A program made the translations under genes and the position numbers. A DNA stretch of 64,000 bases from NCBI RefSeq assembly GCF_004339765.1, contig NZ_SMGO01000001.1:372001-436000 (forward strand). The letters run 5' to 3'. The notes beneath the pieces were generated by a model. It saw only the letters and a program-made list of their open reading frames with translations, was not told the DNA's origin and searched no databases. Positions 1 to 64,000 of the stretch are shown one piece after another (positions within the stretch are counted from its first letter, which is position 1; every line of letters starts with the position of its first letter). The DNA is from Albibacterium bauzanense. GTDB taxonomy: Bacteria > Bacteroidota > Bacteroidia > Sphingobacteriales > Sphingobacteriaceae.

Positions 1-130
1 AGACGGTATATTTATTGAAACGCATCCTGAACCAGCTATGGCCAAGTCTGACGGAGCAAACATGTTACAGTTAGATCTTTTAGAAGGTTTAATAGATAAG
101 CTTGTTCGTATAAGATCTGCGATTCTTTAG
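1..130 (+). CDS. kdsA: 3-deoxy-8-phosphooctulonate synthase (KDO-8-P synthase), C-terminal end only
   Basis: Only the last 42 codons are in the window, read from base 2 to the TAG at 128-130. They contain ETHPEPAMAKSDGANML, which matches the conserved C-terminal ETHPxPxxAxSDG segment of KdsA. The enzyme condenses arabinose-5-phosphate with phosphoenolpyruvate in the cytoplasm, the first committed step to the KDO sugar of lipopolysaccharide. The next KDO enzyme gene, kdsB, lies far away at 60389. The fragment is short, but the motif is distinctive among DAHP/KDO-8-P synthases. Confidence 0.88.
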   Translation, partial: DGIFIETHPEPAMAKSDGANMLQLDLLEGLIDKLVRIRSAIL

Positions 131-471
131 AATAGTATATTCTGTTTCTGACATCTACACACTCTGATTATATTACATGATATATACCTATCTTTTAATC
201 TTTCTAAGATTAAGATAGGAGCCTCTGAAATGAGCCATTCTGAATTGCATATATTTCTATTTAACATAATATGTATTATAAGTACAATTAAACATAAGAT
301 ATTAACCAGGGTATTTAATTAATAAAAATCAAGACTAATTGAAATTCCAATTACACAATTTTTAACATACATATTTGAAATAATATGAAGAATATATCTA
401 CAAATTTGAATAATACGCATATTATAATTATTATTGTTGACAAAATAAAAATCAAAACAAATTATAGTAAT
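131..471. other. Intergenic region between kdsA and gdhA
   Basis: AT-rich non-coding stretch of 341 bases. An imperfect hairpin at 187-219 pairs CCTATCTTTTAATCTT with AAGATTAAGATAGG around a short loop, with two bulged T. It lies 57 nt after kdsA and may be a 3' end structure, although no T-run follows. No clear TAnnTTTG promoter for gdhA was found. An open frame extends upstream from gdhA to 385 but encodes a low-complexity Asn/Ile peptide, so it is taken as leader. Confidence 0.4.
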
Positions 472-1815
472 ATGTCCCAAAAATTTAAGTCTTTCATAAA
501 ACTTCTTAAAGAAAGAAATCCTAATCAACCGGAATTTATTCAGGCTGTAACTGAGGTAGCCGAAGATGTTATTCCATATATGGAAGAATGTAACCCTGCT
601 TTTCTGGATGAAAAGATTTTAGAGCGCATTATGGAACCAGAGCGTGTAGTTAGTTTCAGGGTATGTTGGGAAGACGACAATGGTGATATTCAAATCAATC
701 GAGGATTTCGTGTTCAAATGAACAGTGCGATCGGTCCTTATAAAGGCGGCTTACGCTTTTCTCCTACCGTAAACTTAAGCATATTAAAATTTTTAGCCTT
801 TGAGCAAGTTTTCAAAAACAGCTTAACAGGATTACCACTTGGTGGTGGTAAAGGAGGATCTGATTTCGACCCTAGAAACAAGTCTAATAAAGAAATTATG
901 CGTTTCTGCCAAAGTTTTATGACAGAGCTATCTCGTCATATTGGCTCTAATGTTGATGTTCCGGCTGGTGATATTGGTGTTGGAGAAAGAGAAATTGGTT
1001 ACCTTTTCGGACAATACAAGAGAATAAGAAACGAATTTACAGGAATATTAACAGGTAAAGGACCAGGTTGGGGTGGCAGTTTAATTAGACCAGAGGCAAC
1101 AGGTTATGGCCTTTTGTATTTCGTAGAACAAATGCTATATGAGAGAAACATCTCTATAAAAGGTAAAGTAATCACAATTTCTGGTAGTGGAAATGTTGCC
1201 CAGTTCGCTGCAATTAAAGCCGTAAACCTTGGAGCTAAAGTTATTACTGTATCAAATAGTGATGGTGTACTTCATGACAAAGATGGTTTTACGATTGATA
1301 AGATTCATTTTATCACGAAACTAAAAAACAAAGGATCAAGAGACTTTAAGGAATATACAGATCTATATGATTCGACCTTTACACCTGGTAAAACTCCTTG
1401 GATTTATCCATGTGATATAGCCCTACCCTGTGCTACCCAAAATGAATTAGATACTGAAGATGCAGCTTTTTTAATAAAGAATGGATGTTTCTGTATAGCA
1501 GAAGGTGCTAATATGCCTTGTACTATGGGAGCAGTAAAATTAATATTAAAATCGGGTATTTCTTATGCACCAGGAAAAGCGGCAAACGCAGGTGGTGTTG
1601 CTGTATCAGGATTAGAGATGTCACAAAACAGAATTGGTCAATGCTGGACTGAGGAAAAAGTCGATGCTAAATTAAAACACATCATGCATGACATCCATAA
1701 TACATGTACTCATTACGGTAAAGAAGAATCGGGTAAAATCAATTATTTGAAAGGTGCCAATATTGGAGGATTTATTAAGGTCGCCAAAGCAATGTGCGCT
1801 CAAGGAATTGTATAA
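472..1815 (+). CDS. gdhA: NADP-type glutamate dehydrogenase
   Basis: Converts 2-oxoglutarate and ammonia to glutamate in the cytoplasm. The ATG at 472 gives 447 aa, the usual length of hexameric NADP glutamate dehydrogenases. The open frame upstream of it is low-complexity and unlike the family. Visible motifs are PYKGGLRF at 89-96 with substrate-binding Lys91, LPLGGGKGGSDFDP at 121-134 with catalytic Lys127, VDVPAGDIGVG, and the dinucleotide-binding GSGNVAQ in the C-terminal Rossmann domain. The stop codon overlaps the start of the next small gene by one base (TAATG), so the two are probably co-translated. A strong terminator follows at 2116. NADP rather than NAD specificity is inferred from length and similarity. 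Confidence 0.95.
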   Translation: MSQKFKSFIKLLKERNPNQPEFIQAVTEVAEDVIPYMEECNPAFLDEKILERIMEPERVVSFRVCWEDDNGDIQINRGFRVQMNSAIGPYKGGLRFSPTVNLSILKFLAFEQVFKNSLTGLPLGGGKGGSDFDPRNKSNKEIMRFCQSFMTELSRHIGSNVDVPAGDIGVGEREIGYLFGQYKRIRNEFTGILTGKGPGWGGSLIRPEATGYGLLYFVEQMLYERNISIKGKVITISGSGNVAQFAAIKAVNLGAKVITVSNSDGVLHDKDGFTIDKIHFITKLKNKGSRDFKEYTDLYDSTFTPGKTPWIYPCDIALPCATQNELDTEDAAFLIKNGCFCIAEGANMPCTMGAVKLILKSGISYAPGKAANAGGVAVSGLEMSQNRIGQCWTEEKVDAKLKHIMHDIHNTCTHYGKEESGKINYLKGANIGGFIKVAKAMCAQGIV

Positions 1816-2063
1816 TGAGAAGTATTGCAGAATTACCTCATCCTGATTGTAAGATCACTATCTTTTCAATGAATCAAAAGTTTATTATCAAGATAGAACA
1901 AGGTAGTCTTGAACAAACTTATAAGATATCGGAAATGGATGTAACGGATGGAGTTAATGGTGTATTTCAATTGATCGACGAAACCTTCATCAATCAAGCA
2001 TTATCTCATTTTAAGTCTATGATGGCCTCCTTTAAAGAAACCTGTAATAGACATGAGTTCTAA
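1815..2063 (+). CDS. Conserved hypothetical protein, 82 aa, coupled to gdhA
   Basis: I do not recognise a named family. The ATG at 1815 overlaps the gdhA stop codon by one base. A longer frame starting at 1794 inside gdhA is less likely. The product is 82 aa, mixed alpha/beta in appearance, with no signal peptide or membrane segment. It begins MRSIAELPHPDC and ends in a hydrophilic tail. The one-base overlap and the shared terminator at 2116 indicate an operon with glutamate dehydrogenase, so a link to nitrogen metabolism is possible, but nothing in the sequence shows what it does. Confidence 0.6.
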   Translation: MRSIAELPHPDCKITIFSMNQKFIIKIEQGSLEQTYKISEMDVTDGVNGVFQLIDETFINQALSHFKSMMASFKETCNRHEF

Positions 2064-2115
2064 TCTATGATAACTACAGGTAAACAAGTATAATCAACTG
2101 TATACTAATACGATA

Positions 2116-2150
2116 AGTCCCCAAACAGAATAATATTCTGTTTGGGGACT
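2116..2150 (+). terminator. Rho-independent terminator after gdhA operon
   Basis: A perfect 16-bp inverted repeat (2116-2131 against 2135-2150, arms AGTCCCCAAACAGAAT and its complement) with a 3-nt loop is followed by TTCTTTTTT. It sits 52 nt after the stop of the small gene downstream of gdhA. Confidence 0.9.
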
Positions 2151-2546
2151 TTCTTTTTTATACACATAAATGACTACAAGTATAAAAACTTTATGTAAAC
2201 TACATAACTACCTGATTATAAGAATATATAACACAATATCGGAACTATATTTGGTGACGTAAATCACCAAATATGTAGGAACTATTCTAAATTTAGATGT
2301 AATTTTCTTAAAACAGCTGAAGACGAATTAGTGTATATATTTAATCATAACATTACTAAATTGAATATATAAAACAGCGGATGAATCATAGCTTTGTGAG
2401 AAGACATTAACATTTCACAAGCATCATTAGAGGAGGACTTATAAAGATTATAAAAGGAGAACAGAACCTGTCTGTATAAGTAAAAACATAAAGGATCCAT
2501 AACATATAAATCCCAATATTGAATTTTGCAGATTCTATGTCATAAA
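2151..2546. other. Non-coding AT-rich region
   Basis: About 400 bases between two convergent terminators. No reading frame with family resemblance, no tRNA-like fold and no clear repeat was seen. Confidence 0.4.
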
Positions 2547-2576
2547 AAAAGCTGACCCTAATTAAGGCCAGCTTTT
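2547..2576 (-). terminator. Probable terminator of the DUF6580 gene
   Basis: Stem 2547-2557 against 2566-2576 (11 bp, one mismatch, 8-nt loop). Read on the minus strand it is followed by seven T. It lies about 95 nt past the stop codon of the minus-strand gene at 2672. Confidence 0.7.
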
Positions 2577-2671
2577 AAATATTATAATACTATTAAGTAT
2601 ATGCTATACTAGTATAGTACATATTCCAGTTTTAACTTTCAGTACAATTCTATAAGAGGTCTTATACTGCT

Positions 2672-3244
2672 TTATGATATACGAGCTAAAGACAGTTTCG
2701 GGAAATATGATTTCAATAATTCAAATCCACCGAACATAGCTGCACTATATAATAGAGTTCCTGCAAGGAAGTTCTTTTCGAAAGGTATAGCCATTACAAG
2801 ACATTGCAAAAAGCCTGCAGGTGTTTGTGCAAATGCAGGATTATTTAACCATACACCAATATCTGCTACAACCCAATGTATAAGAACAGTAGCAAGAGCA
2901 GATAAAAGAATACTCGTTGGTTTTACATGTTTGATAGCTCTGCCTAACAGAACAATCAAAGCAAAGCTTAAGTACACCCAGAAGATTCCATCATAAAGAA
3001 GAGTAAATTCACCGAAATAACCATAGTTAATGAAAGCATCGGAAACCAATAAAATCAATAAAGGAAGAAGAAAAGCCTGGTATTTATTCTTAATATAGGC
3101 ACCTCCGAAAAGGGCTATGGCCCCTACTGGAGTAAAATTAGCTAAGTCTCCAAACCTTTCCGGGCTCAATCCACGTAAGGCAGCAAAACCAATGATGATA
3201 AATAGAATAATCCAAGTTCTAATATTAATTTTCTCGAGCGACAT
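2672..3244 (-). CDS. Small integral membrane protein, DUF6580-like
   Basis: 190 aa with about five hydrophobic segments. The stretch NFTPVGAIALFGGAYIKNK after the first membrane helix is the recognisable signature of a Bacteroidota family annotated as DUF6580, a putative transport protein. The ATG at 3244 was preferred. The frame is open further upstream, but those codons encode a basic stretch that does not look like the family. The function is not established. The fold (several short helices, no ATPase partner nearby) resembles substrate-binding membrane components of vitamin importers, which is inference only. It is divergent from rnhA with about 100 bp between them. Confidence 0.7.
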   Translation of the reverse strand: MSLEKINIRTWIILFIIIGFAALRGLSPERFGDLANFTPVGAIALFGGAYIKNKYQAFLLPLLILLVSDAFINYGYFGEFTLLYDGIFWVYLSFALIVLLGRAIKHVKPTSILLSALATVLIHWVVADIGVWLNNPAFAQTPAGFLQCLVMAIPFEKNFLAGTLLYSAAMFGGFELLKSYFPKLSLARIS

Positions 3245-3338
3245 AATTATATTTAAATTAAAACGTAAAGATAACAAAAATATAAATTAGGGTGAATTAA
3301 AGTCTGCTAATAAAGATGCTGTTTAAGAGCTTATCCAT

Positions 3339-3346
3339 TATCTTTG
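3339..3346 (+). promoter_or_regulatory. Bacteroidota -7 element TATCTTTG for rnhA
   Basis: TATCTTTG fits the TAnnTTTG -7 consensus of the Bacteroidota primary sigma factor and ends 5 nt before the rnhA ATG at 3352. Transcription would therefore start at or within a few bases of the start codon. No convincing -33 TTTG element was found. Confidence 0.6.
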
Positions 3347-3351
3347 CTTTC

Positions 3352-3819
3352 ATGATAGAAATTTTTACTGATGGAGCTTCAAGTGGAAATCCAGGACCTG
3401 GCGGTTATGGCGCAATTTTAAGAAAAGGACAACACTATAAAGAAATTTCAGAAGGCTTTAGAAAAACTACCAATAATAGAATGGAGCTATTAGCGGTAAT
3501 CGTAGCTCTTGAATCAATTAAAATTCCAAATCAAGAGATAATGATTTATTCTGATTCAAAATATATAATTGACGCTGTTGAAAAAAAATGGTTGTATGGC
3601 TGGATAAAAAAAGGATTTGCAGGAAAAAAGAACAAAGATCTGTGGTTACGATTCTTTGCAGTATACAAACAACATCAAGTTAAGTTTACTTGGGTAAAAG
3701 GTCATGCAGGGCATATAGAGAATGAACGTTGCGATGAATTAGCTGTGCAAGCGTCAAAGGATAAATTAAACTGGAAAGTAGATTCAGTTTTCGAAATGGA
3801 GCAAATAAAGCTATTATAA
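3352..3819 (+). CDS. rnhA: Ribonuclease HI
   Basis: Degrades the RNA strand of RNA-DNA hybrids. The ATG at 3352 gives 155 aa, the same length as E. coli RNase HI; the frame upstream adds a hydrophobic peptide foreign to the family and lies over the promoter. The metal-binding carboxylates are visible: Asp7 (IFTDGAS), Glu45 (NNRMELLA), Asp68 (IYSDSKY) and Asp128 (ERCDELA), together with His118 in VKGHAGH. The basic handle region around residues 80-96 is present. It ends in an 18-bp inverted repeat shared with the convergent lysA. Confidence 0.96.
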   Translation: MIEIFTDGASSGNPGPGGYGAILRKGQHYKEISEGFRKTTNNRMELLAVIVALESIKIPNQEIMIYSDSKYIIDAVEKKWLYGWIKKGFAGKKNKDLWLRFFAVYKQHQVKFTWVKGHAGHIENERCDELAVQASKDKLNWKVDSVFEMEQIKLL

Positions 3820-3838
3820 CAGCTTTATTTGCTCCATT
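3795..3838. terminator. Bidirectional hairpin between convergent rnhA and lysA
   Basis: Perfect 18-bp inverted repeat, 3795-3812 against 3821-3838, with an 8-nt loop. It contains the end of the rnhA coding sequence and stops 3 nt before the lysA stop codon at 3841. A long T-run is missing on both sides, so it may act as an mRNA-end stabiliser as much as a terminator. Confidence 0.75.
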
Positions 3839-3840
3839 AA

Positions 3841-5022
3841 TTATTTAACTAATATTTCGTCGCTATAAACATAGCGAATTTCCTCACGTAAATTATAACG
3901 AGAAGCCATCACCTCTCCATAAGCACCGGCAGTACGGATAGCCACTAAATCATTCCTGCTTGTTTCAGGTAAAACAACTTCCTTAGCAAAGCAATCTGTA
4001 CTTTCACAAATAGGTCCGACGATGTCATAATTAGCAGTCGCGGATTCTTCTGTTTGAGAATCTTTAATTTCTAACCGTTCTATCTGATGATAAGCCTGAT
4101 ACAATGCTGGTCGCATTAATTCAGTCATTCCTGCATCCAGAATTAAGAAATTCTTCTTTAACCCGGTCTTCACATACAGAACTTTACTAATTAAACTTCC
4201 ACATTGTGCCACAAGTGCTCTACCTAATTCAAAATGAACTTCCTGATCATTCTTCCGCTCTAAGAACTGGTCAAAAACATTAAAATAGGCTTCAAAATCC
4301 GGAATACTATTTCCATCAGGATTATGATAATCAACACCAAGCCCCCCTCCTACATTTAATACTTTCAAATAATAACCGCGTTCTTCAAACCAGGTATTTA
4401 TTTCATTAATCTTAATGCATAGACTTTTGAAAACATTTAAATCAGTAATCTGTGAACCAACATGAAAATGAATACCGATTAATTCAATATTGTTAAGAGT
4501 TTTTAGTTCATTTATACAACCATCTAACTCCCAAATTTTAATACCAAATTTATTCTCCTCTAAACCAGTTGTTATATAATGATGCGTTTGGGCATCAACA
4601 TTTGGATTGATTCGCAAAGCAATGCGAGCTTTCTTTCCCTTAGCCTTTGCTAATTCATTTATTACTCCTAACTCCTGAATAGATTCCACATTAAAAGCGA
4701 AGATATCATTTTCAAGAGCGGCTATAATCTCCTTATCTGATTTACCTACACCTGCAAAAACTATTTTACTAGCATCAAAACCAATCTCAACAGCCTTTAA
4801 AACCTCATTACCACTTACACAGTCAGCTCCAAAACCAACACTACAGATTGACTTCAATACCCGATCATTAAAGTTAGCTTTTAATGCAAAATGGACATGA
4901 AATCCATGCTTATCTGCACCTTTTTTAGCTGCCTGGAGAGTATTTTCTAATAAAGCTAAATCGTAATAATAAAAAGGAGTTTCTTTATTTTGAAATTCCT
5001 TAACTAAATGATTATCAAACAT
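3841..5022 (-). CDS. lysA: Diaminopimelate decarboxylase
   Basis: PLP enzyme that decarboxylates meso-diaminopimelate to L-lysine, the last step of lysine synthesis. It is 393 aa, a fold-type III alanine-racemase-like barrel followed by a beta domain. The PLP lysine is Lys48 in HFALKAN. GIHFHVGSQ and NVGGGLGVDYH supply substrate and phosphate contacts. GPICESTD near residue 340 carries the active-site Cys of the partner subunit. It lies 15 nt downstream of lysC in the same direction, forming a lysC-lysA lysine operon. Confidence 0.95.
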   Translation of the reverse strand: MFDNHLVKEFQNKETPFYYYDLALLENTLQAAKKGADKHGFHVHFALKANFNDRVLKSICSVGFGADCVSGNEVLKAVEIGFDASKIVFAGVGKSDKEIIAALENDIFAFNVESIQELGVINELAKAKGKKARIALRINPNVDAQTHHYITTGLEENKFGIKIWELDGCINELKTLNNIELIGIHFHVGSQITDLNVFKSLCIKINEINTWFEERGYYLKVLNVGGGLGVDYHNPDGNSIPDFEAYFNVFDQFLERKNDQEVHFELGRALVAQCGSLISKVLYVKTGLKKNFLILDAGMTELMRPALYQAYHQIERLEIKDSQTEESATANYDIVGPICESTDCFAKEVVLPETSRNDLVAIRTAGAYGEVMASRYNLREEIRYVYSDEILVK

Positions 5023-5037
5023 ATTTGATCCTGGTCT

Positions 5038-6351
5038 TTAAAATAAACGAGTATGCAATGATTTCAGTGCTTCTACTTTATCAGAAGTGTTTAATAAAAG
5101 AGAGATGTTATACTCACTTCCACCGTATGATATCATTCGAATTGGCAAGTGTTTTACTGCATCCAAAACTCGTGATGTATAACCATGAGTACTTGAACTA
5201 AAGTCGCCCACAACACAAACAATCGTTTGATCATAGTCAACTTCTACATGCCCAAAATCTTCGAGTTCTTTCTTAATTTCCTGCAAATGTTTAGTATCAT
5301 CTATTGTCAAAGAAATAGCAACTTCCGATGTTGTAATCATATCAATCGGAGTTTTATACCGCTCAAAAACCTCAAAAACTCTACGTAAAAAGCCATATGC
5401 CAATAACATTCTGGAAGAATGGATACGAATAGCTGTAATTCCATCCTTGGCTGCAATAGCACGCACCCCACCTTTTATAGCACCCTCTGCCCTAATTGTT
5501 GTCCCTGGTGCTTCAGGAACTAACGTATCTAAAATCCTAACCGGAACATTATAGCGTTGCGCAGGAAATACACTTTGAGGATGAAGAATTTTGGCTCCAA
5601 AATAGGCCAGCTCTGCTGCTTCATTAAAACTAATATGTGCAATAGGCTTTGTTCCTTTAACAATCCTGGGATCATTATTGTGCATACCATCTATATCTGT
5701 CCAAATCTGAACCTCATCAGCTTGTATAGCAGCACCAATCAAAGAAGCTGTATAATCACTGCCCCCTCTACGTAAATTATCTATTTCTCCAAAAGAGTTC
5801 CTACAAATAAATCCTTGAGTTATGAACAGCTGACAATCTTTATCCTTATCCAACAATTCTTGAAGCTTCACTTTAATAAAATCAATAATAGGTTCATTAT
5901 CTTCATCTATTTTCATAAAATCAAGTGCGGGCAACAATCGTGATTTTACACCTATTTCAGTTAAATAAAAATGGAATAAAGTAGTAGACAATAATTCTCC
6001 TTGAGCCAGAATAACTTTTTCTTCAACTGGAGTGAATTGCTGTTCAGAAAGAGAAGCTATCAATTTAAAATGATAATCTATTAATTCTTTCCCGTTCTCT
6101 AACCCTTTCTCTGTTGTAAATAATTCCTGAATAAATGCATTATACTTTAATCGCAATTCCTTTATTATAGCATCAGCAGCTTCCTTCTTACCATGTTGAA
6201 AGGCTTCACTAATTTCAACTAAAGCATTTGTAGTTCCCGAAACAGCCGATAAAACAATGATTTGTCTGTCATCAGATTTTGCAATCTGATAAAGTGCTTT
6301 CATTCTTTCAGCAGTCGCTAAGGATGTTCCCCCGAATTTTAGGATTCTCAT
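5038..6351 (-). CDS. lysC: Aspartokinase
   Basis: Phosphorylates L-aspartate, the entry to lysine, threonine and methionine synthesis. The product is 437 aa, monofunctional, with the amino-acid kinase domain first (KFGGTS at 5-10, then RRGGSDYTASLIGA, which binds aspartate and ATP, and WTDIDGMHNNDPR) and two C-terminal ACT-like regulatory regions (about residues 300-437). It is translated ahead of lysA with a 15-nt gap. No homoserine dehydrogenase domain is fused. Allosteric control by lysine or threonine is expected from the ACT domains, but which effector cannot be told. No lysine riboswitch was recognised upstream. Confidence 0.93.
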   Translation of the reverse strand: MRILKFGGTSLATAERMKALYQIAKSDDRQIIVLSAVSGTTNALVEISEAFQHGKKEAADAIIKELRLKYNAFIQELFTTEKGLENGKELIDYHFKLIASLSEQQFTPVEEKVILAQGELLSTTLFHFYLTEIGVKSRLLPALDFMKIDEDNEPIIDFIKVKLQELLDKDKDCQLFITQGFICRNSFGEIDNLRRGGSDYTASLIGAAIQADEVQIWTDIDGMHNNDPRIVKGTKPIAHISFNEAAELAYFGAKILHPQSVFPAQRYNVPVRILDTLVPEAPGTTIRAEGAIKGGVRAIAAKDGITAIRIHSSRMLLAYGFLRRVFEVFERYKTPIDMITTSEVAISLTIDDTKHLQEIKKELEDFGHVEVDYDQTIVCVVGDFSSSTHGYTSRVLDAVKHLPIRMISYGGSEYNISLLLNTSDKVEALKSLHTRLF

Positions 6352-6477
6352 TGGATATAAATATTAAAGGCCATCTTGTTTAAAGAACAGCCATTTTACC
6401 AAGTTCAGGTTATTTAATATAGACCTCTCTTAATTAAATAACCTGAACAATTATAAATTCTATGAATATTATTAAAA

Positions 6478-7428
6478 TTACGAACCTGCCAGTTTTGCAA
6501 TAATTAAACTTGCAAGCTCCTCTCCTACACGTTGCTGAGCTTCATTTGTAGCTGCACCAATATGTGGAGATAAAGATATTTTAGCATTAGTTAGTAATAA
6601 ATTATTTGGTTGTGGTTCATTTTCAAACACATCCAAACCTGCAAAAGCAACTTTACCAGAATCTAAGCTATTAATTAAAGCAGTTTCATCAATAATTCCA
6701 CCTCTTGAAGCATTAACAATACCAACTCCATTTTTCATCTTCGAAAACTCTTCAGCACCAATTAATGGTTTACCTAAGAAAGGAACATGAAGGCTTATAA
6801 AATCTGCATTCTGTAGTAATTCCTCAAGAGGAACTTGCTTAACATTGAATTTTACAGATTGTCCATCAAAGAATGTCAATGAAATTTCTGTATTAACAGG
6901 AAAAGTATCTGCTACCAAAACATTCATCCCTAAACTCAATCCCATCTTAGCAGTTTCATGTCCAATACGGCCATAACCAATAACTCCTAATGTTTTTCCA
7001 CGCAATTCAACACCTTTAGCATAAGCCTTTTTTAAGCCAGCAAAGTTAGTTTGACCTTCAACAGGCATCTTTCTTTGTGAATCATATAAGAAACGTACAC
7101 CATTAAATAAGTGAGCAAAAACTAATTCAGCAACTGATATTGATGATGCAGCTGGAGTATTAATTACAGTAATACCTTTGTCACGAGCATATTGAACATC
7201 AATATTGTCCATACCTACTCCTCCCCTTGCAATGATCTTTAAATTCGGACAAGCATCAATAAGTTCTTTACGAACCTTTGTTGCACTACGTACCGTTATA
7301 ACATCATATTGAGGTAATTTCTCCATTAATTCATCCTGTGGAATATGAGTGGTATCTACTTGAAAACCTGCGTTTTCAAGCATTAATTTACCTTGATCAT
7401 CAATTCCATCATTAGCCAGTATTCTCAT
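6478..7428 (-). CDS. serA: D-3-phosphoglycerate dehydrogenase, short form
   Basis: Oxidises 3-phosphoglycerate to 3-phosphohydroxypyruvate, the first step of serine synthesis. At 316 aa it is the short form without the C-terminal ACT or ASB regulatory domains, so serine feedback through ACT is not expected. The nucleotide-binding GYGRIG is at 151-156. The catalytic Arg lies in NASRGG, Glu in ENEPQP, and His in LSPHIGAA. It follows serC by 18 nt on the same strand, so serC-serA form a serine operon. Confidence 0.92.
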   Translation of the reverse strand: MRILANDGIDDQGKLMLENAGFQVDTTHIPQDELMEKLPQYDVITVRSATKVRKELIDACPNLKIIARGGVGMDNIDVQYARDKGITVINTPAASSISVAELVFAHLFNGVRFLYDSQRKMPVEGQTNFAGLKKAYAKGVELRGKTLGVIGYGRIGHETAKMGLSLGMNVLVADTFPVNTEISLTFFDGQSVKFNVKQVPLEELLQNADFISLHVPFLGKPLIGAEEFSKMKNGVGIVNASRGGIIDETALINSLDSGKVAFAGLDVFENEPQPNNLLLTNAKISLSPHIGAATNEAQQRVGEELASLIIAKLAGS

Positions 7429-7446
7429 TTTTAATTCTATTTTTTA

Positions 7447-8514
7447 TTATTTATGATTTTCTTCGAATTCTTGCATTACATCAACCAATAAATGAACACT
7501 TGATATTGGCAATGCATTGTATAAAGATGCTCTAAATCCACCTACACTTCTATGTCCTTTTAAAGCAACCAGGTCTCTCTTTTGAGCAAGCGCTAAAAAT
7601 TCGCTTTCCAACTCAGGGTTTTCCATTACAAAAGTAACGTTCATTCTAGAACGATCTTCTACTGCTGAAGGTCCTCTAAACAATGGATTACGATCTATTT
7701 CCTCATATAAAGTACGAGATTTTACAATGTTCTCTCTTTCAATTTCCTCTATTCCGCCTTTTAAACGCAACCATCTAAGGTTTAGCATAGCAACATAGAT
7801 AGAAAATACAGGAGGTGTATTAAACATTGATTTTGCATTAATATGCGATTGGTAGTCGAATACAGAAGGAATAGTTCTTCCTGTTTTTCCTAGCAAATCA
7901 TTATTTACAATTACAATTGTTAATCCTGCTGGTCCAATATTCTTTTGAGCACCTGCATATATTAAACCAAATTTTGAGACATCTATCTTGCGGCTCATGA
8001 TGTCAGAAGACATATCACAAACTAAAGGAACAGGTGAATTTGGTATATCAAAAAGTTCAGTTCCAAAAATAGTATTATTAGATGTATAGTGAAAATAATC
8101 TACATCCGTAGGGATAGTATAATCCTTAGGAATGATGGTATAATTATTTTCTTTACCTGAAGCAACCACTTCTACCGATCCAAAATTCTTAGCTTCTTTT
8201 ATTGCATAACTGGCCCAGCTACCTGTATCAAGGTAAGCACTCTTTCCACCCTCTTTTAATAAATTCATAGGAGCCATTGCAAATTGCTGACGAGCACCTC
8301 CTTGCAATAACAAAATAGAATAATTCTGTGGTACCGAAAGCAAATCACGAATCAAAGATTCCGTTTCAGCCACTACTGCCTCAAATTCTTTGGAGCGATG
8401 TGAAATTTCTAAAATAGATAAGCCAGTATCATTAAAGTTAATTACTGCCTCAGAAGCTTGTTTAAAAACCTCTTGGGGCAAAATACATGGTCCAGCACCA
8501 AAATTATGTTTCAT
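7447..8514 (-). CDS. serC: Phosphoserine aminotransferase
   Basis: PLP aminotransferase converting 3-phosphohydroxypyruvate and glutamate to phosphoserine. It also serves pyridoxal phosphate synthesis in many bacteria. It is 355 aa, the typical length. It starts MKHNFGAGPC, the family N-terminus with the phosphate-binding GAGP. Further motifs are LLLQGGARQQFAM, which binds the PLP phosphate, and YAGAQKNIGPAGL with the Schiff-base lysine. The C-terminal GHRSVGGFRASLYNA contains substrate-binding residues. It is first in the serC-serA operon. The 206-bp gap upstream to rpe holds the rpe terminator. Confidence 0.95.
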   Translation of the reverse strand: MKHNFGAGPCILPQEVFKQASEAVINFNDTGLSILEISHRSKEFEAVVAETESLIRDLLSVPQNYSILLLQGGARQQFAMAPMNLLKEGGKSAYLDTGSWASYAIKEAKNFGSVEVVASGKENNYTIIPKDYTIPTDVDYFHYTSNNTIFGTELFDIPNSPVPLVCDMSSDIMSRKIDVSKFGLIYAGAQKNIGPAGLTIVIVNNDLLGKTGRTIPSVFDYQSHINAKSMFNTPPVFSIYVAMLNLRWLRLKGGIEEIERENIVKSRTLYEEIDRNPLFRGPSAVEDRSRMNVTFVMENPELESEFLALAQKRDLVALKGHRSVGGFRASLYNALPISSVHLLVDVMQEFEENHK

Positions 8515-8669
8515 TCGTTGTAAAATTTAAGTTAAATATTGCGATAAAATTAAATATTAATTTTCATTTTATCATTATTATTAACAAAGCTTTATCAAAA
8601 AAACTAAAATCTAATTAGATAAATACGAAATATTTAATTTATTAAGGGAATTAATACAGAATATAAAAA

Positions 8670-8696
8670 AAAACGGAGGATAATATCCTCCGTTTT
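8670..8696 (-). terminator. Terminator of rpe
   Basis: Perfect 12-bp stem (8670-8681 against 8685-8696) with a 3-nt loop. On the minus strand it is followed by a run of T. It lies 25 nt past the rpe stop codon. Confidence 0.9.
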
Positions 8697-8720
8697 CAAA
8701 TTACTCTATTTAAAGAATAT

Positions 8721-9392
8721 CTATATTCTAATATTTGACACTGCTATGTTTTTTAACTCATCAATAACAGCTTCGGGGTTCTTAGCTGCAAATATTGCAT
8801 TTCCTGCAACTAATACATCAGCTCCGGCTTTAAGCAAATCACTCGCATTTCCTAAATTAATTCCTCCATCTACTTCAATAAGCAAACTTTCATTCTTAGC
8901 GGATGCCATAGCTATCAATTGACGGATCTTTTCATAGGTATTTTCAATAAACTTCTGACCTCCAAAACCAGGATTTACAGACATTATTAAAACAAGATCC
9001 AAATCTCCTATTACCTCACTAAGAAAAGCAACCGGAGTATGTGGATTAAGCGCAACACCTGCCTTGCAGCCAACATCTTTAATAGCCTGAATCGTACGAT
9101 GCAAATGAGTACAAGCCTCGTAATGAACCGTGATAGTATGAGCGCCACAATCTTTAAACTGTTGCAAATATCTATCTGGCTCAACAATCATTAAGTGAAC
9201 ATCAAGTGGCTTCTTTGCATAACGGCTAATAGCCGTTAAAACAGGGAAGCCAAATGATATGTTCGGAACAAATACTCCGTCCATAATATCTATATGGAAC
9301 CAATCAGCATTGCTACGATTAACCATATCTATATCTTCTTTTAAATTAGCAAAATCTGCCGATAAAAGAGATGGAGAAATTAAATGTTTCAT
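8721..9392 (-). CDS. rpe: Ribulose-phosphate 3-epimerase
   Basis: Interconverts ribulose-5-phosphate and xylulose-5-phosphate in the pentose phosphate pathway. It is a 223-aa TIM barrel. The start MKHLISPSLLSADFANL is the canonical N-terminus. WFHIDIMDG carries metal-binding His and Asp, and DVHLMI and MSVNPGFGGQKF the phosphate loop. EVDGGI carries the second catalytic Asp. The gene follows pnp by 21 nt and may be read in part from the pnp transcript. A strong terminator at 8670 ends the unit. Confidence 0.95.
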   Translation of the reverse strand: MKHLISPSLLSADFANLKEDIDMVNRSNADWFHIDIMDGVFVPNISFGFPVLTAISRYAKKPLDVHLMIVEPDRYLQQFKDCGAHTITVHYEACTHLHRTIQAIKDVGCKAGVALNPHTPVAFLSEVIGDLDLVLIMSVNPGFGGQKFIENTYEKIRQLIAMASAKNESLLIEVDGGINLGNASDLLKAGADVLVAGNAIFAAKNPEAVIDELKNIAVSNIRI

Positions 9393-9413
9393 ATTAATAA
9401 TGATAATATACTT

Positions 9414-11540
9414 TTATTTAGATTCGTCTTTTTCCGGTTTCGGAAGCAATACCTTTCTAGATAATTTAAACTTGCCTTGCTTATCAATGTCTAGCAATTT
9501 AACCTTAATTACATCGCCTACATTGAAGATGCCATCCATAGTCTCTAAACGTTTCCAATCTATTTCGGAAATATGTAGCAAACCGTCTTTTCCTGGCATA
9601 ATCTCAACAAACGCTCCAAAAGGCATAATTGATTTAACTTTACCTTCGTAGATTTCACCAATCTCTGGTTTAGCAACAATTGTTCTGATACGTCCAACGG
9701 CAGCATCAATAGCAGCCTTATTATCAGCAAACACTTGTACTATACCTTTTCCGTCTACCTCTTCAATTGAAATAGTAGCACCTGTTTCTCGTTGCATTTC
9801 CTGAATGATCTTACCTCCAGGTCCAATAATAGCACCAATAAATTCTTTATCAATTGAGAAACTAACAATCCGGGGAGCATGTGGTTTATAATCTTCACGA
9901 GGAGTAACCAACGTCTTCTTCATTTCACCCAAAATATGCAAACGAGCTTCTTTTGCCTGATCTAAAGCTTGAGTTAAAACTTCCCATTTCAAACCATTTA
10001 TTTTCAAGTCCATCTGACAAGCAACAATACCTTTTTCAGTACCTGTTACCTTAAAGTCCATATCACCTAAATGATCTTCATCTCCTAAAATATCGCTTAA
10101 TACAGCATATTTACCAGTATCCTCGTCCATGATTAAACCCATAGCAATTCCTGATACCGGAGAACTAATTTTAATACCTGCATCCATTAATGCCAACGAA
10201 CCAGCACAAACAGTAGCCATCGATGAAGAACCATTCGATTCTAAAATATCTGAAACAACCCTAATTGTATATGGATTCTCATCGCCCTTTGGTAAAACTT
10301 GTCTTAAAGAACGCATCGCTAAATTACCATGACCTACTTCTCTACGACCCGGGCCTCTATTTGGACGAACCTCACCTACCGAAAACGATGGGAAGTTATA
10401 ATGCAATATAAACTTATTGTATCCATGAATAAATGCACCATCAATCATTTGCTCCGAATCTTTCGCTCCTAATGTAACAGAAGTTAATGATTGAGTTTCG
10501 CCACGTGTAAACACAGCAGAACCATGAGCAGCAGGCAAATAATTTACTTCGCTCCAAATTGGGCGAACTGTACGAGAATCACGTCCATCTAAACGAATTC
10601 CTTCATTCAGAACTAAATTACGAACAGCAGCCGATTGTACATCATGAAAATACTTTTTTGTTAAGAAAACAGTGTCATCATCTAAGTCTTCAGTTAAAAA
10701 ACCAGAAAGAATTTCTTTGAACTGTGCTGAACGCTCCTGTTTAGGAAGACTTAATTTAGCAATCTCGTATACTTTATCATAAGATGCAGCATAAATAGAT
10801 TCACGCAATTCTGGATTAGAAGGCTCATGATTGTATTCACGTTTTACCTTTTTACCAACCATCTCTGCAAGATCAAGCTGAGCTTGAACCTGAACTTTAA
10901 TTGCTTTATGAGCAAACTCAATAGCTTCAAGCATTTCTTCTTCAGAAATCTCTTTCGCCTCTCCTTCAACCATTCCAATATCAGAAGCGGAACCGGCAAC
11001 AATAAACTCTAAAGTTGCACGCTCTAAATCTGATAAAGTTGGATTAAGAACAAGCTGGCCATCAATCTTAGCTACACGCACTTCAGAAATAGGGCCATTA
11101 AATGGAATGTCAGAAACTGCCAATGCAGCAGAAGCTGCTAAACCAGCTAAAGCATCAGGCATTATATTTTTATCTGCAGATATTAAGCTAATCATAACTT
11201 GTGTATCTGCGTGGTAATCTTCAGGAAATAATGGACGAAGCGCTCTGTCAACTAAACGTGAAATTAAAATCTCATAATCAGACAAACGTGCTTCACGACG
11301 CAAAAACCCACCGGGAATACGACCAGCTGCAGCATATTTTTCTTGATAGTCTACAGATAGAGGTAAAAAATCTGTTCCAGGTTTAGCTTCTTTAGCAGAA
11401 ACAACCGTGGCTAATAACATGGTATCACCCTGTTTTACTACAACAGAACCATCAGCCTGTTTAGCCAGTTTTCCTGTAGAGATTTCAATCTGACGACCAT
11501 CGCCTAAATCGAATGTTGTTTTAAATTCTTTATAACTCAT
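9414..11540 (-). CDS. pnp: Polynucleotide phosphorylase
   Basis: 3'-to-5' phosphorolytic exoribonuclease of mRNA decay. The ATG at 11540 gives 708 aa starting [15 protein letters not shown]. The longer frame to 11624 runs back through the pnp promoter and the rpsO terminator and is rejected. Two RNase PH domains (about 1-220 and 300-545) are followed by a KH domain with [10 protein letters not shown] and an S1 domain ([20 protein letters not shown], about 620-690). RNA-contacting [11 protein letters not shown] and the active-site region of the second PH domain are present. It lies after rpsO as in many bacteria, but with its own promoter. Confidence 0.96.
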
Positions 11541-11554
11541 TTTTGTTTCGATAT

Positions 11555-11581
11555 AATACGGTTTCATCTTCAAGCCGTATT
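11555..11581 (-). promoter_or_regulatory. Hairpin in the pnp 5' leader
   Basis: Arms 11555-11564 and 11572-11581 pair over 10 bp with one C-A mismatch and a 7-nt loop, 15 nt upstream of the pnp ATG. In E. coli, pnp is autoregulated through a leader hairpin cut by RNase III. A similar role here is only an analogy. Confidence 0.45.
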
Positions 11582-11607
11582 CTGTTAATATATTGTATTG
11601 TGTTTTG

Positions 11608-11615
11608 CAAAAATA
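11608..11615 (-). promoter_or_regulatory. -7 element TATTTTTG for pnp
   Basis: Read on the minus strand the bases are TATTTTTG, matching TAnnTTTG, about 68 nt upstream of the pnp ATG. The element is made from the T-run that ends the rpsO terminator. Confidence 0.55.
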
Positions 11616-11616
11616 A

Positions 11617-11644
11617 AAAGCCATCTCCGGTTTGGGATGGCTTT
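11617..11644 (-). terminator. Terminator of rpsO
   Basis: 9-bp stem 11617-11625 against 11636-11644 (AAAGCCATC and complement), 10-nt loop, followed on the minus strand by TTTTTATTTTTG. It lies 19 nt past the rpsO stop. Confidence 0.8.
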
Positions 11645-11663
11645 CTCAAAATTTTCCTGATTT

Positions 11664-11942
11664 CTATTTGATAATATCTCTCAGTTTTAAGGCTTTGATA
11701 ATCGCACGGTATCTTTCGATATCTTTTTTATAAAGATACGCTAATAAACCACGGCGTTTACCTACCAATTTTTGAAGTGCTAACTGAGTAGAAAAATCTT
11801 TTCTGTTTTTCTTTAAATGCTCAGTCAAATGAGCAATACGATGTGTAAATAAGGCAACTTGTCCTTCTGTAGATCCCGTATTGGTTTCTGATTCTGCGAA
11901 TGTTTTAAAAATCTCCGCTTTGTACTCTTTACTTAAATACAT
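11664..11942 (-). CDS. rpsO: 30S ribosomal protein S15
   Basis: Primary 16S rRNA-binding protein of the small-subunit platform. It is 92 aa, close to the usual 88-90. The family signature is clear: GSTEGQVALFTHRIAHLTEHL at about 23-43 and the C-terminal LVGKRRGLLAYLYKKD. It is followed by a terminator and then pnp, the common rpsO-pnp arrangement. A TATTTTTG promoter element lies about 40 nt upstream. A thioesterase gene starts divergently at 12044. Confidence 0.97.
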   Translation of the reverse strand: MYLSKEYKAEIFKTFAESETNTGSTEGQVALFTHRIAHLTEHLKKNRKDFSTQLALQKLVGKRRGLLAYLYKKDIERYRAIIKALKLRDIIK

Positions 11943-11981
11943 TACCTGAATAATATTAAAGTGTAATTAATTAATTTTATG

Positions 11982-11989
11982 CAAAAATA
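11982..11989 (-). promoter_or_regulatory. -7 element TATTTTTG for rpsO
   Basis: The minus-strand sequence is TATTTTTG, matching TAnnTTTG, 40 nt before the rpsO ATG at 11942. Confidence 0.5.
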
Positions 11990-12043
11990 AGGTATATATC
12001 TTATATTACAATGAATTGGCTTATAATTTTTTAATTTAACTAC

Positions 12044-12457
12044 ATGAAGATTTATTCCCGTTTCAAAACCTCCTATAAGGTCAGGCCTGATGATATCGAT
12101 ATGTTTCAACATGTTCACAACAGCAGATACTTTGATTATGTAATGGCTGCCCGCTATGATCAAATGCGAGAATGCTATGGCATGAGCATGGAAGAGTTTA
12201 TGAACAATGGTTATGGATGGGTAGTTCGTACTGCTCATATCGACTATAAAAGAGCGTTAACAATGGGACAAGAGTTTACTGTTGAAACAGGAATTGAAAG
12301 TATAAACTCAAAAGGATGTAGAGTTAATTTCGAAATACAAATTACAAAAACCGGAAAAACAGCTTGCGATGGTTGGTTTGATTATATATTAATCGACATT
12401 AAAACTGCAAAATCCGTCCATGTAACCCAGGAAATGATCGATAAATTCTCAATCTAA
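12044..12457 (+). CDS. Acyl-CoA thioesterase, 4HBT/YbgC hotdog family
   Basis: 137-aa single hotdog domain. VRPDDIDMFQHVHNSRYFDYV at about 13-33 is the family motif with the catalytic Asp and the following HxxN before the long helix. The last strand region GCRVNFEIQITKTGK is also typical. Such enzymes hydrolyse acyl-CoA thioesters; the physiological substrate cannot be read from sequence. The gene is monocistronic, divergent from rpsO, and nearly touches the convergent rnz (5 bp between stops). Confidence 0.85.
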   Translation: MKIYSRFKTSYKVRPDDIDMFQHVHNSRYFDYVMAARYDQMRECYGMSMEEFMNNGYGWVVRTAHIDYKRALTMGQEFTVETGIESINSKGCRVNFEIQITKTGKTACDGWFDYILIDIKTAKSVHVTQEMIDKFSI

Positions 12458-12462
12458 CTCCC

Positions 12463-13377
12463 TTATTCAACAGGAAATGTAACCCCTTCCATAGCTAAAA
12501 AAGAATTCTGAAACACACTTTTACTTTCATTCAGTAAAGGTTCCAGATTTCGATAGCGGGCTGAAAAATGCCCGAGAAGTAATTTCTTTGCCAGTACATT
12601 TTTAGCAATCACACCAGCTTGTAAAGCTGTAGTATGATATGTTTCAACTGCCCTTAATAACAGGTCATTTAAAAATGTGGCTTCATGATATAATAAGTTC
12701 ACACCTTTTATAGAATCATGGTAACTACCAGAATCAAGCGTGTCTGAACAAAATGCATAGCTACGCGTTAACGGTGGCGGATAAGTAAGCTCTGCAGATT
12801 TATATACTTTACCATCATCAGAAACACAATCCATTCCTTGTTTTAAAACCGGCAAACACTCTGTTGGCACCCCTTGAGCCTTTACGGCCTCTATGTTAAT
12901 TTTTGCCAATCGGGCTCTTTCATCAAAGCGAAAACCAGTACAAGGAATACGATGATCTAAAGGAAAGCTGCGAACAATAACATCATCATTCTCTAATATT
13001 ACTTGCTCCTGCGAAGGTTGAACAGGATGAAAAATTAATGGATAACGTAACCTGGTATCAGAATGCAGCAAATGAATATCTATAATTTCCTTTAATTCCG
13101 GAGGACCAAATAACGTCAGTTCTTCTTTACGACCAATTAAATGCATGGAAGAAATCAGGCCTACTAAACCTAAATAATGATCTCCATGCAAATGACTGAT
13201 AAAAATATACTTTATTCTAGAAGATTTTATATTATACTTCATTAACTGAAGCTGGGTTCCTTCTCCACAGTCAATTAAATACAGCTTCTCATTTATATTT
13301 AATACTTGCGAAGTCTGGTTACGCCCATAGGCCGGCGTGGCTGAATTACTACCTAATATTGTTAATTCAAATGTCAT
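12463..13377 (-). CDS. rnz: Ribonuclease Z
   Basis: Zinc-dependent endonuclease that trims tRNA 3' trailers. It is 304 aa with a beta-lactamase fold. The metal motif HLHGDH is at 62-67. PLDHRIPCTGFRF and CSDT supply further metal ligands, and the final histidine is in LLGHFSARY. The exosite insertion between about 150 and 205 is short, as in bacterial rnz. The start overlaps the end of the STAS gene by 4 bases (ATGA), so they are translationally coupled in the phoH-purC-STAS-rnz operon. Confidence 0.93.
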   Translation of the reverse strand: MTFELTILGSNSATPAYGRNQTSQVLNINEKLYLIDCGEGTQLQLMKYNIKSSRIKYIFISHLHGDHYLGLVGLISSMHLIGRKEELTLFGPPELKEIIDIHLLHSDTRLRYPLIFHPVQPSQEQVILENDDVIVRSFPLDHRIPCTGFRFDERARLAKINIEAVKAQGVPTECLPVLKQGMDCVSDDGKVYKSAELTYPPPLTRSYAFCSDTLDSGSYHDSIKGVNLLYHEATFLNDLLLRAVETYHTTALQAGVIAKNVLAKKLLLGHFSARYRNLEPLLNESKSVFQNSFLAMEGVTFPVE

Positions 13378-13763
13378 CCTTCTTCTGATGCCGAAGACCC
13401 TCTAAACTCTTTCTCCAATTCTTCCATAAAAACAATATCTTCAGCCTCTTGAATTGTAGGCACCGATAAAAGAACCTCATCTAGCTTACAGATTTCAATC
13501 AATTGAGAAATCTCTGAATTAGCATGTGCAAGAATAAAAATCCCTCCCAATGCTTTACACATTCTATGAGCCATCAATGCAGAGCGTAAACCTGATGAAT
13601 CAATCTCTTCTACTTCAGAAAGATCTAATACAATGTTTCGTTGTCCGTCTGTATTAATGCGAACAAATTCTGATTTAACTTGTGGTGCGGCACTCCCATC
13701 CAATACTTTTTCATGTGGTTTCAAAACCACATACCGCTCATGCCTATCAATTGTAAATTTCAT
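13374..13763 (-). CDS. STAS-domain protein, anti-anti-sigma-like
   Basis: 129 aa. A single STAS domain covers about 1-105. LDLSEVEEIDSSGLRS at 46-61 is the signature around the phosphorylatable Ser56/Ser57. In well-studied relatives (SpoIIAA, RsbV) this serine is phosphorylated by an anti-sigma kinase, and the unphosphorylated form releases a sigma factor. No such kinase or sigma gene is nearby, so its partner is unknown. The last 25 residues are acidic. It sits between purC (19-nt gap) and rnz (4-nt overlap). Confidence 0.85.
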   Translation of the reverse strand: MKFTIDRHERYVVLKPHEKVLDGSAAPQVKSEFVRINTDGQRNIVLDLSEVEEIDSSGLRSALMAHRMCKALGGIFILAHANSEISQLIEICKLDEVLLSVPTIQEAEDIVFMEELEKEFRGSSASEEG

Positions 13764-13782
13764 CTTGCTCGTATTTGTATTA

Positions 13783-14736
13783 CTATTCTACCTCTAATCT
13801 ATCTATTGCTGCCAATATATTTGATTCTACTCGTTTATTTATATCTCCCGAATTCGGATAATCAAAATCTTCACCAACTATATGCTCATATAACTCAATA
13901 TACCGTTCCGAAATAGATTGAACCACTTCATCTGTCATTAGCGGAACCTGCTGCCCCTCTTTTCCTTGAAATCCATTTTCAATTAGCCATTTACGAACAA
14001 ATTCCTTCGATAATTGTCTTTGCGGATCTCCTGCCTCTTGTAATTTATCATAAGAATCAGCATAAAAATACCTGGAGGAGTCAGGTGTATGGATCTCATC
14101 CATCAAATAAATCTGATCTCCTACTTTCCCGTATTCATACTTCGTATCTACTAAAATCAGTCCGCGCTCTGCAGCAATCTCAGCTCCCCTTTTATACAGA
14201 GCCTTTGTATATTTTACTAATTTAGTATAATCTTCTCTACTTACAATCCCTTGTTTCAATATTTCTTTCTCAGAGATATCTTCATCATGCCCTACTGCTG
14301 CTTTTGTTGTAGGAGTAATGATAGGTTCAGGCAACTTATCATTTTCATTTAAACCATCTGGCAACCTTTCTCCGCACACTTCTCTTTTTCCTAATTGATA
14401 TTCGCGCCATGCATGACCAGATAAATAACCTCTGATCACCATTTCTACTTTAAAAGGCTTACAAATACGTCCGATACTTACATTCGGATCAGGAACATCA
14501 ATCAACCAATTCGGGATAATATCCTCCGTTGCTTTGAGTGCTCTTGCTGCAATTAAATTTAAAACTTGTCCTTTAAATGGAATAGCTCGTGGTAAAACTA
14601 CATCAAATGCAGAGATTCGGTCACTAACAACCATTGCCAGGTATTTATTATCGATGGTATATACATCCCTCACTTTCCCTTTATAAAAGGCAGTCTGCTT
14701 AGGAAAATTAAAACTGGTTTCTTTTAAAGCGTTCAT
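13783..14736 (-). CDS. purC: Phosphoribosylaminoimidazole-succinocarboxamide (SAICAR) synthase
   Basis: Joins CAIR with aspartate in purine synthesis using ATP. It is 317 aa, in the size range of the longer yeast-like form. [12 protein letters not shown] at 17-28 is the N-terminal ATP-binding motif. [14 protein letters not shown] and [18 protein letters not shown] are the two classic SAICAR synthetase signatures, and [10 protein letters not shown] and [14 protein letters not shown] the third region. It is 10 nt after phoH in the same operon. Confidence 0.95.
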
Positions 14737-14746
14737 CTTTATTCTA

Positions 14747-15718
14747 TTAAATATCTCCGTAAGCAGATAATATACTTTTAACCAATTTATGCCTTACTAC
14801 ATCACTTCCACTCAAATAAATAACATCAATGCCTTCAATATTATCTAGTAGTTTAATAGCCGTGTTTAATCCAGATTGTTGCTTTTTTGGTAAATCTATC
14901 TGAGTAACATCGCCTGTAACAATAAACTTTGCAGTTGGCCCCATCCTTGTTAAAAACATCTTCATTTGCATATCCGTTGCATTCTGGGCTTCATCCAAAA
15001 TAACAAAGCAATTATCCAATGTCCTCCCTCTCATAAATGCCAAAGGTGCAACTTCAATAATCCTGTTTTCCAACATATATTTAAGCTTTTCAACCGGAAT
15101 CATATCATCCAATGCATCATATAGAGGTCTTAGATACGGATCCACCTTTTCTTTTAAATCACCAGGCAAAAAACCAAGATTCTCACCAGCCTCTACAGCC
15201 GGCCGGGTAAGAATAATTCTCTTAATTTCTTTATTTCTAAGAGCTCTAACAGCCAATGCTACGGCAGTATAAGTTTTACCAGTTCCAGCGGGCCCAATAG
15301 CAAAAATAATGTCATTCTTATGAATGCTATCAACCATCTTTCTCTGGTTAGGCGTCCTGGCCTTAATAACTACACCATTTGGCCCAAAAACAATAGGTTC
15401 TCCCCCACCGGGTGCAACTAATTCTTTCCCTTTTGCAGAACCTTTTTCAACAGTTTTCACTGAGTTTTTAGAATCGTAAATTGTTTCAATATCTCTTTCA
15501 ATGAGATTATTATATTTCTCAACATGAGCCATTAAGGCATCAAAATACAATCGAAACTCTTCAAGTTCTTTAACATCCCCTAAAACAGTGAGATCGGTAC
15601 CTCGCGCAACCATCTTTAGTTTTGGAAAATATTTTCTTATTAATTTGAAATGCTCATTTTCCGGACCCCATAATATTTGAGGGTCAATTTGTTCTAGATT
15701 AATTTTTATTTCACTCAA
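14747..15718 (-). CDS. phoH: PhoH family ATPase
   Basis: 323 aa, cytoplasmic. The N-terminal part (about 1-115) is the KH-like region of the YbeZ/PhoH branch. The ATPase domain has Walker A GPAGTGKT at 142-149, then [19 protein letters not shown] and Walker [11 protein letters not shown]. PhoH proteins are RNA-associated ATPases often linked to YbeY and ribosome maturation; the precise role here is not shown. It is the first gene of the phoH-purC-STAS-rnz operon and is divergent from the gene at 15886. Confidence 0.92.
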
Positions 15719-15832
15719 ATTAATGTTTTTAGAAGGCTAAATTATATGTAATAAATTTGAATCTTTGCAGATCAAATTCCTTACGCAAGATTACTAATAA
15801 TGGAGCATAAAAAAAAGCAAAATAATTCTGCT

Positions 15833-15840
15833 TATGTTTG
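15833..15840 (+). promoter_or_regulatory. -7 element TATGTTTG upstream of the SAM hydrolase gene
   Basis: TATGTTTG matches TAnnTTTG and lies 46 nt before the ATG at 15886. Confidence 0.45.
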
Positions 15841-15885
15841 CAAAAATGAGTTAAAACCAAATTTGGATTTGAGGAGACGTTTTTA

Positions 15886-16674
15886 ATGATGGGTATAATT
15901 ACTTTAACTACTGATTTAGGACATAAAGACTTCTATCAAGCTGCATTAAAAGGAAGCATCTTGTCGCTACATCCTACCGTAAGGATCATTGATATATCTC
16001 ATGATATTGCACCCTTTGATCTACAACAAGCAGCCTTTATTTTAAAGAATTCTTATCCGTATTTTCCCAAAAAGACAGTGCATTTAATTGGCATTGATTC
16101 AGTCTACAACGAAAACACAAAATACCTGGCATTAAAGTACAATGGGTATTATTTTATTGGTGCAGATAATGGAATCTTTTCATTAATTTTTGAAAATCAA
16201 CCAGAAGAAATAGTAGAATTATCCATTATACAAGACTTGAAATTTCTACATTTCCCATTAACTGATATTTTCGCAAAAGCTGCCTGCCATTTAGCTAAAG
16301 GTGGCAAACTAGCTGAAATTGGCGAGCCAGTGACCGAACTCGTTCAGCGACGGGTTTTTGAACCTATTGTAGAGCCTGATGCAATTCAAGGAAGCGTAAT
16401 TTACATTGATTCATTCCAGAATGTTATAACCAATATCCATAAAGAATTATTTACTAAAATTCAAAAGGAACGTCCTTTTACGCTTTTTTTCAAACGAAAC
16501 GAAACTATCAATCAATTAAGCTGGCATTATAACGAGGTTCCTGAAGGAGAGAAACTTTGCCTGTTCGGTATCAGTAATTACCTTGAAATTGCCATTAACA
16601 AAGGAAATGCCAGTGGATTATTAGGTCTGCAAACTGATAATATCGTAAGAATTGAATTCCAAAATAAAAAGTAA
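15886..16674 (+). CDS. SAM hydroxide adenosyltransferase (DUF62/chlorinase-fluorinase-like family)
   Basis: 262 aa. TLTTDLGHKDFYQAALKG at 6-23 is the N-terminal signature with the conserved Asp, and GIDSVY, GADNGIFSL and the central FPLTDIFAKAACHLA are family motifs. The C-terminal domain (about 170-262) contains YIDSFQNVITNI. Members hydrolyse S-adenosylmethionine to adenosine and methionine; the halogenating relatives form a minor branch. A second methionine codon at 15889 is an alternative start. The next gene starts 2 nt after its stop, so they are an operon. Confidence 0.88.
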   Translation: MMGIITLTTDLGHKDFYQAALKGSILSLHPTVRIIDISHDIAPFDLQQAAFILKNSYPYFPKKTVHLIGIDSVYNENTKYLALKYNGYYFIGADNGIFSLIFENQPEEIVELSIIQDLKFLHFPLTDIFAKAACHLAKGGKLAEIGEPVTELVQRRVFEPIVEPDAIQGSVIYIDSFQNVITNIHKELFTKIQKERPFTLFFKRNETINQLSWHYNEVPEGEKLCLFGISNYLEIAINKGNASGLLGLQTDNIVRIEFQNKK

Positions 16675-16675
16675 A

Positions 16676-17188
16676 ATGAACTACAAGATATTTTTATTTT
16701 TTGTCTTCATACTTTTAAGCTATCAACCACTTTTAGCTCAAGACACCTTAGCTTATGAAGTACAACGTCAGCGAGTAAATTCCTTACTTGACCAACGCAG
16801 TGCTCGTTTCGGGCAGTTTGATCAGAGCCTAAAAGCTCGCACAGGAATCTTTGGTTTGAAAACCAAAAAAGATATGCAAGCTTCCATTGATATTTTAAAA
16901 GAAATTGTTGCTACCGATAATAATATTTTTAAAGAAACTAAGGTATTATTAGAATACAAAGACATGGAGAAAACCTTCATCTCTTCCGAGGCAGAACAAT
17001 CAACTAAACGTATCAATGGTTATGTTAACACAATCAGCAAGCTTCAAAAAAACCAGGAAGAGCAGTTACTAAAAATTCAGGAAATCCAACAAACATCGAA
17101 TCGTTATCTCGTTATTTCTCTCTTCAGTACCCTTGCAGTAATTATACTTGCTTTTCTCCTGATAAAGACTAGAAACAAAAAACGCTAG
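16676..17188 (+). CDS. Membrane-anchored exported protein of unknown function
   Basis: 170 aa from the ATG at 16676, 1 nt after the upstream stop; an in-frame ATG at 16652 would overlap that gene and spoil the signal peptide. An N-terminal signal peptide of about 21 residues ends at LLAQ. It is followed by a helical, coiled-coil-prone domain (about 25-135) rich in Gln, Lys and Glu, and one transmembrane helix at about 145-163 with a basic RNKKR tail. The topology is therefore a periplasmic helical domain anchored at its C-terminus. No family is recognised. Confidence 0.65.
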   Translation: MNYKIFLFFVFILLSYQPLLAQDTLAYEVQRQRVNSLLDQRSARFGQFDQSLKARTGIFGLKTKKDMQASIDILKEIVATDNNIFKETKVLLEYKDMEKTFISSEAEQSTKRINGYVNTISKLQKNQEEQLLKIQEIQQTSNRYLVISLFSTLAVIILAFLLIKTRNKKR

Positions 17189-17204
17189 ATAACATCAATA
17201 CTTT

Positions 17205-17243
17205 ATGCAAAAGCCCCTCTGAAATTCAGAGGGGCTTTTGCAT
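17205..17243. terminator. Strong bidirectional terminator
   Basis: Perfect inverted repeat, 19-nt arms (17205-17223 and 17225-17243, containing AAGCCCCTCTGAA), between convergent genes ending at 17188 and 17271. The arms carry internal T4 and A4 runs, so it can act on both strands. Confidence 0.88.
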
Positions 17244-17270
17244 AAAAAATTATAGAAAACCTTTGGTCTT

Positions 17271-17810
17271 TTAGAACTTAATGGTAATTCCCGCATTCAA
17301 TACCGAAACACCATAACCTAGTTCAGCATAACCGCCTATTTGTTCACTGAAGAACCATCTTCCACCCAGAAAACCCGAAAAGCCCAAACCACTGCCATAG
17401 CTGTTACTCATGGAATCATCATCTCCATCTGAGGAATATTTCACAATATTATACCCAAGCATAACTCCTCCATAAACATCAAGATCCGGAACATTGGTAA
17501 AGCCATTATAATGGTAGGCACCTCTTGCACCTACGATCGTGTAGTTCCATTTAGCGGTATATCCCAAATCAGTGTATTTGTAACCGGTATTGCCAATATA
17601 ACCACCAAGGCTGATCACGCCTGGGCCACCAATATCCCACATGCCATGATCTAGCGATACAGAAATAGCAGGACGCGCTTTTCCTAAGCCGCCTAAAGCG
17701 GTTCCCAGGCCTATACCAGCATTTGCCATAGTTGTTCCATTTTGAAATTGCTGCGCATGGACAGCCCCAGCGATAAAGATCACCAAGAGAGTAAAAATTG
17801 CTTTTTTCAT
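17271..17810 (-). CDS. Outer membrane beta-barrel protein
   Basis: 179 aa. The signal peptide ends near HAQ at residue 20. The rest is glycine- and aromatic-rich with alternating hydrophobic residues (for example SLGGYIGN, VGARGAYHYNG, GGVMLGYN) and ends in ...AGITIKF, a C-terminal aromatic strand typical of outer membrane barrels. At this size an eight-strand barrel is likely. The substrate or role is unknown. The gene lies 46 nt downstream of a lipoprotein gene on the same strand and shares a bidirectional terminator with its convergent neighbour. Confidence 0.8.
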   Translation of the reverse strand: MKKAIFTLLVIFIAGAVHAQQFQNGTTMANAGIGLGTALGGLGKARPAISVSLDHGMWDIGGPGVISLGGYIGNTGYKYTDLGYTAKWNYTIVGARGAYHYNGFTNVPDLDVYGGVMLGYNIVKYSSDGDDDSMSNSYGSGLGFSGFLGGRWFFSEQIGGYAELGYGVSVLNAGITIKF

Positions 17811-17856
17811 AATTTATATAGTAATTTAGTTAAAACAAAGTAATTAGATGTTTATC

Positions 17857-18465
17857 CTACTTTTGACATTTACAAACGGCGCCCCCCACTAAAACTCCAT
17901 CGACAGTGGCTTCAACATAATGTTTGCGACCAATTATTATTTCCGCTTCCACAGGAACAAGTCCTAACTCCTTAACATCACCTCCTACCTCGTCTTGTTT
18001 CATCACTGTCCCTGATACTTTCATACGGATTCGTTGATCAGAATTCTCCACCAGAGTAATGGTAGCATTACCCCATTCACCTTCTTCTTCAAAACCATAA
18101 AGAGGAAATAATCCAGACTCATTTGCTTGAAATGACGTTGCACCAAAAAAACCTACAGGATAAGTTCCTTCAGGTAACTTGCTGTTAAAGCGACCATTGT
18201 ATGCAACAGCATCCATCACAGATTCCTCGCTTGGATCTGTTTTTGCCTGAGTTATCCTAAACGAAAAAATATCCTCCGCAGATGACGTTGTGATCACAAT
18301 ATTATCCTGACCAAACTGATTTGGAAGTGTTGTCTGCCCATCTATTGTAACTTTGTACAAACATTCGGCACTACCTTCCATACCGAGATCATCATTCTCT
18401 TTTACACAAGCTGTTGTTGTTAATGCTATAAAGCATAAAGACATCATTTTCTTAATTGCTATCAT
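17857..18465 (-). CDS. Lipoprotein of unknown function
   Basis: 202 aa. N-terminal MIAIKKMMSLCFIALTTTAC is a lipoprotein signal with the lipidated Cys at 20, followed by acidic residues (KENDD), as often seen for outward-facing Bacteroidota lipoproteins. The mature part is beta-rich without a recognised domain and ends in a Cys-containing GGAVCKCQK. The promoter region (18466-18615) is shared with the divergent histidine kinase, so the lipoprotein, the barrel gene and the two-component system may be one regulatory unit. Confidence 0.7.
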   Translation of the reverse strand: MIAIKKMMSLCFIALTTTACVKENDDLGMEGSAECLYKVTIDGQTTLPNQFGQDNIVITTSSAEDIFSFRITQAKTDPSEESVMDAVAYNGRFNSKLPEGTYPVGFFGATSFQANESGLFPLYGFEEEGEWGNATITLVENSDQRIRMKVSGTVMKQDEVGGDVKELGLVPVEAEIIIGRKHYVEATVDGVLVGGAVCKCQK

Positions 18466-18578
18466 TATTTTTCTATTTTAGTGTTTACAATTTCTATCCA
18501 GAGCCGGCTGACAAATTAATCAACCTCTTTTCCTTTATGATGAAAGCAAAGTTAAGGCGGCCATATTTTATACAATAC

Positions 18579-18623
18579 CCCCCAAATGGGGTTTTTATCA
18601 GGCATGTATGCATCGTACCTTTG
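18579..18623 (+). promoter_or_regulatory. Promoter and possible operator of the two-component system
   Basis: TACCTTTG at 18616-18623 matches TAnnTTTG. About 25 bp upstream a short palindrome CCCCAAATGGGG within 18579-18591 covers where the -33 box should be. This may be a regulator site; no experimental analogue is claimed. Confidence 0.45.
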
Positions 18624-18699
18624 CTATATGAAAAACTAGAGATAAACCCGTTAATTAAACAGTATGATAATAAGATATATACATAAATACATACAGTAT

Positions 18700-20619
18700 A
18701 TGTGTCGCTTTTTCTTATACCTGATTTTTGCATTGCTGCCTTTAATCGGCTTTGGGCAATCGGTAGATTCCTTGGAAAAAGTATTAACTACAAAAAAACT
18801 TACAGAGGGAGAAAAGATCAAGCTATATCAGGATCTGTCAGACAGATACTCGAACCTTAATATGCAGAAATCCTTGGAATATGCAAAAACAGGACTAACA
18901 TTAGCTTTACAAACCAAGGATAAAAAAGCGGAAGCCCTATTTTACCAAAATATGAGCTTAGCTTATCTCAAGGGAGGGGTTTATGATTCAGCAACAATTT
19001 ATTTAGACAAAGCATTACCGATCGCGCAAAAACTTGAAGATGCAAAATTAGAAGCAACACTAAATAGGGTTTATGGCAGCCTTCATGCTTATCAAAACAA
19101 GTATGACTTAGCGATGGATTATTATAAAAAATCAGCAGGCATACTTGAAAAAATAAATGACACCTATGAACTGTGCCAGACCTATGCTGGTATCGGCGGT
19201 GTTTATCGATTGCTGAGCAACGACGACCAAGCCATGGTATACTATATTAAAGCAGAGCAAATGGCAATAGAGAGTGGAAATCGAGAGCGACTGGCCGACA
19301 TATATTTAGCCATGAGTTATATATATCGAAATCAGGAAATGAGCAAGGAAGAAGTTGTGCAACCCATTAAGCAGGCAGTTAAAATCTATCAGGAAACAGG
19401 TAATAAGTTCGGAGAGAATCAAGCCTTAGCGACTTTGGCGAACACATATAGCTATTATGACGACTATGTCTCAGCCCTGCCTATAGCGCAACAGGCACTA
19501 CAACAGACCGAAGAAGCAGGTTTTTCGAATTTAATATCCACCAGTGCAACTATATTGTCTGCTATATATTATTATACTGGCAAATACGAAGAATGTATAA
19601 CGACTGGCCTAAAAGTCTTGCAAATAGATTCGGCTGATGTCAATCTTACCAAGCATGCTTATATCCATCTTTCATTAGCCTACGGACAGTTGGGGCAAAT
19701 CGACTCCATGGAGTATTATGTAAACCAATTTGTTACAGCACTGGAAGAACAACATAACGAAACTTTTCATAATACACTTTCCGAAATGGAAGTAAAATAC
19801 GAAACCGAAAAGAAAGAGTTTCAGATCAGTACCTTACAAAGCCAGCGAAAGCTGTATTTATTGCTCGGTATTACCGGTGGATTGATTTTAATAATCGCAC
19901 TAGCTTTTGTTGTCATACGCTACCGCCTGGCAGTCAGCCGGCGAAAACTTGCTGAAGAAGAAACGCAGCGACTGGAACAAGAAAAACAACTAGTAGCAGT
20001 ACAAGCCACACTTGATGGCGAAACGGCTGAACGTAGCCGGCTGGCGAGAGACCTGCACGACGGCTTAGGCAGCATGTTGTCTCTAGTAAAAATCAATCTG
20101 CCGCAGGTAAAAGGTAATGCAATTCTAGAAGCCGTAGACGTTTCCCGCTTCCAGAAAGCCTTAGGCATGCTGGACGATTCTATACAAGAACTTCGTCGAG
20201 TAGCGCATCACATGATGCCCGAATCGCTTCTACGATCTGGATTGAAAGTCTCCTTGACAGATTTCTGCACCGCAATCCCAACCGTACGCTTTCATTATTT
20301 TGGAGACGAAGCTCGCCTATCCGGTAATCTGGAGATCATGATATATCGTTGCATTCATGAATTGGTTAATAACGCACTAAAGCACGCAGAAGCTACGCAA
20401 ATCAATGTGCAACTGATACAAGAAGATAATCGTGTATCTTTCACCGTACAAGATGACGGGAAAGGTTTCAACCAACAAAAGGTAACCGAAGGAATGGGCT
20501 TACAAAATATCCGTCAGCGTGTAGCTGCTTTTCAGGGTAAAATGGAGATTTATTCATCGGAAGATGGAACGGAAGTACATGTAGAGCTAAAACTTACAAA
20601 AAGCGAACATCATGATTAA
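18700..20619 (+). CDS. TPR sensor histidine kinase (LytS/NarX-type HisKA_3)
   Basis: 639 aa from the ATG at 18700, which gives a clean signal peptide (MCRFFLYLIFALLPLIGFGQ); an ATG at 18664 would add 12 residues. The exported part, about 30-370, consists of tetratricopeptide-like helical repeats. A transmembrane helix near 375-397 leads to a coiled coil, then the HisKA_3 dimerisation helix with ERSRLARDLHDGLGS carrying the phospho-His, and a C-terminal HATPase with NNALKHA and DDGKGF. It overlaps the next gene by 8 nt. Together they form a sensor-regulator pair probably responding to an envelope signal. Confidence 0.92.
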   Translation: MCRFFLYLIFALLPLIGFGQSVDSLEKVLTTKKLTEGEKIKLYQDLSDRYSNLNMQKSLEYAKTGLTLALQTKDKKAEALFYQNMSLAYLKGGVYDSATIYLDKALPIAQKLEDAKLEATLNRVYGSLHAYQNKYDLAMDYYKKSAGILEKINDTYELCQTYAGIGGVYRLLSNDDQAMVYYIKAEQMAIESGNRERLADIYLAMSYIYRNQEMSKEEVVQPIKQAVKIYQETGNKFGENQALATLANTYSYYDDYVSALPIAQQALQQTEEAGFSNLISTSATILSAIYYYTGKYEECITTGLKVLQIDSADVNLTKHAYIHLSLAYGQLGQIDSMEYYVNQFVTALEEQHNETFHNTLSEMEVKYETEKKEFQISTLQSQRKLYLLLGITGGLILIIALAFVVIRYRLAVSRRKLAEEETQRLEQEKQLVAVQATLDGETAERSRLARDLHDGLGSMLSLVKINLPQVKGNAILEAVDVSRFQKALGMLDDSIQELRRVAHHMMPESLLRSGLKVSLTDFCTAIPTVRFHYFGDEARLSGNLEIMIYRCIHELVNNALKHAEATQINVQLIQEDNRVSFTVQDDGKGFNQQKVTEGMGLQNIRQRVAAFQGKMEIYSSEDGTEVHVELKLTKSEHHD

Positions 20620-21223
20620 AGTAGCCATCGTAGACGACCATAAGATATTGACCGAAGGATTGCAGGGGTTAATTGCTGCGTCTGGATTGGCCACCGTGGT
20701 TAATGTAGCACACAGTGCTTCAGAATGCCGGCAATCCTTGGGTTTTTGTAAACCAGATGTATTGTTGCTGGATGTAAGCTTACCGGATATTAGCGGATTA
20801 GATTTCTGCAAAGAAGTAAAAACAGAGTTTCCGGAAATAAAGATACTAGCCCTAACCACACACAATGAGTATAGCATCGTGCGCCAGATGCTCGACAACG
20901 GTGCTTCAGGGTATTTAATCAAGAATGCCATGACCGAAGAAATATTGGCAGGAATAAAAGCAGTAGCCGCTGGCGAAATATTTCTTTGCCATGAGATCGA
21001 TATTTTGATGAAGCGCCCGAAAGAGACACATACCTGGCTCAGCCATCGAGAAAAGGAATTGCTGAAATTGGTTGCTGAAGGATTGACAAACAGTGAAATT
21101 GCAGAACGGATATTTTTGAGCCCTGAAACTATCAAAAGCTACCGAAAAAACCTGTTACTGAAATTGGATGCTAAAAACACAGCCGTGCTTGTCAGAATAG
21201 CACTCGAGAAAAAATTAATCTAA
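20612..21223 (+). CDS. LuxR/NarL-family response regulator
   Basis: 203 aa. The receiver domain (1-120) has acidic pocket Asp8-Asp9, phosphoacceptor Asp54 in LLLDVSLPD, and the conserved Lys in GYLIKNA. The LuxR-type helix-turn-helix (about 138-200) contains LSHREKELLKLVAEGLTNSEIA and LSPETIKSYRKNL. It overlaps the kinase gene by 8 nt and is its evident partner. Target genes are not shown. Candidates are its own promoter and the divergent lipoprotein-barrel pair. Confidence 0.93.
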   Translation: MIKVAIVDDHKILTEGLQGLIAASGLATVVNVAHSASECRQSLGFCKPDVLLLDVSLPDISGLDFCKEVKTEFPEIKILALTTHNEYSIVRQMLDNGASGYLIKNAMTEEILAGIKAVAAGEIFLCHEIDILMKRPKETHTWLSHREKELLKLVAEGLTNSEIAERIFLSPETIKSYRKNLLLKLDAKNTAVLVRIALEKKLI

Positions 21224-21319
21224 TCATCTTCGTAAAAAATTTTCTCAGCTACAAAGGTTAAAAATTTCATTCTTCATTCTTGGCAGAAGATTTGTTTATT
21301 TATTCTGAAAACAATTCAA

Positions 21320-21991
21320 ATGAAAAACTCAATTAATATAATAAGGAAATCCTACCCTCTTTTAATCATTTCGTTTGCAATGATATTTATTGGAGCATGT
21401 ACCGGCAATACAAATCAAAATTCACAAAACATATCACAAACAGACAGTACAAGAAATAAAACCCAAGCAATAGACAGCGTCAAACTAAAGCTTTCTGATA
21501 GCGACACAATATTTGTTATTGCAGGAAAATCATTGGGCAGATTTGAATTAAAACAAGAAGTAGAACAAGCTCAGTTATTTAATGTATTAGGAAAGGCCGA
21601 CAGCGCAGATGCTGCCATGTGTAAAAGTTGGAGTATGTGGTATTTAGACAAACAATCTCCCAAAAAAGAATTGGATGTCTATGCTGTTTGTGATGCTAAT
21701 GTGGATATGCGAAAAACCATACAAATTTTACGCCTAAGCAATGTAGATTTTATTACAGAGAAAGGAATATCATCCACAAGTACGCTTAGTCAATTAAAAA
21801 CAGCTTACCCAAATGCAGAAAGCATTGAAGGTATTGAAACATCATCTTCCATAAAAGTCACCCTGATTGATGATATCGCTTCAGGAATTGCTTTTGAGAT
21901 ATCTAATGATAAAATAACATCCGTTGCTATACATACTCCTGGCGAGAAAATTACAGATACCTATTTACCATTCTACAAACAAGTTAATTAA
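21320..21991 (+). CDS. Lipoprotein of unknown function
   Basis: 223 aa. The N-terminal signal ends in the lipobox FIGAC with the lipidated Cys at about residue 27. A Ser/Thr/Asn/Gln-rich linker (about 28-55) precedes a folded domain of about 165 residues containing GIAFEISNDKITSVAIHTPG. No family was recognised with confidence. It stands alone between the response regulator (96-bp gap) and a ThuA-like gene. The linker and signal suggest an outer-membrane- or periplasm-facing lipoprotein. Confidence 0.65.
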   Translation: MKNSINIIRKSYPLLIISFAMIFIGACTGNTNQNSQNISQTDSTRNKTQAIDSVKLKLSDSDTIFVIAGKSLGRFELKQEVEQAQLFNVLGKADSADAAMCKSWSMWYLDKQSPKKELDVYAVCDANVDMRKTIQILRLSNVDFITEKGISSTSTLSQLKTAYPNAESIEGIETSSSIKVTLIDDIASGIAFEISNDKITSVAIHTPGEKITDTYLPFYKQVN

Positions 21992-22046
21992 ACCCTAAAT
22001 AGATCGTTGCAGAATTTTATATCTTAGCAGTTAAGGTCTTCTATTT

Positions 22047-22889
22047 ATGAACATACGAACTATAAAACAGGGCATCCCTCTTGTTACTCTTTTCATATTA
22101 TGTTTCTTATCCATTAACCTCTCAGCTCAGACAAAGAAACCAGACTTTAAGGTTATTGCCTTTTATACTGCTAAAAATGATCAGGCTCACATCAGCTACG
22201 TTCATGAAGCAAATAAGTGGTTTCCTCAGGTAGCGAAAGAATATAACTTTACTTATGATTCTACCTCCGATTGGAATAATCTCAATGCAGAATTTCTATC
22301 CAAGTATCAGGTAGTCTTATTTCTGGACACACGACCTGAAGATACAGCACAAAGACAAGCCTTTCAACAATACATGGAAAACGGGGGCGGATTCATAGGC
22401 TTCCATTTTGCAGGCTTTGCACTTACACCTTCTGATTTTCCACAAAACTGGGATTGGTATCACAATGAATTTTTAGGGTCAGGAAGTTATGTAAGCAATA
22501 CCTGGCGACCAACATCGGCTGTATTACGCGTAGAGAATCACTCACATCCAGCGACTAAAAATCTGCCCGAAACGTTTACATCATCTCCAAATGAATGGTA
22601 TCGCTGGCAAAATGATTTAAGAACCAATCCGAATATTGAAATATTACTTTCTATTGATCAAAGCAGTTTTCCTGTAGGAACAGGTCCCAAACCTCATGAG
22701 ATTTGGCACAGTGGTTATTATCCAGTGGTATGGACAAATAAAAAATATAAAATGTTGTATATCAACATGGGACATAACGATATCGATTATGAAAATGGCA
22801 CCAATAAAGATTTATCATTTACTTTTACAAACAAAATTCAGAACCAGCTAACCATCGATGCCCTACTATGGATGGGTAAAACCAAATAA
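22047..22889 (+). CDS. Exported ThuA-like domain protein
   Basis: 280 aa. The signal peptide ends near LSAQ at about 27. One ThuA-like (class I glutamine-amidotransferase-like flavodoxin fold) domain covers the rest, with VIAFYTAKNDQAHISYVHEA at the start, then VVLFLDTRP, GGGFIGFHFAG, EIWHSGYYPVVW and INMGHND. This family includes ThuA and glycoside-associated proteins of Bacteroidota; its catalytic activity is largely undefined. The ABC exporter gene begins 37 nt downstream, so co-transcription is likely. Confidence 0.82.
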   Translation: MNIRTIKQGIPLVTLFILCFLSINLSAQTKKPDFKVIAFYTAKNDQAHISYVHEANKWFPQVAKEYNFTYDSTSDWNNLNAEFLSKYQVVLFLDTRPEDTAQRQAFQQYMENGGGFIGFHFAGFALTPSDFPQNWDWYHNEFLGSGSYVSNTWRPTSAVLRVENHSHPATKNLPETFTSSPNEWYRWQNDLRTNPNIEILLSIDQSSFPVGTGPKPHEIWHSGYYPVVWTNKKYKMLYINMGHNDIDYENGTNKDLSFTFTNKIQNQLTIDALLWMGKTK

Positions 22890-22926
22890 ATATTATGTAT
22901 TTTTGGAGCCTATTAGATTAATAAAT

Positions 22927-24753
22927 ATGGCACGCAACGTATCGAGCACAAAAGAAGAACTTCCAAAGCCCAAGCTAAATAAAGAGAACATCAAAAGCGT
23001 TAAAAAGCTTTTAAAGTACCTAAAACCTTATCAGTTCAAGTTTATCATTGGAATGATATTCCTCTTCCTGTCAAGCATAACCCTACTTGCCTTCCCTGCT
23101 CTTTTAGGTGCAATGATAGATGCCGCACAATCTAAACAAACCTATGCATGGTTACCTTCAGATATAGCAACCATTGGTTACATAGCATTCATCATTTTAT
23201 TCGCTCAAGCAGTCGTATCATTTTTCAGGATCCGCTTATTTGTAGAGGTATCTGAAAAATCAGTTGCAGATATTCGTCGCGACACCTATTTCAACCTCAT
23301 TACCTTACCCATGGATTTCTTTTCAAACCGTTGGGTAGGAGAATTAAACAGTCGACTTTCTGCAGATCTATCTCAGATTCAAACCACCATGACTACAACA
23401 TTGGCAGAAATGATCCGCCAACTCATCACCATGATCGGAGGAATAGCCTTCTTAATAATCGTTTCCCCAAAACTTACTCTTCTAAACCTTGCAATCCTAC
23501 CAGTAATGATCATTGCAGCCGTATTTTTTGGAAGCTTTATCAGGAAACTATCCCGCCAAACTCAAGATCAACTAGCTGAATCAAATACCATCGTACAAGA
23601 AACCCTACAAGGAATCTCAAACGTTAAAGCTTTTGTAAATGAAGCATTTGAAGCAGGAAGATATAAAAAATCACTGACTGAAGTTGTACGTATCGCTATG
23701 CGCGGTGCTAATTATAGAGGAGTATTCGTTTCATTTATAATCTTCTGTATTTTCGGAGCGGTAATCGGAGTAATTTGGTACGGTTCTGTACTTGTTTTAA
23801 ATGGAGAAATGACTGTAGGCGATTTAACAACCTATATTTTATACTCTATGTTTGTGGCAGGCTCTATGGGTAGCTTTCCCGATTTATATGCAAATGTTCA
23901 AAAAGCAGTTGGTGCAAGCGAACGTGTTATTGAACTCTTAGAAGAAAAACAAGAAGATATTTCTATCAATCCTATTAACAGCAAAGATAGAAAACGTATT
24001 TCTGGAAATTTAAGCTTTGAGCATATCAACTTCTCCTACCCTTCCCGCTTAGAATCTCCTGTATTAAAAGATATTTCATTCTCTGTTAAAGCCGGTGAAA
24101 AGTTAGCAATCGTAGGACCAAGCGGTACAGGTAAATCAACCATTGCTTCCTTAATTTTAAGGTTCTACAACCCACAAAGCGGACAATTACTATTCGATGG
24201 TAATCCAGCTGAAAATTATTCATTAACTGATATCAGAAGTCAGATTGCCATCGTTCCACAAGATGTATTATTATTTGGTGGAACCATCCGCGAAAACATT
24301 GCTTACGGAGATCTAAATGCCTCGAATGAAGAAGTGATTGAAGCTGCGAAAAGAGCTAATGCCCATGACTTTGTTACCGGATTTCCCGAAGGCTATGAAA
24401 CCCTCGTTGGTGAACGCGGTGTTAAACTTTCTGGTGGTCAACGTCAAAGAATCGCCATTGCAAGAGCACTTCTCAAAGATCCCGCGATTCTAATTTTAGA
24501 TGAAGCCACTTCCTCTCTCGATTCAGAATCAGAACGTTTAGTTCAGGAAGCACTCGAAGAGTTATTGAAAAACAGAACCTCTATCATCATTGCCCATCGT
24601 TTATCTACCATCCGTCAAGTAGACAAAATTATTGTAGTAAACGAAGGCCAGGTTATTGAAACGGGAACCCATCAAGAGCTTATTATACGAGAAGGAGGAA
24701 TGTACAAGTATCTGTCAGAATTACAAACCGAAACCAAACCAATTCATTCTTAA
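22927..24753 (+). CDS. ABC exporter, fused membrane and ATPase domains (MsbA-like)
   Basis: 608 aa. The ATG at 22927 is chosen; the upstream extension overlaps the ThuA gene and is not family-like. Six transmembrane helices lie in about 40-330. The ATPase domain has Walker A GPSGTGKST, Q-loop VPQDVLLFGG, signature [14 protein letters not shown], Walker B ILILDEATSSLD and the switch His in IIAHRLST. Homodimeric half-transporters of this type export lipids, peptides or drugs; the substrate cannot be read. A 47-aa gene follows after 14 nt. Confidence 0.92.
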   Translation: MARNVSSTKEELPKPKLNKENIKSVKKLLKYLKPYQFKFIIGMIFLFLSSITLLAFPALLGAMIDAAQSKQTYAWLPSDIATIGYIAFIILFAQAVVSFFRIRLFVEVSEKSVADIRRDTYFNLITLPMDFFSNRWVGELNSRLSADLSQIQTTMTTTLAEMIRQLITMIGGIAFLIIVSPKLTLLNLAILPVMIIAAVFFGSFIRKLSRQTQDQLAESNTIVQETLQGISNVKAFVNEAFEAGRYKKSLTEVVRIAMRGANYRGVFVSFIIFCIFGAVIGVIWYGSVLVLNGEMTVGDLTTYILYSMFVAGSMGSFPDLYANVQKAVGASERVIELLEEKQEDISINPINSKDRKRISGNLSFEHINFSYPSRLESPVLKDISFSVKAGEKLAIVGPSGTGKSTIASLILRFYNPQSGQLLFDGNPAENYSLTDIRSQIAIVPQDVLLFGGTIRENIAYGDLNASNEEVIEAAKRANAHDFVTGFPEGYETLVGERGVKLSGGQRQRIAIARALLKDPAILILDEATSSLDSESERLVQEALEELLKNRTSIIIAHRLSTIRQVDKIIVVNEGQVIETGTHQELIIREGGMYKYLSELQTETKPIHS

Positions 24754-24767
24754 AATGTATTTATAGA

Positions 24768-24911
24768 ATGAGGAAGCTATTTTTTAAAACCTTATTAAAG
24801 ATCAATAACAAAGCTTTACCCCGATATGCAGGTAAAGATCCCATGAAATTGACTAGCTTTCAGAAGCTAGTTTTAGGTTTCCGATATTGGGTATTAAAAA
24901 ACGCTTTATAA
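24768..24911 (+). CDS. Small conserved protein, 47 aa
   Basis: A short frame from ATG 24768 to TAA 24909-24911 encodes a basic 47-residue peptide: [18 protein letters not shown], then [14 protein letters not shown] and the end [11 protein letters not shown]. It resembles small proteins of Bacteroidota sometimes annotated as SsrA-binding-protein-like, although it lacks the SmpB barrel, so that name is doubtful. It starts 14 nt after the exporter gene. Its stop overlaps the stop of the convergent ABC ATPase gene by 3-6 nt. The spacing, composition and recalled similarity support a real gene; no function is known. Confidence 0.6.
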
Positions 24912-25658
24912 GCTATTATTTTCGTTGTTTTTTAACTCTTCTAAACGAGGAGAAACACGCTTTACAGAATCATTCATATAATCATCCTCAATTAAACCGT
25001 CTCGCATTCTCACAATACGGTGGGCATGTTGAGCAATGTCTTCCTCATGTGTAACCAGGATAATGGTATTTCCTTTGGAGTGAATTTCCTCCAATAAGCC
25101 CATTATTTCAATGGATGTTTTTGTATCCAGATTACCTGTAGGCTCATCGGCCAATATAATTGATGGATTATTAATTAAAGCACGTGCAACTGCTACCCTT
25201 TGTCTCTGACCTCCAGATAGCTCATTAGGTTTGTGATGAACCCTGTTTCCCAATCCAACATTCTCAAGTGCTGCTTGTGCTCTCTCAGTTCTTATATTTT
25301 TATTTACACCAGCATATACTAAGGGCAAGGCTACATTATCCAACGAAGTAGACCTTGGGAGTAAGTTAAATGTTTGAAACACAAAGCCAATTTCCTTATT
25401 TCTTACATCGGCTAATTCATCTTCTGACATCTCACTAACACGGATATTATTCAACAAATATTCACCACGTGTAGGTGTATCCAGACATCCAAGAATATTC
25501 ATTAAGGTCGATTTACCAGAACCAGAAGGCCCCATTAAGGCTACAAATTCGCCTTTATTAACTTTCAAAGAAACCGATTTAATCGCATGAATAGTTTCTG
25601 CTCCTATAACATACTTCCTGCCAATATCCGTAATATCTATAAGTGATTGCTCTGTCAT
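24906..25658 (-). CDS. ABC transporter ATP-binding protein, LolD/MacB type
   Basis: 250 aa cytoplasmic ATPase: Walker [10 protein letters not shown] at 43-51, Q-loop [10 protein letters not shown], signature [15 protein letters not shown], Walker [14 protein letters not shown] and His switch LVTHEED. The DEPTGNLD form and the sequence at the Q-loop place it in the LolD/MacB/FtsE group, which pairs with FtsX-like permeases. No permease gene is adjacent. Its permease is probably elsewhere. It lies 47 nt after the acyltransferase gene on the same strand. Confidence 0.9.
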
Positions 25659-25705
25659 TTCAATTATTTTACTGTTAGATACCTAATAGATCAATTTGTT
25701 ACTAA

Positions 25706-26422
25706 TTAAATGATCCAATTTACTTTATATAATTTATAAACCAGATCATGCAGTTCGTCGGCCGTCAAATTTAATTCTGATACTTCAACAGGCTTCAAAA
25801 CATGCACATTTACCCTACCAGGCTTAGTGTCATATTTTGCACCATCATCCCAATGTATTTTCCAGGCATCCTCTATAACTACCGGTAATATAGGAATATT
25901 CAAATCTACTGCTAATTTAAAAACCCCGTTTTTAAATGTTTGTAATTTTGGCGGATACTCATCCGATATCCCTCCTTCCGGAAAAATAGCAATACTCTTT
26001 CCTTCATTCAAATAAACTTCCGCTCGCTTAAATGCCTTATAGGCTGAAATCTTACTAGAGCGGTTAACCGGAATATCAATCGTTCTAAAGAAGAAACCGG
26101 TTACCGGATTATGTAATAGCTCATCTTTACCCATAAAGCTAAAGTCAGATTTACAGACCTTCATTAAGGCTGTTATATCTAGATTTGACGTATGGTTTGC
26201 ACAAATTATATAATTACGAGACCAATCAACAGGTTCATCAGTTTTAACCTTATAACTAATTCCTGCAGCACCAGAAGATAGTAAGGCCAGCATCCTTCTT
26301 AGGCGCACAAGAGCCGAAAAGTTTTTAGAACTATTCTTCCCCAAAAAATATAAAAATGGCCACACAAGAATAAAGAAAATGATAACCAACGCTAAATAGA
26401 AATTTCTATGAAGGTGTTTCAT
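25706..26422 (-). CDS. plsC: 1-acyl-sn-glycerol-3-phosphate acyltransferase (PlsC family)
   Basis: 238 aa with an N-terminal membrane helix (about 8-28). Acyltransferase block I is NHTSNLD (HX4D), block II follows at about 120-130, and block III is FPEGGIS. The PILPVVI segment is block IV. It makes phosphatidic acid from lysophosphatidic acid at the inner membrane. It lies just downstream of a fatty acid desaturase (12-nt gap), so the pair is a lipid operon, and the LolD-like ATPase follows. Confidence 0.88.
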   Translation of the reverse strand: MKHLHRNFYLALVIIFFILVWPFLYFLGKNSSKNFSALVRLRRMLALLSSGAAGISYKVKTDEPVDWSRNYIICANHTSNLDITALMKVCKSDFSFMGKDELLHNPVTGFFFRTIDIPVNRSSKISAYKAFKRAEVYLNEGKSIAIFPEGGISDEYPPKLQTFKNGVFKLAVDLNIPILPVVIEDAWKIHWDDGAKYDTKPGRVNVHVLKPVEVSELNLTADELHDLVYKLYKVNWII

Positions 26423-26434
26423 TTCTAAGAGGCA

Positions 26435-27550
26435 CTAAATTTCACCATGTGCAAATATACTTTCTTTTAGACCACCTTTTACCCCACTCTTTTTAAGCAA
26501 AAAGTAATGCGACCGAATTGCTTGATAGGCTGGGTAGCAAGTATATGGAAAACCATATTCTTTTGCATAACGACGAATAATTGGTGTAATTTTAGGATAA
26601 TATGTATGAGCAACATGCGGAAACAAATGATGCGCAACATGATGAGTAAATCCTCCAAAAAGAAAATTAGCCAGCTTATTGTCTGCACTAAAATCCTTTG
26701 TTACCGTTAATTGGTGAATCGCCCAGGTAGTATCCATCTTTCCATCTTCAGGTGGCATCGGGAATACAGCATCCTCATCAACATGTGTTGATATTAAAGC
26801 TATTACGCCAAGCATACTTGCAGCAATATGCATAACCAACCATGCAAATACGATTAAATACCAAGGTTGATTTAAAAAGAGAATGGGAACAATTACCAGA
26901 TAAAAAACATTGAATATTTTAGCAGCAAAAAGCTTAAAGTACTCTATTTTTGGAATACGAAGAATCCTCTTTAAATAATTATCCTTCGTACCAAAGAAAT
27001 CTTTAAAATCCCTGTTAAACAACCAGTTTAATGTATAAAAAGGATAAATAAACCACATATAAATATGCTGGTATTTATGAATCTTCAATATTGGACTTTC
27101 AGGGAAAAGATGAACAATATCGCTTTGCTTAATATCTGTATCCCAGTTTTGCACATTCGGATATGGATGGTGTAGTAATAAATGTCGCTTAGACCAAATG
27201 TAACTATTACTACCAAACAGTTCTAAAACATACATAAATCGTTTATTCAGCTTTTTATTCTTGAAAACAGCCCCATGAGCTGCATCATGAAAAGCGTTGA
27301 TAAACAATATCATGGTAGAAAACCCTAGAAAAATATAGAAGAGAAAAAGCAACCAAACGTTATTACCAAAGATCAGGATACAAGCGTAAAGAATAAAATA
27401 GAATAATAATACGCTGATAGATTTAATAACATTTTTACGTTGAATAGACGTATCCGTTAACACATTATCCTGAACTTCCTTTTGTAGCTTTCTAAAAAAA
27501 TCATTGGGGCCTGCTTTCTTATAGGTAGGTCTAATAAATATTTGTTCCAT
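26435..27550 (-). CDS. Membrane fatty acid desaturase
   Basis: 371 aa integral membrane di-iron enzyme. Three histidine boxes are visible: HDAAHGA, HLLLHHPYPN and HHVAHHLFPHVAH, the last of the HxxHH form. Four or more hydrophobic segments lie between them. The pattern is that of acyl-lipid desaturases, which introduce double bonds into membrane fatty acids with reduced ferredoxin or cytochrome b5-like donors; no b5 domain is fused. It heads the desaturase-plsC-ATPase unit and is divergent from dinB. Confidence 0.9.
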   Translation of the reverse strand: MEQIFIRPTYKKAGPNDFFRKLQKEVQDNVLTDTSIQRKNVIKSISVLLFYFILYACILIFGNNVWLLFLFYIFLGFSTMILFINAFHDAAHGAVFKNKKLNKRFMYVLELFGSNSYIWSKRHLLLHHPYPNVQNWDTDIKQSDIVHLFPESPILKIHKYQHIYMWFIYPFYTLNWLFNRDFKDFFGTKDNYLKRILRIPKIEYFKLFAAKIFNVFYLVIVPILFLNQPWYLIVFAWLVMHIAASMLGVIALISTHVDEDAVFPMPPEDGKMDTTWAIHQLTVTKDFSADNKLANFLFGGFTHHVAHHLFPHVAHTYYPKITPIIRRYAKEYGFPYTCYPAYQAIRSHYFLLKKSGVKGGLKESIFAHGEI

Positions 27551-27688
27551 GCTTGCTCAAAAAAATAAATCGTCTGTAATTAATATTAAACGTATTTCGC
27601 AAAAACCGTGCTATCAATTATAAAACTGATGTTTTAATTTGGTACGTAAAAATACAAATTATTAAAAGAAATTATTACATTATCACAA

Positions 27689-28792
27689 ATGAACACCTCT
27701 ATGATCGAAGAGAAAATCTATCGTAAGATAATCCATATTGATATGGATGCATTCTTTGCATCGGTAGAGCAGCGTGATTTTCCAGAATATAGAGGCAAAC
27801 CTTTAGCCGTTGGTGGTTCTCCCGAAGGCCGTGGCGTTGTAGCTGCAGCAAGTTATGAAGCTCGCGTCTTTGGAGTACGATCAGCAATGCCTTCACATAA
27901 AGCGATAAGTCTTTGTCCTCATATCTTATTCGTACGACCCCGTTTTGATGTTTATAAAAAAGTATCTGGCAGCATTCGTGAGATCTTCAAAAGATATACA
28001 GATCTCATAGAACCCCTATCTTTAGATGAGGCTTATTTAGATGTGAGTTATGATAAACTAGGTATAGGATCAGCCCTGGATATTGCCAAGCAAATTCGAG
28101 AAGCCATTAAGGCGGAGCTAAATCTTACCGCTTCAGCAGGTATTTCAATCAATAAATTTGTAGCAAAAGTAGCATCAGATATTAATAAACCAGACGGTAT
28201 TACCTTTATTGGCCCCTCAAAAATTGAAGCCTTTATGGAAACTTTACCCGTTGGAAAGTTTTACGGCGTGGGTAAAGTAACAGCCAAAAAGATGGGACAA
28301 ATGAATTTACATACTGGAGCCGATCTTAAAAGACTAACAGAACCCGAACTGGTAAAACACTTCGGCAAACAGGGACATTTTTTCTATCGCATAGTTCGCG
28401 GAATCGATGACCGGCCAGTGCAGCCTAACCGAGAAACAAAGTCAATCAGCGTAGAAGATACCTTTGAGCATGATTTAACCCGCTTAAAAGATATGGACTT
28501 TGAACTGGAAAAGATTGCTGAGAGATTAGCAGGGCGTTTGCAAAAGCACCAACTTAAAGGTCGGACAATCACCCTAAAAATTCGGTTTAATGACTTTTCA
28601 ATCATCAATCGAAGTAAATCTTTACTTCAAAACACAAATGACCTATCCATCATTTTGCAGACAGTAAAAGAGCTTTTATCAAAAGAATTATCTGCAGAAG
28701 ATAAAAGAGTGCGGCTCTTAGGGATTACCCTTTCCAATTTCAATGAAATCACTATCATAAATAAAAACCCACAACAATTACGTTTATTTTAG
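27689..28792 (+). CDS. dinB: DNA polymerase IV (Y family)
   Basis: Translesion DNA polymerase, 367 aa. IHIDMDAFFASVEQRD carries the first catalytic Asp, and PLSLDEAYLDV the catalytic Asp-Glu pair. ASAGISINKFVAKVASDINKP is the finger/palm motif, followed by helix-hairpin-helix KFYGVGKVTAKK and the little-finger domain. It ends NPQQLRLF, a form of the C-terminal beta-clamp-binding QLxLF motif. A second ATG four codons in is an alternative start. The next gene begins 17 nt downstream. Confidence 0.95.
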   Translation: MNTSMIEEKIYRKIIHIDMDAFFASVEQRDFPEYRGKPLAVGGSPEGRGVVAAASYEARVFGVRSAMPSHKAISLCPHILFVRPRFDVYKKVSGSIREIFKRYTDLIEPLSLDEAYLDVSYDKLGIGSALDIAKQIREAIKAELNLTASAGISINKFVAKVASDINKPDGITFIGPSKIEAFMETLPVGKFYGVGKVTAKKMGQMNLHTGADLKRLTEPELVKHFGKQGHFFYRIVRGIDDRPVQPNRETKSISVEDTFEHDLTRLKDMDFELEKIAERLAGRLQKHQLKGRTITLKIRFNDFSIINRSKSLLQNTNDLSIILQTVKELLSKELSAEDKRVRLLGITLSNFNEITIINKNPQQLRLF

Positions 28793-28809
28793 CAAACTAA
28801 TTAAACACC

Positions 28810-29751
28810 ATGAACCGATTAGATCGTATAACCGCTATCCTTATTCAACTACAATCCAAACGGGTTATAAAAGCACAAGAAATTGCCGATCGTTTTCAAA
28901 TTAGTTTAAGAACCGTTTACAGAGATATCAGGAGCTTAGAAGCAGCTGGAATCCCTATAATTGGAGAAGCCGGAGTAGGTTATTCAATTATGGATGGATA
29001 TCGACTACCACCCATTCAATTTACAAAAGAAGAAGCAACAACCTTTTTAATGGCTTCAAAAATTGTAGAGAAATATACCGATGCAAAGAATTATCAACTT
29101 TACGAATCTGCCCTATTTAAAATCAAAGCTGTACTAAGAACCGTAGAGAAAAACTATCTTGAAGACATTGCTCCACATATTCTTGTCCTTAACAATTACC
29201 AGCAAGAAAGCACTACTAACAATCAATTTCTTCAAAATATCTTAAATGCAATCAATGAAAAGAAACTTGTTTCATTAAAGTATAAGAATATAAATGCAGA
29301 GAAAATCACTCAACGTGATATTGAAACCGTTGGAATTTATCTTCAAAATAGCTTTTGGTATCTCATTGCTTATTGCCGTTTAAGGAATGACTATCGAACA
29401 TTCAGAACCGACAGAATATTAAACTTCGATATCCTAGATGAATGTTTTCAAACACAGCACCCCACATTAAAAGAATATCTAAAAATCAAATCTGAGCAAG
29501 AAGATTTACAAACGGTAGTACTATTGGTGGAAAAAATACTCGCTGGCCATATCACCACTCAAAAATACTATTACGGCTTTGTATCTGAAGAAGAAAAAGG
29601 AGATCAAATAGAAATGACATTCCTAACTGCTTCATTAAGAGCTTTTGCCGGATGGTATTTAACATTAGCCAAGCGTGCTGAAATCGTATCACCAAGTTCC
29701 TTAAAGCAAGATGTTCGAAATATGATTGCTGAAATTGCAAAAAAAGTATAA
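28810..29751 (+). CDS. YafY-type transcriptional regulator (HTH_11 + WYL)
   Basis: 313 aa. The N-terminal winged HTH (3-60) reads RLDRITAILIQLQSKRVIKAQEIA then SLRTVYRDIRSLEAAGIPI, typical of this family. The WYL domain (about 145-225) contains NSFWYLIAYCRLRNDYRTFRTDRI, where the W-Y-L motif gives the name. WYL regulators bind nucleic acid or nucleotide ligands. It follows dinB by 17 nt and precedes a DinB-family enzyme gene, with an inverted repeat between, a context that suggests it controls that neighbour. Confidence 0.88.
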   Translation: MNRLDRITAILIQLQSKRVIKAQEIADRFQISLRTVYRDIRSLEAAGIPIIGEAGVGYSIMDGYRLPPIQFTKEEATTFLMASKIVEKYTDAKNYQLYESALFKIKAVLRTVEKNYLEDIAPHILVLNNYQQESTTNNQFLQNILNAINEKKLVSLKYKNINAEKITQRDIETVGIYLQNSFWYLIAYCRLRNDYRTFRTDRILNFDILDECFQTQHPTLKEYLKIKSEQEDLQTVVLLVEKILAGHITTQKYYYGFVSEEEKGDQIEMTFLTASLRAFAGWYLTLAKRAEIVSPSSLKQDVRNMIAEIAKKV

Positions 29752-29762
29752 AATATTTTTTC

Positions 29763-29784
29763 TGCTGACATAGGGTTGTCAGCA
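29763..29784. promoter_or_regulatory. Inverted repeat, possible operator of the DinB-family gene
   Basis: Perfect 8-bp arms TGCTGACA and TGTCAGCA around TAGGGT. It lies 11 nt after the WYL regulator stop and 70 nt before the next gene. No T-run follows, so an operator fits better than a terminator. Confidence 0.45.
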
Positions 29785-29853
29785 TCCCGTCGTTTCTTTG
29801 TTATATAATTAGAAATTGAATTAAAGATTCATCACCATTTTAAAATAAACATT

Positions 29854-30348
29854 ATGAAACAGACAGAAGCATTCCTAAAAGAACTAAAAAATGAAAGCGT
29901 AACAACAAGAAAAATGTTATCTATAGTACCCGATGACAAATTTGATTGGCAGCCCCACCCTAAGAGTATGACTATAAAAAGATTAGCCGCACATATTGCA
30001 GAACTTCCTGGCTGGGTTGGCATGGCATTAAATACAACTGAATTAGATTTTCAGAATAATCCCTACCAACCAAAAGATATCAATACCACAAAAGAATTAC
30101 TAGTCGAATTTGAGAACAACGTCGCCGATGGTATAAAGCAGTTTGAAAATGCCAATGAAGATCAGCTTTCAGAAACATGGGTTTTAAGAAACGGCGATCA
30201 AATATTGAGCACAGGAACAAAAGCAGATATAATTAGAATATCATTATCTCAAATCATTCATCACAGAGCACAGCTTGGTGTATTCTTACGTCTGTTAGAT
30301 ATCCCAATTCCAGGAAGCTATGGACCAAGCGCCGATGAGACGTTTTAG
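29854..30348 (+). CDS. DinB/YfiT-like metal-dependent enzyme
   Basis: 164 aa four-helix-bundle protein. The metal-binding histidines are at His47 (RLAAHIAE) and in the C-terminal IIHHRAQLGVFLR. The helical layout starting with about 30 residues of amphipathic helix is typical of the DinB_2/DUF664 group, which includes thiol-S-transferases using bacillithiol. The substrate is unknown. Despite the name it is unrelated to DNA polymerase IV (dinB) two genes upstream. Confidence 0.82.
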   Translation: MKQTEAFLKELKNESVTTRKMLSIVPDDKFDWQPHPKSMTIKRLAAHIAELPGWVGMALNTTELDFQNNPYQPKDINTTKELLVEFENNVADGIKQFENANEDQLSETWVLRNGDQILSTGTKADIIRISLSQIIHHRAQLGVFLRLLDIPIPGSYGPSADETF

Positions 30349-30356
30349 AAAACCCA

Positions 30357-31433
30357 TCAGATAATTTTATGTTTCTTGAGAACTTCCAACACTATCGGTT
30401 GGATTTTCTCAAGCATTCTGGAAAAGCCAACATCGGTAGGATGAGTACCATCAACCGTACCTTCATGATCATCGCCCAAAAGATCTTTTCCTTCGATAAA
30501 ATAAAGATTTTTGATCCCTTGATCCTGCAGCTTTTTAAACTCAATGCCTATTTGTTCATTTTGCTTTCTTACCCTTTCACCAACTTCCTGATTCCAGAAA
30601 CCACTTTCCCTAACAAGGCTCTGCATAATAATAATTGGTGTTTCCGGGTGTTCACTTCTAATCTTTTTAATAAAAGACTCTGTCCGTTCTGCTACAATAT
30701 CAGCTGTTGAGTTGGGAACAAAATCCAGGATGAACAGATCAGCTTGCATTGGTGCAATCATATCTGCAACTGCAGGTTCAATTTTAGCACTACCGCTCAA
30801 ACCAAGATTGATAAAGTTCAAACCCGTACTTCGGGATAATTGAGCCGGATAAGCCAATCCTGGCCGACTAGCAGAAGCACCCTGAGCAATGCTTGACCCA
30901 TATACCAGAATCTGCTTTTTAAAAGGGTTCTCCAATTCCTGAAATTCGGCTGCATTTGAAACACCAACCTCAAGACTTTTCACTTCATCATATAGAGGCA
31001 GGTATAACAGAAATTCCTTCTCACTACTATCCATATGATCAACCAGCGTATATTCATTACATTCCTTCGTTGCAGGATTACCACTACCTGCAAACTGCCA
31101 TTTTCCTTCCTTATTTTTTATATAAATATCAAGCCCTTTATAAGCTATCGCCGTCATATTCGGTGATACACCTCTACTGGTTACACACCATTTTGCCTTA
31201 ACATATTCGCTATTACTTTTAAAACTCACGAACAATCCTGCACCGTTAGTCAGCAATCTTTTCACATTGCCGGGTATGTTTGGATATCGGGTAGTATCAA
31301 TACGATGGAAAGAATTTCCATTATCTTCAGCCTTGCCATAAACAGTTAATCGGTGATACTGACTTGTTTCTTCAGTCTGACCATAGGTTAAACCAGATAT
31401 AAAAATGAAAAGGATTATTAAGGGTGTTTTCAT
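30357..31433 (-). CDS. Exported SGNH-hydrolase esterase
   Basis: 358 aa. The signal peptide ends at TYGQ near 19. An N-terminal beta domain (about 25-170) is followed by an SGNH hydrolase domain (about 172-355) with block I VYGSSIAQG (nucleophile Ser), LGLSGS (Gly), FVPNST (Asn) and the catalytic DGTHPTDVG (Asp-His). This two-domain layout is found in Bacteroidota acyl esterases acting on glycans or modified sugars. The substrate cannot be read. Convergent with the DinB-family gene, 8 bp between stops. Confidence 0.85.
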   Translation of the reverse strand: MKTPLIILFIFISGLTYGQTEETSQYHRLTVYGKAEDNGNSFHRIDTTRYPNIPGNVKRLLTNGAGLFVSFKSNSEYVKAKWCVTSRGVSPNMTAIAYKGLDIYIKNKEGKWQFAGSGNPATKECNEYTLVDHMDSSEKEFLLYLPLYDEVKSLEVGVSNAAEFQELENPFKKQILVYGSSIAQGASASRPGLAYPAQLSRSTGLNFINLGLSGSAKIEPAVADMIAPMQADLFILDFVPNSTADIVAERTESFIKKIRSEHPETPIIIMQSLVRESGFWNQEVGERVRKQNEQIGIEFKKLQDQGIKNLYFIEGKDLLGDDHEGTVDGTHPTDVGFSRMLEKIQPIVLEVLKKHKII

Positions 31434-31516
31434 AAAATAAAGATAGTTAATATGAATTAACCCACAATCATAATTAGATCTTTAAAAAACCTTAATTTAA
31501 CTGGTTGAAAAGAACA

Positions 31517-32635
31517 ATGAAAAGAGCATTAGTACGATTTAGAAATAGCGCATTTCGAAAATATATTCGAAAACATGAAAAGCATTTACCTGTACTATTT
31601 TTCATGGGAGGATTCATCTTTGACACTATGACATTAGGCAGAATAGATCGTGTATATGATCTTACTATTCTTTGCTTACATATGATATTTCTAACGATTA
31701 ATATCTATCTCTTTAATTTAGCTGATGATGAAAAGTGGAAAAACACCTTTATCGAAAGATTCGAGATTTACCTTCCTTTAGCCATACAGTTTTCTTTTGG
31801 AGCACTTTCAAGTGCATACGTCATTTATTTTTCACGAAGTGTCTCTCTATCAAAGACAGCTTCATTTTTCATCATTTTAGTTTTTATACTATTCGCAAAC
31901 GAATTACTGAAAAAACGAATTTCAAATAAATACTTGCAGTTTAGTGTACTCTATTTTTTAAGCTTTACATTTTTCAGCTTTATAATCCCTGTTTTTATCA
32001 GAAAGATGAATCAAGATATTTTTCTGATCTCTGGCTTTACCAGTTTAGCTTATATTTTCTGCCTATTGATTTTTATCTATCTAGTAAGTCCCAGCACTCG
32101 CAAAGAGATTCATTTGGGAAAAATGATCAGTATGATATTGATACTTTATACAACATTAAATTTCTTTTATTTTTTTAAACTGATTCCTCCTGTGCCCTTA
32201 GCATTGGAAGATGGAATTGTTGCGCACCAAGTAGAGATAAGCAACAATAAGTATAAAGTTATATATGAGGCAGACGAATGGTATATATTCTGGAGAGACC
32301 ATCGATTAAAATTCACTCACCGTCCAAATGAAGATGTTTATATTTTTACTTCCATATTTGCTCCTACAAACCTGGAAAAAGCTATTGCACATCGTTGGAA
32401 ATGGTTAAACCCTGCTACTAAAAACTGGGAAATTGTAGAAGATATTGCTTATGAAATTAAAGGTGGCAGAACAGGCGGTTATCGAGGATATACCTACAAA
32501 AACAATGTTAAGAACGGAATCTGGAAAGTTGAAGTCATTACTGTAGACGAAGAACTTGTTTTAGGAGTGGTAGATTTTGAAATCGTTTCAGGATCAAGTA
32601 CAAAACAAATAGATTTAAAAGAAAGAAGATTTTAG
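31517..32635 (+). CDS. Membrane protein with C-terminal DUF2914 domain
   Basis: 372 aa from ATG 31517; a TTG four codons upstream is a weaker option. About seven hydrophobic helices fill residues 30-230. The last 130 residues are an exported-looking beta domain of DUF2914 type with HRWKWLN, RGYTYK and GIWKVEVIT. Its role is unknown. It marks the left edge of the accessory island. Its final 130 bases (from 32504) are repeated, with decay, at 40591-40721 together with the following yefM gene. Confidence 0.78.
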   Translation: MKRALVRFRNSAFRKYIRKHEKHLPVLFFMGGFIFDTMTLGRIDRVYDLTILCLHMIFLTINIYLFNLADDEKWKNTFIERFEIYLPLAIQFSFGALSSAYVIYFSRSVSLSKTASFFIILVFILFANELLKKRISNKYLQFSVLYFLSFTFFSFIIPVFIRKMNQDIFLISGFTSLAYIFCLLIFIYLVSPSTRKEIHLGKMISMILILYTTLNFFYFFKLIPPVPLALEDGIVAHQVEISNNKYKVIYEADEWYIFWRDHRLKFTHRPNEDVYIFTSIFAPTNLEKAIAHRWKWLNPATKNWEIVEDIAYEIKGGRTGGYRGYTYKNNVKNGIWKVEVITVDEELVLGVVDFEIVSGSSTKQIDLKERRF

Positions 32636-32679
32636 TCAAAGAGAGATTTCGTAAATCATTATCATAAGCCAGTACACAA

Positions 32680-32720
32680 TGTACAACATATTGTACAATT
32701 ATAAAATCTTCTTATATTTG
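32680..32720 (+). promoter_or_regulatory. YefM-type operator and promoter
   Basis: Two TGTACA hexamers (32680-32685 and 32692-32697) with centres 12 bp apart lie upstream of a -7 element TATATTTG at 32713-32720. The E. coli YefM-YoeB complex recognises TGTACA-core palindromes, so this is very likely the autoregulatory operator. The start codon is 5 nt after the -7 element. Confidence 0.75.
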
Positions 32721-32725
32721 TTATT

Positions 32726-32977
32726 ATGATTACAACCTATTCAGATTTCAGACAAAAGCTAAAGAAATACTTGGATGAGGTATTTAAAAGCAATAGTCCC
32801 TTATTTGTCACCCGTACAAAGGGTGAAAATATCGTAGTACTTTCAGAATCAGATTACGAAAGTATTATGGAAAGTTTTTATTTACTAAAATCTCCGAAAA
32901 ATGCGGAACGGCTTCAACGAGGAATTGAGCAGTATCAGCAAGGAAAAGCTCAACCAAAGAATCTTATCGAAGAATGA
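32726..32977 (+). CDS. yefM: YefM/Phd-type antitoxin
   Basis: 83 aa. Begins MITTYSDFRQKLKKYLDEV, the dimerisation and DNA-binding fold of Phd/YefM antitoxins, with VTRTKGENIVVLSESDYES as the second motif. The C-terminal half (about 50-83) is the flexible toxin-binding tail. It represses its own operon through the TGTACA sites upstream and neutralises YoeB. The stop overlaps the toxin start by 4 nt (ATGA). A decayed second copy is at 40760. Confidence 0.9.
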   Translation: MITTYSDFRQKLKKYLDEVFKSNSPLFVTRTKGENIVVLSESDYESIMESFYLLKSPKNAERLQRGIEQYQQGKAQPKNLIEE

Positions 32978-33228
32978 AAGTTATTTTTGTCGATGGTGCT
33001 TGGGAAGACTACTTATATTGGCAACAGACTGATAAATCAATGCTAAAAAAGATCAACGGCCTAATTAAAGAAATATTGAGAACTCCTTTCCAAGGAACAG
33101 GTAAGCCTGAACCTCTAAAAGAAAATTTATCTGGATTTTGGTCAAGACGTATAAATCAAGAACATCGCCTTGTGTATAAAGTCGAGGATGGAGTTGTTAT
33201 AGTTCTTCAATGCAAGTATCACTATTAA
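32974..33228 (+). CDS. yoeB: YoeB toxin (ribosome-dependent mRNA interferase)
   Basis: 84 aa, the same length as E. coli YoeB, with the known functional residues at the same numbers: Glu46, Arg65 and the C-terminal His83-Tyr84. It cleaves mRNA in the ribosomal A site when freed from YefM. All key residues are intact, so this copy looks active. It is translationally coupled to yefM. Immediately downstream lies a remnant of a DUF6266 gene on the other strand. Confidence 0.92.
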   Translation: MKVIFVDGAWEDYLYWQQTDKSMLKKINGLIKEILRTPFQGTGKPEPLKENLSGFWSRRINQEHRLVYKVEDGVVIVLQCKYHY

Positions 33229-33257
33229 AACCCTCCTCAATCTTTATAACCAATAAA

Positions 33258-33400
33258 CTACTTTTTATACCAAACTCCTAATATCCTACTCGGATTAAAT
33301 TCTTTATTATTCAAATAGGCGTTTGCATAAGAGAAATAAAGAAAGGTTTTTGGAGCAGCCAACATTTGTATCGGCAAGAATTGGAGATTGACTTTTAATA
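33258..33400 (-). pseudogene. 3'-end remnant of a DUF6266 gene (copy 1)
   Basis: On the minus strand the bases read in frame as ...FSYANAYLNNKEFNPSRILGVWYKK and a TAG stop at 33258. This matches the C-terminus of the intact protein at 49566 (...FGYLNNKSFNPCAILGVWYKR). The frame is closed upstream by a stop next to the invertase gene, so only about 46 codons remain. Confidence 0.75.
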
Positions 33401-33401
33401 T

Positions 33402-34010
33402 TTAATTGTTAAGGATTTGGTGATGTCTATTTACAAAACTCGAAACAGTTAATCTATGCACGCCCAGTATTCTTCCAATCGCACTATAAGACACTTTTCT
33501 TTCCAATAAATCCTTGATCTTTTTCTCTTGACCTGTAAGTTTCGTTTTCGAGGATTTACTTCCTTTAGGACGACCAAGAATCACACCTTCTGCTTTTTTC
33601 CGAGCAAGAGCTTCTTTAGTTCGTTGAGAAATAAGATTTCGCTCTATCTCAGCAGATAATCCAAAGGCAAATGCCAATACTTTAGAATTTATATCACTGC
33701 CTAAACGATAATTGTCTTTAATAGTCCAAACTTGAATATCCCTATTCATACATTCATTAAGCACACCCATAATCATTAAAAGATTTCTTCCCAAACGAGA
33801 CAATTCAGAACAAATTAGAATGTCCTCTTTTTTCATTTTTCTAAGAAGCTTACCTAATTTTCTTTCATCTACATTTTTCGAACCTGAAATAGTCTCTTCT
33901 ATCCATTTGTCTACTACATATACACTTTTCTTACAAAATTGGTTGATTTCGTACCGTTGATTTTCAACTGTCTGTTTGTCTGTACTTACTCTGATGTAAC
34001 CGTAAATCAT
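33402..34010 (-). CDS. Mpi-like serine recombinase (DNA invertase)
   Basis: 202 aa small serine recombinase. Catalytic Ser9 is in YIRVSTDKQ, followed by ICSELSRLGRNL and the long dimer helix FAFGLSAEIERNLISQRTKEA. A C-terminal DNA-binding domain (about 148-195) carries GRPKGSKSS and a Hin-like HTH (SYSAIGRILGVHRLTV). It is very similar in layout to the master DNA invertase Mpi of Bacteroides fragilis, which flips many promoters. Here it lies 86 bp from a silent, inverted specificity cassette of the neighbouring restriction gene, so its likely job is to invert that cassette. Confidence 0.9.
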   Translation of the reverse strand: MIYGYIRVSTDKQTVENQRYEINQFCKKSVYVVDKWIEETISGSKNVDERKLGKLLRKMKKEDILICSELSRLGRNLLMIMGVLNECMNRDIQVWTIKDNYRLGSDINSKVLAFAFGLSAEIERNLISQRTKEALARKKAEGVILGRPKGSKSSKTKLTGQEKKIKDLLERKVSYSAIGRILGVHRLTVSSFVNRHHQILNN

Positions 34011-34095
34011 AATTTTATCTGTTTAAATGAACAGTAAAAGTATTGTATAATTTAAATCAGTTCTGTCTAAATTAAAACAGACTATTATTATATGC

Positions 34096-35028
34096 AACCA
34101 AATCAGCGTTTACTTTAGACAGCATGCAACTATCTCTCAATTTAAGGGTTCAGAAAGTTGGGTGATTTTAAGCCCGATTGAACAAGGAATTAAGGCTAAA
34201 ATAGAGGCTGTAGGAACGCCTCTTAAGGATTGGGACATTAATATAAATCGAGGTATCTTGACTGGGTATAATGATGCTTTTATAATTGACGGGAAGAAAA
34301 AAGCTGAACTTATAACCTTAGACCCTAAATCTGCTGATATTATACGACCAATACTTAGAGAGCGTGATATCAAGCGATATTCACATGAATTTGCTGATTT
34401 ATGGCTTATTTATATACCTTGGCATTTCCCTTTGCATAATGATCCAACTGTAAAAGGCGCATCGCTAATTGCCGAGCAAGCCTTTGAAAATCAATACCCT
34501 TATATATATGCACACCTCTTGAAATACCATGTGGAATTGTCTAACAGAAACAAATCCGAGACCGGAATACGGTATGAATGGTATGCTTTACAACGTTGGG
34601 GAGCAAATTATTGGGAGGATTTTTCTAAACAGAAAATCATATGGAAAATTATTGGCGACCAAATGGCTTTTTCTATGGATTCTAGTAATCTTATGGTAAA
34701 TAATGCTTGTTATATCTTGACAGGTGGCAATTTAAAATACCTATTAGCCGTTTTAAACTCACGTATAATAAAATGGTATAGCTATCTAACTAACATGAAT
34801 AAGACAGGTGTAGGAGATATGCAAATAGGTGCTCAAAATGTAATACTTTTTCCAATTCCTCGTATTTCTGACGCTGAACAAAAGTCAATTTCGGAATTAG
34901 TACAAGGAATTTTAACAATGAAAGAAAATAACGAAGAAACAACTAAATTTGAAGCAGATATTGAAATATTAACCTATGAATTGTATGGTCTAACTAAAGA
35001 AGAAATTGCATTTATTGAAGCTCAATAA
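34096..35028 (+). pseudogene. Silent specificity cassette of the type IIG enzyme, inverted relative to the active gene
   Basis: An open frame without a start codon (first homologous codon near 34096; stops in frame at 34048) encodes about 310 residues matching the C-terminal target-recognition part of the 1235-aa enzyme at 35012-38719. It shares ISVYxRQ, ILSPIEQ, a 26-residue identical core, FADLWLI, WEDFSKQKII-like and the terminal LTKEEIAFIE. Between these the two sequences are unrelated, as expected for different DNA specificities. It is not expressed as it stands but would become the C-terminus of the enzyme after inversion. Confidence 0.88.
34269..34349 (+). repeat. 81-bp perfect inverted repeat, cassette copy
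   Basis: 81 identical bases (begins TAATGATGCTTTTATAATTG) shared in inverted orientation with 35619-35699. It encodes NDAFIIDGKKKAELITLDP and following residues in the same frame in both copies, so exchange here keeps the reading frame. Confidence 0.9.
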
Positions 35029-35050
35029 ATGCAATTTCTTCTTTAGTTAG
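34990..35050. repeat. Perfect 29-bp inverted repeat at the facing gene ends
   Basis: Arms 34990-35018 and 35022-35050 around AGC. Both the silent cassette and the active gene end in this repeat, each with its stop codon inside. It is the midpoint of the proposed invertible segment and would form a hairpin in either transcript. Confidence 0.85.
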
Positions 35051-38000
35051 CTTAAATGAATTATATATAATTAAATCAATATTTTCCGAATTTTCTATCG
35101 ACACATTTTTGCTTAAGCTAATTAATTGATTTGCTATCCCGGATGTATTTGGCATTGGAAAATTTTCAAAAAATGTATGTTTCATACGAATTCCATTTTC
35201 GCCTAATCCTCCACCACCATAAAATGTCTTTACCGCATAAAAGAATAATTTTGAATTCAAAATAGTAATCAGCACGTCGAGATTTTCTCCAGTTATAATT
35301 CTTGCCGTGTCCAAGCATAGATATTTACCATCTTCATCCAACATAAAACTTGGTTCCTGAACCATCTCTTGAAATATGATTTTCTGTTTAGAAAAATCCT
35401 CCATATATGCGCAGTTCCTTAAATTATAAGGAGTAATCCCTTTATCAGTTCTCTTTTCAAGTTCAGAATAATATTGGTCAAGATGTTGTTTAATCGCGGG
35501 ATAATCGTCTATATTTATGGGTTTTATACTTTGTTCTCTTATGCCATTATGGCTATTAATCAGCCACAAATCAGCAAATTCATGTGAATATCTTTTAACG
35601 TCCCTGCCGCGTAAAATAGGTCGTATAATATCAGCAGATTTAGGGTCTAAGGTTATAAGTTCAGCTTTTTTCTTCCCGTCAATTATAAAAGCATCATTAA
35701 AACCTGTTTTAATGCCGTAGTTTATACTAATTTCCCAATTTTTTAGCGGTGTGCCTATAGTTTCTATTTTAGCCTTTATTTGCTGCTCAATGGGGCTTAG
35801 GATTGTCCAATTAGTAGGGGTAGTAAAACTGGTTGTAATTCCAAACTGCCTAATATAAACGCTCAAATTACTTAACACCTTTTCTTTGACGACACAGGTT
35901 AACGTTTTTTGTTGATTTTTATCCTTAGAAAACATTAAGATATTAGTATCTACAGTCGCTGTATCAAAAATTTGTGTGCCTCCAAAATCGACTAAAACCA
36001 AAGGATTGCTCTTCTCTATAAAAAACTTCCTTAAACTTTCTCCATAACCAGCCCTCATCCATTTATTGGATGTAATAAAAATCAATAATCCCTTATTTTT
36101 TAAAATTCGATGCCCTAATTCATAAAACAAACTATAGATATCTCCTGTACGAGCGAATGTTTCATAACCGACTTTTTGTAAAGCATCGCTATCAGCTCCC
36201 ATTTTCTGCAATTGAATATATGGTGGGTTTCCAATAATTGCATCAAAACCAATAAAGTCGCCGTCATCATTTAATACTTCGGGAAATTCAATTCGCCATT
36301 CAAAAGCATTTTCGTAAATCTTATTATTCTTAACCTCTTCTCTAAAAGCTTCAATCTTTTGGATTTTATCTTCAAGGCTTTTTTTATCCTTTTGTTGAGC
36401 TTTAGTTAAGGTGACTGTAAATAACTGATCACTGCCATATTTATTAAAATATTCTGCATTCAGTAATTGTAAACTTCTTATTTCTTTACTATTTCTACTA
36501 ATCTCACTCTTGAAATTGCCCTTTATATCATTAATTAATATTTCTAATTTTCTTTTTTGATCTTTACTCTTTGCATTACGATAATCAGAAACTGCATTTC
36601 TATAATCATCAATCGAAATTTTGCTGCTCTTCAAAGCAGACTTCAAATCACTATCAAAACCAAAGCGGCTGATTAAAGAATTACCATTCTTAATATTAAT
36701 ATCAATATTTGGCAATGTTTCTAATTCTGTTTTTGTCTTATAATATGAATTCTTTAACAATTCAATCCACAATCGCAGACGACAAATCTTTACAGAGTTT
36801 GGATTAATATCAACTCCAAAAAGACAGTTCTCAATAATAATCTGCTTTTCATAAAACAATGTCTCTTGTATACGCTGACTCTCTCTGTTACTTGGATTAT
36901 ACTCAAATAATTCCCCGTCCTTACCGGTAATAATTAACTCATCATTTTCTACTTCAACACAATATTCTCTTAATCGCTTTCCATCCTTATCTTGCAAAAT
37001 CTCCAACTCACTTTTTATAGCGATTAATTCATTTAGTGCAGAAACTAAAAAATGGCCCGAACCAACAGCTGGATCGCAAATTTTGATACTATTTATAATC
37101 TGGTTTGCTTCATCTAAATCTTCAATTTTATTATATAATTTAGAAAACTCTTCACAGTTCCAACCTTTGACTTCGTTAAATTTTTGAATAACAGTTCTTC
37201 TTAAAATCTCCTTGCACATATACATAGTAATCACCCCTGGAGTAAAAAAAGACCCATCTTTGTAGCCATTAATTTTTTCAAAAATTAACCCAAGTACAGA
37301 AGCATTAATTAATGTCTTATTACCTTCTTGAATTTCTTCAGCCCCTTCACTACTAAAATCATACGAATCTAAAAATTGAAAAAGGTACTCTATAGTTGAT
37401 AAGTTCCCTACCCTTCTATTACCTTGTTGATCTTTTAAAACAGTCGTTGAAAGAATAGGAATTTTTTTATCATCTTTTAAATTACTGATAAATAAAGTAG
37501 AATGTTCTATTTCTGTAGGTTCAAAAAGTGAACTATTTAAATAAGGTACTTTTTCGAATATCTTTTTTACATCGTCATTCCTTTCCTCATGTTTACGTGC
37601 TAAAACCTGAAAAAACAAGCTGTTTAAATCATCGTATTCCTTGATTCTATCTAGATTCAAAAATGAATATGACTTATCGCCTTTATGGTATTTAATGAGC
37701 TGTGCTTCAAGTAATTTAAGAAATAGTACACGATTTATCCAAGTGATATTTAAAGTTAAGGCTACATTAAACAATCGTTCCTGATGATTTTCACCATATA
37801 GAAAAGCTTTATCTAATCTGGTCATTTTGTCCAAACTATCTAATTGGATAATAGTATCTTCTATGATAGTTCCGGAATTTCGCTTACCATCTTTATTGCG
37901 TTCTATTAACCTTTTCCCTCCTTCTTTCGTTTCTACCAGACCAATAATATGAAGCAATTCATTATAAAATTGTTTATCTAACGTATTACTATCATTCGTA

Positions 38001-38719
38001 AATGGGAGTTTCAAAAGATGCTCAGGAGACAATAATTTGAATAAAGCAATTAACTTATTATCATCCTTTTTATCGTCGTTCCTAACAATATCTTGGTAAT
38101 CCCGAATATCAAAATGAGTAAATTCTATTTCTTGGACGATAGATTCAATAGCTGGTTTTGCAATTTCCGAATAAAAGAAATCAGTCGTTTTACCTGATAA
38201 TCTGCCATTTATAAACTCCTCAAATTTCCATACCAAATCCTTATTTTTAGCAAATAAACGTTCAAAGACATGAACGTCAAAGAAATACCACTCATAAATA
38301 TTAGTAATAATTAAACTTTTTACTTCAATGTTTTTATGCGTAACTCGTTCTTGTAAATAATAAAATACTAATTCTTGAAGAGCCTTAACGTTTAAGTTAG
38401 ATAAACTTACCATCTCGCTCTTATTTGAAAGTTTCTTAGCTTCAAGAATCACCCCTACTGAAGTACTGGCTTTATCTCCATTATGGATTACAAGATCTTT
38501 TCTTCCTTTTGTATTTATAAAATGATTAGGATCATAATAAGTCTTCTTAAGGAAGTCAATAATTATATTTTTATGGAACTCTTCTGATTCATTATCATTA
38601 ATTCTGTCAATCAATTGAATCAGATTATTCTTGAAACTCTCTATTTCAACCCTGTTTGGTTTTACTTTCAGAAAAGCTTTATTTAACGCTTCTCTAGGCT
38701 TCAATACTTTAATTTCCAT
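35012..38719 (-). CDS. Type IIG restriction-modification enzyme (fused nuclease, DNA methyltransferase, specificity domain)
   Basis: 1235 aa. The N-terminal PD-(D/E)XK-like nuclease shows Asp75 (GRKDLVIHN) and Glu93-x-Lys95 (ILEAKK). The helical middle is followed by an adenine-methyltransferase core with motif I DPAVGSGHFL near 550 and NPPY in IIGNPPYIQLQ near 830. The C-terminal TaqI/Eco57I-like target-recognition domain (about 960-1235) ends LTKEEIAFIELQ. One chain can therefore both methylate and cut. Residues about 1008-1034 lie in the 81-bp inverted repeat shared with the silent cassette at 34096, so the last 200 residues can probably be swapped by inversion. The enzyme could also be a BREX-like methyltransferase, but no BREX genes are present. 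Confidence 0.88.
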   Translation of the reverse strand: MEIKVLKPREALNKAFLKVKPNRVEIESFKNNLIQLIDRINDNESEEFHKNIIIDFLKKTYYDPNHFINTKGRKDLVIHNGDKASTSVGVILEAKKLSNKSEMVSLSNLNVKALQELVFYYLQERVTHKNIEVKSLIITNIYEWYFFDVHVFERLFAKNKDLVWKFEEFINGRLSGKTTDFFYSEIAKPAIESIVQEIEFTHFDIRDYQDIVRNDDKKDDNKLIALFKLLSPEHLLKLPFTNDSNTLDKQFYNELLHIIGLVETKEGGKRLIERNKDGKRNSGTIIEDTIIQLDSLDKMTRLDKAFLYGENHQERLFNVALTLNITWINRVLFLKLLEAQLIKYHKGDKSYSFLNLDRIKEYDDLNSLFFQVLARKHEERNDDVKKIFEKVPYLNSSLFEPTEIEHSTLFISNLKDDKKIPILSTTVLKDQQGNRRVGNLSTIEYLFQFLDSYDFSSEGAEEIQEGNKTLINASVLGLIFEKINGYKDGSFFTPGVITMYMCKEILRRTVIQKFNEVKGWNCEEFSKLYNKIEDLDEANQIINSIKICDPAVGSGHFLVSALNELIAIKSELEILQDKDGKRLREYCVEVENDELIITGKDGELFEYNPSNRESQRIQETLFYEKQIIIENCLFGVDINPNSVKICRLRLWIELLKNSYYKTKTELETLPNIDINIKNGNSLISRFGFDSDLKSALKSSKISIDDYRNAVSDYRNAKSKDQKRKLEILINDIKGNFKSEISRNSKEIRSLQLLNAEYFNKYGSDQLFTVTLTKAQQKDKKSLEDKIQKIEAFREEVKNNKIYENAFEWRIEFPEVLNDDGDFIGFDAIIGNPPYIQLQKMGADSDALQKVGYETFARTGDIYSLFYELGHRILKNKGLLIFITSNKWMRAGYGESLRKFFIEKSNPLVLVDFGGTQIFDTATVDTNILMFSKDKNQQKTLTCVVKEKVLSNLSVYIRQFGITTSFTTPTNWTILSPIEQQIKAKIETIGTPLKNWEISINYGIKTGFNDAFIIDGKKKAELITLDPKSADIIRPILRGRDVKRYSHEFADLWLINSHNGIREQSIKPINIDDYPAIKQHLDQYYSELEKRTDKGITPYNLRNCAYMEDFSKQKIIFQEMVQEPSFMLDEDGKYLCLDTARIITGENLDVLITILNSKLFFYAVKTFYGGGGLGENGIRMKHTFFENFPMPNTSGIANQLISLSKNVSIENSENIDLIIYNSFKLTKEEIAFIELQ
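35619..35699 (-). repeat. 81-bp perfect inverted repeat, active-gene copy
   Basis: Reverse complement of 34269-34349, inside the active type IIG gene. The two copies are 1269 bp apart and define a 1431-bp invertible segment, 34269-35699. Confidence 0.9.
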
Positions 38720-39017
38720 CCGTCTTATTTCTGCTTTAAATCAGTTAGTCCATTTATATCTACTCACCTTCTCTATAGAAAATGATAAATACTAATAACA
38801 TTCAAAATTCACTTTACCTTAAACAGTATCCAAGAATCTGAATTACTGCTCTATTTCTTAACTTTCTGGTTATCATCTATAATTGGATAGTTAATGACAA
38901 CAATTTGGCTTAATGAGCTAAAAAATCCATTTATTGCTAAATGTAATACTTATTAAGAGGAAAACAAAACTCTTTTACTACTGTAAAAACTGTCTAAATT
39001 AAAGGTGCATTCATTCC
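38720..39017. other. Non-coding region upstream of the type IIG gene
   Basis: AT-rich, no gene seen. TTTAAATCAGTT at 38735-38746 is repeated at 34051-34062 upstream of the invertase, and CTGTCTAAATTAAA at 38990-39003 is repeated at 34063-34076. The stretch 38916-38988 is about 80% identical to 40501-40571. The region must contain the type IIG promoter; I could not identify it. Confidence 0.5.
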
Positions 39018-39125
39018 TATAACAAACTCCCAATATCCCACACGGATTAAACTCTTTATTATTTAAATATCCGAAGTTTTGCGAAGAAGCGAAAAACCGC
39101 AGTTCGAAAGCAAAAACAGTATATT
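39018..39125 (-). pseudogene. 3'-end remnant of a DUF6266 gene (copy 2)
   Basis: The minus strand reads ...FASSQNFGYLNNKEFNPCGILGVCYR in frame, matching the end of the intact DUF6266 protein. The stop codon is lost and the frame runs on for about 20 codons. Only the last 35 or so codons of the original gene remain. Confidence 0.72.
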
Positions 39126-39130
39126 CTTAA

Positions 39131-39169
39131 AAGTAAACAATAATGTTTACTTAAATTTGTTTATCTTTG
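39131..39169 (+). promoter_or_regulatory. Operator and promoter of the AbiE-type toxin-antitoxin pair
   Basis: Inverted repeat AAGTAAAC-N6-GTTTACTT at 39131-39152, then -7 element TATCTTTG at 39162-39169, 3 nt before the ATG at 39173. The palindrome covers the expected -33 position, a fitting place for repression by the HTH antitoxin. Confidence 0.6.
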
Positions 39170-39172
39170 AAT

Positions 39173-39679
39173 ATGGAAACGACATTAGAGAAATATAAAG
39201 GAATACATCCAGGAATGATTCTCGAGCGCGAACTAAAGAAAAGAAATCTTAAAAAGGGTCCTTTCGCCCTTTCCTTAAATGAATATCCCCAAACGCTAAA
39301 TGAGGTAACCAAGGGAAGACGCGGGCTAACTCCTGCCCTATCTTTGAAAATAGACAAGGCTCTGGAATTAGAAGAAGGGACTATGTTTATACTGCAAGCC
39401 TATTACGAAATCAAAAAAGAGAAACAAAAAACTGAATTCAGAAAGCACCCTGACTTATCGATCATTCGAGAAATACTCTTCTGGGACACTGATATTAGTA
39501 AAATTGAATGGCAAAGACAATACAAATACGTTATTCAACGCATATTTGAACGAGGAAATACTGAGGAAAAAGAAGAGATCTTAAAGTTTTACGGTAAGGG
39601 CAAAATAAAAGAAATAACTGGCAAGGACAAGATCACAGGTAACAGTATACCGATCATGCTTCATAAAAAACTTAAATAA
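39173..39679 (+). CDS. HTH antitoxin-like protein (HigA/AbiEi-type, DUF6922-like tail)
   Basis: 168 aa from ATG 39173. The N-terminal XRE-type HTH of the HigA/VapI kind (about 12-75) has HPGMILERELKKRN, NEVTKGRRGLTPALS and IDKALELEEGTMF. The C-terminal region (about 90-145), with LFWDTDISKIEWQRQYKYVI and FERGNTEEKEEI, is a Bacteroidota domain (DUF6922) that I associate with AbiEii nucleotidyltransferase partners. It is 1 nt upstream of such a gene. It would act as repressor and antitoxin of a type IV system. Confidence 0.8.
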   Translation: METTLEKYKGIHPGMILERELKKRNLKKGPFALSLNEYPQTLNEVTKGRRGLTPALSLKIDKALELEEGTMFILQAYYEIKKEKQKTEFRKHPDLSIIREILFWDTDISKIEWQRQYKYVIQRIFERGNTEEKEEILKFYGKGKIKEITGKDKITGNSIPIMLHKKLK

Positions 39680-39680
39680 T

Positions 39681-40328
39681 ATGTTGTACTGGAATACTGT
39701 AAATAATCTTTTAAAAGACACCCTGATTACACTCATGCAATCTAAAGAATTCCTGAAATTCCGACTAGTAGGCGGAACAGCATTAAGTCTGCAACTAGGT
39801 CACAGAATGTCAGTTGACATCGATTTCTTTACCGACGCTTCTTATCGTTCAATCGACTTTGATGCAATTGAGGACTTTCTTAACATATCATTTGGTTATG
39901 TTCAAGGTGATTTTGGTGGCAACCCTGGCATAGGAAAATCTTATTTGGTCGGACCTGACATTAATCATATCACCAAACTAGATGTCTACTATGCAATAGA
40001 TCCATTTTTTCAACAAGCTATAGTTGAAGATAATATACGGATGGCCACAATTGAAGAAATTATAGCGATGAAAGTAGACATAGTTCAAAGAGGTGGAAGA
40101 AAAAAAGATTTCTGGGACCTGCACGAAGTACTTGATCACTATAGCATCAGCGAAATGAAGGATCTGCATCGCCAGCGTTTCGAATGGTCACATGATGAAG
40201 CTTTAATCCATCAAAACTTTACCGAGTTCGAAGCAGCCGATGATGAGCCAGATCCCATCTGTCTCAAAAACAAAGAATGGATCTTTATCAAAGAAGACAT
40301 CGAACAAGCCGTAAACGCCTCACTGTAA
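39681..40328 (+). CDS. AbiEii-type nucleotidyltransferase toxin
   Basis: 215 aa. Nucleotidyltransferase motifs GGTAL at 31-35 and DIDFF at 46-50 hold the metal-binding Asp pair. Downstream KVDIVQRGGRKKDFWDLHEVL is the conserved C-terminal segment of AbiEii/AbiGii proteins. AbiEii toxins abort phage infection by nucleotide transfer to cellular targets such as tRNA. All visible catalytic residues are present. It is translated 1 nt after its HTH partner. Confidence 0.85.
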   Translation: MLYWNTVNNLLKDTLITLMQSKEFLKFRLVGGTALSLQLGHRMSVDIDFFTDASYRSIDFDAIEDFLNISFGYVQGDFGGNPGIGKSYLVGPDINHITKLDVYYAIDPFFQQAIVEDNIRMATIEEIIAMKVDIVQRGGRKKDFWDLHEVLDHYSISEMKDLHRQRFEWSHDEALIHQNFTEFEAADDEPDPICLKNKEWIFIKEDIEQAVNASL

Positions 40329-40394
40329 CAAATTTACACATATAAAATGCAACGATTATTGCTTTGCACAAATCTACCTTGCTTTAAAACTTCC

Positions 40395-40485
40395 TCACCT
40401 CCTATACCAAACTCCCAATATCTTACTCGGATTAAACTCTTTATTATTTAAATATCCGAAGCTCTGTAAAGAGGAAATAATCCTT
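40395..40485 (-). pseudogene. 3'-end remnant of a DUF6266 gene (copy 3)
   Basis: The minus strand reads ISSLQSFGYLNNKEFNPS then KILGVWYRR and TGA at 40395-40397, matching the C-terminus of the intact gene at 49566. About 30 codons remain. Confidence 0.72.
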
Positions 40486-40500
40486 TAGATAAATTGAACT

Positions 40501-40571
40501 AGCTAAAAATCCATTTAATGATAAATGTACTTCTTATTAGAAGTAAAACAAAACTCATTTACCATTACAAA
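40501..40571 (+). repeat. Dispersed repeat, second copy (first at 38916-38988)
   Basis: About 71 bp, roughly 80% identical to 38916-38988 (both begin AGCTAAAAA and contain AAAACAAAACTC). Non-coding. Each copy lies next to a DUF6266 remnant. Confidence 0.6.
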
Positions 40572-40590
40572 GAAATAAATAGATTCTCGA

Positions 40591-41053
40591 AATGTTAAGA
40601 ATGGAATCTGGAAAGTTGAAGTCATTACTGTAGACGAAGAACTTGTTTTAGGAGTAGTAGATTTTGAAATTGTTTCAGGATCAAGTACAAAACAAATAGA
40701 TTTAAAGGAAAAAAGATTTTAGTCAAAGAGAGATCTGTAAATTTCCTTATATTGTTATTATGCATACAACCTATTCAGATTTCAGACAAAAGCTAAAGAA
40801 ATACTTGGATGAGGTATTTAAAAGCAATAGTCCTTTATTTGTAACCCGGGCAAAGGGTGAGAATGTCGTGAGTCTTTCAGAATCAGATTACGAAAGTATT
40901 ATGGAAACTTTTTATTTATTAAAATCTCCAAAAAATTCAGAACGGCTTCAATGAGGAATTGAGCAGTATCAGCAAGGAAAAGCTCAACCCAGGAATCTTA
41001 TCGAAGAATGAAAGTTATTCTCAATCCTTATAACCACTAAACTACTTCTTATA
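40591..41053 (+). pseudogene. Decayed duplicate of the DUF2914-tail / yefM / yoeB region
   Basis: Matches 32504-32986 and then 33236-33269. It holds the last 130 bases of the DUF2914 gene (to TAG at about 40721), then a yefM copy at 40760 that breaks at a TGA (40952-40954) where the intact copy has CGA. Last come 12 bases of yoeB (41008-41019) joined directly to the sequence that follows intact yoeB, so the toxin gene is deleted. About 55 bp holding the TGTACA operator sites are also missing. No functional product is expected. Confidence 0.88.
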
Positions 41054-41102
41054 GTGAAGGACTATTTATTTTAGATCTATCTGAATTACTTTGCTAGGGA
41101 TA

Positions 41103-41942
41103 TTAAAGGAAATCTAAAGGACTTGGCGTATTTATTCTATTTACATCGGTAATGTGAGTATATATCTGAGTAGTTTTTATCGATTGATGACCTAATAATT
41201 CCTGTACTATACGAATATCAGTACCACTTTGAATTAAATGTGTAGCATATGAGTGTCGTAATGTGTGTACTGTGCCTAAAGTGCCTATTTTAGCTCGGGA
41301 AAGTGCTTGTTTAAGAACAAGTTGTACACTACGTTCACTATATCTATTACCCGAAGCACCTTCAAAAAGATAAACCTTTGGTTTGTATTCTTTATAATAT
41401 TCTCTTAAAGTTACTAATAACCTGTCGGGCAATGATACAATACGATCTTTATTACCCTTACTTTGATTTATTCTCAGTAATTTATCTGAAGATCTAACAT
41501 CGGTAATTTTCAGGTTCAAAACCTCACTGAGCCTTAATCCACAGCTGTAGATTGACATAAGCAAAGCCTTATGTTTTAAATTAGAAGTGCATTCTAAAAT
41601 CTTTCTTATTTCATCTTTGGAAAAGAACTTAGGTAAACTGTCAAAACTCCTTTTGGGATATAAGTAATCTAACTTGATATTTTTCACTAGTAAGAGCCTA
41701 TATAATTTTTTAATGGCACCAACTAGCCCTTTTTGATAGGAAACGCTTATCCGATCCTCTTTTACCTTCATATTTATGAAGTTTTCAATTTCTATTATCG
41801 GTATCTGTTCCAAATCAACATAGTCTTCCATATGTTTTAGAAAAATATGTGCATAGTCTCGGTAGGCTCTAATTGTACTAGGTGAATACCTTTGAAGTGC
41901 CAACCTTTTCTCAAATAATGTCAATAGATTTTCGCTATCCAT
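41103..41942 (-). CDS. Tyrosine recombinase adjacent to attC-like cassette array
   Basis: 279 aa. A SAM-like N-terminal DNA-binding domain (about 5-90) precedes a catalytic domain with all six residues: Arg137 (CGLRLSE), Lys162 (SKGNKDR), His226 and Arg229 (HTLRHSYATH), His252 (LLGHQS) and Tyr261 (IYTHI). The end SPLDFL resembles the SPLD tail of IntI. Between Lys162 and His226 there are only 64 residues, XerD-like; IntI1 has about 40 more, which include the integron-specific insertion. The gene is divergent from a cassette array whose first site is 158 bp from its ATG, exactly the layout of an integron integrase. Confidence 0.9.
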   Translation of the reverse strand: MDSENLLTLFEKRLALQRYSPSTIRAYRDYAHIFLKHMEDYVDLEQIPIIEIENFINMKVKEDRISVSYQKGLVGAIKKLYRLLLVKNIKLDYLYPKRSFDSLPKFFSKDEIRKILECTSNLKHKALLMSIYSCGLRLSEVLNLKITDVRSSDKLLRINQSKGNKDRIVSLPDRLLVTLREYYKEYKPKVYLFEGASGNRYSERSVQLVLKQALSRAKIGTLGTVHTLRHSYATHLIQSGTDIRIVQELLGHQSIKTTQIYTHITDVNRINTPSPLDFL

Positions 41943-42065
41943 ATTTAGTTAACAAGAATATTTTATAAATAGTTTCGCTATTTTGTCAATAATTAATAAT
42001 ATTTCCCTATTAGTCAATGTTTTAATATATTTACATAAGAATAAAACGCTATACATATATAATGT

Positions 42066-42108
42066 TGTATTAGCGAAATATGATTTCGTTAATACAGATG
42101 TTAGGGGC
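42066..42108 (+). other. First recombination site (attI-like or attC-like)
   Basis: Hairpin TGTATTAGCGAAA (42066-42078) against TTTCGTTAATACA (42084-42096), 12 of 13 paired, followed by GTTAGGGGC at 42100-42108. It is the boundary site between the recombinase and the first cassette. A clear R'' box was not found upstream, so attI is possible. The hairpin resembles the one at 48411-48443. Confidence 0.6.
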
Positions 42109-42148
42109 AAGGATATCGCAAAATCAACATCTATCATATTGTAACAAC

Positions 42149-43192
42149 ATGGAAAATTTAAAAGAAATTCTCGCGACACCCAAACAAATAGGTCTTTTAT
42201 TAGGGGCTGGAGTATCTAAAGCATGCGGACTCCCAAATATTGAAGATATAACTAAACTAGCTATAGCAGGTATTACTAATGCTAACTTCATTAAAATATT
42301 AGATGATAAGGATACTGTCGAAAATATATTAAATAAAACACAGCAATTAAGGATTTTATTAAAATCTGGAAAAGAAATAAATAGCTTAAAGGAACAAGAT
42401 ATTCTTGATATCGAAAAGGCTATAAAGAAAATTATTTTTGACGAATTATCAATTGAAATTGATACTGATAATTTTTATAAATTAGTTCTTTGGTTAAATT
42501 TTATTAATCGAGATTATGAAAAAGAAATTTTTACCCTAAATTATGATTTATTAGTTGAAAAAGCACTTGAAAAAGCGAGTTTACCATATTTCAGTGGTTT
42601 TATTGGAAACGTAAAACCTTTCTTTATTACAGACTCTGTTGATGATTTTCAAGGTGTCTATGTTAAGCAAAGCTGGGTTAAATTATGGAAATTACATGGT
42701 TCTTTGAACTTTGTAAAGGATATAAGTGATAAAATATACATTGACAATAGCGGAATTGAATCTGCTGAAAACCTGCTGATATATCCTTCTATGGATAAAT
42801 ATTTATCTTCTAGAAAGGCTCCATATATTTCCTATTTAGATAGACTACGTAAATATCTTATTGATAAAGAAAAAATTGTTTTTGTATTGGGATATTCTTT
42901 TGGTGATGACCATATAAATGAGGTTATTGTTAATGGGCTTAATAATAATCATCGTTTGTCAGTCATTGCTTTTGCATATGATGATTTCACTTTTAAACAA
43001 GGAATAGGTTTGTTAGGTAGTTATCCAAACTTTTCTATTTATACCAATAAGAAAAAGTATTCTAATCGAAGAGAAAGTATTTTTAATAGCACCTCTAATA
43101 TAGGTGATTTTAATAATTTAATCTCCTTAATTGATGAGATTACTTTTTCAAAACCAATTGCTCCCGAACCTAAAATAATACCCAAACCATAA
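42149..43192 (+). CDS. SIR2-domain protein of a SIR2-HerA defence system
   Basis: 347 aa from ATG 42149; the frame upstream runs into the recombination site. The SIR2 fold shows GAGVSKACGLPN at 19-30 (NAD binding), FTLNYDLLVEKAL and LWKLHGSLN with the His/Asn expected at the active site, then VLGYSFGDDHINE. In known SIR2-HerA systems the SIR2 subunit degrades NAD during phage infection. Its stop overlaps the HerA start by one base (TAATG), so the two are coupled. It is the first gene of cassette 1. Confidence 0.87.
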   Translation: MENLKEILATPKQIGLLLGAGVSKACGLPNIEDITKLAIAGITNANFIKILDDKDTVENILNKTQQLRILLKSGKEINSLKEQDILDIEKAIKKIIFDELSIEIDTDNFYKLVLWLNFINRDYEKEIFTLNYDLLVEKALEKASLPYFSGFIGNVKPFFITDSVDDFQGVYVKQSWVKLWKLHGSLNFVKDISDKIYIDNSGIESAENLLIYPSMDKYLSSRKAPYISYLDRLRKYLIDKEKIVFVLGYSFGDDHINEVIVNGLNNNHRLSVIAFAYDDFTFKQGIGLLGSYPNFSIYTNKKKYSNRRESIFNSTSNIGDFNNLISLIDEITFSKPIAPEPKIIPKP

Positions 43193-44955
43193 TGTTAAAT
43201 ATCACAAATAGCGGCAAAATTGGTCAGGTTATAGAAGTTAATACTGAAAGAGTTATAGTTGAAGTCAGCAATGAACTCGATAATTATAATATAATCCATA
43301 ATGGAACTTTGTATCGTATTGGTCAGGTTGGTAGTTTTGTAAAAATCATTAATGGTCTTTCTTGTGTTTATTGCGTTGTTGAATCTTTTTCAACTTATAT
43401 GCAAACTGGTGATATTGCAATCAATAAGAAGGTAATTAATGTCTCATTACTTGGATTTAAAAATATAAAGGGCGAATTTGAAAGCGGAGCTAAAATAACA
43501 CCAAGTATTGCCGATTCAGTTTTTTTGATTGATGAAGACGATATCAATGTCATATTTAAATCTGATGTGAAATTTCCTATTGAAGTTGGGAAAAATTATT
43601 TTTCCAATAGTCTACCTGTTTACTTAAATCTTAATGAATTTGTACTTAAACATTCACTAATAGTAGGTAGTACAGGTAGTGGTAAATCTAATACTGTTGC
43701 TTATCTATTAAATAATATAACGACAGAATATAAAAGTTCCAGGGTTGTAATTATTGATATTCATGGTGAATACATGAAATATCTTGGTGACGATGCAAAT
43801 GAATTCTCCATTTATGACCCAGCAAAAAAGCTGGTTATACCATATTGGATGCTTGATTTTGAAACTCTTTGTAAATTGTTTGGACTTGGAAACGGTTTAA
43901 CTTATTCCTCAATTATAGATGTCTTTAGGGATAGGATTCTTGAAATGAAAAAAGAATTTGTTAATTCAGTAGACTTACTAAAAGAAAAAATAAAACTATC
44001 AGATATAAATATAAATTCGCCAATTCCATTTAATATTAAAAATATTTGGTTTGAATTTTATAATAGAGGTTATGGCACCTTTGAGAATGGCTCAAGAATA
44101 TTCGGTGAATTCGCATATCTAAAAGACGGAGATGAAAATCCTTTAATTGGAGATGCTGAAAATTTGATTAAACCTCAATTTGAACCATATTCTATGGGAG
44201 TCAATAGACCATTTAAGTCAAATGAGGTTCAATATAAAAACGTTGCAGATAACATCGAGAATTTATTGCGTAATGAAGATTTTAAATTTGTATTTGGTGA
44301 TGATGAATACATAAAAGGAGATAAAAGTATAGCAGAATTAATTTCCTCTTGGATTGAAAATGATAAACAAATAAGCGTATTAAACCTAAGCGGAATACCA
44401 TATAATATCTTAGATGTTGTCATTGGAGTACTTTCAAACTTACTATTTGACACGGTTTATTATACTTTAAAAATTGACGATAAGAAATATGAAGGTCGGC
44501 CTTTGCTAATATGTTACGAAGAAGCGCATCGGTACTTAAATTCTGGAACTCAAAATAGTTTTTCTCAAAATGCTGTAGAACGAATAATGAAAGAAGGAAG
44601 GAAATTTGGATTGGGAGCAATGATAATTTCTCAAAGACCAGTTGAAATTCCTAATACGATTTTATCCCAAGTTAGCACTTTTATTGCTCTGCGCTTAACT
44701 AATAGTGAGGATCAGTCAAAAATTATAAGTTTTGCACCAAATAATTTTTCAATGTTCCTCAAATCTTTGCCATCCTTGGGAAATGGAGATGCATTTGTAA
44801 TTGGCGAGTGTATGAAAATACCAATGAAAGTAAAAATACCATTATTAGACACTGTAAAGAACATAAACTTTGCTGAAAAGATAAGAGCATGGAATCAAGA
44901 AAAACCAGAAGAATTAAGTTATAGTGAAACAATAATACGTTGGATGCAAAAATAA
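43192..44955 (+). CDS. HerA-type DNA translocase ATPase of a SIR2-HerA system
   Basis: 587 aa. An N-terminal HAS-barrel-like domain (1-120) precedes a RecA-like ATPase with Walker A VGSTGSGKSNT near 160, the DIHGEYMKYLG motif typical of HerA/FtsK-like enzymes, Walker B LLICYEEAHRYL near 440, and IISQRPVEIPNTILSQ with the sensor Gln/Arg. It forms hexamers in characterised systems and assembles with SIR2 into a large NAD-degrading complex. It is coupled to the SIR2 gene by a one-base overlap and is 14 nt upstream of a KTSC gene. Confidence 0.88.
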   Translation: MLNITNSGKIGQVIEVNTERVIVEVSNELDNYNIIHNGTLYRIGQVGSFVKIINGLSCVYCVVESFSTYMQTGDIAINKKVINVSLLGFKNIKGEFESGAKITPSIADSVFLIDEDDINVIFKSDVKFPIEVGKNYFSNSLPVYLNLNEFVLKHSLIVGSTGSGKSNTVAYLLNNITTEYKSSRVVIIDIHGEYMKYLGDDANEFSIYDPAKKLVIPYWMLDFETLCKLFGLGNGLTYSSIIDVFRDRILEMKKEFVNSVDLLKEKIKLSDININSPIPFNIKNIWFEFYNRGYGTFENGSRIFGEFAYLKDGDENPLIGDAENLIKPQFEPYSMGVNRPFKSNEVQYKNVADNIENLLRNEDFKFVFGDDEYIKGDKSIAELISSWIENDKQISVLNLSGIPYNILDVVIGVLSNLLFDTVYYTLKIDDKKYEGRPLLICYEEAHRYLNSGTQNSFSQNAVERIMKEGRKFGLGAMIISQRPVEIPNTILSQVSTFIALRLTNSEDQSKIISFAPNNFSMFLKSLPSLGNGDAFVIGECMKIPMKVKIPLLDTVKNINFAEKIRAWNQEKPEELSYSETIIRWMQK

Positions 44956-44969
44956 TTAAAGGAAAAACT

Positions 44970-45218
44970 ATGGATATAGAATGGCAAGAAATTGGGTTTG
45001 ACTCAGATAATATTGATAGAATTGCTCATACTGGATTAGATATGTATGTAGAATTTAAGAAAGGTAGCGGTTACAAGTTTTGTAACTTACCTTATGAAAT
45101 TTTCGAAAGAATTCTAAATAAAGAAGTAATTAGTAAAAGTCAGGGTAAACCATCTTATGGCGCCACATTTAATATGCTAGTTGTAAAAGGCGGTTACAAA
45201 GGAGAGCAGTATAAATAA
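44970..45218 (+). CDS. KTSC-domain small protein
   Basis: 82 aa from ATG 44970, 14 nt after HerA. The pattern WQEIGFDSDNIDRIAHTG, then YVEFKKGSGYKFCNLPYEIFERIL, matches the KTSC fold (small beta-alpha domain found alone or fused to phage and lysyl-tRNA-synthetase-like proteins). Its biochemical role is not established. The tight spacing and its location inside the same cassette, before attC1, make it a candidate third component or inhibitor/accessory of the SIR2-HerA system. Confidence 0.75.
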   Translation: MDIEWQEIGFDSDNIDRIAHTGLDMYVEFKKGSGYKFCNLPYEIFERILNKEVISKSQGKPSYGATFNMLVVKGGYKGEQYK

Positions 45219-45261
45219 TAGTTTTGAATTAAATTGAATGAAAATTAGAGAATAAATCCCA

Positions 45262-45397
45262 GCCCCTAACAGCACCTACAAAAAATTGGCGTTTCAGTGG
45301 TTAAATGAAGCTTTGTGCTTAGTTTCAAGTTCAATGGTAGCAGATAGTTTAGAGCTTCGAAATCGCCAACTTCTTGTAGCTGCAAAACGTTAGTGGC
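45262..45397 (+). other. attC-like site 1
   Basis: R'' GCCCCTAAC (45262-45270) and R' GTTAGTGGC (45389-45397) enclose 118 bp. The outer part folds back: GCACCTACAAAAAATTGGCG (45272-45291) matches the complement of the segment 45364-45383 at 17 of 20 positions. R'' is a perfect complement of GTTAGGGGC at the start of the same cassette. It fills most of the non-coding gap 45219-45543. Confidence 0.8.
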
Positions 45398-45510
45398 AAG
45401 GCTAACGGGCGAAGCTGCCAAATAAGAGAATGTCGTCAATAAAGATCTTTTTTTTGAGACTTTTTCTCAATTTATAATCAGAAATTGTGTTTTTTTGTGA
45501 ATTTATGTTT

Positions 45511-45518
45511 TAGATTTG
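45511..45518 (+). promoter_or_regulatory. -7 element TAGATTTG for the cassette-2 operon
   Basis: TAGATTTG matches TAnnTTTG, 25 nt before the ATG at 45544. The cassette therefore seems to carry its own promoter instead of relying on a shared array promoter. Confidence 0.6.
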
Positions 45519-45543
45519 CGTATATTTCTCAAAATAAATAAAA

Positions 45544-46809
45544 ATGTTAGTACAATTTACAGTTGGAAATTTTCTTTCCTTCAATAAGAAAAGAACACTA
45601 AGCCTTGAAGCCAAAGGCATTTCCGAATTAAAAACCAATATATCTAGTTTCAAACCTGAAAAGATTCTTCGTTCATCTGTAATTTATGGAGCTAATTCAA
45701 GTGGAAAAAGCAATTTGATTAAAGCCTTAGAAAGAATGAGAGACGTTGTTTTGAGCTCTGTGAAGTTAAATGATTCAGATGAATTAGATTATTCCCCATT
45801 CTTACTATCCACCGAAACCGAAAATCAACCGACTTTTTTTGAAATTGTTTTTTGGCAAGATTCAACGAGATATAGATATGGCTTTGAATATACATTGGAG
45901 CAAATTGTCAATGAATGGCTATTTGCTGGGAAATCTGAAAAAAGTGAGAAATCTCTGTTCATAAGGACATTGGATGGAATAGGTGTTTCCGATAAATTTA
46001 AAGAAGGCGAAGGAAATGAATCTAAAACAAATGGCAACCGACTATTTATTTCTCTGGTAGCTCAATTAGGCGGTGACATTTCAAAAAAAATAGTAGATTT
46101 TTTCAATGATTATAATGTATTGTCAGGTCTTGAGCATAATGATTATACAGGGTTTACAATGAGAATGCTTCACAAAAATTTGAATGGATGCAATGAATCT
46201 TTGAAACTATACCAAAAGCTTAAATTAGGATTCAAAGAGATTAATGCGGTAGAGTCAGACTTTAATCCAGCTGAAATCCCTGACTTTATTTCAGCTAAAA
46301 TGAAAACAAAACTTATTAAAGACTTCGCTGGGAAAAAAGGTGTTAGTTTAAAGACCGTACATAATAAATTTGACAAAAAAGGAAATGTTATAGATTTTGT
46401 TGTTTTTGACAAACAAGGAAATGAGTCCGAAGGTACTAACAAAATTATTGATTTGTCTGGACCGATTTTCGATACATTGTATCTCGGTAAAGCGTTAATT
46501 ATTGATGAATTAGACGCTAAGTTACATCCGCTAATTACAATACGTATTGTTGAACTTTTTAATAGCCCAGAATCAAATCCTAACAATGCTCAATTGATTT
46601 TCACAACACACGATACTAATTTATTAGGTGAAGATCTTTTTAGAAGAGATCAAATTTGGTTTGCAGAAAAGGACGATCAAGAACAAACAGATTTGTATTC
46701 GCTATCCGACTTCAACTTACCTGACGGCTCTAAAGTTAGAAACGATTCAAATCTTGAAAGAAACTACATAAGAGGCAGATATGGTGCCATTCCATTCATT
46801 ACAAACTAA
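45544..46809 (+). CDS. AAA ATPase of an RloA/AbiLi-like defence pair
   Basis: 421 aa, ABC/SMC-like AAA_15 ATPase. The start VQFTVGNFLSFNKKRTLSLEA is the family N-terminus. Walker A is GANSSGKS at 49-56, ESEGTNKII the signature region, Walker B ALIIDELDAKLHP near 316-328, then FTTHDTNLL with the His switch. ATPases of this shape pair with RloB-type TOPRIM proteins in the AbiL and RloAB families, implicated in phage resistance. The RloB-like gene follows 7 nt downstream. Confidence 0.85.
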   Translation: MLVQFTVGNFLSFNKKRTLSLEAKGISELKTNISSFKPEKILRSSVIYGANSSGKSNLIKALERMRDVVLSSVKLNDSDELDYSPFLLSTETENQPTFFEIVFWQDSTRYRYGFEYTLEQIVNEWLFAGKSEKSEKSLFIRTLDGIGVSDKFKEGEGNESKTNGNRLFISLVAQLGGDISKKIVDFFNDYNVLSGLEHNDYTGFTMRMLHKNLNGCNESLKLYQKLKLGFKEINAVESDFNPAEIPDFISAKMKTKLIKDFAGKKGVSLKTVHNKFDKKGNVIDFVVFDKQGNESEGTNKIIDLSGPIFDTLYLGKALIIDELDAKLHPLITIRIVELFNSPESNPNNAQLIFTTHDTNLLGEDLFRRDQIWFAEKDDQEQTDLYSLSDFNLPDGSKVRNDSNLERNYIRGRYGAIPFITN

Positions 46810-46816
46810 TTGAACT

Positions 46817-47527
46817 ATGGCACGAATTATAAAAATTGATAATGCTTTACAGAAGCGTTTTGCAAAACAGGCTAAAAAAAATAAAGCAAGAGAACTTGTA
46901 ACTTATTTTTTAATTGTATGTGAAGGGGAAAAAACCGAACCGAATTATTTTAAATCTTTCCCCAAACAAGTAGGCAAAATTGTCTACGACATTGGATTTG
47001 ATGGTGGTGGAATTAGCACTCTAAAAGTTGTTGAGAAGGCTATTGAACTCAGGGATAAATCTAAACAAAAGTATGATAGAGTTTGGGCGGTTTTTGATAG
47101 AGATAGTTTCAAGGCAAATTCTTTCAATAGTGCAGTTTTAAAAGCTAACGCTAATGATATAAAGTGTGCTTGGAGTAATGAAGCTTTTGAATTATGGTAT
47201 TTGTTGCATTTTTATAACCGTATAACAGCAATGACGCGAGATGAATATAAGAAATCTATAGAAGATGCTGTAAATACAAAGCTTGGTAAAAAGAAAAATA
47301 TATTTCAATACAAAAAAAATGATACTGAAATGTATTTTCTATTAAATAAAGTAGGTAATCAAGGCTCTGCAATAAAATGGGCTAAAGAATTAGCTAATGG
47401 AATTACTGGAGAACAATTTGCCAATTACAATCCGCAAACAATGGTGTTTAAACTTGTTGAAGAACTTAATGGACAGTCTGAAGAATTAAACGCTGAGATT
47501 ATAGAAAAATATAGGGAAGGACAATAA
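46817..47527 (+). CDS. RloB-like TOPRIM protein (AbiLii-like)
   Basis: 236 aa. A basic N-terminus is followed by LIVCEGEKTEPNYF (Glu36 and Glu38 as candidate metal ligands) and RVWAVFDRDSF (Asp pair near 96-98), the two acidic motifs of the RloB TOPRIM-like fold. CAWSNEAFELWYLLHF is another family hallmark. It is the second component of the ATPase-RloB pair and the likely nuclease or toxic effector, held in check or triggered by the ATPase. It ends 12 nt before attC site 2. Confidence 0.85.
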   Translation: MARIIKIDNALQKRFAKQAKKNKARELVTYFLIVCEGEKTEPNYFKSFPKQVGKIVYDIGFDGGGISTLKVVEKAIELRDKSKQKYDRVWAVFDRDSFKANSFNSAVLKANANDIKCAWSNEAFELWYLLHFYNRITAMTRDEYKKSIEDAVNTKLGKKKNIFQYKKNDTEMYFLLNKVGNQGSAIKWAKELANGITGEQFANYNPQTMVFKLVEELNGQSEELNAEIIEKYREGQ

Positions 47528-47539
47528 GCAAAAGCCATA

Positions 47540-47674
47540 GCCACCAACAGCAGTTTGGCAAAATGTCGGGTTTAGTGCTAAGTTCAATGGCAGTTCTTCG
47601 AATGAACTTTTGTACAAAATTGAACATTTGTGCTTCGATTTCCGCCACTTCGTCAAGCTGCAAACGTTAGCCGT
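47540..47674 (+). other. attC-like site 2
   Basis: R'' GCCACCAAC (47540-47548), R' GTTAGCCGT (47666-47674). GCAGTTTGGCAAAATGTCGG matches the complement of the segment just before R' at 15 of 20 positions. The interior shares AAGTTCAATGG with attC site 1. R'' matches the complement of the cassette start (GTTAGTGGC) at 8 of 9. Confidence 0.75.
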
Positions 47675-47695
47675 AATTCTACCAAAAGTACGCAT

Positions 47696-48394
47696 ATGAA
47701 AAACCGAAAGTATCAAGGAGAAGCGTGGAAATCTTTTCGTAAAGATATTATCGAATCCGATCGGTTTGTTTGTTTGCAGTGTAGACGAAATTCATTTGAA
47801 GTCGTTTTGCAAGTACATCATAAACATTATATAAAAGGTAGAAAACTATGGGAATATGCGAGCGAAGATTGTATAACTTTATGCAGAGGTTGCCACGCAA
47901 TGGAGCACGGAATTATAATGCCAAATTTTGGATGGGATTATATTTGCGATGAAGATTTAGGGGATCTAATCGGGATATGCGACAGATGTGGAAATAATAT
48001 GCGATATGCTTTTCATATATATCACGAAAAATGGGGTTCGATACAAGTAGGAAGACAATGTTGCGACAATTTAACTGACAGTTTTGAAGCGTCAAATCAT
48101 TTAGAATCAGCAAGAAGATTTGAAAGTAGAAAACAAAATTTTATCAAATCGTTGAAGTGGAAAGAAGAAGATAACATTTATAAAATAAGTAAAAATTTAT
48201 TTGAAATTTTAATCAGTAAAGATGAAGAGTGTTTCAATTTGTCGATTTATGGAAAGAAAAGTTCTAAAAAGTACAAAACATTGTCCGATGCAAAAGCGTC
48301 TGCGTTCGAAGTATTGGAAAATGGAAAATTTATTGATTATTGCTTAAAGCATAAAATAATATTACCTCCAAAATTTAAAATAAATGACAAATAG
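47696..48394 (+). CDS. HNH-endonuclease-like protein with extra zinc-binding domain
   Basis: 232 aa from ATG 47696, after the attC site (a longer frame would run through it). The HNH domain (about 5-75) has CLQC, VHHKHYIKG and ITLCRGCHAMEHG, with paired cysteines binding structural zinc and the His of the beta-beta-alpha-metal site. A second motif at about 90-125, CDRCGNNMRYAFHIYHE ... VGRQCCDNL, resembles a zinc domain seen in small Cys-rich proteins. It is the only gene of cassette 3. A nuclease role in defence or recombination is possible but unproven. Confidence 0.75.
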   Translation: MKNRKYQGEAWKSFRKDIIESDRFVCLQCRRNSFEVVLQVHHKHYIKGRKLWEYASEDCITLCRGCHAMEHGIIMPNFGWDYICDEDLGDLIGICDRCGNNMRYAFHIYHEKWGSIQVGRQCCDNLTDSFEASNHLESARRFESRKQNFIKSLKWKEEDNIYKISKNLFEILISKDEECFNLSIYGKKSSKKYKTLSDAKASAFEVLENGKFIDYCLKHKIILPPKFKINDK

Positions 48395-48399
48395 GAACT

Positions 48400-48454
48400 A
48401 CTGCTAAATATTGGATTGGCGAAATATGGTTTTGTTAATACAGATGTTACCTGC
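48400..48454 (+). other. attC-like site 3 (short form)
   Basis: About 55 bp: R''-like ACTGCTAAA (48400-48408), hairpin TTGGATTGGCGAAA against TTTTGTTAATACAG with several wobble pairs, then R' GTTACCTGC (48446-48454). Its core TAATACAGATGTTA is identical to that of the site at 42066-42108. Confidence 0.6.
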
Positions 48455-48499
48455 AAGCAGAAAAACCGAAACTTGAAATAAAAAAATGGAATATTGAAT

Positions 48500-48892
48500 A
48501 TGTTTACAATAGAACAAATACACCAAGCATTTGGAAAAGTTAAAAGCGGAGCGGATTTCCCTCAATTTGTCCAAAATTTAAAAGAAATTGGAATAACACA
48601 TTATGATAACTTTGTATCAGACGGACGAACAAAATATTATGGAATAAATGACTTTACTCTTGACGGAGAATCAAAATATCCGAAAATGGAAGTAAACAAT
48701 ATAAATTCAGCGGAAAAACTGAAACACGCAATTTCAATCCATCAACAAGGACAAACAGGCTACCCAACTTTTTGTCAACAAGCATCAGACGCAGGAGTTG
48801 AAAAATGGACAACTCATATGATTGAAATGACAGTAACTTATTTTGACAAAAAGGGAAATAAATTAGTGGTTGAGCCAATTCCGCAGCTGTGA
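48500..48892 (+). CDS. DUF1398 family protein
   Basis: 130 aa from ATG 48500; a TTG two codons earlier is possible. FTIEQIHQAFGKVKSGADFP, the GITHYDNFVSDGRTKYYG stretch and YPTFCQQASDAGVEKW are the conserved blocks of DUF1398 (YbcV-like), small proteins common in cassette and phage contexts. The function is unknown. It is the single gene of cassette 4. The cassette's R'' box (GCAGGTAAC at 48940) is an exact complement of its own left end. Confidence 0.8.
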   Translation: MFTIEQIHQAFGKVKSGADFPQFVQNLKEIGITHYDNFVSDGRTKYYGINDFTLDGESKYPKMEVNNINSAEKLKHAISIHQQGQTGYPTFCQQASDAGVEKWTTHMIEMTVTYFDKKGNKLVVEPIPQL

Positions 48893-48939
48893 AATATTAA
48901 TAAAGAATAATGTGAAAAAGACAGCGAATAATAAAGCCA

Positions 48940-48966
48940 GCAGGTAACACCGTATAAATGTTAAAA
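48940..48966 (+). other. Truncated attC-like site 4
   Basis: R'' GCAGGTAAC (48940-48948) is a perfect complement of GTTACCTGC at 48446-48454. GTTAAAA at 48960-48966 could serve as R', but the hairpin between them is almost absent. The site is either degenerate or damaged. Confidence 0.5.
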
Positions 48967-48970
48967 AAAT

Positions 48971-49522
48971 ATGAGAAAAATAATTGCGGCACTCAATATG
49001 ACAGTTGATGGAATTTGTGATCATACAGTAGGAATTCCAGATGTAGAAATACATCAACATTATACAGAATTATTAGGACAAGGTGACGCAATTCTATACG
49101 GCAAAACCACGTATCAACTTATGGAATATTGGCGGACATTTTTAGAAAATCCTTCCGAAGAAAAATCAATGAATGACTTTGCTACGGCTATTGACAGAAT
49201 ACCAAAAATTGTTTTCTCTCATACACTTAAAAATGTAGATTGGCAAAGTGCAACCTTAGCAAATAATGATTTAAAAGAAACGGTTTTAGAACTCAAACAA
49301 CAATCAGGGGAAAATATTTTTATTGGTAGTCGTAGTTTAATCATACAACTATTGAAACTTAATTTGATTGATGAATTACAACTTTGCATATATCCAATGG
49401 TTGAGGGAAAAGGTTTAGCTCTATTTGAAGAAATATACGACAGAATTATTTTTAAACTTGTTAAAACTAAAATCTTTAATAGCGGAGCTATAATACTTTA
49501 CTACCAACTGCTACTGTATTAA
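48971..49522 (+). CDS. Dihydrofolate-reductase-like (RibD C-terminal domain) protein
   Basis: 183 aa. MRKIIAALNMTVDGICDH, then GQGDAILYGKTTYQLMEYW and FIGSRSLIIQLLKLNLIDELQLCIYPMV..GKG are the motifs of the YwjB/YyaP branch of the RibD_C/DHFR-like family, NADPH-binding reductases of uncertain substrate. Such genes are frequent integron and mobile cassettes. It lies right after the partial site at 48940. No attC was recognised after it; GTTGAAA near 49533 is a weak candidate. Confidence 0.82.
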   Translation: MRKIIAALNMTVDGICDHTVGIPDVEIHQHYTELLGQGDAILYGKTTYQLMEYWRTFLENPSEEKSMNDFATAIDRIPKIVFSHTLKNVDWQSATLANNDLKETVLELKQQSGENIFIGSRSLIIQLLKLNLIDELQLCIYPMVEGKGLALFEEIYDRIIFKLVKTKIFNSGAIILYYQLLLY

Positions 49523-49565
49523 GTTCAAAGCGTTGAAAGACATAAATATTGACATAATCACCCCC

Positions 49566-50306
49566 TTACCTCTTATACCAAACACCCAATATAGCACAGG
49601 GATTAAAGCTCTTATTATTCAAATATCCGAAACTCTGTAAAGATGCAAACAGTCGCAATCCGAAAGCAAAAAGTAGCATACCTCTTTCAATTGTGGCATT
49701 ATCAATAACCAATGGAATTTCAAAATTCTGTTCTTTAAACCCTTTGGAGATTCGGAAACGTTCCGATTCGAAATAATGAACTACCTCAGCAAACCGTGAG
49801 TCAAAATCATAATGGATCAACAAAAACCCAAAGCCGATATGAGATACGTCTTTCATAATACCTTTGGCTTCTTGATTAGCATCGAATTCAGAGATATCTA
49901 GCGTACAACTCTCTCCTGTTATTGATACCTGTGGTTTTTCCAGAAGAATATCACTTACCTGTGCCTTTGAATTAACAACCATACTTTCAAAACCAGGAAC
50001 TGTCTCCCAATCATCGAATACCGGATTATCTGCAATTTTATGCTTTGAGTAGAAACTTTTCTTAAAAAAGCTAACCATACTACAATAAAATGATCCATCC
50101 TGATTGTTTAAAGCAAAGTCCTTCAAAAAACCAAAAATCCTTGCACTTTGATAGGCTGCTTTCCCAAATTTTTTACTTTCCAAAACGGTGCCTCCTCGTG
50201 GTTTTACAGTACGCGGATAAGATTGAATAATCTCCTGCCCGTTCACCACGCGATAAACATAATTTCCAATCCTTCCATGAATTTTGCCATTCTTAATAAT
50301 TGCCAT
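49566..50306 (-). CDS. DUF6266 family protein, intact copy
   Basis: 246 aa from ATG 50306; the frame extends upstream without family-like sequence. The start MAIIKNGKIHGRIGNYVYRVVNGQ, with PRTVKPRGGTVLESKKFGKAA, is the N-terminal signature of DUF6266, a Bacteroidota family often present in many copies per genome. The function is unknown; the rest is beta-rich. The last 40 codons are found as three remnants at 33258, 39018 and 40395 in the same orientation, making this gene family the recurrent border of modules in the island. Confidence 0.75.
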   Translation of the reverse strand: MAIIKNGKIHGRIGNYVYRVVNGQEIIQSYPRTVKPRGGTVLESKKFGKAAYQSARIFGFLKDFALNNQDGSFYCSMVSFFKKSFYSKHKIADNPVFDDWETVPGFESMVVNSKAQVSDILLEKPQVSITGESCTLDISEFDANQEAKGIMKDVSHIGFGFLLIHYDFDSRFAEVVHYFESERFRISKGFKEQNFEIPLVIDNATIERGMLLFAFGLRLFASLQSFGYLNNKSFNPCAILGVWYKR

Positions 50307-50651
50307 AATCTTAAAATTTAATTGCGAAACAAAACCAAAGATTGGCGGATTATACCGAGAAAGCCAGTTTGTGAGAAAATTGCATAATGAAACGGGCATT
50401 TGATTAACAGAAGCATAGGAGACGCACATACCTTCTCTTAAATTAATGAAAACCCACAGAAAGTTTTCACTGCTATATCTACACTAAAAGAGCCAAAAAA
50501 GCGCAGACGTAGCGCAAGAATAGCTCTTTAATAACTCTAATGTGTAAAGCAAGGTGTTTAGAATTTATATAAGAAGGAAGTAAAAACTAAAAGTATGAAT
50601 AACTTTCCTGTATTTAGCAACTTAGTAATGAGGTTTTGGTTTGTTTCAGCT
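50307..50651. other. Intergenic region upstream of the DUF6266 gene
   Basis: 345 bases without a convincing gene. A nested inverted repeat at 50487-50529 pairs AAAGAGC with GCTCTTT, with GCGC arms inside. It could be a terminator-like or leader structure. Nothing else was recognised. Confidence 0.4.
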
Positions 50652-51164
50652 TTAAGATTTAAACTGGTTTATTTCATTGAGTGCTTTAATCAACTCTTCG
50701 GGGCTACTTGTTCCTATTAATAATTTCTTCTGATCAGTAAATTGAAGCTGCAATCCCATATTGCCTGAAACATTATAGGCTGTTCCGCTTCCAAAGATAC
50801 TGAATCGTAAACCCCATCCACCGTATTCAACAAGTGGCCTGTATTTCCTCACAAATGATCTGGTTATTTTATCCCAAGGATAATATTTAAAAGAAATATG
50901 GAAAGGAAAGAATCTAATATAAATGCCATCATTCTTTACCTGTGTTTCTAATCGAGCGAAAACAAACAAGACTGTAAACAAAACAACTAAGCCTGTGGCA
51001 AATATAAGTCCTTCGTTGCTCATTGGCTTGTCGCCAAATTGCTGTCTTTCTATAACTTGTTTATATGCTCCTAGTATAAATAGTGTGTTTATACCCAATA
51101 AGATTAACCAAAACCACCATTGTCTGAATCTTTGTTGCTCGCTAAATAAGACTTTATCGTTCAT
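50652..51164 (-). CDS. Small two-helix membrane protein
   Basis: 170 aa. Two transmembrane helices at about 15-35 and 53-72 are followed by a soluble domain of about 95 residues with DGIYIRFFPFHISFKYYPWDKI and LQLQFTDQKKLLIGTSSPEEL. The pattern resembles small membrane proteins with a PH-like domain (for example DUF6141-type), but the match is not secure. It stands alone; the esterase gene upstream ends 78 bp before its start on the same strand. Confidence 0.65.
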   Translation of the reverse strand: MNDKVLFSEQQRFRQWWFWLILLGINTLFILGAYKQVIERQQFGDKPMSNEGLIFATGLVVLFTVLFVFARLETQVKNDGIYIRFFPFHISFKYYPWDKITRSFVRKYRPLVEYGGWGLRFSIFGSGTAYNVSGNMGLQLQFTDQKKLLIGTSSPEELIKALNEINQFKS

Positions 51165-51242
51165 ATTTTAATTTTGCGGTAGGGTTAAAATAATGTTCTG
51201 ATTCTTGGCTTCATAACAGATTTTATTTCTGAATACTGATTC

Positions 51243-52097
51243 TTATTCTTGAGTACTATTTGTTGTTATATATAAATTCTTAAACGCATTTGCTACTGCT
51301 TGATGCAGTATTGTTGCGTGGTCTTCATCGGGTAAATAATCGAATAAAACCTTTACATTTTTGTTTTTGGCCATTCGTAATTTTTCTGCCAATAAATTTG
51401 CATCAACCTCCATTACTCTTGGAATTGCAGTTGGTGTCAAACCTTCTTTGCCTACAGCAATATAAACTAAAGTATTGACATTATAATCGGCATTTAATAT
51501 CTCAGAATCCTGATTAAGCAATGAGCCATTATCCCACCAAAGACTTGGACTAACGATAATATATTTATTAAAAAGCTGAGGTTTCTTTAATAGAATCTCT
51601 GTTTCAAGAAGCCCTCCTAATGACTGTCCAATTATTGTTTTGGATGAACTCGTTTTATAGTTTTTGTCTATATAGGGCTGCAGTTCCTTTTCTATGAAAC
51701 TGATAAACCTATCTGAATGCCCTGCTGAAGGATATGTCTTTTTATCTTCTTCTATTGCTGTAGGAAATGTAAAGTCTCTCCTTCTATCCACAGTAGCAAT
51801 GCCTACCACGATAGACTTTGGCACACGATTTACCCATTCAAAACTATTAAATTGAACAAGGCCAACAATATGAATAAAGTCTTCATCTGCCGAACCATCA
51901 AGCAAGTAAATAACAGGATAGCTTACCGTGTCAGCATCGTTATATCCTTCAGGAAGATAGATATTAAATGTCCTTTTCTCTCCTAATTCTTTTGATTGAA
52001 TTTCATCAATTATGCCAAGCACAAATGGTTTACCAGATTGTGCATAGATTGAAATCGTTGAGAAAATGAAAAATAAAAATATGATTATCTTCTTCAT
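51243..52097 (-). CDS. Exported alpha/beta-hydrolase esterase (enterochelin-esterase-like)
   Basis: 284 aa. The signal peptide ends at IYAQ near 20. The esterase domain of the PF00756 kind has YPVIYLLDGSADED, nucleophile Ser in IIGQSLGGLL, an acid region in VAVGKEG, and His in DEDHATILH. Bacterial members hydrolyse siderophore trilactones or other esters. It lies 6 nt downstream of a siderophore-interacting protein gene, which supports a role in ferric siderophore breakdown; the substrate is inferred from that context. Confidence 0.82.
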   Translation of the reverse strand: MKKIIIFLFFIFSTISIYAQSGKPFVLGIIDEIQSKELGEKRTFNIYLPEGYNDADTVSYPVIYLLDGSADEDFIHIVGLVQFNSFEWVNRVPKSIVVGIATVDRRRDFTFPTAIEEDKKTYPSAGHSDRFISFIEKELQPYIDKNYKTSSSKTIIGQSLGGLLETEILLKKPQLFNKYIIVSPSLWWDNGSLLNQDSEILNADYNVNTLVYIAVGKEGLTPTAIPRVMEVDANLLAEKLRMAKNKNVKVLFDYLPDEDHATILHQAVANAFKNLYITTNSTQE

Positions 52098-52103
52098 TAT
52101 TTT

Positions 52104-52823
52104 CTATAAACCTGCTTTCCCTTTAAGCCAATATCCTTTTGTGAATATTCGTCCTTTTACACTATTGCTTTTCAAGACGTGTCGAAAGTTTTGAACCGAA
52201 GTTGCATTTCCTGTTAAAACGAAATGACTTGTATTCCAGTCAGGTGAATTAAATATAGGCAAATCGTTTATTAACTGTCTATTTATAAATATATCATTTT
52301 TTGAGAAAACAGAATAATTTTCTAAACCTAAAAGCTGAGGCACGTTGAAGTTAGATTCATCCAGTTCAAAATAAAATTGAAATTGATGCTGGTTCTTTTT
52401 TAGATAAGGAAGAAAAGAGCAAGCAAGTCCCAATGAGGTTTCGTCTCCAAAGATAAGATGTTGTTTTATCGTTGGTTCATATTGTTTTTTCCCTCTAGGC
52501 GCACTGATGCGTATCTCATCTCCTACATTTAAATTATCAATAAAAAGGCTTCCCGGAGCTTGACCATGTATATAAAAAATGATTTCTAAAATCCCATTTT
52601 CCACATCGTTAAATACAACTGTATAGTTTCTAAATTCTGTTTCATTTACACGGATAAGAACTGCATAACCAGGTTGAAAACTCATACCGGAAAGGTTTCC
52701 CTGAAAACGTATTCTTTTTATTTTAGGACTGATGTAATTCGTTTCTACTACTTCCATTAACGGCATTTTGGAAGGTATTAAGGCTTCCATTGCATCGCCT
52801 AACCATTTTGCTACTCTTGGCAT
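52104..52823 (-). CDS. Siderophore-interacting protein (SIP-type ferric-siderophore reductase)
   Basis: 239 aa. The FAD-binding barrel (about 20-115) has FQPGYAVLIRVNETEFRNYTV and GQAPGSLFIDNLNVGDEI with the flavin-binding RxYT-like NYTV, followed by an NAD(P)H-binding domain (about 120-239) with HLIFGDETSLGLA and VLTGNA. SIP proteins reduce the iron of imported siderophores in the cytoplasm. It is the first gene of a pair with the esterase. No receptor or transporter gene is adjacent. Confidence 0.85.
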   Translation of the reverse strand: MPRVAKWLGDAMEALIPSKMPLMEVVETNYISPKIKRIRFQGNLSGMSFQPGYAVLIRVNETEFRNYTVVFNDVENGILEIIFYIHGQAPGSLFIDNLNVGDEIRISAPRGKKQYEPTIKQHLIFGDETSLGLACSFLPYLKKNQHQFQFYFELDESNFNVPQLLGLENYSVFSKNDIFINRQLINDLPIFNSPDWNTSHFVLTGNATSVQNFRHVLKSNSVKGRIFTKGYWLKGKAGL

Positions 52824-52944
52824 TATATTAATATATTGATTTGGAGCAAAACTGCATAGAATTATTAGGTATATGTTGTAAAATGGGCGGTTATAATTGT
52901 ACTAATCAAGGTTGTTAATGGAGAATACAAACAAGACGAATAGG

Positions 52945-53253
52945 TCAATAAGCAAATTTTTCATTGTTAAATTCAACGTTAAAATTCACTTTTACATCTA
53001 ATGCTTTGAAAACTTTTAAAATTGTAGCAAACCTAGCGTTGGTTGCATTATTCTCAATTTTCGAAATTTGTGCTTTCTTTACTCCAACCAGTTCGCCTAA
53101 TTCTTCTTGGGTCATATTTCTTTCTAAACGAACTTGTTTTATAGCTTGTCCAAGCAAGTCTAGTCGTAATTCATTCTCAAATTCATTACGCTTTTCAGTC
53201 TCTTTTTTACCGATGTAATTATCAGTCAATTCGTCTAAACTATAAGTTTTCAT
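52945..53253 (-). CDS. HigA-type HTH antitoxin, partner toxin truncated
   Basis: 102 aa. The XRE helix-turn-helix (about 35-88) has LGQAIKQVRLERNMTQEELGELVG and KAQISKIENNATNARFATILKVFKAL. The N-terminal 30 residues are charged. The order toxin-then-antitoxin, with the antitoxin start overlapping the end of the toxin frame, is that of higBA. The toxin upstream is only a 43-codon remnant, so this is an orphan antitoxin that may still repress. Confidence 0.85.
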   Translation of the reverse strand: MKTYSLDELTDNYIGKKETEKRNEFENELRLDLLGQAIKQVRLERNMTQEELGELVGVKKAQISKIENNATNARFATILKVFKALDVKVNFNVEFNNEKFAY

Positions 53254-53380
53254 TTCTTTTTCTCGTTAAAATACTTCTCTCTTAATCTTTCAGCTTTTTC
53301 AATTTCACTTCTCGGAATTTTATCCGTTTTCTTAACCAATCCGTGAGTTGAAATTACAACGGTATTTCTTTTATCCTGTA
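53250..53380 (-). pseudogene. C-terminal remnant of a HigB-type toxin
   Basis: The minus strand reads NTVVISTHGLVKKTDKIP, RSEIEKAERLREKYF and NEKKK before TGA at 53250-53252, which overlaps the HigA start. This is the typical C-terminal end of phage-derived Gp49-like HigB toxins. The first 70 or so residues are gone. The homology stops at 53380, next to the stop of the neighbouring YoeB-like gene. Confidence 0.72.
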
Positions 53381-53660
53381 TTACCTATCATTATAATGTC
53401 CTTTAGCAGAAACTATATAAACGGTTACGGTATCTTCATGAACCATGTATATTAACCTATCTTTTTGATTAACTTTTCTAGACCAATATCCAGCATATTG
53501 ATATTTCAACATTTCGGGCTCACCTATCCCTATAAAAGGAGTTTCAACCAATTCAGCAAAAACCCGCTCCAATCTTTTGATACTTTTTTTATCGCCCGAT
53601 TTATATATCCTTTAAATCCTTAATAGCTTTGTCGGAGATATTTACAATATATTTTCCCAT
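53381..53660 (-). pseudogene. YoeB-like toxin gene with frameshift
   Basis: From ATG 53660 the frame reads MGKYIVNISDKAIKDLKDI and stops. In another frame the protein continues YKSGDKKSIKRLERVFAEL to the end AKGHYNDR at 53381. The total is 280 bases, two short of 94 codons, and the break falls in a TATATA run, so a 2-bp deletion explains it. The C-terminal catalytic His-Tyr pair is kept in the second frame. It overlaps the antitoxin end by 19 nt. Confidence 0.8.
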
Positions 53661-53896
53661 AGAGTTTTGGTCGGATCTAGTTTACTGTATTTACCTTTTC
53701 TTAAATCCTCTATACCCTTCTCTATCTCCTCGATATTCTTTATATCATCAAAATAAGGATCATCGCTTATACGTTCTCTTTTACGTAATTCAAAAGTTTC
53801 AGTTTTTCCTCGTTGTATTATTATACGCTCATTTTCGGCTAAATCCAGATATTTTTTCAAATTACCTCTTAGCTCACTTGGACTAATTACTATCAT
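53642..53896 (-). CDS. Phd/YefM-type antitoxin
   Basis: 84 aa from ATG 53896; an ATG at 53920 would place translation over the operator. MIVISPSELRGNLKKYLDLA followed by ERIIIQRGKTETFELRKRE is the Phd/YefM DNA-binding fold, and the acidic tail (DPYFDDIKNIEEIEKGIEDL) binds toxin. Its toxin is frameshifted. The promoter region holds two TGTACA sites at 53910 and 53922. It probably survives as an autorepressor. Confidence 0.85.
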   Translation of the reverse strand: MIVISPSELRGNLKKYLDLAENERIIIQRGKTETFELRKRERISDDPYFDDIKNIEEIEKGIEDLRKGKYSKLDPTKTLWENIL

Positions 53897-53909
53897 AACT
53901 ATAAATATA

Positions 53910-53927
53910 TGTACATACAAATGTACA
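53910..53927 (-). promoter_or_regulatory. YefM-type operator, second locus
   Basis: Two TGTACA hexamers (53910-53915 and 53922-53927) with centres 12 bp apart, the same geometry as at 32680-32697, 14 nt upstream of the antitoxin ATG. Confidence 0.7.
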
Positions 53928-54077
53928 AAATAATGTATAATAAAATAAAGATCATTTAGTTGATTATAAAAACGTTAACAATATTTAACACTCAAAAAGC
54001 ATTCTGTCTTTCAAGAGACTATTTTTCCGTATATTGCTTTAGTGCGTTAGTTTTAATCTTCTATCGATATTGTGATT

Positions 54078-54509
54078 ATGAAAAAAGTGTTTGCTATAAG
54101 TCTATTTGTATTCTTTTTTGTAAATGTACAAGGTCAAATTGTTGTGAATGCCGACGGAACCCATTCTATACAGCATGGCCCACATATCATTAATCCGAAT
54201 GGCACAATTTCCGTTCAACATGGTCCGCATATTATAAATTCTGATGGGTCGGTTTCTGTTAAACATGGTTCGGTTATCGTTAATACCAATGGTAGTCATT
54301 CTACTATTCTAGGATCTGAAAGAGACGATAGCAATCATTCATTAGAGCTATTATCTAACAAAGACGCTGAGAAACAGCAAAAAAGCCATCAGTTTTACTT
54401 TCAGAGTCGAATGATGGGTACGGCAGCAAGGTTAGATAGGTTTGATGCAGAACGAAAAATTAGAAAAGAGGAAAAGAAGTTGAAAAAGCAAAGATTAAGG
54501 AACAAGTAA
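54078..54509 (+). CDS. Secreted protein with four 15-residue repeats
   Basis: 143 aa from ATG 54078; a GTG two codons earlier is an alternative start. The signal peptide ends near VQGQ at 20. Four tandem repeats of 15 residues follow (pattern IxNxxGxxSxxHGxx; for example HIINPNGTISVQHGP) at about 21-80, then a highly charged helical C-terminal region (RKIRKEEKKLKKQ). The repeats look like a short beta-solenoid stack. The family and function are not recognised. Preceded by about 150 bp of non-coding DNA. Confidence 0.7.
   Translation: MKKVFAISLFVFFFVNVQGQIVVNADGTHSIQHGPHIINPNGTISVQHGPHIINSDGSVSVKHGSVIVNTNGSHSTILGSERDDSNHSLELLSNKDAEKQQKSHQFYFQSRMMGTAARLDRFDAERKIRKEEKKLKKQRLRNK
54138..54317 (+). 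repeat. Four tandem 45-bp coding repeats
   Basis: 45-bp unit repeated four times within the secreted-protein gene, degenerate at DNA level but clear in protein (HGPHIIN appears twice). It could vary in copy number. Confidence 0.65.
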
Positions 54510-54552
54510 GGTAGAATTGCAATATGATTCTATATCTCATCGGTCCTAAATA

Positions 54553-54929
54553 CTATTCGAACTTCAAATAGCTCAACTCAATATCGGTATTTATCGCATC
54601 AGCTTCGTCTGAGATTATGACAACACGACCACTGAACGTTATACTCATGAATTGGTCTTCTGCCATTTCGAAGCTGGCAGGCATATTACAAACAATCATT
54701 GGCAGACCGTCGGAAGATTCAATGACAAATTTGTAGCCTGACAAGGGAATGTTTGAGATAGTATTCGTATATCCCAGTGAACCGTTTAACCTGTTAACGA
54801 TCTCAACATTAGAATTCGAAAAATTACAAGTTTGTGAGAACTTTAAATCGGAATCGATTTTTTCTTTCTCACAGGAAAGCAATGCAAATAAAACGACAAC
54901 TATTGCATAAATATTACCTTGGAGATCAT
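54553..54929 (-). pseudogene. Small lipoprotein gene with frameshifted signal peptide
   Basis: The frame 54553-54882 encodes a 109-residue beta-rich protein starting just before LLSCEKEK. Upstream in the same frame lies AIVVVLFALLSC, a lipobox, but no start codon. An ATG at 54929 (MISKVI) is in another frame. One extra T in the TTT at 54909-54911 would join them into a complete lipoprotein signal of about 19 residues ending at the Cys. The gene is therefore either recently broken, phase-variable at a short T-run, or affected by a sequencing error. Confidence 0.6.
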
Positions 54930-55226
54930 AATACTGATATTTTAAAGGTTAATCCACGAATCCTCAAAGAATGGCTGAAAATTTAGACAGCTAAAAACAC
55001 TAATAATCAGCTGGTATTATAACGAACCCTACGAGAAAATGCTACATACAGCTTACTTTTACGATATACACCTACTGCTGTTAAACATTAACATAACTAT
55101 TATTTTAGTTATTAAACTATTTTTGTAGTTTAGCACGATGGGTACTCCTATTTCTCGTTAGACATATTAAAGATTGATTACTGGTTCTCTAGTTCTAAGT
55201 ATGAAACAAAATAAGCTTAAAAAGGT
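54930..55226 (+). promoter_or_regulatory. Promoter with tandem palindromic operators for the TonB-receptor-like gene
   Basis: Within this 297-bp gap two palindromes AACTA-N6-TAGTT occur at 55095-55110 and 55115-55130, 20 bp apart. The second contains the -7 element TATTTTTG at 55118-55125 (TAnnTTTG). The shape resembles operators of BlaI/MecI-type repressors; no such repressor gene is in the window. A leader of about 95 nt precedes the ATG at 55227. Confidence 0.6.
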
Positions 55227-57905
55227 ATGGTGAAAACTATTGCTTCTATAACTTTCTTTTTTCTTTTCTTGACTTTTAACGTGGCATACTCCCAAGATAT
55301 AGAAATTAAAGGCGCTGTATACACTGAAGATGGGATTGCTTTAAACGGTTCAATTCTACAAATCATTAATCAACAAGATTCGATAATCCATACTTTCGGA
55401 CGAACAGATAAAGAAGGAAAATTTTCATTTCTCGCTCCCGTTGATACAGGACAGTTTTTTCTTATTGCTATTTACCCAAAACATACTGATGTTTTTATCC
55501 CTTTCCATGTGGACGACACTTTTTCAGGAAGGGATTTTGGCACCATTGAACTTCCCCTAAATTCAGTGTTTCTTGAAGAGGTCGTGATTACAGCTAAGGG
55601 GCTGATGAGTGTTAATGGGGACACGCTGGAATATAATATAGGCGCTTTAAAATTTGAACCCAATGCCCGGATTGAAGATATTATCAATGATCTTCCGGGT
55701 ATGCAGATTACTCGCGGTGGACAAATCTATTCACATGGACAGATAATCGAAAGGGTGCTTGTGGATGGTGAACCATTTTTTGGCAATGATCCCACTTTGG
55801 TCACTAAAAATATCAGGGCAGATATGGTAGATAAAATACAAGTGTATGATGATATTAGTGAAAATGAAAAAATAACAGGGATTGTTGATAGCGATAGAAG
55901 AAAAACAATTGATGTAAAACTTAAGGAAGATAAGAAGTCAGGAATGTTTGGGTCTGCAGAGGGAGGATATTTGAACAATTACTACAATAATGTTGTGATG
56001 TTAAATACATTCCGCGGCAACCGCAAAATCTTTGGTTATGGTGCTCTTAGCAATACAGGTAAGTTGGGGGTTGGTTACAAAAACATGGTTGCAAATGGTT
56101 CTGCACTTGGTAATCAATTTGACAGTTCTACAGGTAAATTTCTAGGGGAAGGAACTCCAAAAGTATATAGTGGTGGACTGAGCTATTCAAATATCTGGAA
56201 CAGGAAGAAACTAAATACCAGTGTTAGTATAAGTGGGATGAATGTTGAGGGTACGAAAGATATTTATGAATTGATAGATCCAGATGTAAACCCACTGTCA
56301 AACACAAGGAATACAGATTTTCAGCGGAAGTCTCATAATCAAAGCTTTCGCATAAATTATGAAAATGAAGTTGCTTCAAAGATATACCTGGACCTTCAGG
56401 TGAATCATTCAAAGCAGACCGGCTTTATTTATCAGGACTCCTATTTGAAGCGGATAGCAGATAATGTAGTAGCCGTTCATTCAAATCAAGTAAACAATAG
56501 CAATGGAGATGACTTTACGACATCTCTGAATGCCAATTGGTCAAAAGAGTTAAGTAAAAAAGGAAGGCGAATATCGATTGGGATCAGCCCTGAATTGAAA
56601 TCGTCAAAAATGGATAACCAAATTATCTTGGAGACAAACAACCTTGGAGAGGAAAACGCCGATCATCTAGAAATAGCAAAGCAAAAGCTTGATTATAAAA
56701 TAAACTCTAACCTGGTTTATAGCGAACCAGTTTTTAATGGAAGCTTAATCAATAGTTTTGAAAACAAAAACCATAGTGTTTCCAATGCTGTGAATACTAC
56801 CAGTAACAATCTGGCCTATGAAGATAGGTTCAGTGGAGATCATAGGTATAGTTATATCGAAAATAAGTTGAAATCTATTTACAGAAGGTCTATCGATAAG
56901 TTTTCCGGTGAGATAGGTACAGCGATATCTTTTGACAGGAGCCTGTTAAAAGATATAGATACCCAGATATCTTTAAAAAATGATTTCATTTTTTTTCAAC
57001 CGTTAGTTAATCTTAGATATAATATTAGTAGTACTCATAGGTTGGAATTTCGGTATTCCAAAAACAACATAGCCCCAACCCTTCTGCAGGTTCAGCCTAT
57101 TACCTATAGTGACGATTTTATCAATATGTACTCTGGAAACAAGTATTTAGAACCGGAATCCGTCAGTAAATTTTATTTTAATTATTACAACTTTAAGCTT
57201 AATAAGTTAAGAGCTCTTAATAGTGAATTTGAATTCAATGTAAAAAACAATGCCGTTGGTTACAATATTAACACCTTGTCCGAAGGCAATCTCATTTCCC
57301 CGGTGAATATCAAGAAAAATATATACAGTTATACTTTCCATACGACCTATGGGAAGGAAATCAGTAAGAAAAAAGATTATCTATGGTTACCTCTTGACAT
57401 GAAAAAGGAATTAAGCTATAGTTACATAAATTCTATTGAGAATAGGATAATAAGTACTTTTATTGATCTACGTCCTAGCTTTGCTTTTATTAAACGAGGA
57501 GGGATACGATTTGGCTTAGCCGCTGGCCCTAGTTATGAGCGGATAAAATATTCAGAAAATACCGATTTTAACTATGAAGGCTTCGGCATTAAAGGTACCG
57601 GAAATGTAGACATTGACTTACCACTCAAATTTCAATTGAAACAAAACTTCAATTATTTGTATAAACCCAAGTACACTTTTTCAAACACATCATTGAACCA
57701 ATTATTGTGGGATGCTTCCTTAACAAAGTTGTTTGGGAAAAATGATAATTTCACATTAGAACTATCCGTAAATGACCTTTTAAATAAAAATACTGGGCTT
57801 CAGCGGGTTTATGGAAATACCGGGTTTACAGAAAGCAGATATTCGACTATAAAAAGGTATTTCTTACTAACCATAAAATTCGACATCAATAAAATGAAAG
57901 GATAA
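55227..57905 (+). CDS. Outer membrane TonB-receptor-like beta-barrel protein
   Basis: 892 aa. The signal peptide ends near AYSQ at 22. A carboxypeptidase-regulatory-like beta-sandwich (about 25-105) precedes a plug-like domain (about 115-230, LPGMQITRGGQIYS..., VLVDGEPFFGNDP) and a long barrel (about 250-892) ending in ...FLLTIKFDINKMKG. This is the OMP_b-brl_3 layout common in Bacteroidota. No SusD-like partner follows, so glycan uptake of the SusCD type is unlikely. The GLPGLI gene begins 5 nt downstream, a recurrent pairing. Confidence 0.88.
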   Translation: MVKTIASITFFFLFLTFNVAYSQDIEIKGAVYTEDGIALNGSILQIINQQDSIIHTFGRTDKEGKFSFLAPVDTGQFFLIAIYPKHTDVFIPFHVDDTFSGRDFGTIELPLNSVFLEEVVITAKGLMSVNGDTLEYNIGALKFEPNARIEDIINDLPGMQITRGGQIYSHGQIIERVLVDGEPFFGNDPTLVTKNIRADMVDKIQVYDDISENEKITGIVDSDRRKTIDVKLKEDKKSGMFGSAEGGYLNNYYNNVVMLNTFRGNRKIFGYGALSNTGKLGVGYKNMVANGSALGNQFDSSTGKFLGEGTPKVYSGGLSYSNIWNRKKLNTSVSISGMNVEGTKDIYELIDPDVNPLSNTRNTDFQRKSHNQSFRINYENEVASKIYLDLQVNHSKQTGFIYQDSYLKRIADNVVAVHSNQVNNSNGDDFTTSLNANWSKELSKKGRRISIGISPELKSSKMDNQIILETNNLGEENADHLEIAKQKLDYKINSNLVYSEPVFNGSLINSFENKNHSVSNAVNTTSNNLAYEDRFSGDHRYSYIENKLKSIYRRSIDKFSGEIGTAISFDRSLLKDIDTQISLKNDFIFFQPLVNLRYNISSTHRLEFRYSKNNIAPTLLQVQPITYSDDFINMYSGNKYLEPESVSKFYFNYYNFKLNKLRALNSEFEFNVKNNAVGYNINTLSEGNLISPVNIKKNIYSYTFHTTYGKEISKKKDYLWLPLDMKKELSYSYINSIENRIISTFIDLRPSFAFIKRGGIRFGLAAGPSYERIKYSENTDFNYEGFGIKGTGNVDIDLPLKFQLKQNFNYLYKPKYTFSNTSLNQLLWDASLTKLFGKNDNFTLELSVNDLLNKNTGLQRVYGNTGFTESRYSTIKRYFLLTIKFDINKMKG

Positions 57906-57910
57906 AGGAT

Positions 57911-58672
57911 ATGAAAAACATTGTTGTTGTATGCTTATTACTATTTTCTACATTTTCTCTCAAGGCTCAATTTAACCATATTATTGATGCAGGAACGGTT
58001 ACTTATGAATATAAGATCAACCAATATGAACGTTCAAAGAAACTACTTGGCCAGGAATCCTTAGCTGATAAATACAGAGATTACTTATACTCGTTAGAAC
58101 AAAATCGTTTTGTTTTACGGGAGTATAAGCTATCCTTCGACCATAATATCAGTTTTTTCCAGTTGATGAACAACAAGGAAATAACAAACTATCTTGATTT
58201 TTTATTGGGCATTCCAACAACCAGTGTATACAGGGATTTGAATGCTGATTCATTAAGAATAACAAAAGAATCGGGTGAGGATATCTATAATTTGAAAGAT
58301 GTGATCGTACCGATTAAGTGGAAGTTTACAACTGAACGTATGAATATTTTAGGTTATGAATGTCGCAGGGCAAATGCCATCATACTTGATTCTATTTATG
58401 TCGTTGCTTTTTATTGTCCGGATATAAATGTTCCTTCCGGTCCATCTATTTTTGGTGGATTACCGGGATTGATCTTGGGAGTTTCTCTACCATATGACAA
58501 CATTAACATTTTTGCAACGGAAGTAAGATTAGACAACCCCGAGATTCCTAAGACAAGTTTAAAAAAGGAAAATAATAAAACGATGACTTTTAATGAATAC
58601 GGTGATTTTATTAAAAACTTATCTTCTAGTAAATCCAGAATAGATTATAATCAGAGATCATTGTATTTTTAA
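57911..58672 (+). CDS. GLPGLI family exported protein
   Basis: 253 aa. The signal peptide ends near LKAQ at 20. The naming motif GLPGLIL is in FGGLPGLILGVS near residue 190, with the preceding YECRRANAII and FYCPDINVPSGPSIF also typical. The family is restricted mainly to Bacteroidota and usually sits beside TonB-receptor-like genes, as here. The function is unknown; it may be a periplasmic or surface partner of the barrel protein. Confidence 0.9.
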   Translation: MKNIVVVCLLLFSTFSLKAQFNHIIDAGTVTYEYKINQYERSKKLLGQESLADKYRDYLYSLEQNRFVLREYKLSFDHNISFFQLMNNKEITNYLDFLLGIPTTSVYRDLNADSLRITKESGEDIYNLKDVIVPIKWKFTTERMNILGYECRRANAIILDSIYVVAFYCPDINVPSGPSIFGGLPGLILGVSLPYDNINIFATEVRLDNPEIPKTSLKKENNKTMTFNEYGDFIKNLSSSKSRIDYNQRSLYF

Positions 58673-58767
58673 AGTACAATCCGACTTGATTAAGAATCTA
58701 AGACTAAAAAATATTTGCTCTCCACCATTACCCAATATTCCTTCGAAATCTGTATTTTCGCAACCAT

Positions 58768-59763
58768 ATGGAAACAGTCGTTAGCGGTATCCGGAGTACC
58801 GGAAAATTACATTTGGGAAATTACTATGGTGCAGTAAAGAACTTCATTGAGATGCAGGAAAATTACAACTGCTTCTTTTTTATTGCCGACTGGCATGCGC
58901 TTACTACACATCCTACAGCATCTGAAATGCATGACAATGTACGACAAGTAGTTGTTGAATATCTTGCTGCAGGCATCGACCCGGAAAAGGCAACGATCTA
59001 CGTTCAGTCAGATGTTCCTGAAATTACTGAGCTTTATTTATACCTTAATATGAATGCTTACCTGGGTGAGCTTGAGCGAAGTGCCTCTTTTAAAGATAAG
59101 GTACGTTCACATCCGGATAATGTAAATGCTGGTCTGCTAACCTACCCTACGCTAATGGCGGCTGATATTCTTATACATCGGGCTACAAAAGTTCCTGTTG
59201 GAAAAGATCAGGAGCAGCATTTAGAGATGGCTAGAACATTCGGCAATCGTTTTAACAGGCTTTATAATGAAGATTACTTTCCAGAGCCTTATGCATTCAG
59301 CTCGACACAGAAACTGGTTAAGATTCCTGGTTTAGATGGTAAGGGAAAAATGGGAAAATCAGAAGGAGAAGGCAATGCAATCTTCCTTTCAGATACGCCG
59401 GAGGCTATTCGTAAAAAGGTAATGAAAGCTTTAACAGATGCTGGCCCAACAGCTGAAAACCAAGCTAAACCAGATTATATTCAAAATCTATTTGATTTAA
59501 TGGCAGTGGTTTCTTCAAAAGATACGGTTGCTCACTTTGATCAACTATATAATAGCTGCCAAATTCGTTATGGCGACTTTAAGAAGCAATTAGCTGAAGA
59601 TATGATTGCCGCAACTGAACCGATGCGTTCACGAATCAATGATATTGCAAACGATCATGAATATGTTAAAAAAGTAGTTAATTTAGGTGCTGAAAAGGCA
59701 AGAGCTTCTGCTCAAAAAACCATATCAGATGTCCGTCAGTTAATTGGCTTGAAATCATTTTAG
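58768..59763 (+). CDS. trpS: Tryptophanyl-tRNA synthetase
   Basis: 331 aa class I synthetase charging tRNA-Trp. SGIRSTGKLHLGNYYGAV holds the HIGH-type motif HLGN at 15-18. The KMSKS equivalent is KMGKSEG near 195. DILIHRATKVPVGKDQEQHLEMAR is the tryptophan-binding region. Length and motifs are typical. It heads a plus-strand run trpS, deoxynucleoside kinase, kdsB with gaps of 8 and 2 nt. Confidence 0.95.
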   Translation: METVVSGIRSTGKLHLGNYYGAVKNFIEMQENYNCFFFIADWHALTTHPTASEMHDNVRQVVVEYLAAGIDPEKATIYVQSDVPEITELYLYLNMNAYLGELERSASFKDKVRSHPDNVNAGLLTYPTLMAADILIHRATKVPVGKDQEQHLEMARTFGNRFNRLYNEDYFPEPYAFSSTQKLVKIPGLDGKGKMGKSEGEGNAIFLSDTPEAIRKKVMKALTDAGPTAENQAKPDYIQNLFDLMAVVSSKDTVAHFDQLYNSCQIRYGDFKKQLAEDMIAATEPMRSRINDIANDHEYVKKVVNLGAEKARASAQKTISDVRQLIGLKSF

Positions 59764-59771
59764 AAAAAACC

Positions 59772-60386
59772 ATGCATATAGCGATCGTTGGAAATATTGG
59801 AGCGGGTAAAACAACCCTAACGCGTTTATTGTCAAAGCAAATGGGCTACGAACCTCAATTTGAGGCGGTAGAGCATAACCCCTATTTGGAAGACTTTTAC
59901 AACGATATGAAACGCTGGTCGTTCAATTTGCAGGTATTCTTCTTAAATAGTCGCTTTCGCCATATGCTGGAACTGCAGAAAGAGAAGAAAAACATCATAC
60001 AAGATCGTACCATTTATGAAGATGCTTATATTTTTGCAGAGAACCTGCATGATATGGGCTTGATGACGGCCCGCGATTTTAATAATTACAGTAATATCTT
60101 TGAAAGCGTTTTAGAGTTTATCCAACCTCCTGATTTATTGATCTACCTAAGGGCTTCTGTTCCTACATTGGTTGATAATATTCAATTACGAGGTCGTGAT
60201 TATGAGGCTGGTATTCGTTTAGACTATCTGTCTAAGTTGAACGATAAGTATGAAAAATGGATCAGCTCTTATGATGGAGGAAAGTTATTAGTGCTTGATA
60301 AAGACAAGCTTGATTTTGAAAACAATACAGAAGATTTATCCTTTGTTTTGGAAAGTGTTAATCGGGAAATAAACGGCTTGTTTTAA
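59772..60386 (+). CDS. Deoxynucleoside kinase (deoxyadenosine/deoxyguanosine/deoxycytidine kinase family)
   Basis: 204 aa P-loop kinase that phosphorylates deoxynucleosides in salvage. P-loop GNIGAGKTT at 7-15. EHNPYLEDFYNDMKRWSFNLQVFFL is the substrate-pocket region and QDRTIYEDAYIFA the DRS-like motif with the catalytic acid. RGRDYEAGI is the LID region with arginines. The exact deoxynucleoside preference cannot be decided. It lies in the trpS-kdsB run. Confidence 0.9.
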   Translation: MHIAIVGNIGAGKTTLTRLLSKQMGYEPQFEAVEHNPYLEDFYNDMKRWSFNLQVFFLNSRFRHMLELQKEKKNIIQDRTIYEDAYIFAENLHDMGLMTARDFNNYSNIFESVLEFIQPPDLLIYLRASVPTLVDNIQLRGRDYEAGIRLDYLSKLNDKYEKWISSYDGGKLLVLDKDKLDFENNTEDLSFVLESVNREINGLF

Positions 60387-60388
60387 TT

Positions 60389-61135
60389 ATGAATATCATT
60401 GGTATCATACCTGCCCGTTATGCTTCAAGCCGTTTCCCTGGGAAGCCTTTGGTAGATATAGCAGGTAAATCAATGATTCAACGGGTATATGAAAGATGCC
60501 TGTTATCCAATAGTTTAAGTTCTGCAGTAGTAGCTACTGATGATGACCGCATAGCTGATCATGTAAAGTCTTTTGGAGGAAACGTTATCCTTACTTCTAG
60601 TAGCCATAATAGTGGAACGGACCGCTGTGCAGAAGCTGCCAATCATTTTCCAGATGCAAATATTATTATTAATATCCAAGGTGATGAGCCTTTTATACAA
60701 CCAGAGCAAATTGATCTATTGGCAGCTTGCTTTAACTCGGAAGGAACTGAAATTGCAACATTGGTTAAAAAAATCGACAGCTATAAAGAGCTCTTTAATC
60801 CTAATACACCCAAGGTAATTATAGATAAAACAGGGAAAGCTTTGTATTTCAGTAGAAATACCATTCCTTTTCAGCGTGATGTTCCTGAAAACGAATGGCT
60901 GGACAAGCAAGATTATTTTAAGCATATTGGAATCTATGGCTTTCGGGTAAAAACTTTGCAGCAGCTAACTTTATTACCAATATCTGCACTTGAAAAGGCA
61001 GAAGCCCTGGAGCAATTACGTTGGTTAGAGAATGGTTATTCTATTCAAACTGCAAAAACCAGTTATCAATCTTATGGTATTGATAGTCCGGATGATATCA
61101 CCTTGGCATTAAAAGAATTCAAAGACCTTTTATAG
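60389..61135 (+). CDS. kdsB: 3-deoxy-manno-octulosonate cytidylyltransferase (CMP-KDO synthetase)
   Basis: 248 aa. Activates KDO with CTP for lipopolysaccharide assembly. IIPARYASSRFPGKPL at 6-21 is the CTP-binding motif. Further motifs are VVATDDDRI, NIQGDEPFIQPEQI with the metal-binding Asp, HIGIYGFR and LEQLRWLENG. It starts 2 nt after the kinase stop. Its stop is directly next to the stop of the convergent ClC gene. Confidence 0.95.
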   Translation: MNIIGIIPARYASSRFPGKPLVDIAGKSMIQRVYERCLLSNSLSSAVVATDDDRIADHVKSFGGNVILTSSSHNSGTDRCAEAANHFPDANIIINIQGDEPFIQPEQIDLLAACFNSEGTEIATLVKKIDSYKELFNPNTPKVIIDKTGKALYFSRNTIPFQRDVPENEWLDKQDYFKHIGIYGFRVKTLQQLTLLPISALEKAEALEQLRWLENGYSIQTAKTSYQSYGIDSPDDITLALKEFKDLL

Positions 61136-62923
61136 TTACTCCAGGTAATTACCTATACGCATAAGCAATGCGCGGTATTTATTAAATATGGCTGATTTAG
61201 ATACAAATCCCAAATACTTATCATTTAGGTCTATTACAGGAAGAATCCATATATCCTCACGATCCATTTTCCGCATAACCTCATACATATTCGTATCAAT
61301 ACGAATAACATCTTGAGGTGGTTGAGCAAGCTCCTTCATTGTTTTATCTGGCGAAGCCTCTCCTATCAATATTTCAAATAGCTTTTCACTATAGATAATT
61401 CCTACTAAAACCTGGTTATCATCAACTACAGGAAAAATATTTCTCTTGGTATGGAGAATGTCCAATCGTCTATCCATTGGCTTCTCATTGGGATGCAATA
61501 CAGTAAAATTTCGCTCAAGAACATAACGCAATTTCATCATCTTTAAAACTGTCCGGTCTTTGTCTTCATGAGGAAGATAATCGCCAGATTCAGCCAAAGC
61601 TTGAGTATATATTGAATATTTCAAAATACTCTTATTGATAAAATAAGTAATAGCAGAAACAATCATTAGGGGTACCATTAGTGCATATCCTCCTGTAATT
61701 TCAGCGATCAGAAATATACCGGTTAAAGGTGCGTGCATAATTCCGCTTAATGCTCCGGCCATTCCTGCCACAATGAAATTGGCTACATTTAATTCAACAA
61801 ATCCGGTTAAATTAATGCCGTAAGCAAATGCAAAGCCCAAAATACCTCCCATTACCAAACTTGGCCCAAAGTTTCCTCCATTTCCACCACTATGTAAGGT
61901 AATTACTGTTGAATAGGCTTTAGCAAAAACCGTTATAATGGCATATATAAGTACAAGCCAGCCAATATTCTGATATTCTGAAAACAAGCTATTCCCTAAT
62001 AAAGAAGTACTTTTACCAGCCAATAGCTCTTGTATAGCCAAATAACCTTCGCCATATAAAGCTGGAAATATAAATACCATTACTCCTAATACCAATCCAC
62101 TAATAATAAGCTTATGGTATTGATTCTTCATTTTTCCAAACCATCCCTTAGCAGCATGGTTCAGTTTATTGAAAAACACGGAAAACAGGCCGACACATAA
62201 AGCTAATAAAACATAAAAGATTAATGCATCGAATGCCCAGGTATCAGTAACCAGGTAAAAAAGTGGCTCGCTATATAAAAGCCTTGATACGACAGATGAG
62301 GTTGCTGCGGCAATTAATAAAGGGATGAAGGCTGGTATGGAGAACTCGGGAAGAAGAATTTCTATAGCAAACACCATTCCTGCTACCGGACTATTGAATG
62401 CACCGGCAATTCCGGCTGCTGCACCACAAGCCAGTAGCATGGTAACCTCACGGTAATTTAAACCAAAGAATCGACCAATATTAGAACCAATTGCAGAACC
62501 GCTGGCTACAATTGGAGCTTCCAGACCAGCTGAACCACCAAAACCTACGGTTAATGCACTGGTAATAATTTGGGAGTAAACATTGTGTACGGGTATCCTA
62601 CTTGATTTATTGGAAATGGAATACAAGATGGGTGTTATACCATGATCCATCTTTTTTGTCTTTAAAAACTTTCTGACATACAGAACGCTTAAAAAGATAC
62701 CAATTAAGGGAAAAAACAAATAAAGATAACCCCTGAGTTCCCATGGAACCTCATTCTGTAAGAATGTAGCTATATGTAAGGTAAGTGCTTTTAAGGCAGA
62801 AGCAGCTAATCCACCGGTAATACCTACAATTGCAGCTAAAATAATTAAGAAGCTCCGATTAGATATCCGCTGTATCCTCCACTGGTTTAACCTGTTAACA
62901 AAGGTTGTGATCTCTTTAATCAT
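61136..62923 (-). CDS. ClC-family chloride channel/transporter with CBS pair
   Basis: 595 aa. About ten to twelve membrane helices (25-440) with selectivity motifs: GFGGSAGLEAPIV, where Glu of GLEAP matches the gating glutamate of GREGP, and GGNGGNFGPSLVMGG. Two CBS domains follow (about 455-590: LHPNEKPMDRRLDIL, PVVDDNQVLVGIIY, then MDREDIWILPVIDLND). CBS pairs usually bind adenine nucleotides and regulate gating. Whether it is a channel or a Cl-/H+ exchanger cannot be decided by eye. Monocistronic, divergent from the S46 peptidase gene. Confidence 0.9.
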   Translation of the reverse strand: MIKEITTFVNRLNQWRIQRISNRSFLIILAAIVGITGGLAASALKALTLHIATFLQNEVPWELRGYLYLFFPLIGIFLSVLYVRKFLKTKKMDHGITPILYSISNKSSRIPVHNVYSQIITSALTVGFGGSAGLEAPIVASGSAIGSNIGRFFGLNYREVTMLLACGAAAGIAGAFNSPVAGMVFAIEILLPEFSIPAFIPLLIAAATSSVVSRLLYSEPLFYLVTDTWAFDALIFYVLLALCVGLFSVFFNKLNHAAKGWFGKMKNQYHKLIISGLVLGVMVFIFPALYGEGYLAIQELLAGKSTSLLGNSLFSEYQNIGWLVLIYAIITVFAKAYSTVITLHSGGNGGNFGPSLVMGGILGFAFAYGINLTGFVELNVANFIVAGMAGALSGIMHAPLTGIFLIAEITGGYALMVPLMIVSAITYFINKSILKYSIYTQALAESGDYLPHEDKDRTVLKMMKLRYVLERNFTVLHPNEKPMDRRLDILHTKRNIFPVVDDNQVLVGIIYSEKLFEILIGEASPDKTMKELAQPPQDVIRIDTNMYEVMRKMDREDIWILPVIDLNDKYLGFVSKSAIFNKYRALLMRIGNYLE

Positions 62924-62953
62924 CCATTGGGTTTAATTCATTTATGTTATTGC

Positions 62954-62961
62954 TAACTTTG
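62954..62961 (+). promoter_or_regulatory. -7 element TAACTTTG for the S46 peptidase
   Basis: TAACTTTG matches TAnnTTTG, 36 nt upstream of the ATG at 62998. Confidence 0.5.
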
Positions 62962-62997
62962 CGAATATAATTAATCAAAACTTGTTGAATACTATTT

Positions 62998-64000
62998 ATG
63001 AATATTTTTAAGAAAAATGTACTTGTTACTGTTATATCGCTTATTATCGGGGCAGGAATAACTTCATTTACATTCCTGGATGAAGGGATGTTTCCTTTGA
63101 GCGATTTAAATCGGGTTGATTTAAAGAAAGCCGGACTTGAAATTAGCCAGACTGATATTTTTAATCCGGGACAGGTTGGATTGGTAGATGCATTAGTACA
63201 AGTAGGTGGCTGTACAGGATCTTTTATTTCGGATGAAGGATTAATCATTACCAATCATCATTGTGCTTTTGGTGCTGTGCGTTTGGCCAGTACGCCAGAA
63301 AATGATTACCTGACCAATGGTTTTGTAGCGAGACAAAAAGAGTCGGAAATAAAAGCGCAAGGGTTAACCATCCGGATTACCGATAGTTATGAAGATGTTT
63401 CGAGTCGGGTATTGCAGGCTGCACAAGCATCGAGTGATCCGGCACAGAGAATTCATTTGATTACTCAGGAGCGTTTAAATATTGCAAAAGAGGCAGAGCT
63501 GAAAGATCCTTCTATTAAGGCTGAAGTTTCAGAGATGTTTATCGGCAAGAGCTATGTTCTTTTCCGATATAAAACTATTGAAGATGTACGCCTGGTGTAT
63601 GTTCCTCAACAAATTATAGGTGAATTTGGTGGCGACACTGATAATTGGATATGGCCAAGACATACAGGCGATTTCTCATTTTTACGTGCTTATGTAGCTC
63701 CTGATGGTTCGCCGGCTGCTTATTCAGTAAACAATGTACCTTATAAGCCTAAGAAATTTTTAAAAGTAAATCCGAATGGTGTTAAAGAAGAAGATTTTGC
63801 TTTTATATTAGGTTATCCGGGTAGAACATTCAGGCACCGTCCGGCTCAATATATTGAATACCAGGAACGATTCCTGCTTCCTTATACAGCTGCTCTTTAT
63901 GATTTTCAAAACAATGAAATGGTGAAGGCAGGGAATAATGACCGGGCAATTGAACTTAGTCTGGCAACTCGTATTAAAAGTAATGCGAACGTGATGAAAA
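62998..64000 (+). CDS. S46 family dipeptidyl-peptidase (DPP7/DPP11-like), 5' part
   Basis: The first 334 codons are present; the gene runs off the window. An N-terminal signal or anchor (about 8-25) is followed by a chymotrypsin-like fold. The catalytic His is in LIITNHHCAFGAV, and GGDTDNWIWPRHTGDFSFLRAYV is the S46 signature containing the catalytic Asp. The Ser lies beyond the window end. Family members are periplasmic exopeptidases releasing dipeptides for amino acid use; the Gly/Asp residue that separates DPP7 from DPP11 specificity is not in view. Confidence 0.9.
   Translation, partial: MNIFKKNVLVTVISLIIGAGITSFTFLDEGMFPLSDLNRVDLKKAGLEISQTDIFNPGQVGLVDALVQVGGCTGSFISDEGLIITNHHCAFGAVRLASTPENDYLTNGFVARQKESEIKAQGLTIRITDSYEDVSSRVLQAAQASSDPAQRIHLITQERLNIAKEAELKDPSIKAEVSEMFIGKSYVLFRYKTIEDVRLVYVPQQIIGEFGGDTDNWIWPRHTGDFSFLRAYVAPDGSPAAYSVNNVPYKPKKFLKVNPNGVKEEDFAFILGYPGRTFRHRPAQYIEYQERFLLPYTAALYDFQNNEMVKAGNNDRAIELSLATRIKSNANVMK

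Follow-up and report, generated by a model that had tools for sequence, protein, structure and literature searches.

A putative Mpi-associated three-site inversion system in the recognition domain of a type IIG restriction-modification enzyme of Albibacterium bauzanense

We suggest that an Mpi-family serine DNA invertase shuffles, by inversion at three sites here termed A, C and B, the recognition domain of a type IIG restriction-modification enzyme in Albibacterium bauzanense, generating up to eight variants of the enzyme. On the comparative sequence evidence reported here, we consider this reading likely. The locus was analyzed within a window of 64,000 nt (NZ_SMGO01000001.1 of assembly GCF_004339765.1, positions 372,001-436,000, forward strand) of a 3.08-Mb genome, and compared with 400 genomes of the family and 80 named loci.

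In the proposed mechanism, the invertase would recombine short in-frame sites, of which one lies in the expressed recognition domain and the other, inverted, in a silent copy. The site pairs A, C and B would delimit three modules, at roughly aa 959-1029, 1035-1106 and 1117-1235. An inversion at any one pair would make the expressed and silent copies trade, in frame, everything downstream of that site, and successive inversions would thus yield up to 2^3 = 8 intact enzymes. We infer that the invertase catalyzes the exchange, that switching occurs in the A. bauzanense strain, and that the resulting variants recognize different DNA sequences, changing both methylation and restriction.

Results

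Anatomy of the cassette

The features of the locus, in window coordinates, are the following.

33402-34010, minus strand: Mpi-family serine DNA invertase, 202 aa (NF009949, 343 bits)
about 34051-35028, plus strand: silent inverted recognition-domain copy, an open frame of 325 codons (TaqI_C, E 2e-12)
35012-38719, minus strand: type IIG restriction-modification gene, expressed copy, 1235 aa
34105-34122, plus strand: candidate site A, silent side, AGCGTTTACTTTAGACAG
35846-35863, minus strand: candidate site A, expressed side, AGCGTTTATATTAGGCAG, codons 953-958
34269-34349, plus strand: silent arm of the perfect 81-bp inverted repeat, with candidate site C in the last 14 bases
35619-35699, minus strand: 81-bp perfect inverted repeat, expressed side, with candidate site C at 35619-35632
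34336-34349 (plus strand, GATATTATACGACC) and 35619-35632 (minus strand): candidate site C, the 3' end of the 81-bp repeat, codons 1030-1034
34376-34400 (plus strand) and 35568-35592 (minus strand): 25-bp common block within module 2
34614-34642, plus strand: candidate site B, silent side, a 29-bp perfect inverted repeat, GGAGGATTTTTCTAAACAGAAAATCATAT
35374-35402, minus strand: candidate site B, expressed side, codons 1107-1116 (EDFSKQKII)
34990-35018 and 35022-35050: 29-bp perfect inverted repeat at the tail-to-tail gene ends, encoding LTKEEIAFIE on both strands

The 1235-aa protein is predicted to be a single-chain type IIG restriction-modification enzyme that combines a nuclease, an N6-adenine methyltransferase and a recognition domain. 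It matches the Pfam domains DUF7149, DUF7814 (N-terminal), Eco57I, N6_Mtase (N6-adenine methyltransferase) and TaqI_C (C-terminal recognition), and the PADLOC IIG profile PDLC03612 covers residues 1-1233 of 1235 (E 6.3e-297). The sequence further contains the motifs DPAVGSG and NPPY and, in its N-terminal part, a stretch resembling D...ExK. An AlphaFold model of residues 480-1235, comprising the methyltransferase and recognition part (mean pLDDT 85.5), matched the folds of CamA, M.BseCI, PglX, MmeI and BpuSI; in this model, the residues encoded by sites A, C and B form helix-to-strand junctions where the recognition domain begins and in its interior. Two other assignments were excluded: a BREX PglX methyltransferase, given an NCBIfam PglX score of 86.6 bits against a cut-off of 500, and a type I system with hsdS, since the gene encodes a single chain and no hsd genes were found among the surrounding proteins searched.

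The silent copy has no start and no methyltransferase part. It corresponds only to the C-terminal recognition domain of the type IIG gene, and it retains the conserved motifs. The 81-bp repeat is 100% identical in inverted orientation, has the same codon phase in both copies, forms the core of a 257-nt inverted match (80%), and was found by genome search at only two places in the 3.08 Mb. The invertase is full-length, aligns its RVST serine to Ser9 of Gin, as expected for the catalytic serine of the resolvase fold, scores above the NCBIfam Mpi equivalog cut-off of 272 bits and, as the single match in its own genome, is the only copy. Most of the anatomy proposed in a first-pass annotation of this DNA is thereby borne out: the 1235-aa minus-strand gene and the start-less domain copy lie tail to tail, the 81-bp perfect inverted repeat is in frame, the sequence LTKEEIAFIE stands two residues from the end of both proteins, and an Mpi-like serine invertase sits beside the silent copy. 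The claim that the two domains are unrelated outside their common blocks, however, must be withdrawn, as the expressed and silent recognition domains are 47% identical.

Three candidate exchange sites

Recognition domains from 42 invertase-linked and 73 unlinked loci were aligned by codon, and identity at synonymous codons was taken as the measure of conservation. Overall, this identity was equal in the two sets (0.481 linked, 0.487 unlinked), but the linked set peaked at three places: site A (0.75-0.87, versus 0.50-0.53 in unlinked genes), site C (0.71 versus 0.57) and site B (0.70-0.77 versus 0.61-0.64). Shuffling of the labels gave a clear result for A (0/500) and weaker ones for C (4/500) and B (24/500, a modest signal), with one control window, in the tail, likewise at 4/500. 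The site A motif, GAGCG[AT]TTwTnTTAGACAG, marks where homology begins in both the expressed and the silent copies, and unlinked genes lack it; the C and B patterns read GAAATTATACG[AT]CC and GGAGGATTTTTnTAAACAG, respectively. The exact blocks common to expressed and silent copies vary by locus, and a second group of loci conserves A and C but not B. Sites A and B are alike and C is unlike either, so that the three sites need not all be served by one enzyme.

A permissive version of the A pattern has exactly two matches in the A. bauzanense genome, which are the two ends of the cassette (34105-34122 and 35846-35863), while a reversed-pattern control returned no match in the 3.08 Mb. The two copies mismatch at 4 of 19 positions, and A may therefore work poorly here. 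Inversions performed in silico at A, C and B produced eight different proteins, which are 1235, 1243, 1251 or 1259 aa long, share their first 950 residues and contain no premature stop; every exchange keeps the frame. These results extend the earlier proposal in several respects. The specificity-swapping inversion that it put forward is well supported by a conserved module, swapped arrangements and assembly breaks in relatives (see below), but its anatomy was incomplete, in that the 81-bp repeat holds only one of the three sites, A being located where the recognition domain begins and B in the middle of that domain. The bounds it drew for the cassette, 34269-35699, leave the probable exchange site A outside, and the two methylomes it envisaged would become as many as eight enzyme variants once A and B are counted.

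Swapped modules and assembly breaks in relatives

Rearranged loci in Chryseobacterium are consistent with exchange at these sites. Between C. taeanense (L038) and C. sp. Leaf404 (L047), all six modules are orthologous, module 1 being in place (79 and 86% identity) and modules 2 and 3 being swapped (77-80%). The change point falls at aa 1028-1036, which is site C, and blastn returned an inverted match flanked by collinear sequence; as judged from these alignments, the difference between the two loci is one inversion at site C. In a comparison of C. taeanense with C. sp. ZHDP1 (L039), whose gene bodies share 92.5% DNA identity, module 1 is swapped (90 and 93%), the expressed module 2 is unswapped (94%) and module 3 is swapped (84%), with change points at C and B. 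As aligned, this arrangement needs exchanges at A, C and B. Change points at site B in the Chryseobacterium swaps lie at aa 1103-1118. More broadly, 51 pairs of recognition domains are module mosaics, in which one or two modules are at least 75% identical and another is at most 50% identical. One further pair, L069 and L087, had been a candidate for another such swap, with a sharp switch at site B, and was dropped when the test placed the switch at aa 1208. A search of plasmid records for opposite orientations returned only distant IIG genes.

Assembly breaks offer a second line of evidence. Among 22 contig ends or gaps within invertase-linked recognition domains, 13, as counted by eye, lie inside a site (binomial p 5e-10, under a null of uniform breaks with sites occupying 66 of 900 bp). 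In two genomes (G095 and G098), two contigs each stop at the same 18-bp block, with differing upstream sequences, and in a third (G337) a scaffold gap comes after site A. A repeat of only 18 bp should not by itself halt an assembly made with long k-mers, and both continuations were hence probably present in the sequenced DNA of these relatives. The break in G001 is weaker because its two copies have 260 bp in common up to B, and G244 may likewise carry a longer repeat. Contig ends in G275 and, less exactly, in G365 lie about 122-127 bp past a site, the offset that a 127-mer assembly graph would give; these were left out of the 13.

These observations also bear on a simpler reading, in which the 81-bp repeat, and hence site C, is the sole pair used and the locus alternates between two enzymes. 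The repeat is indeed the longest identical block, the clean pair of C. taeanense and Leaf404 is separated by a single exchange at C, and the A copies of the window carry mismatches. Yet silent-copy homology begins at site A in most invertase-linked loci, other genomes, including that of locus L143, break at A or B, the arrangement in ZHDP1 requires all three sites, and the A pattern is found solely at the cassette ends in its own genome. As a full account, the 81-bp repeat as sole crossover was rejected, given that A and B are conserved, that A brackets the silent copies and that both match assembly breaks; overall, we regard a two-enzyme switch as unlikely.

It is less probable still that the silent copy is a fossil, the remnant of an old duplication in a genome where switching has ended. 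Such a reading would fit the mismatched A copies and the single orientation seen in A. bauzanense, where one strain is represented and its contig spans the cassette. It fits poorly with a silent frame that has stayed open over 325 codons with its conserved motifs kept, with an intact invertase, with perfect identity over 81 and 29 bp, and with relatives that look active.

Distribution of the module

Three-site inversion by Mpi, the reading we favor, is also supported by the co-occurrence of the parts. The three-part module, made up of a IIG gene, an inverted spare recognition domain and an Mpi gene, is present in genera that include Pedobacter, Chryseobacterium, Algoriphagus and Bacteroides. 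Downstream sequence was sufficient at 69 IIG loci, of which 16 carry spare domain and Mpi together, 53 lack both and none has one alone (Fisher p 5e-16). Homologous recombination or gene conversion between the copies, with no site-specific recombinase, is a very unlikely source of the identical blocks and occasional swaps, given this perfect co-occurrence, sites whose sequence is shared by different genera solely in the presence of Mpi, and common blocks of only 17-25 bp in many loci, too short for efficient RecA-type exchange. In its favor, the perfect identity over 81 bp is more than a serine invertase needs and could also stem from gene conversion, and identical 42-80-bp blocks stand at the same place in three other loci (L024, L069 and L087).

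Four genomes (G199, G106, G295 and G395) carry the same kinds of modules (up to 92% identical), the same sites and an Mpi 86-90% identical, in association with IIG proteins whose methyltransferase part is only about 30-32% identical to that of the window. The specificity cassette thus seems to travel between enzyme families. We would give even chances to a broader proposal, that of a portable shuffler in which a single invertase acts at three sites embedded in coding sequence, and three modules of the recognition domain of a one-chain enzyme recombine freely to give eight specificities per locus; modules, sites and invertase alike would pass between two or more type IIG families with methyltransferase parts only about 30% identical.

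Two silent arrays depart from the usual layout. In L132 (G337:C24:1-1500), the order is 1-2-2-3, with an extra module, as if added at a site, and in L137 (G199:C13) the silent copy seems to start at site C, without module 1.

Discussion

Inversion of type I hsdS genes is classical and long known, and a type IIG enzyme of Campylobacter jejuni NCTC 11168 is known to be phase-variable through on/off switching at a repeat tract. The C. jejuni enzyme resembles the system proposed here in its variable methylation and restriction and differs from it in that no domains are exchanged. Milman, Yelin and Kishony reportedly described type II restriction-modification systems in 2023 as a newly found family targeted by inversion, with confirmation by long reads. 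In the papers that we searched, we found neither a type IIG gene switched by inversion nor an Mpi enzyme that reshuffles a type IIG recognition domain at three sites, a result that does not prove such reports to be lacking.

Among the closest parallels are the type I hsdS systems, namely the B. fragilis shufflon BB, the S. pneumoniae hsdS locus and Mycoplasma pulmonis hsd, which likewise use in-frame inverted repeats and swap recognition domains between an expressed gene and silent genes. They act on a separate specificity subunit, whereas inversion in A. bauzanense would target a single-chain type IIG enzyme in its C-terminal quarter, with exchange points inside one recognition domain. The recombinases also differ. 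The hsdS shufflon of B. fragilis NCTC 9343, credited with eight specificities, adjoins tyrosine integrases (PMC3090145), in contrast to the serine invertase found here. Mpi of B. fragilis belongs to the same serine invertase family (NF009949) and inverts 13 regions, of which seven are promoters of capsule loci (PMC4747536), while the A pattern in A. bauzanense marks only the two ends of one coding cassette.

Because a single-chain type IIG enzyme alters the specificity of methylation and of cutting together, a switching locus would simultaneously equip a clonal population with multiple methylomes and multiple barriers to phage. Fixed borders between three modules would moreover offer natural rules for the design of new type IIG specificities, which enzyme engineering has long found difficult, and the correspondence between modules and recognized bases could be read directly from the methylomes of switching strains. 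As the module is widespread in Bacteroidota, the proposal is testable in many cultured strains.

Some further observations concern the ends and surroundings of the locus. The 29-bp tail repeat (34990-35050) has a 3-bp centre, the expressed and silent frames overlap there by 17 bp, and the repeat may act as a hairpin terminator in both directions; in Pedobacter sp. Leaf170 (L077), the gene ends carry an inverted repeat of 25 bp with another sequence at the same place. The islet as a whole is flanked by direct repeats (32504-33346 and 40400-41053), 93-97% identical, each of which contains the final part of a DUF2914 gene together with a gene for a YefM antitoxin. A YoeB toxin gene is present on the left side only, an arrangement suggestive of the insertion or duplication of an 8-kb island. 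At 39167-40328, an AbiEii-like nucleotidyltransferase toxin adjoins a DUF6922 protein, and a possible defence cluster lies beside the islet at 41103-46809, with a XerC/D-like recombinase, a SIR2 and HerA pair and an AbiLi-like ATPase.
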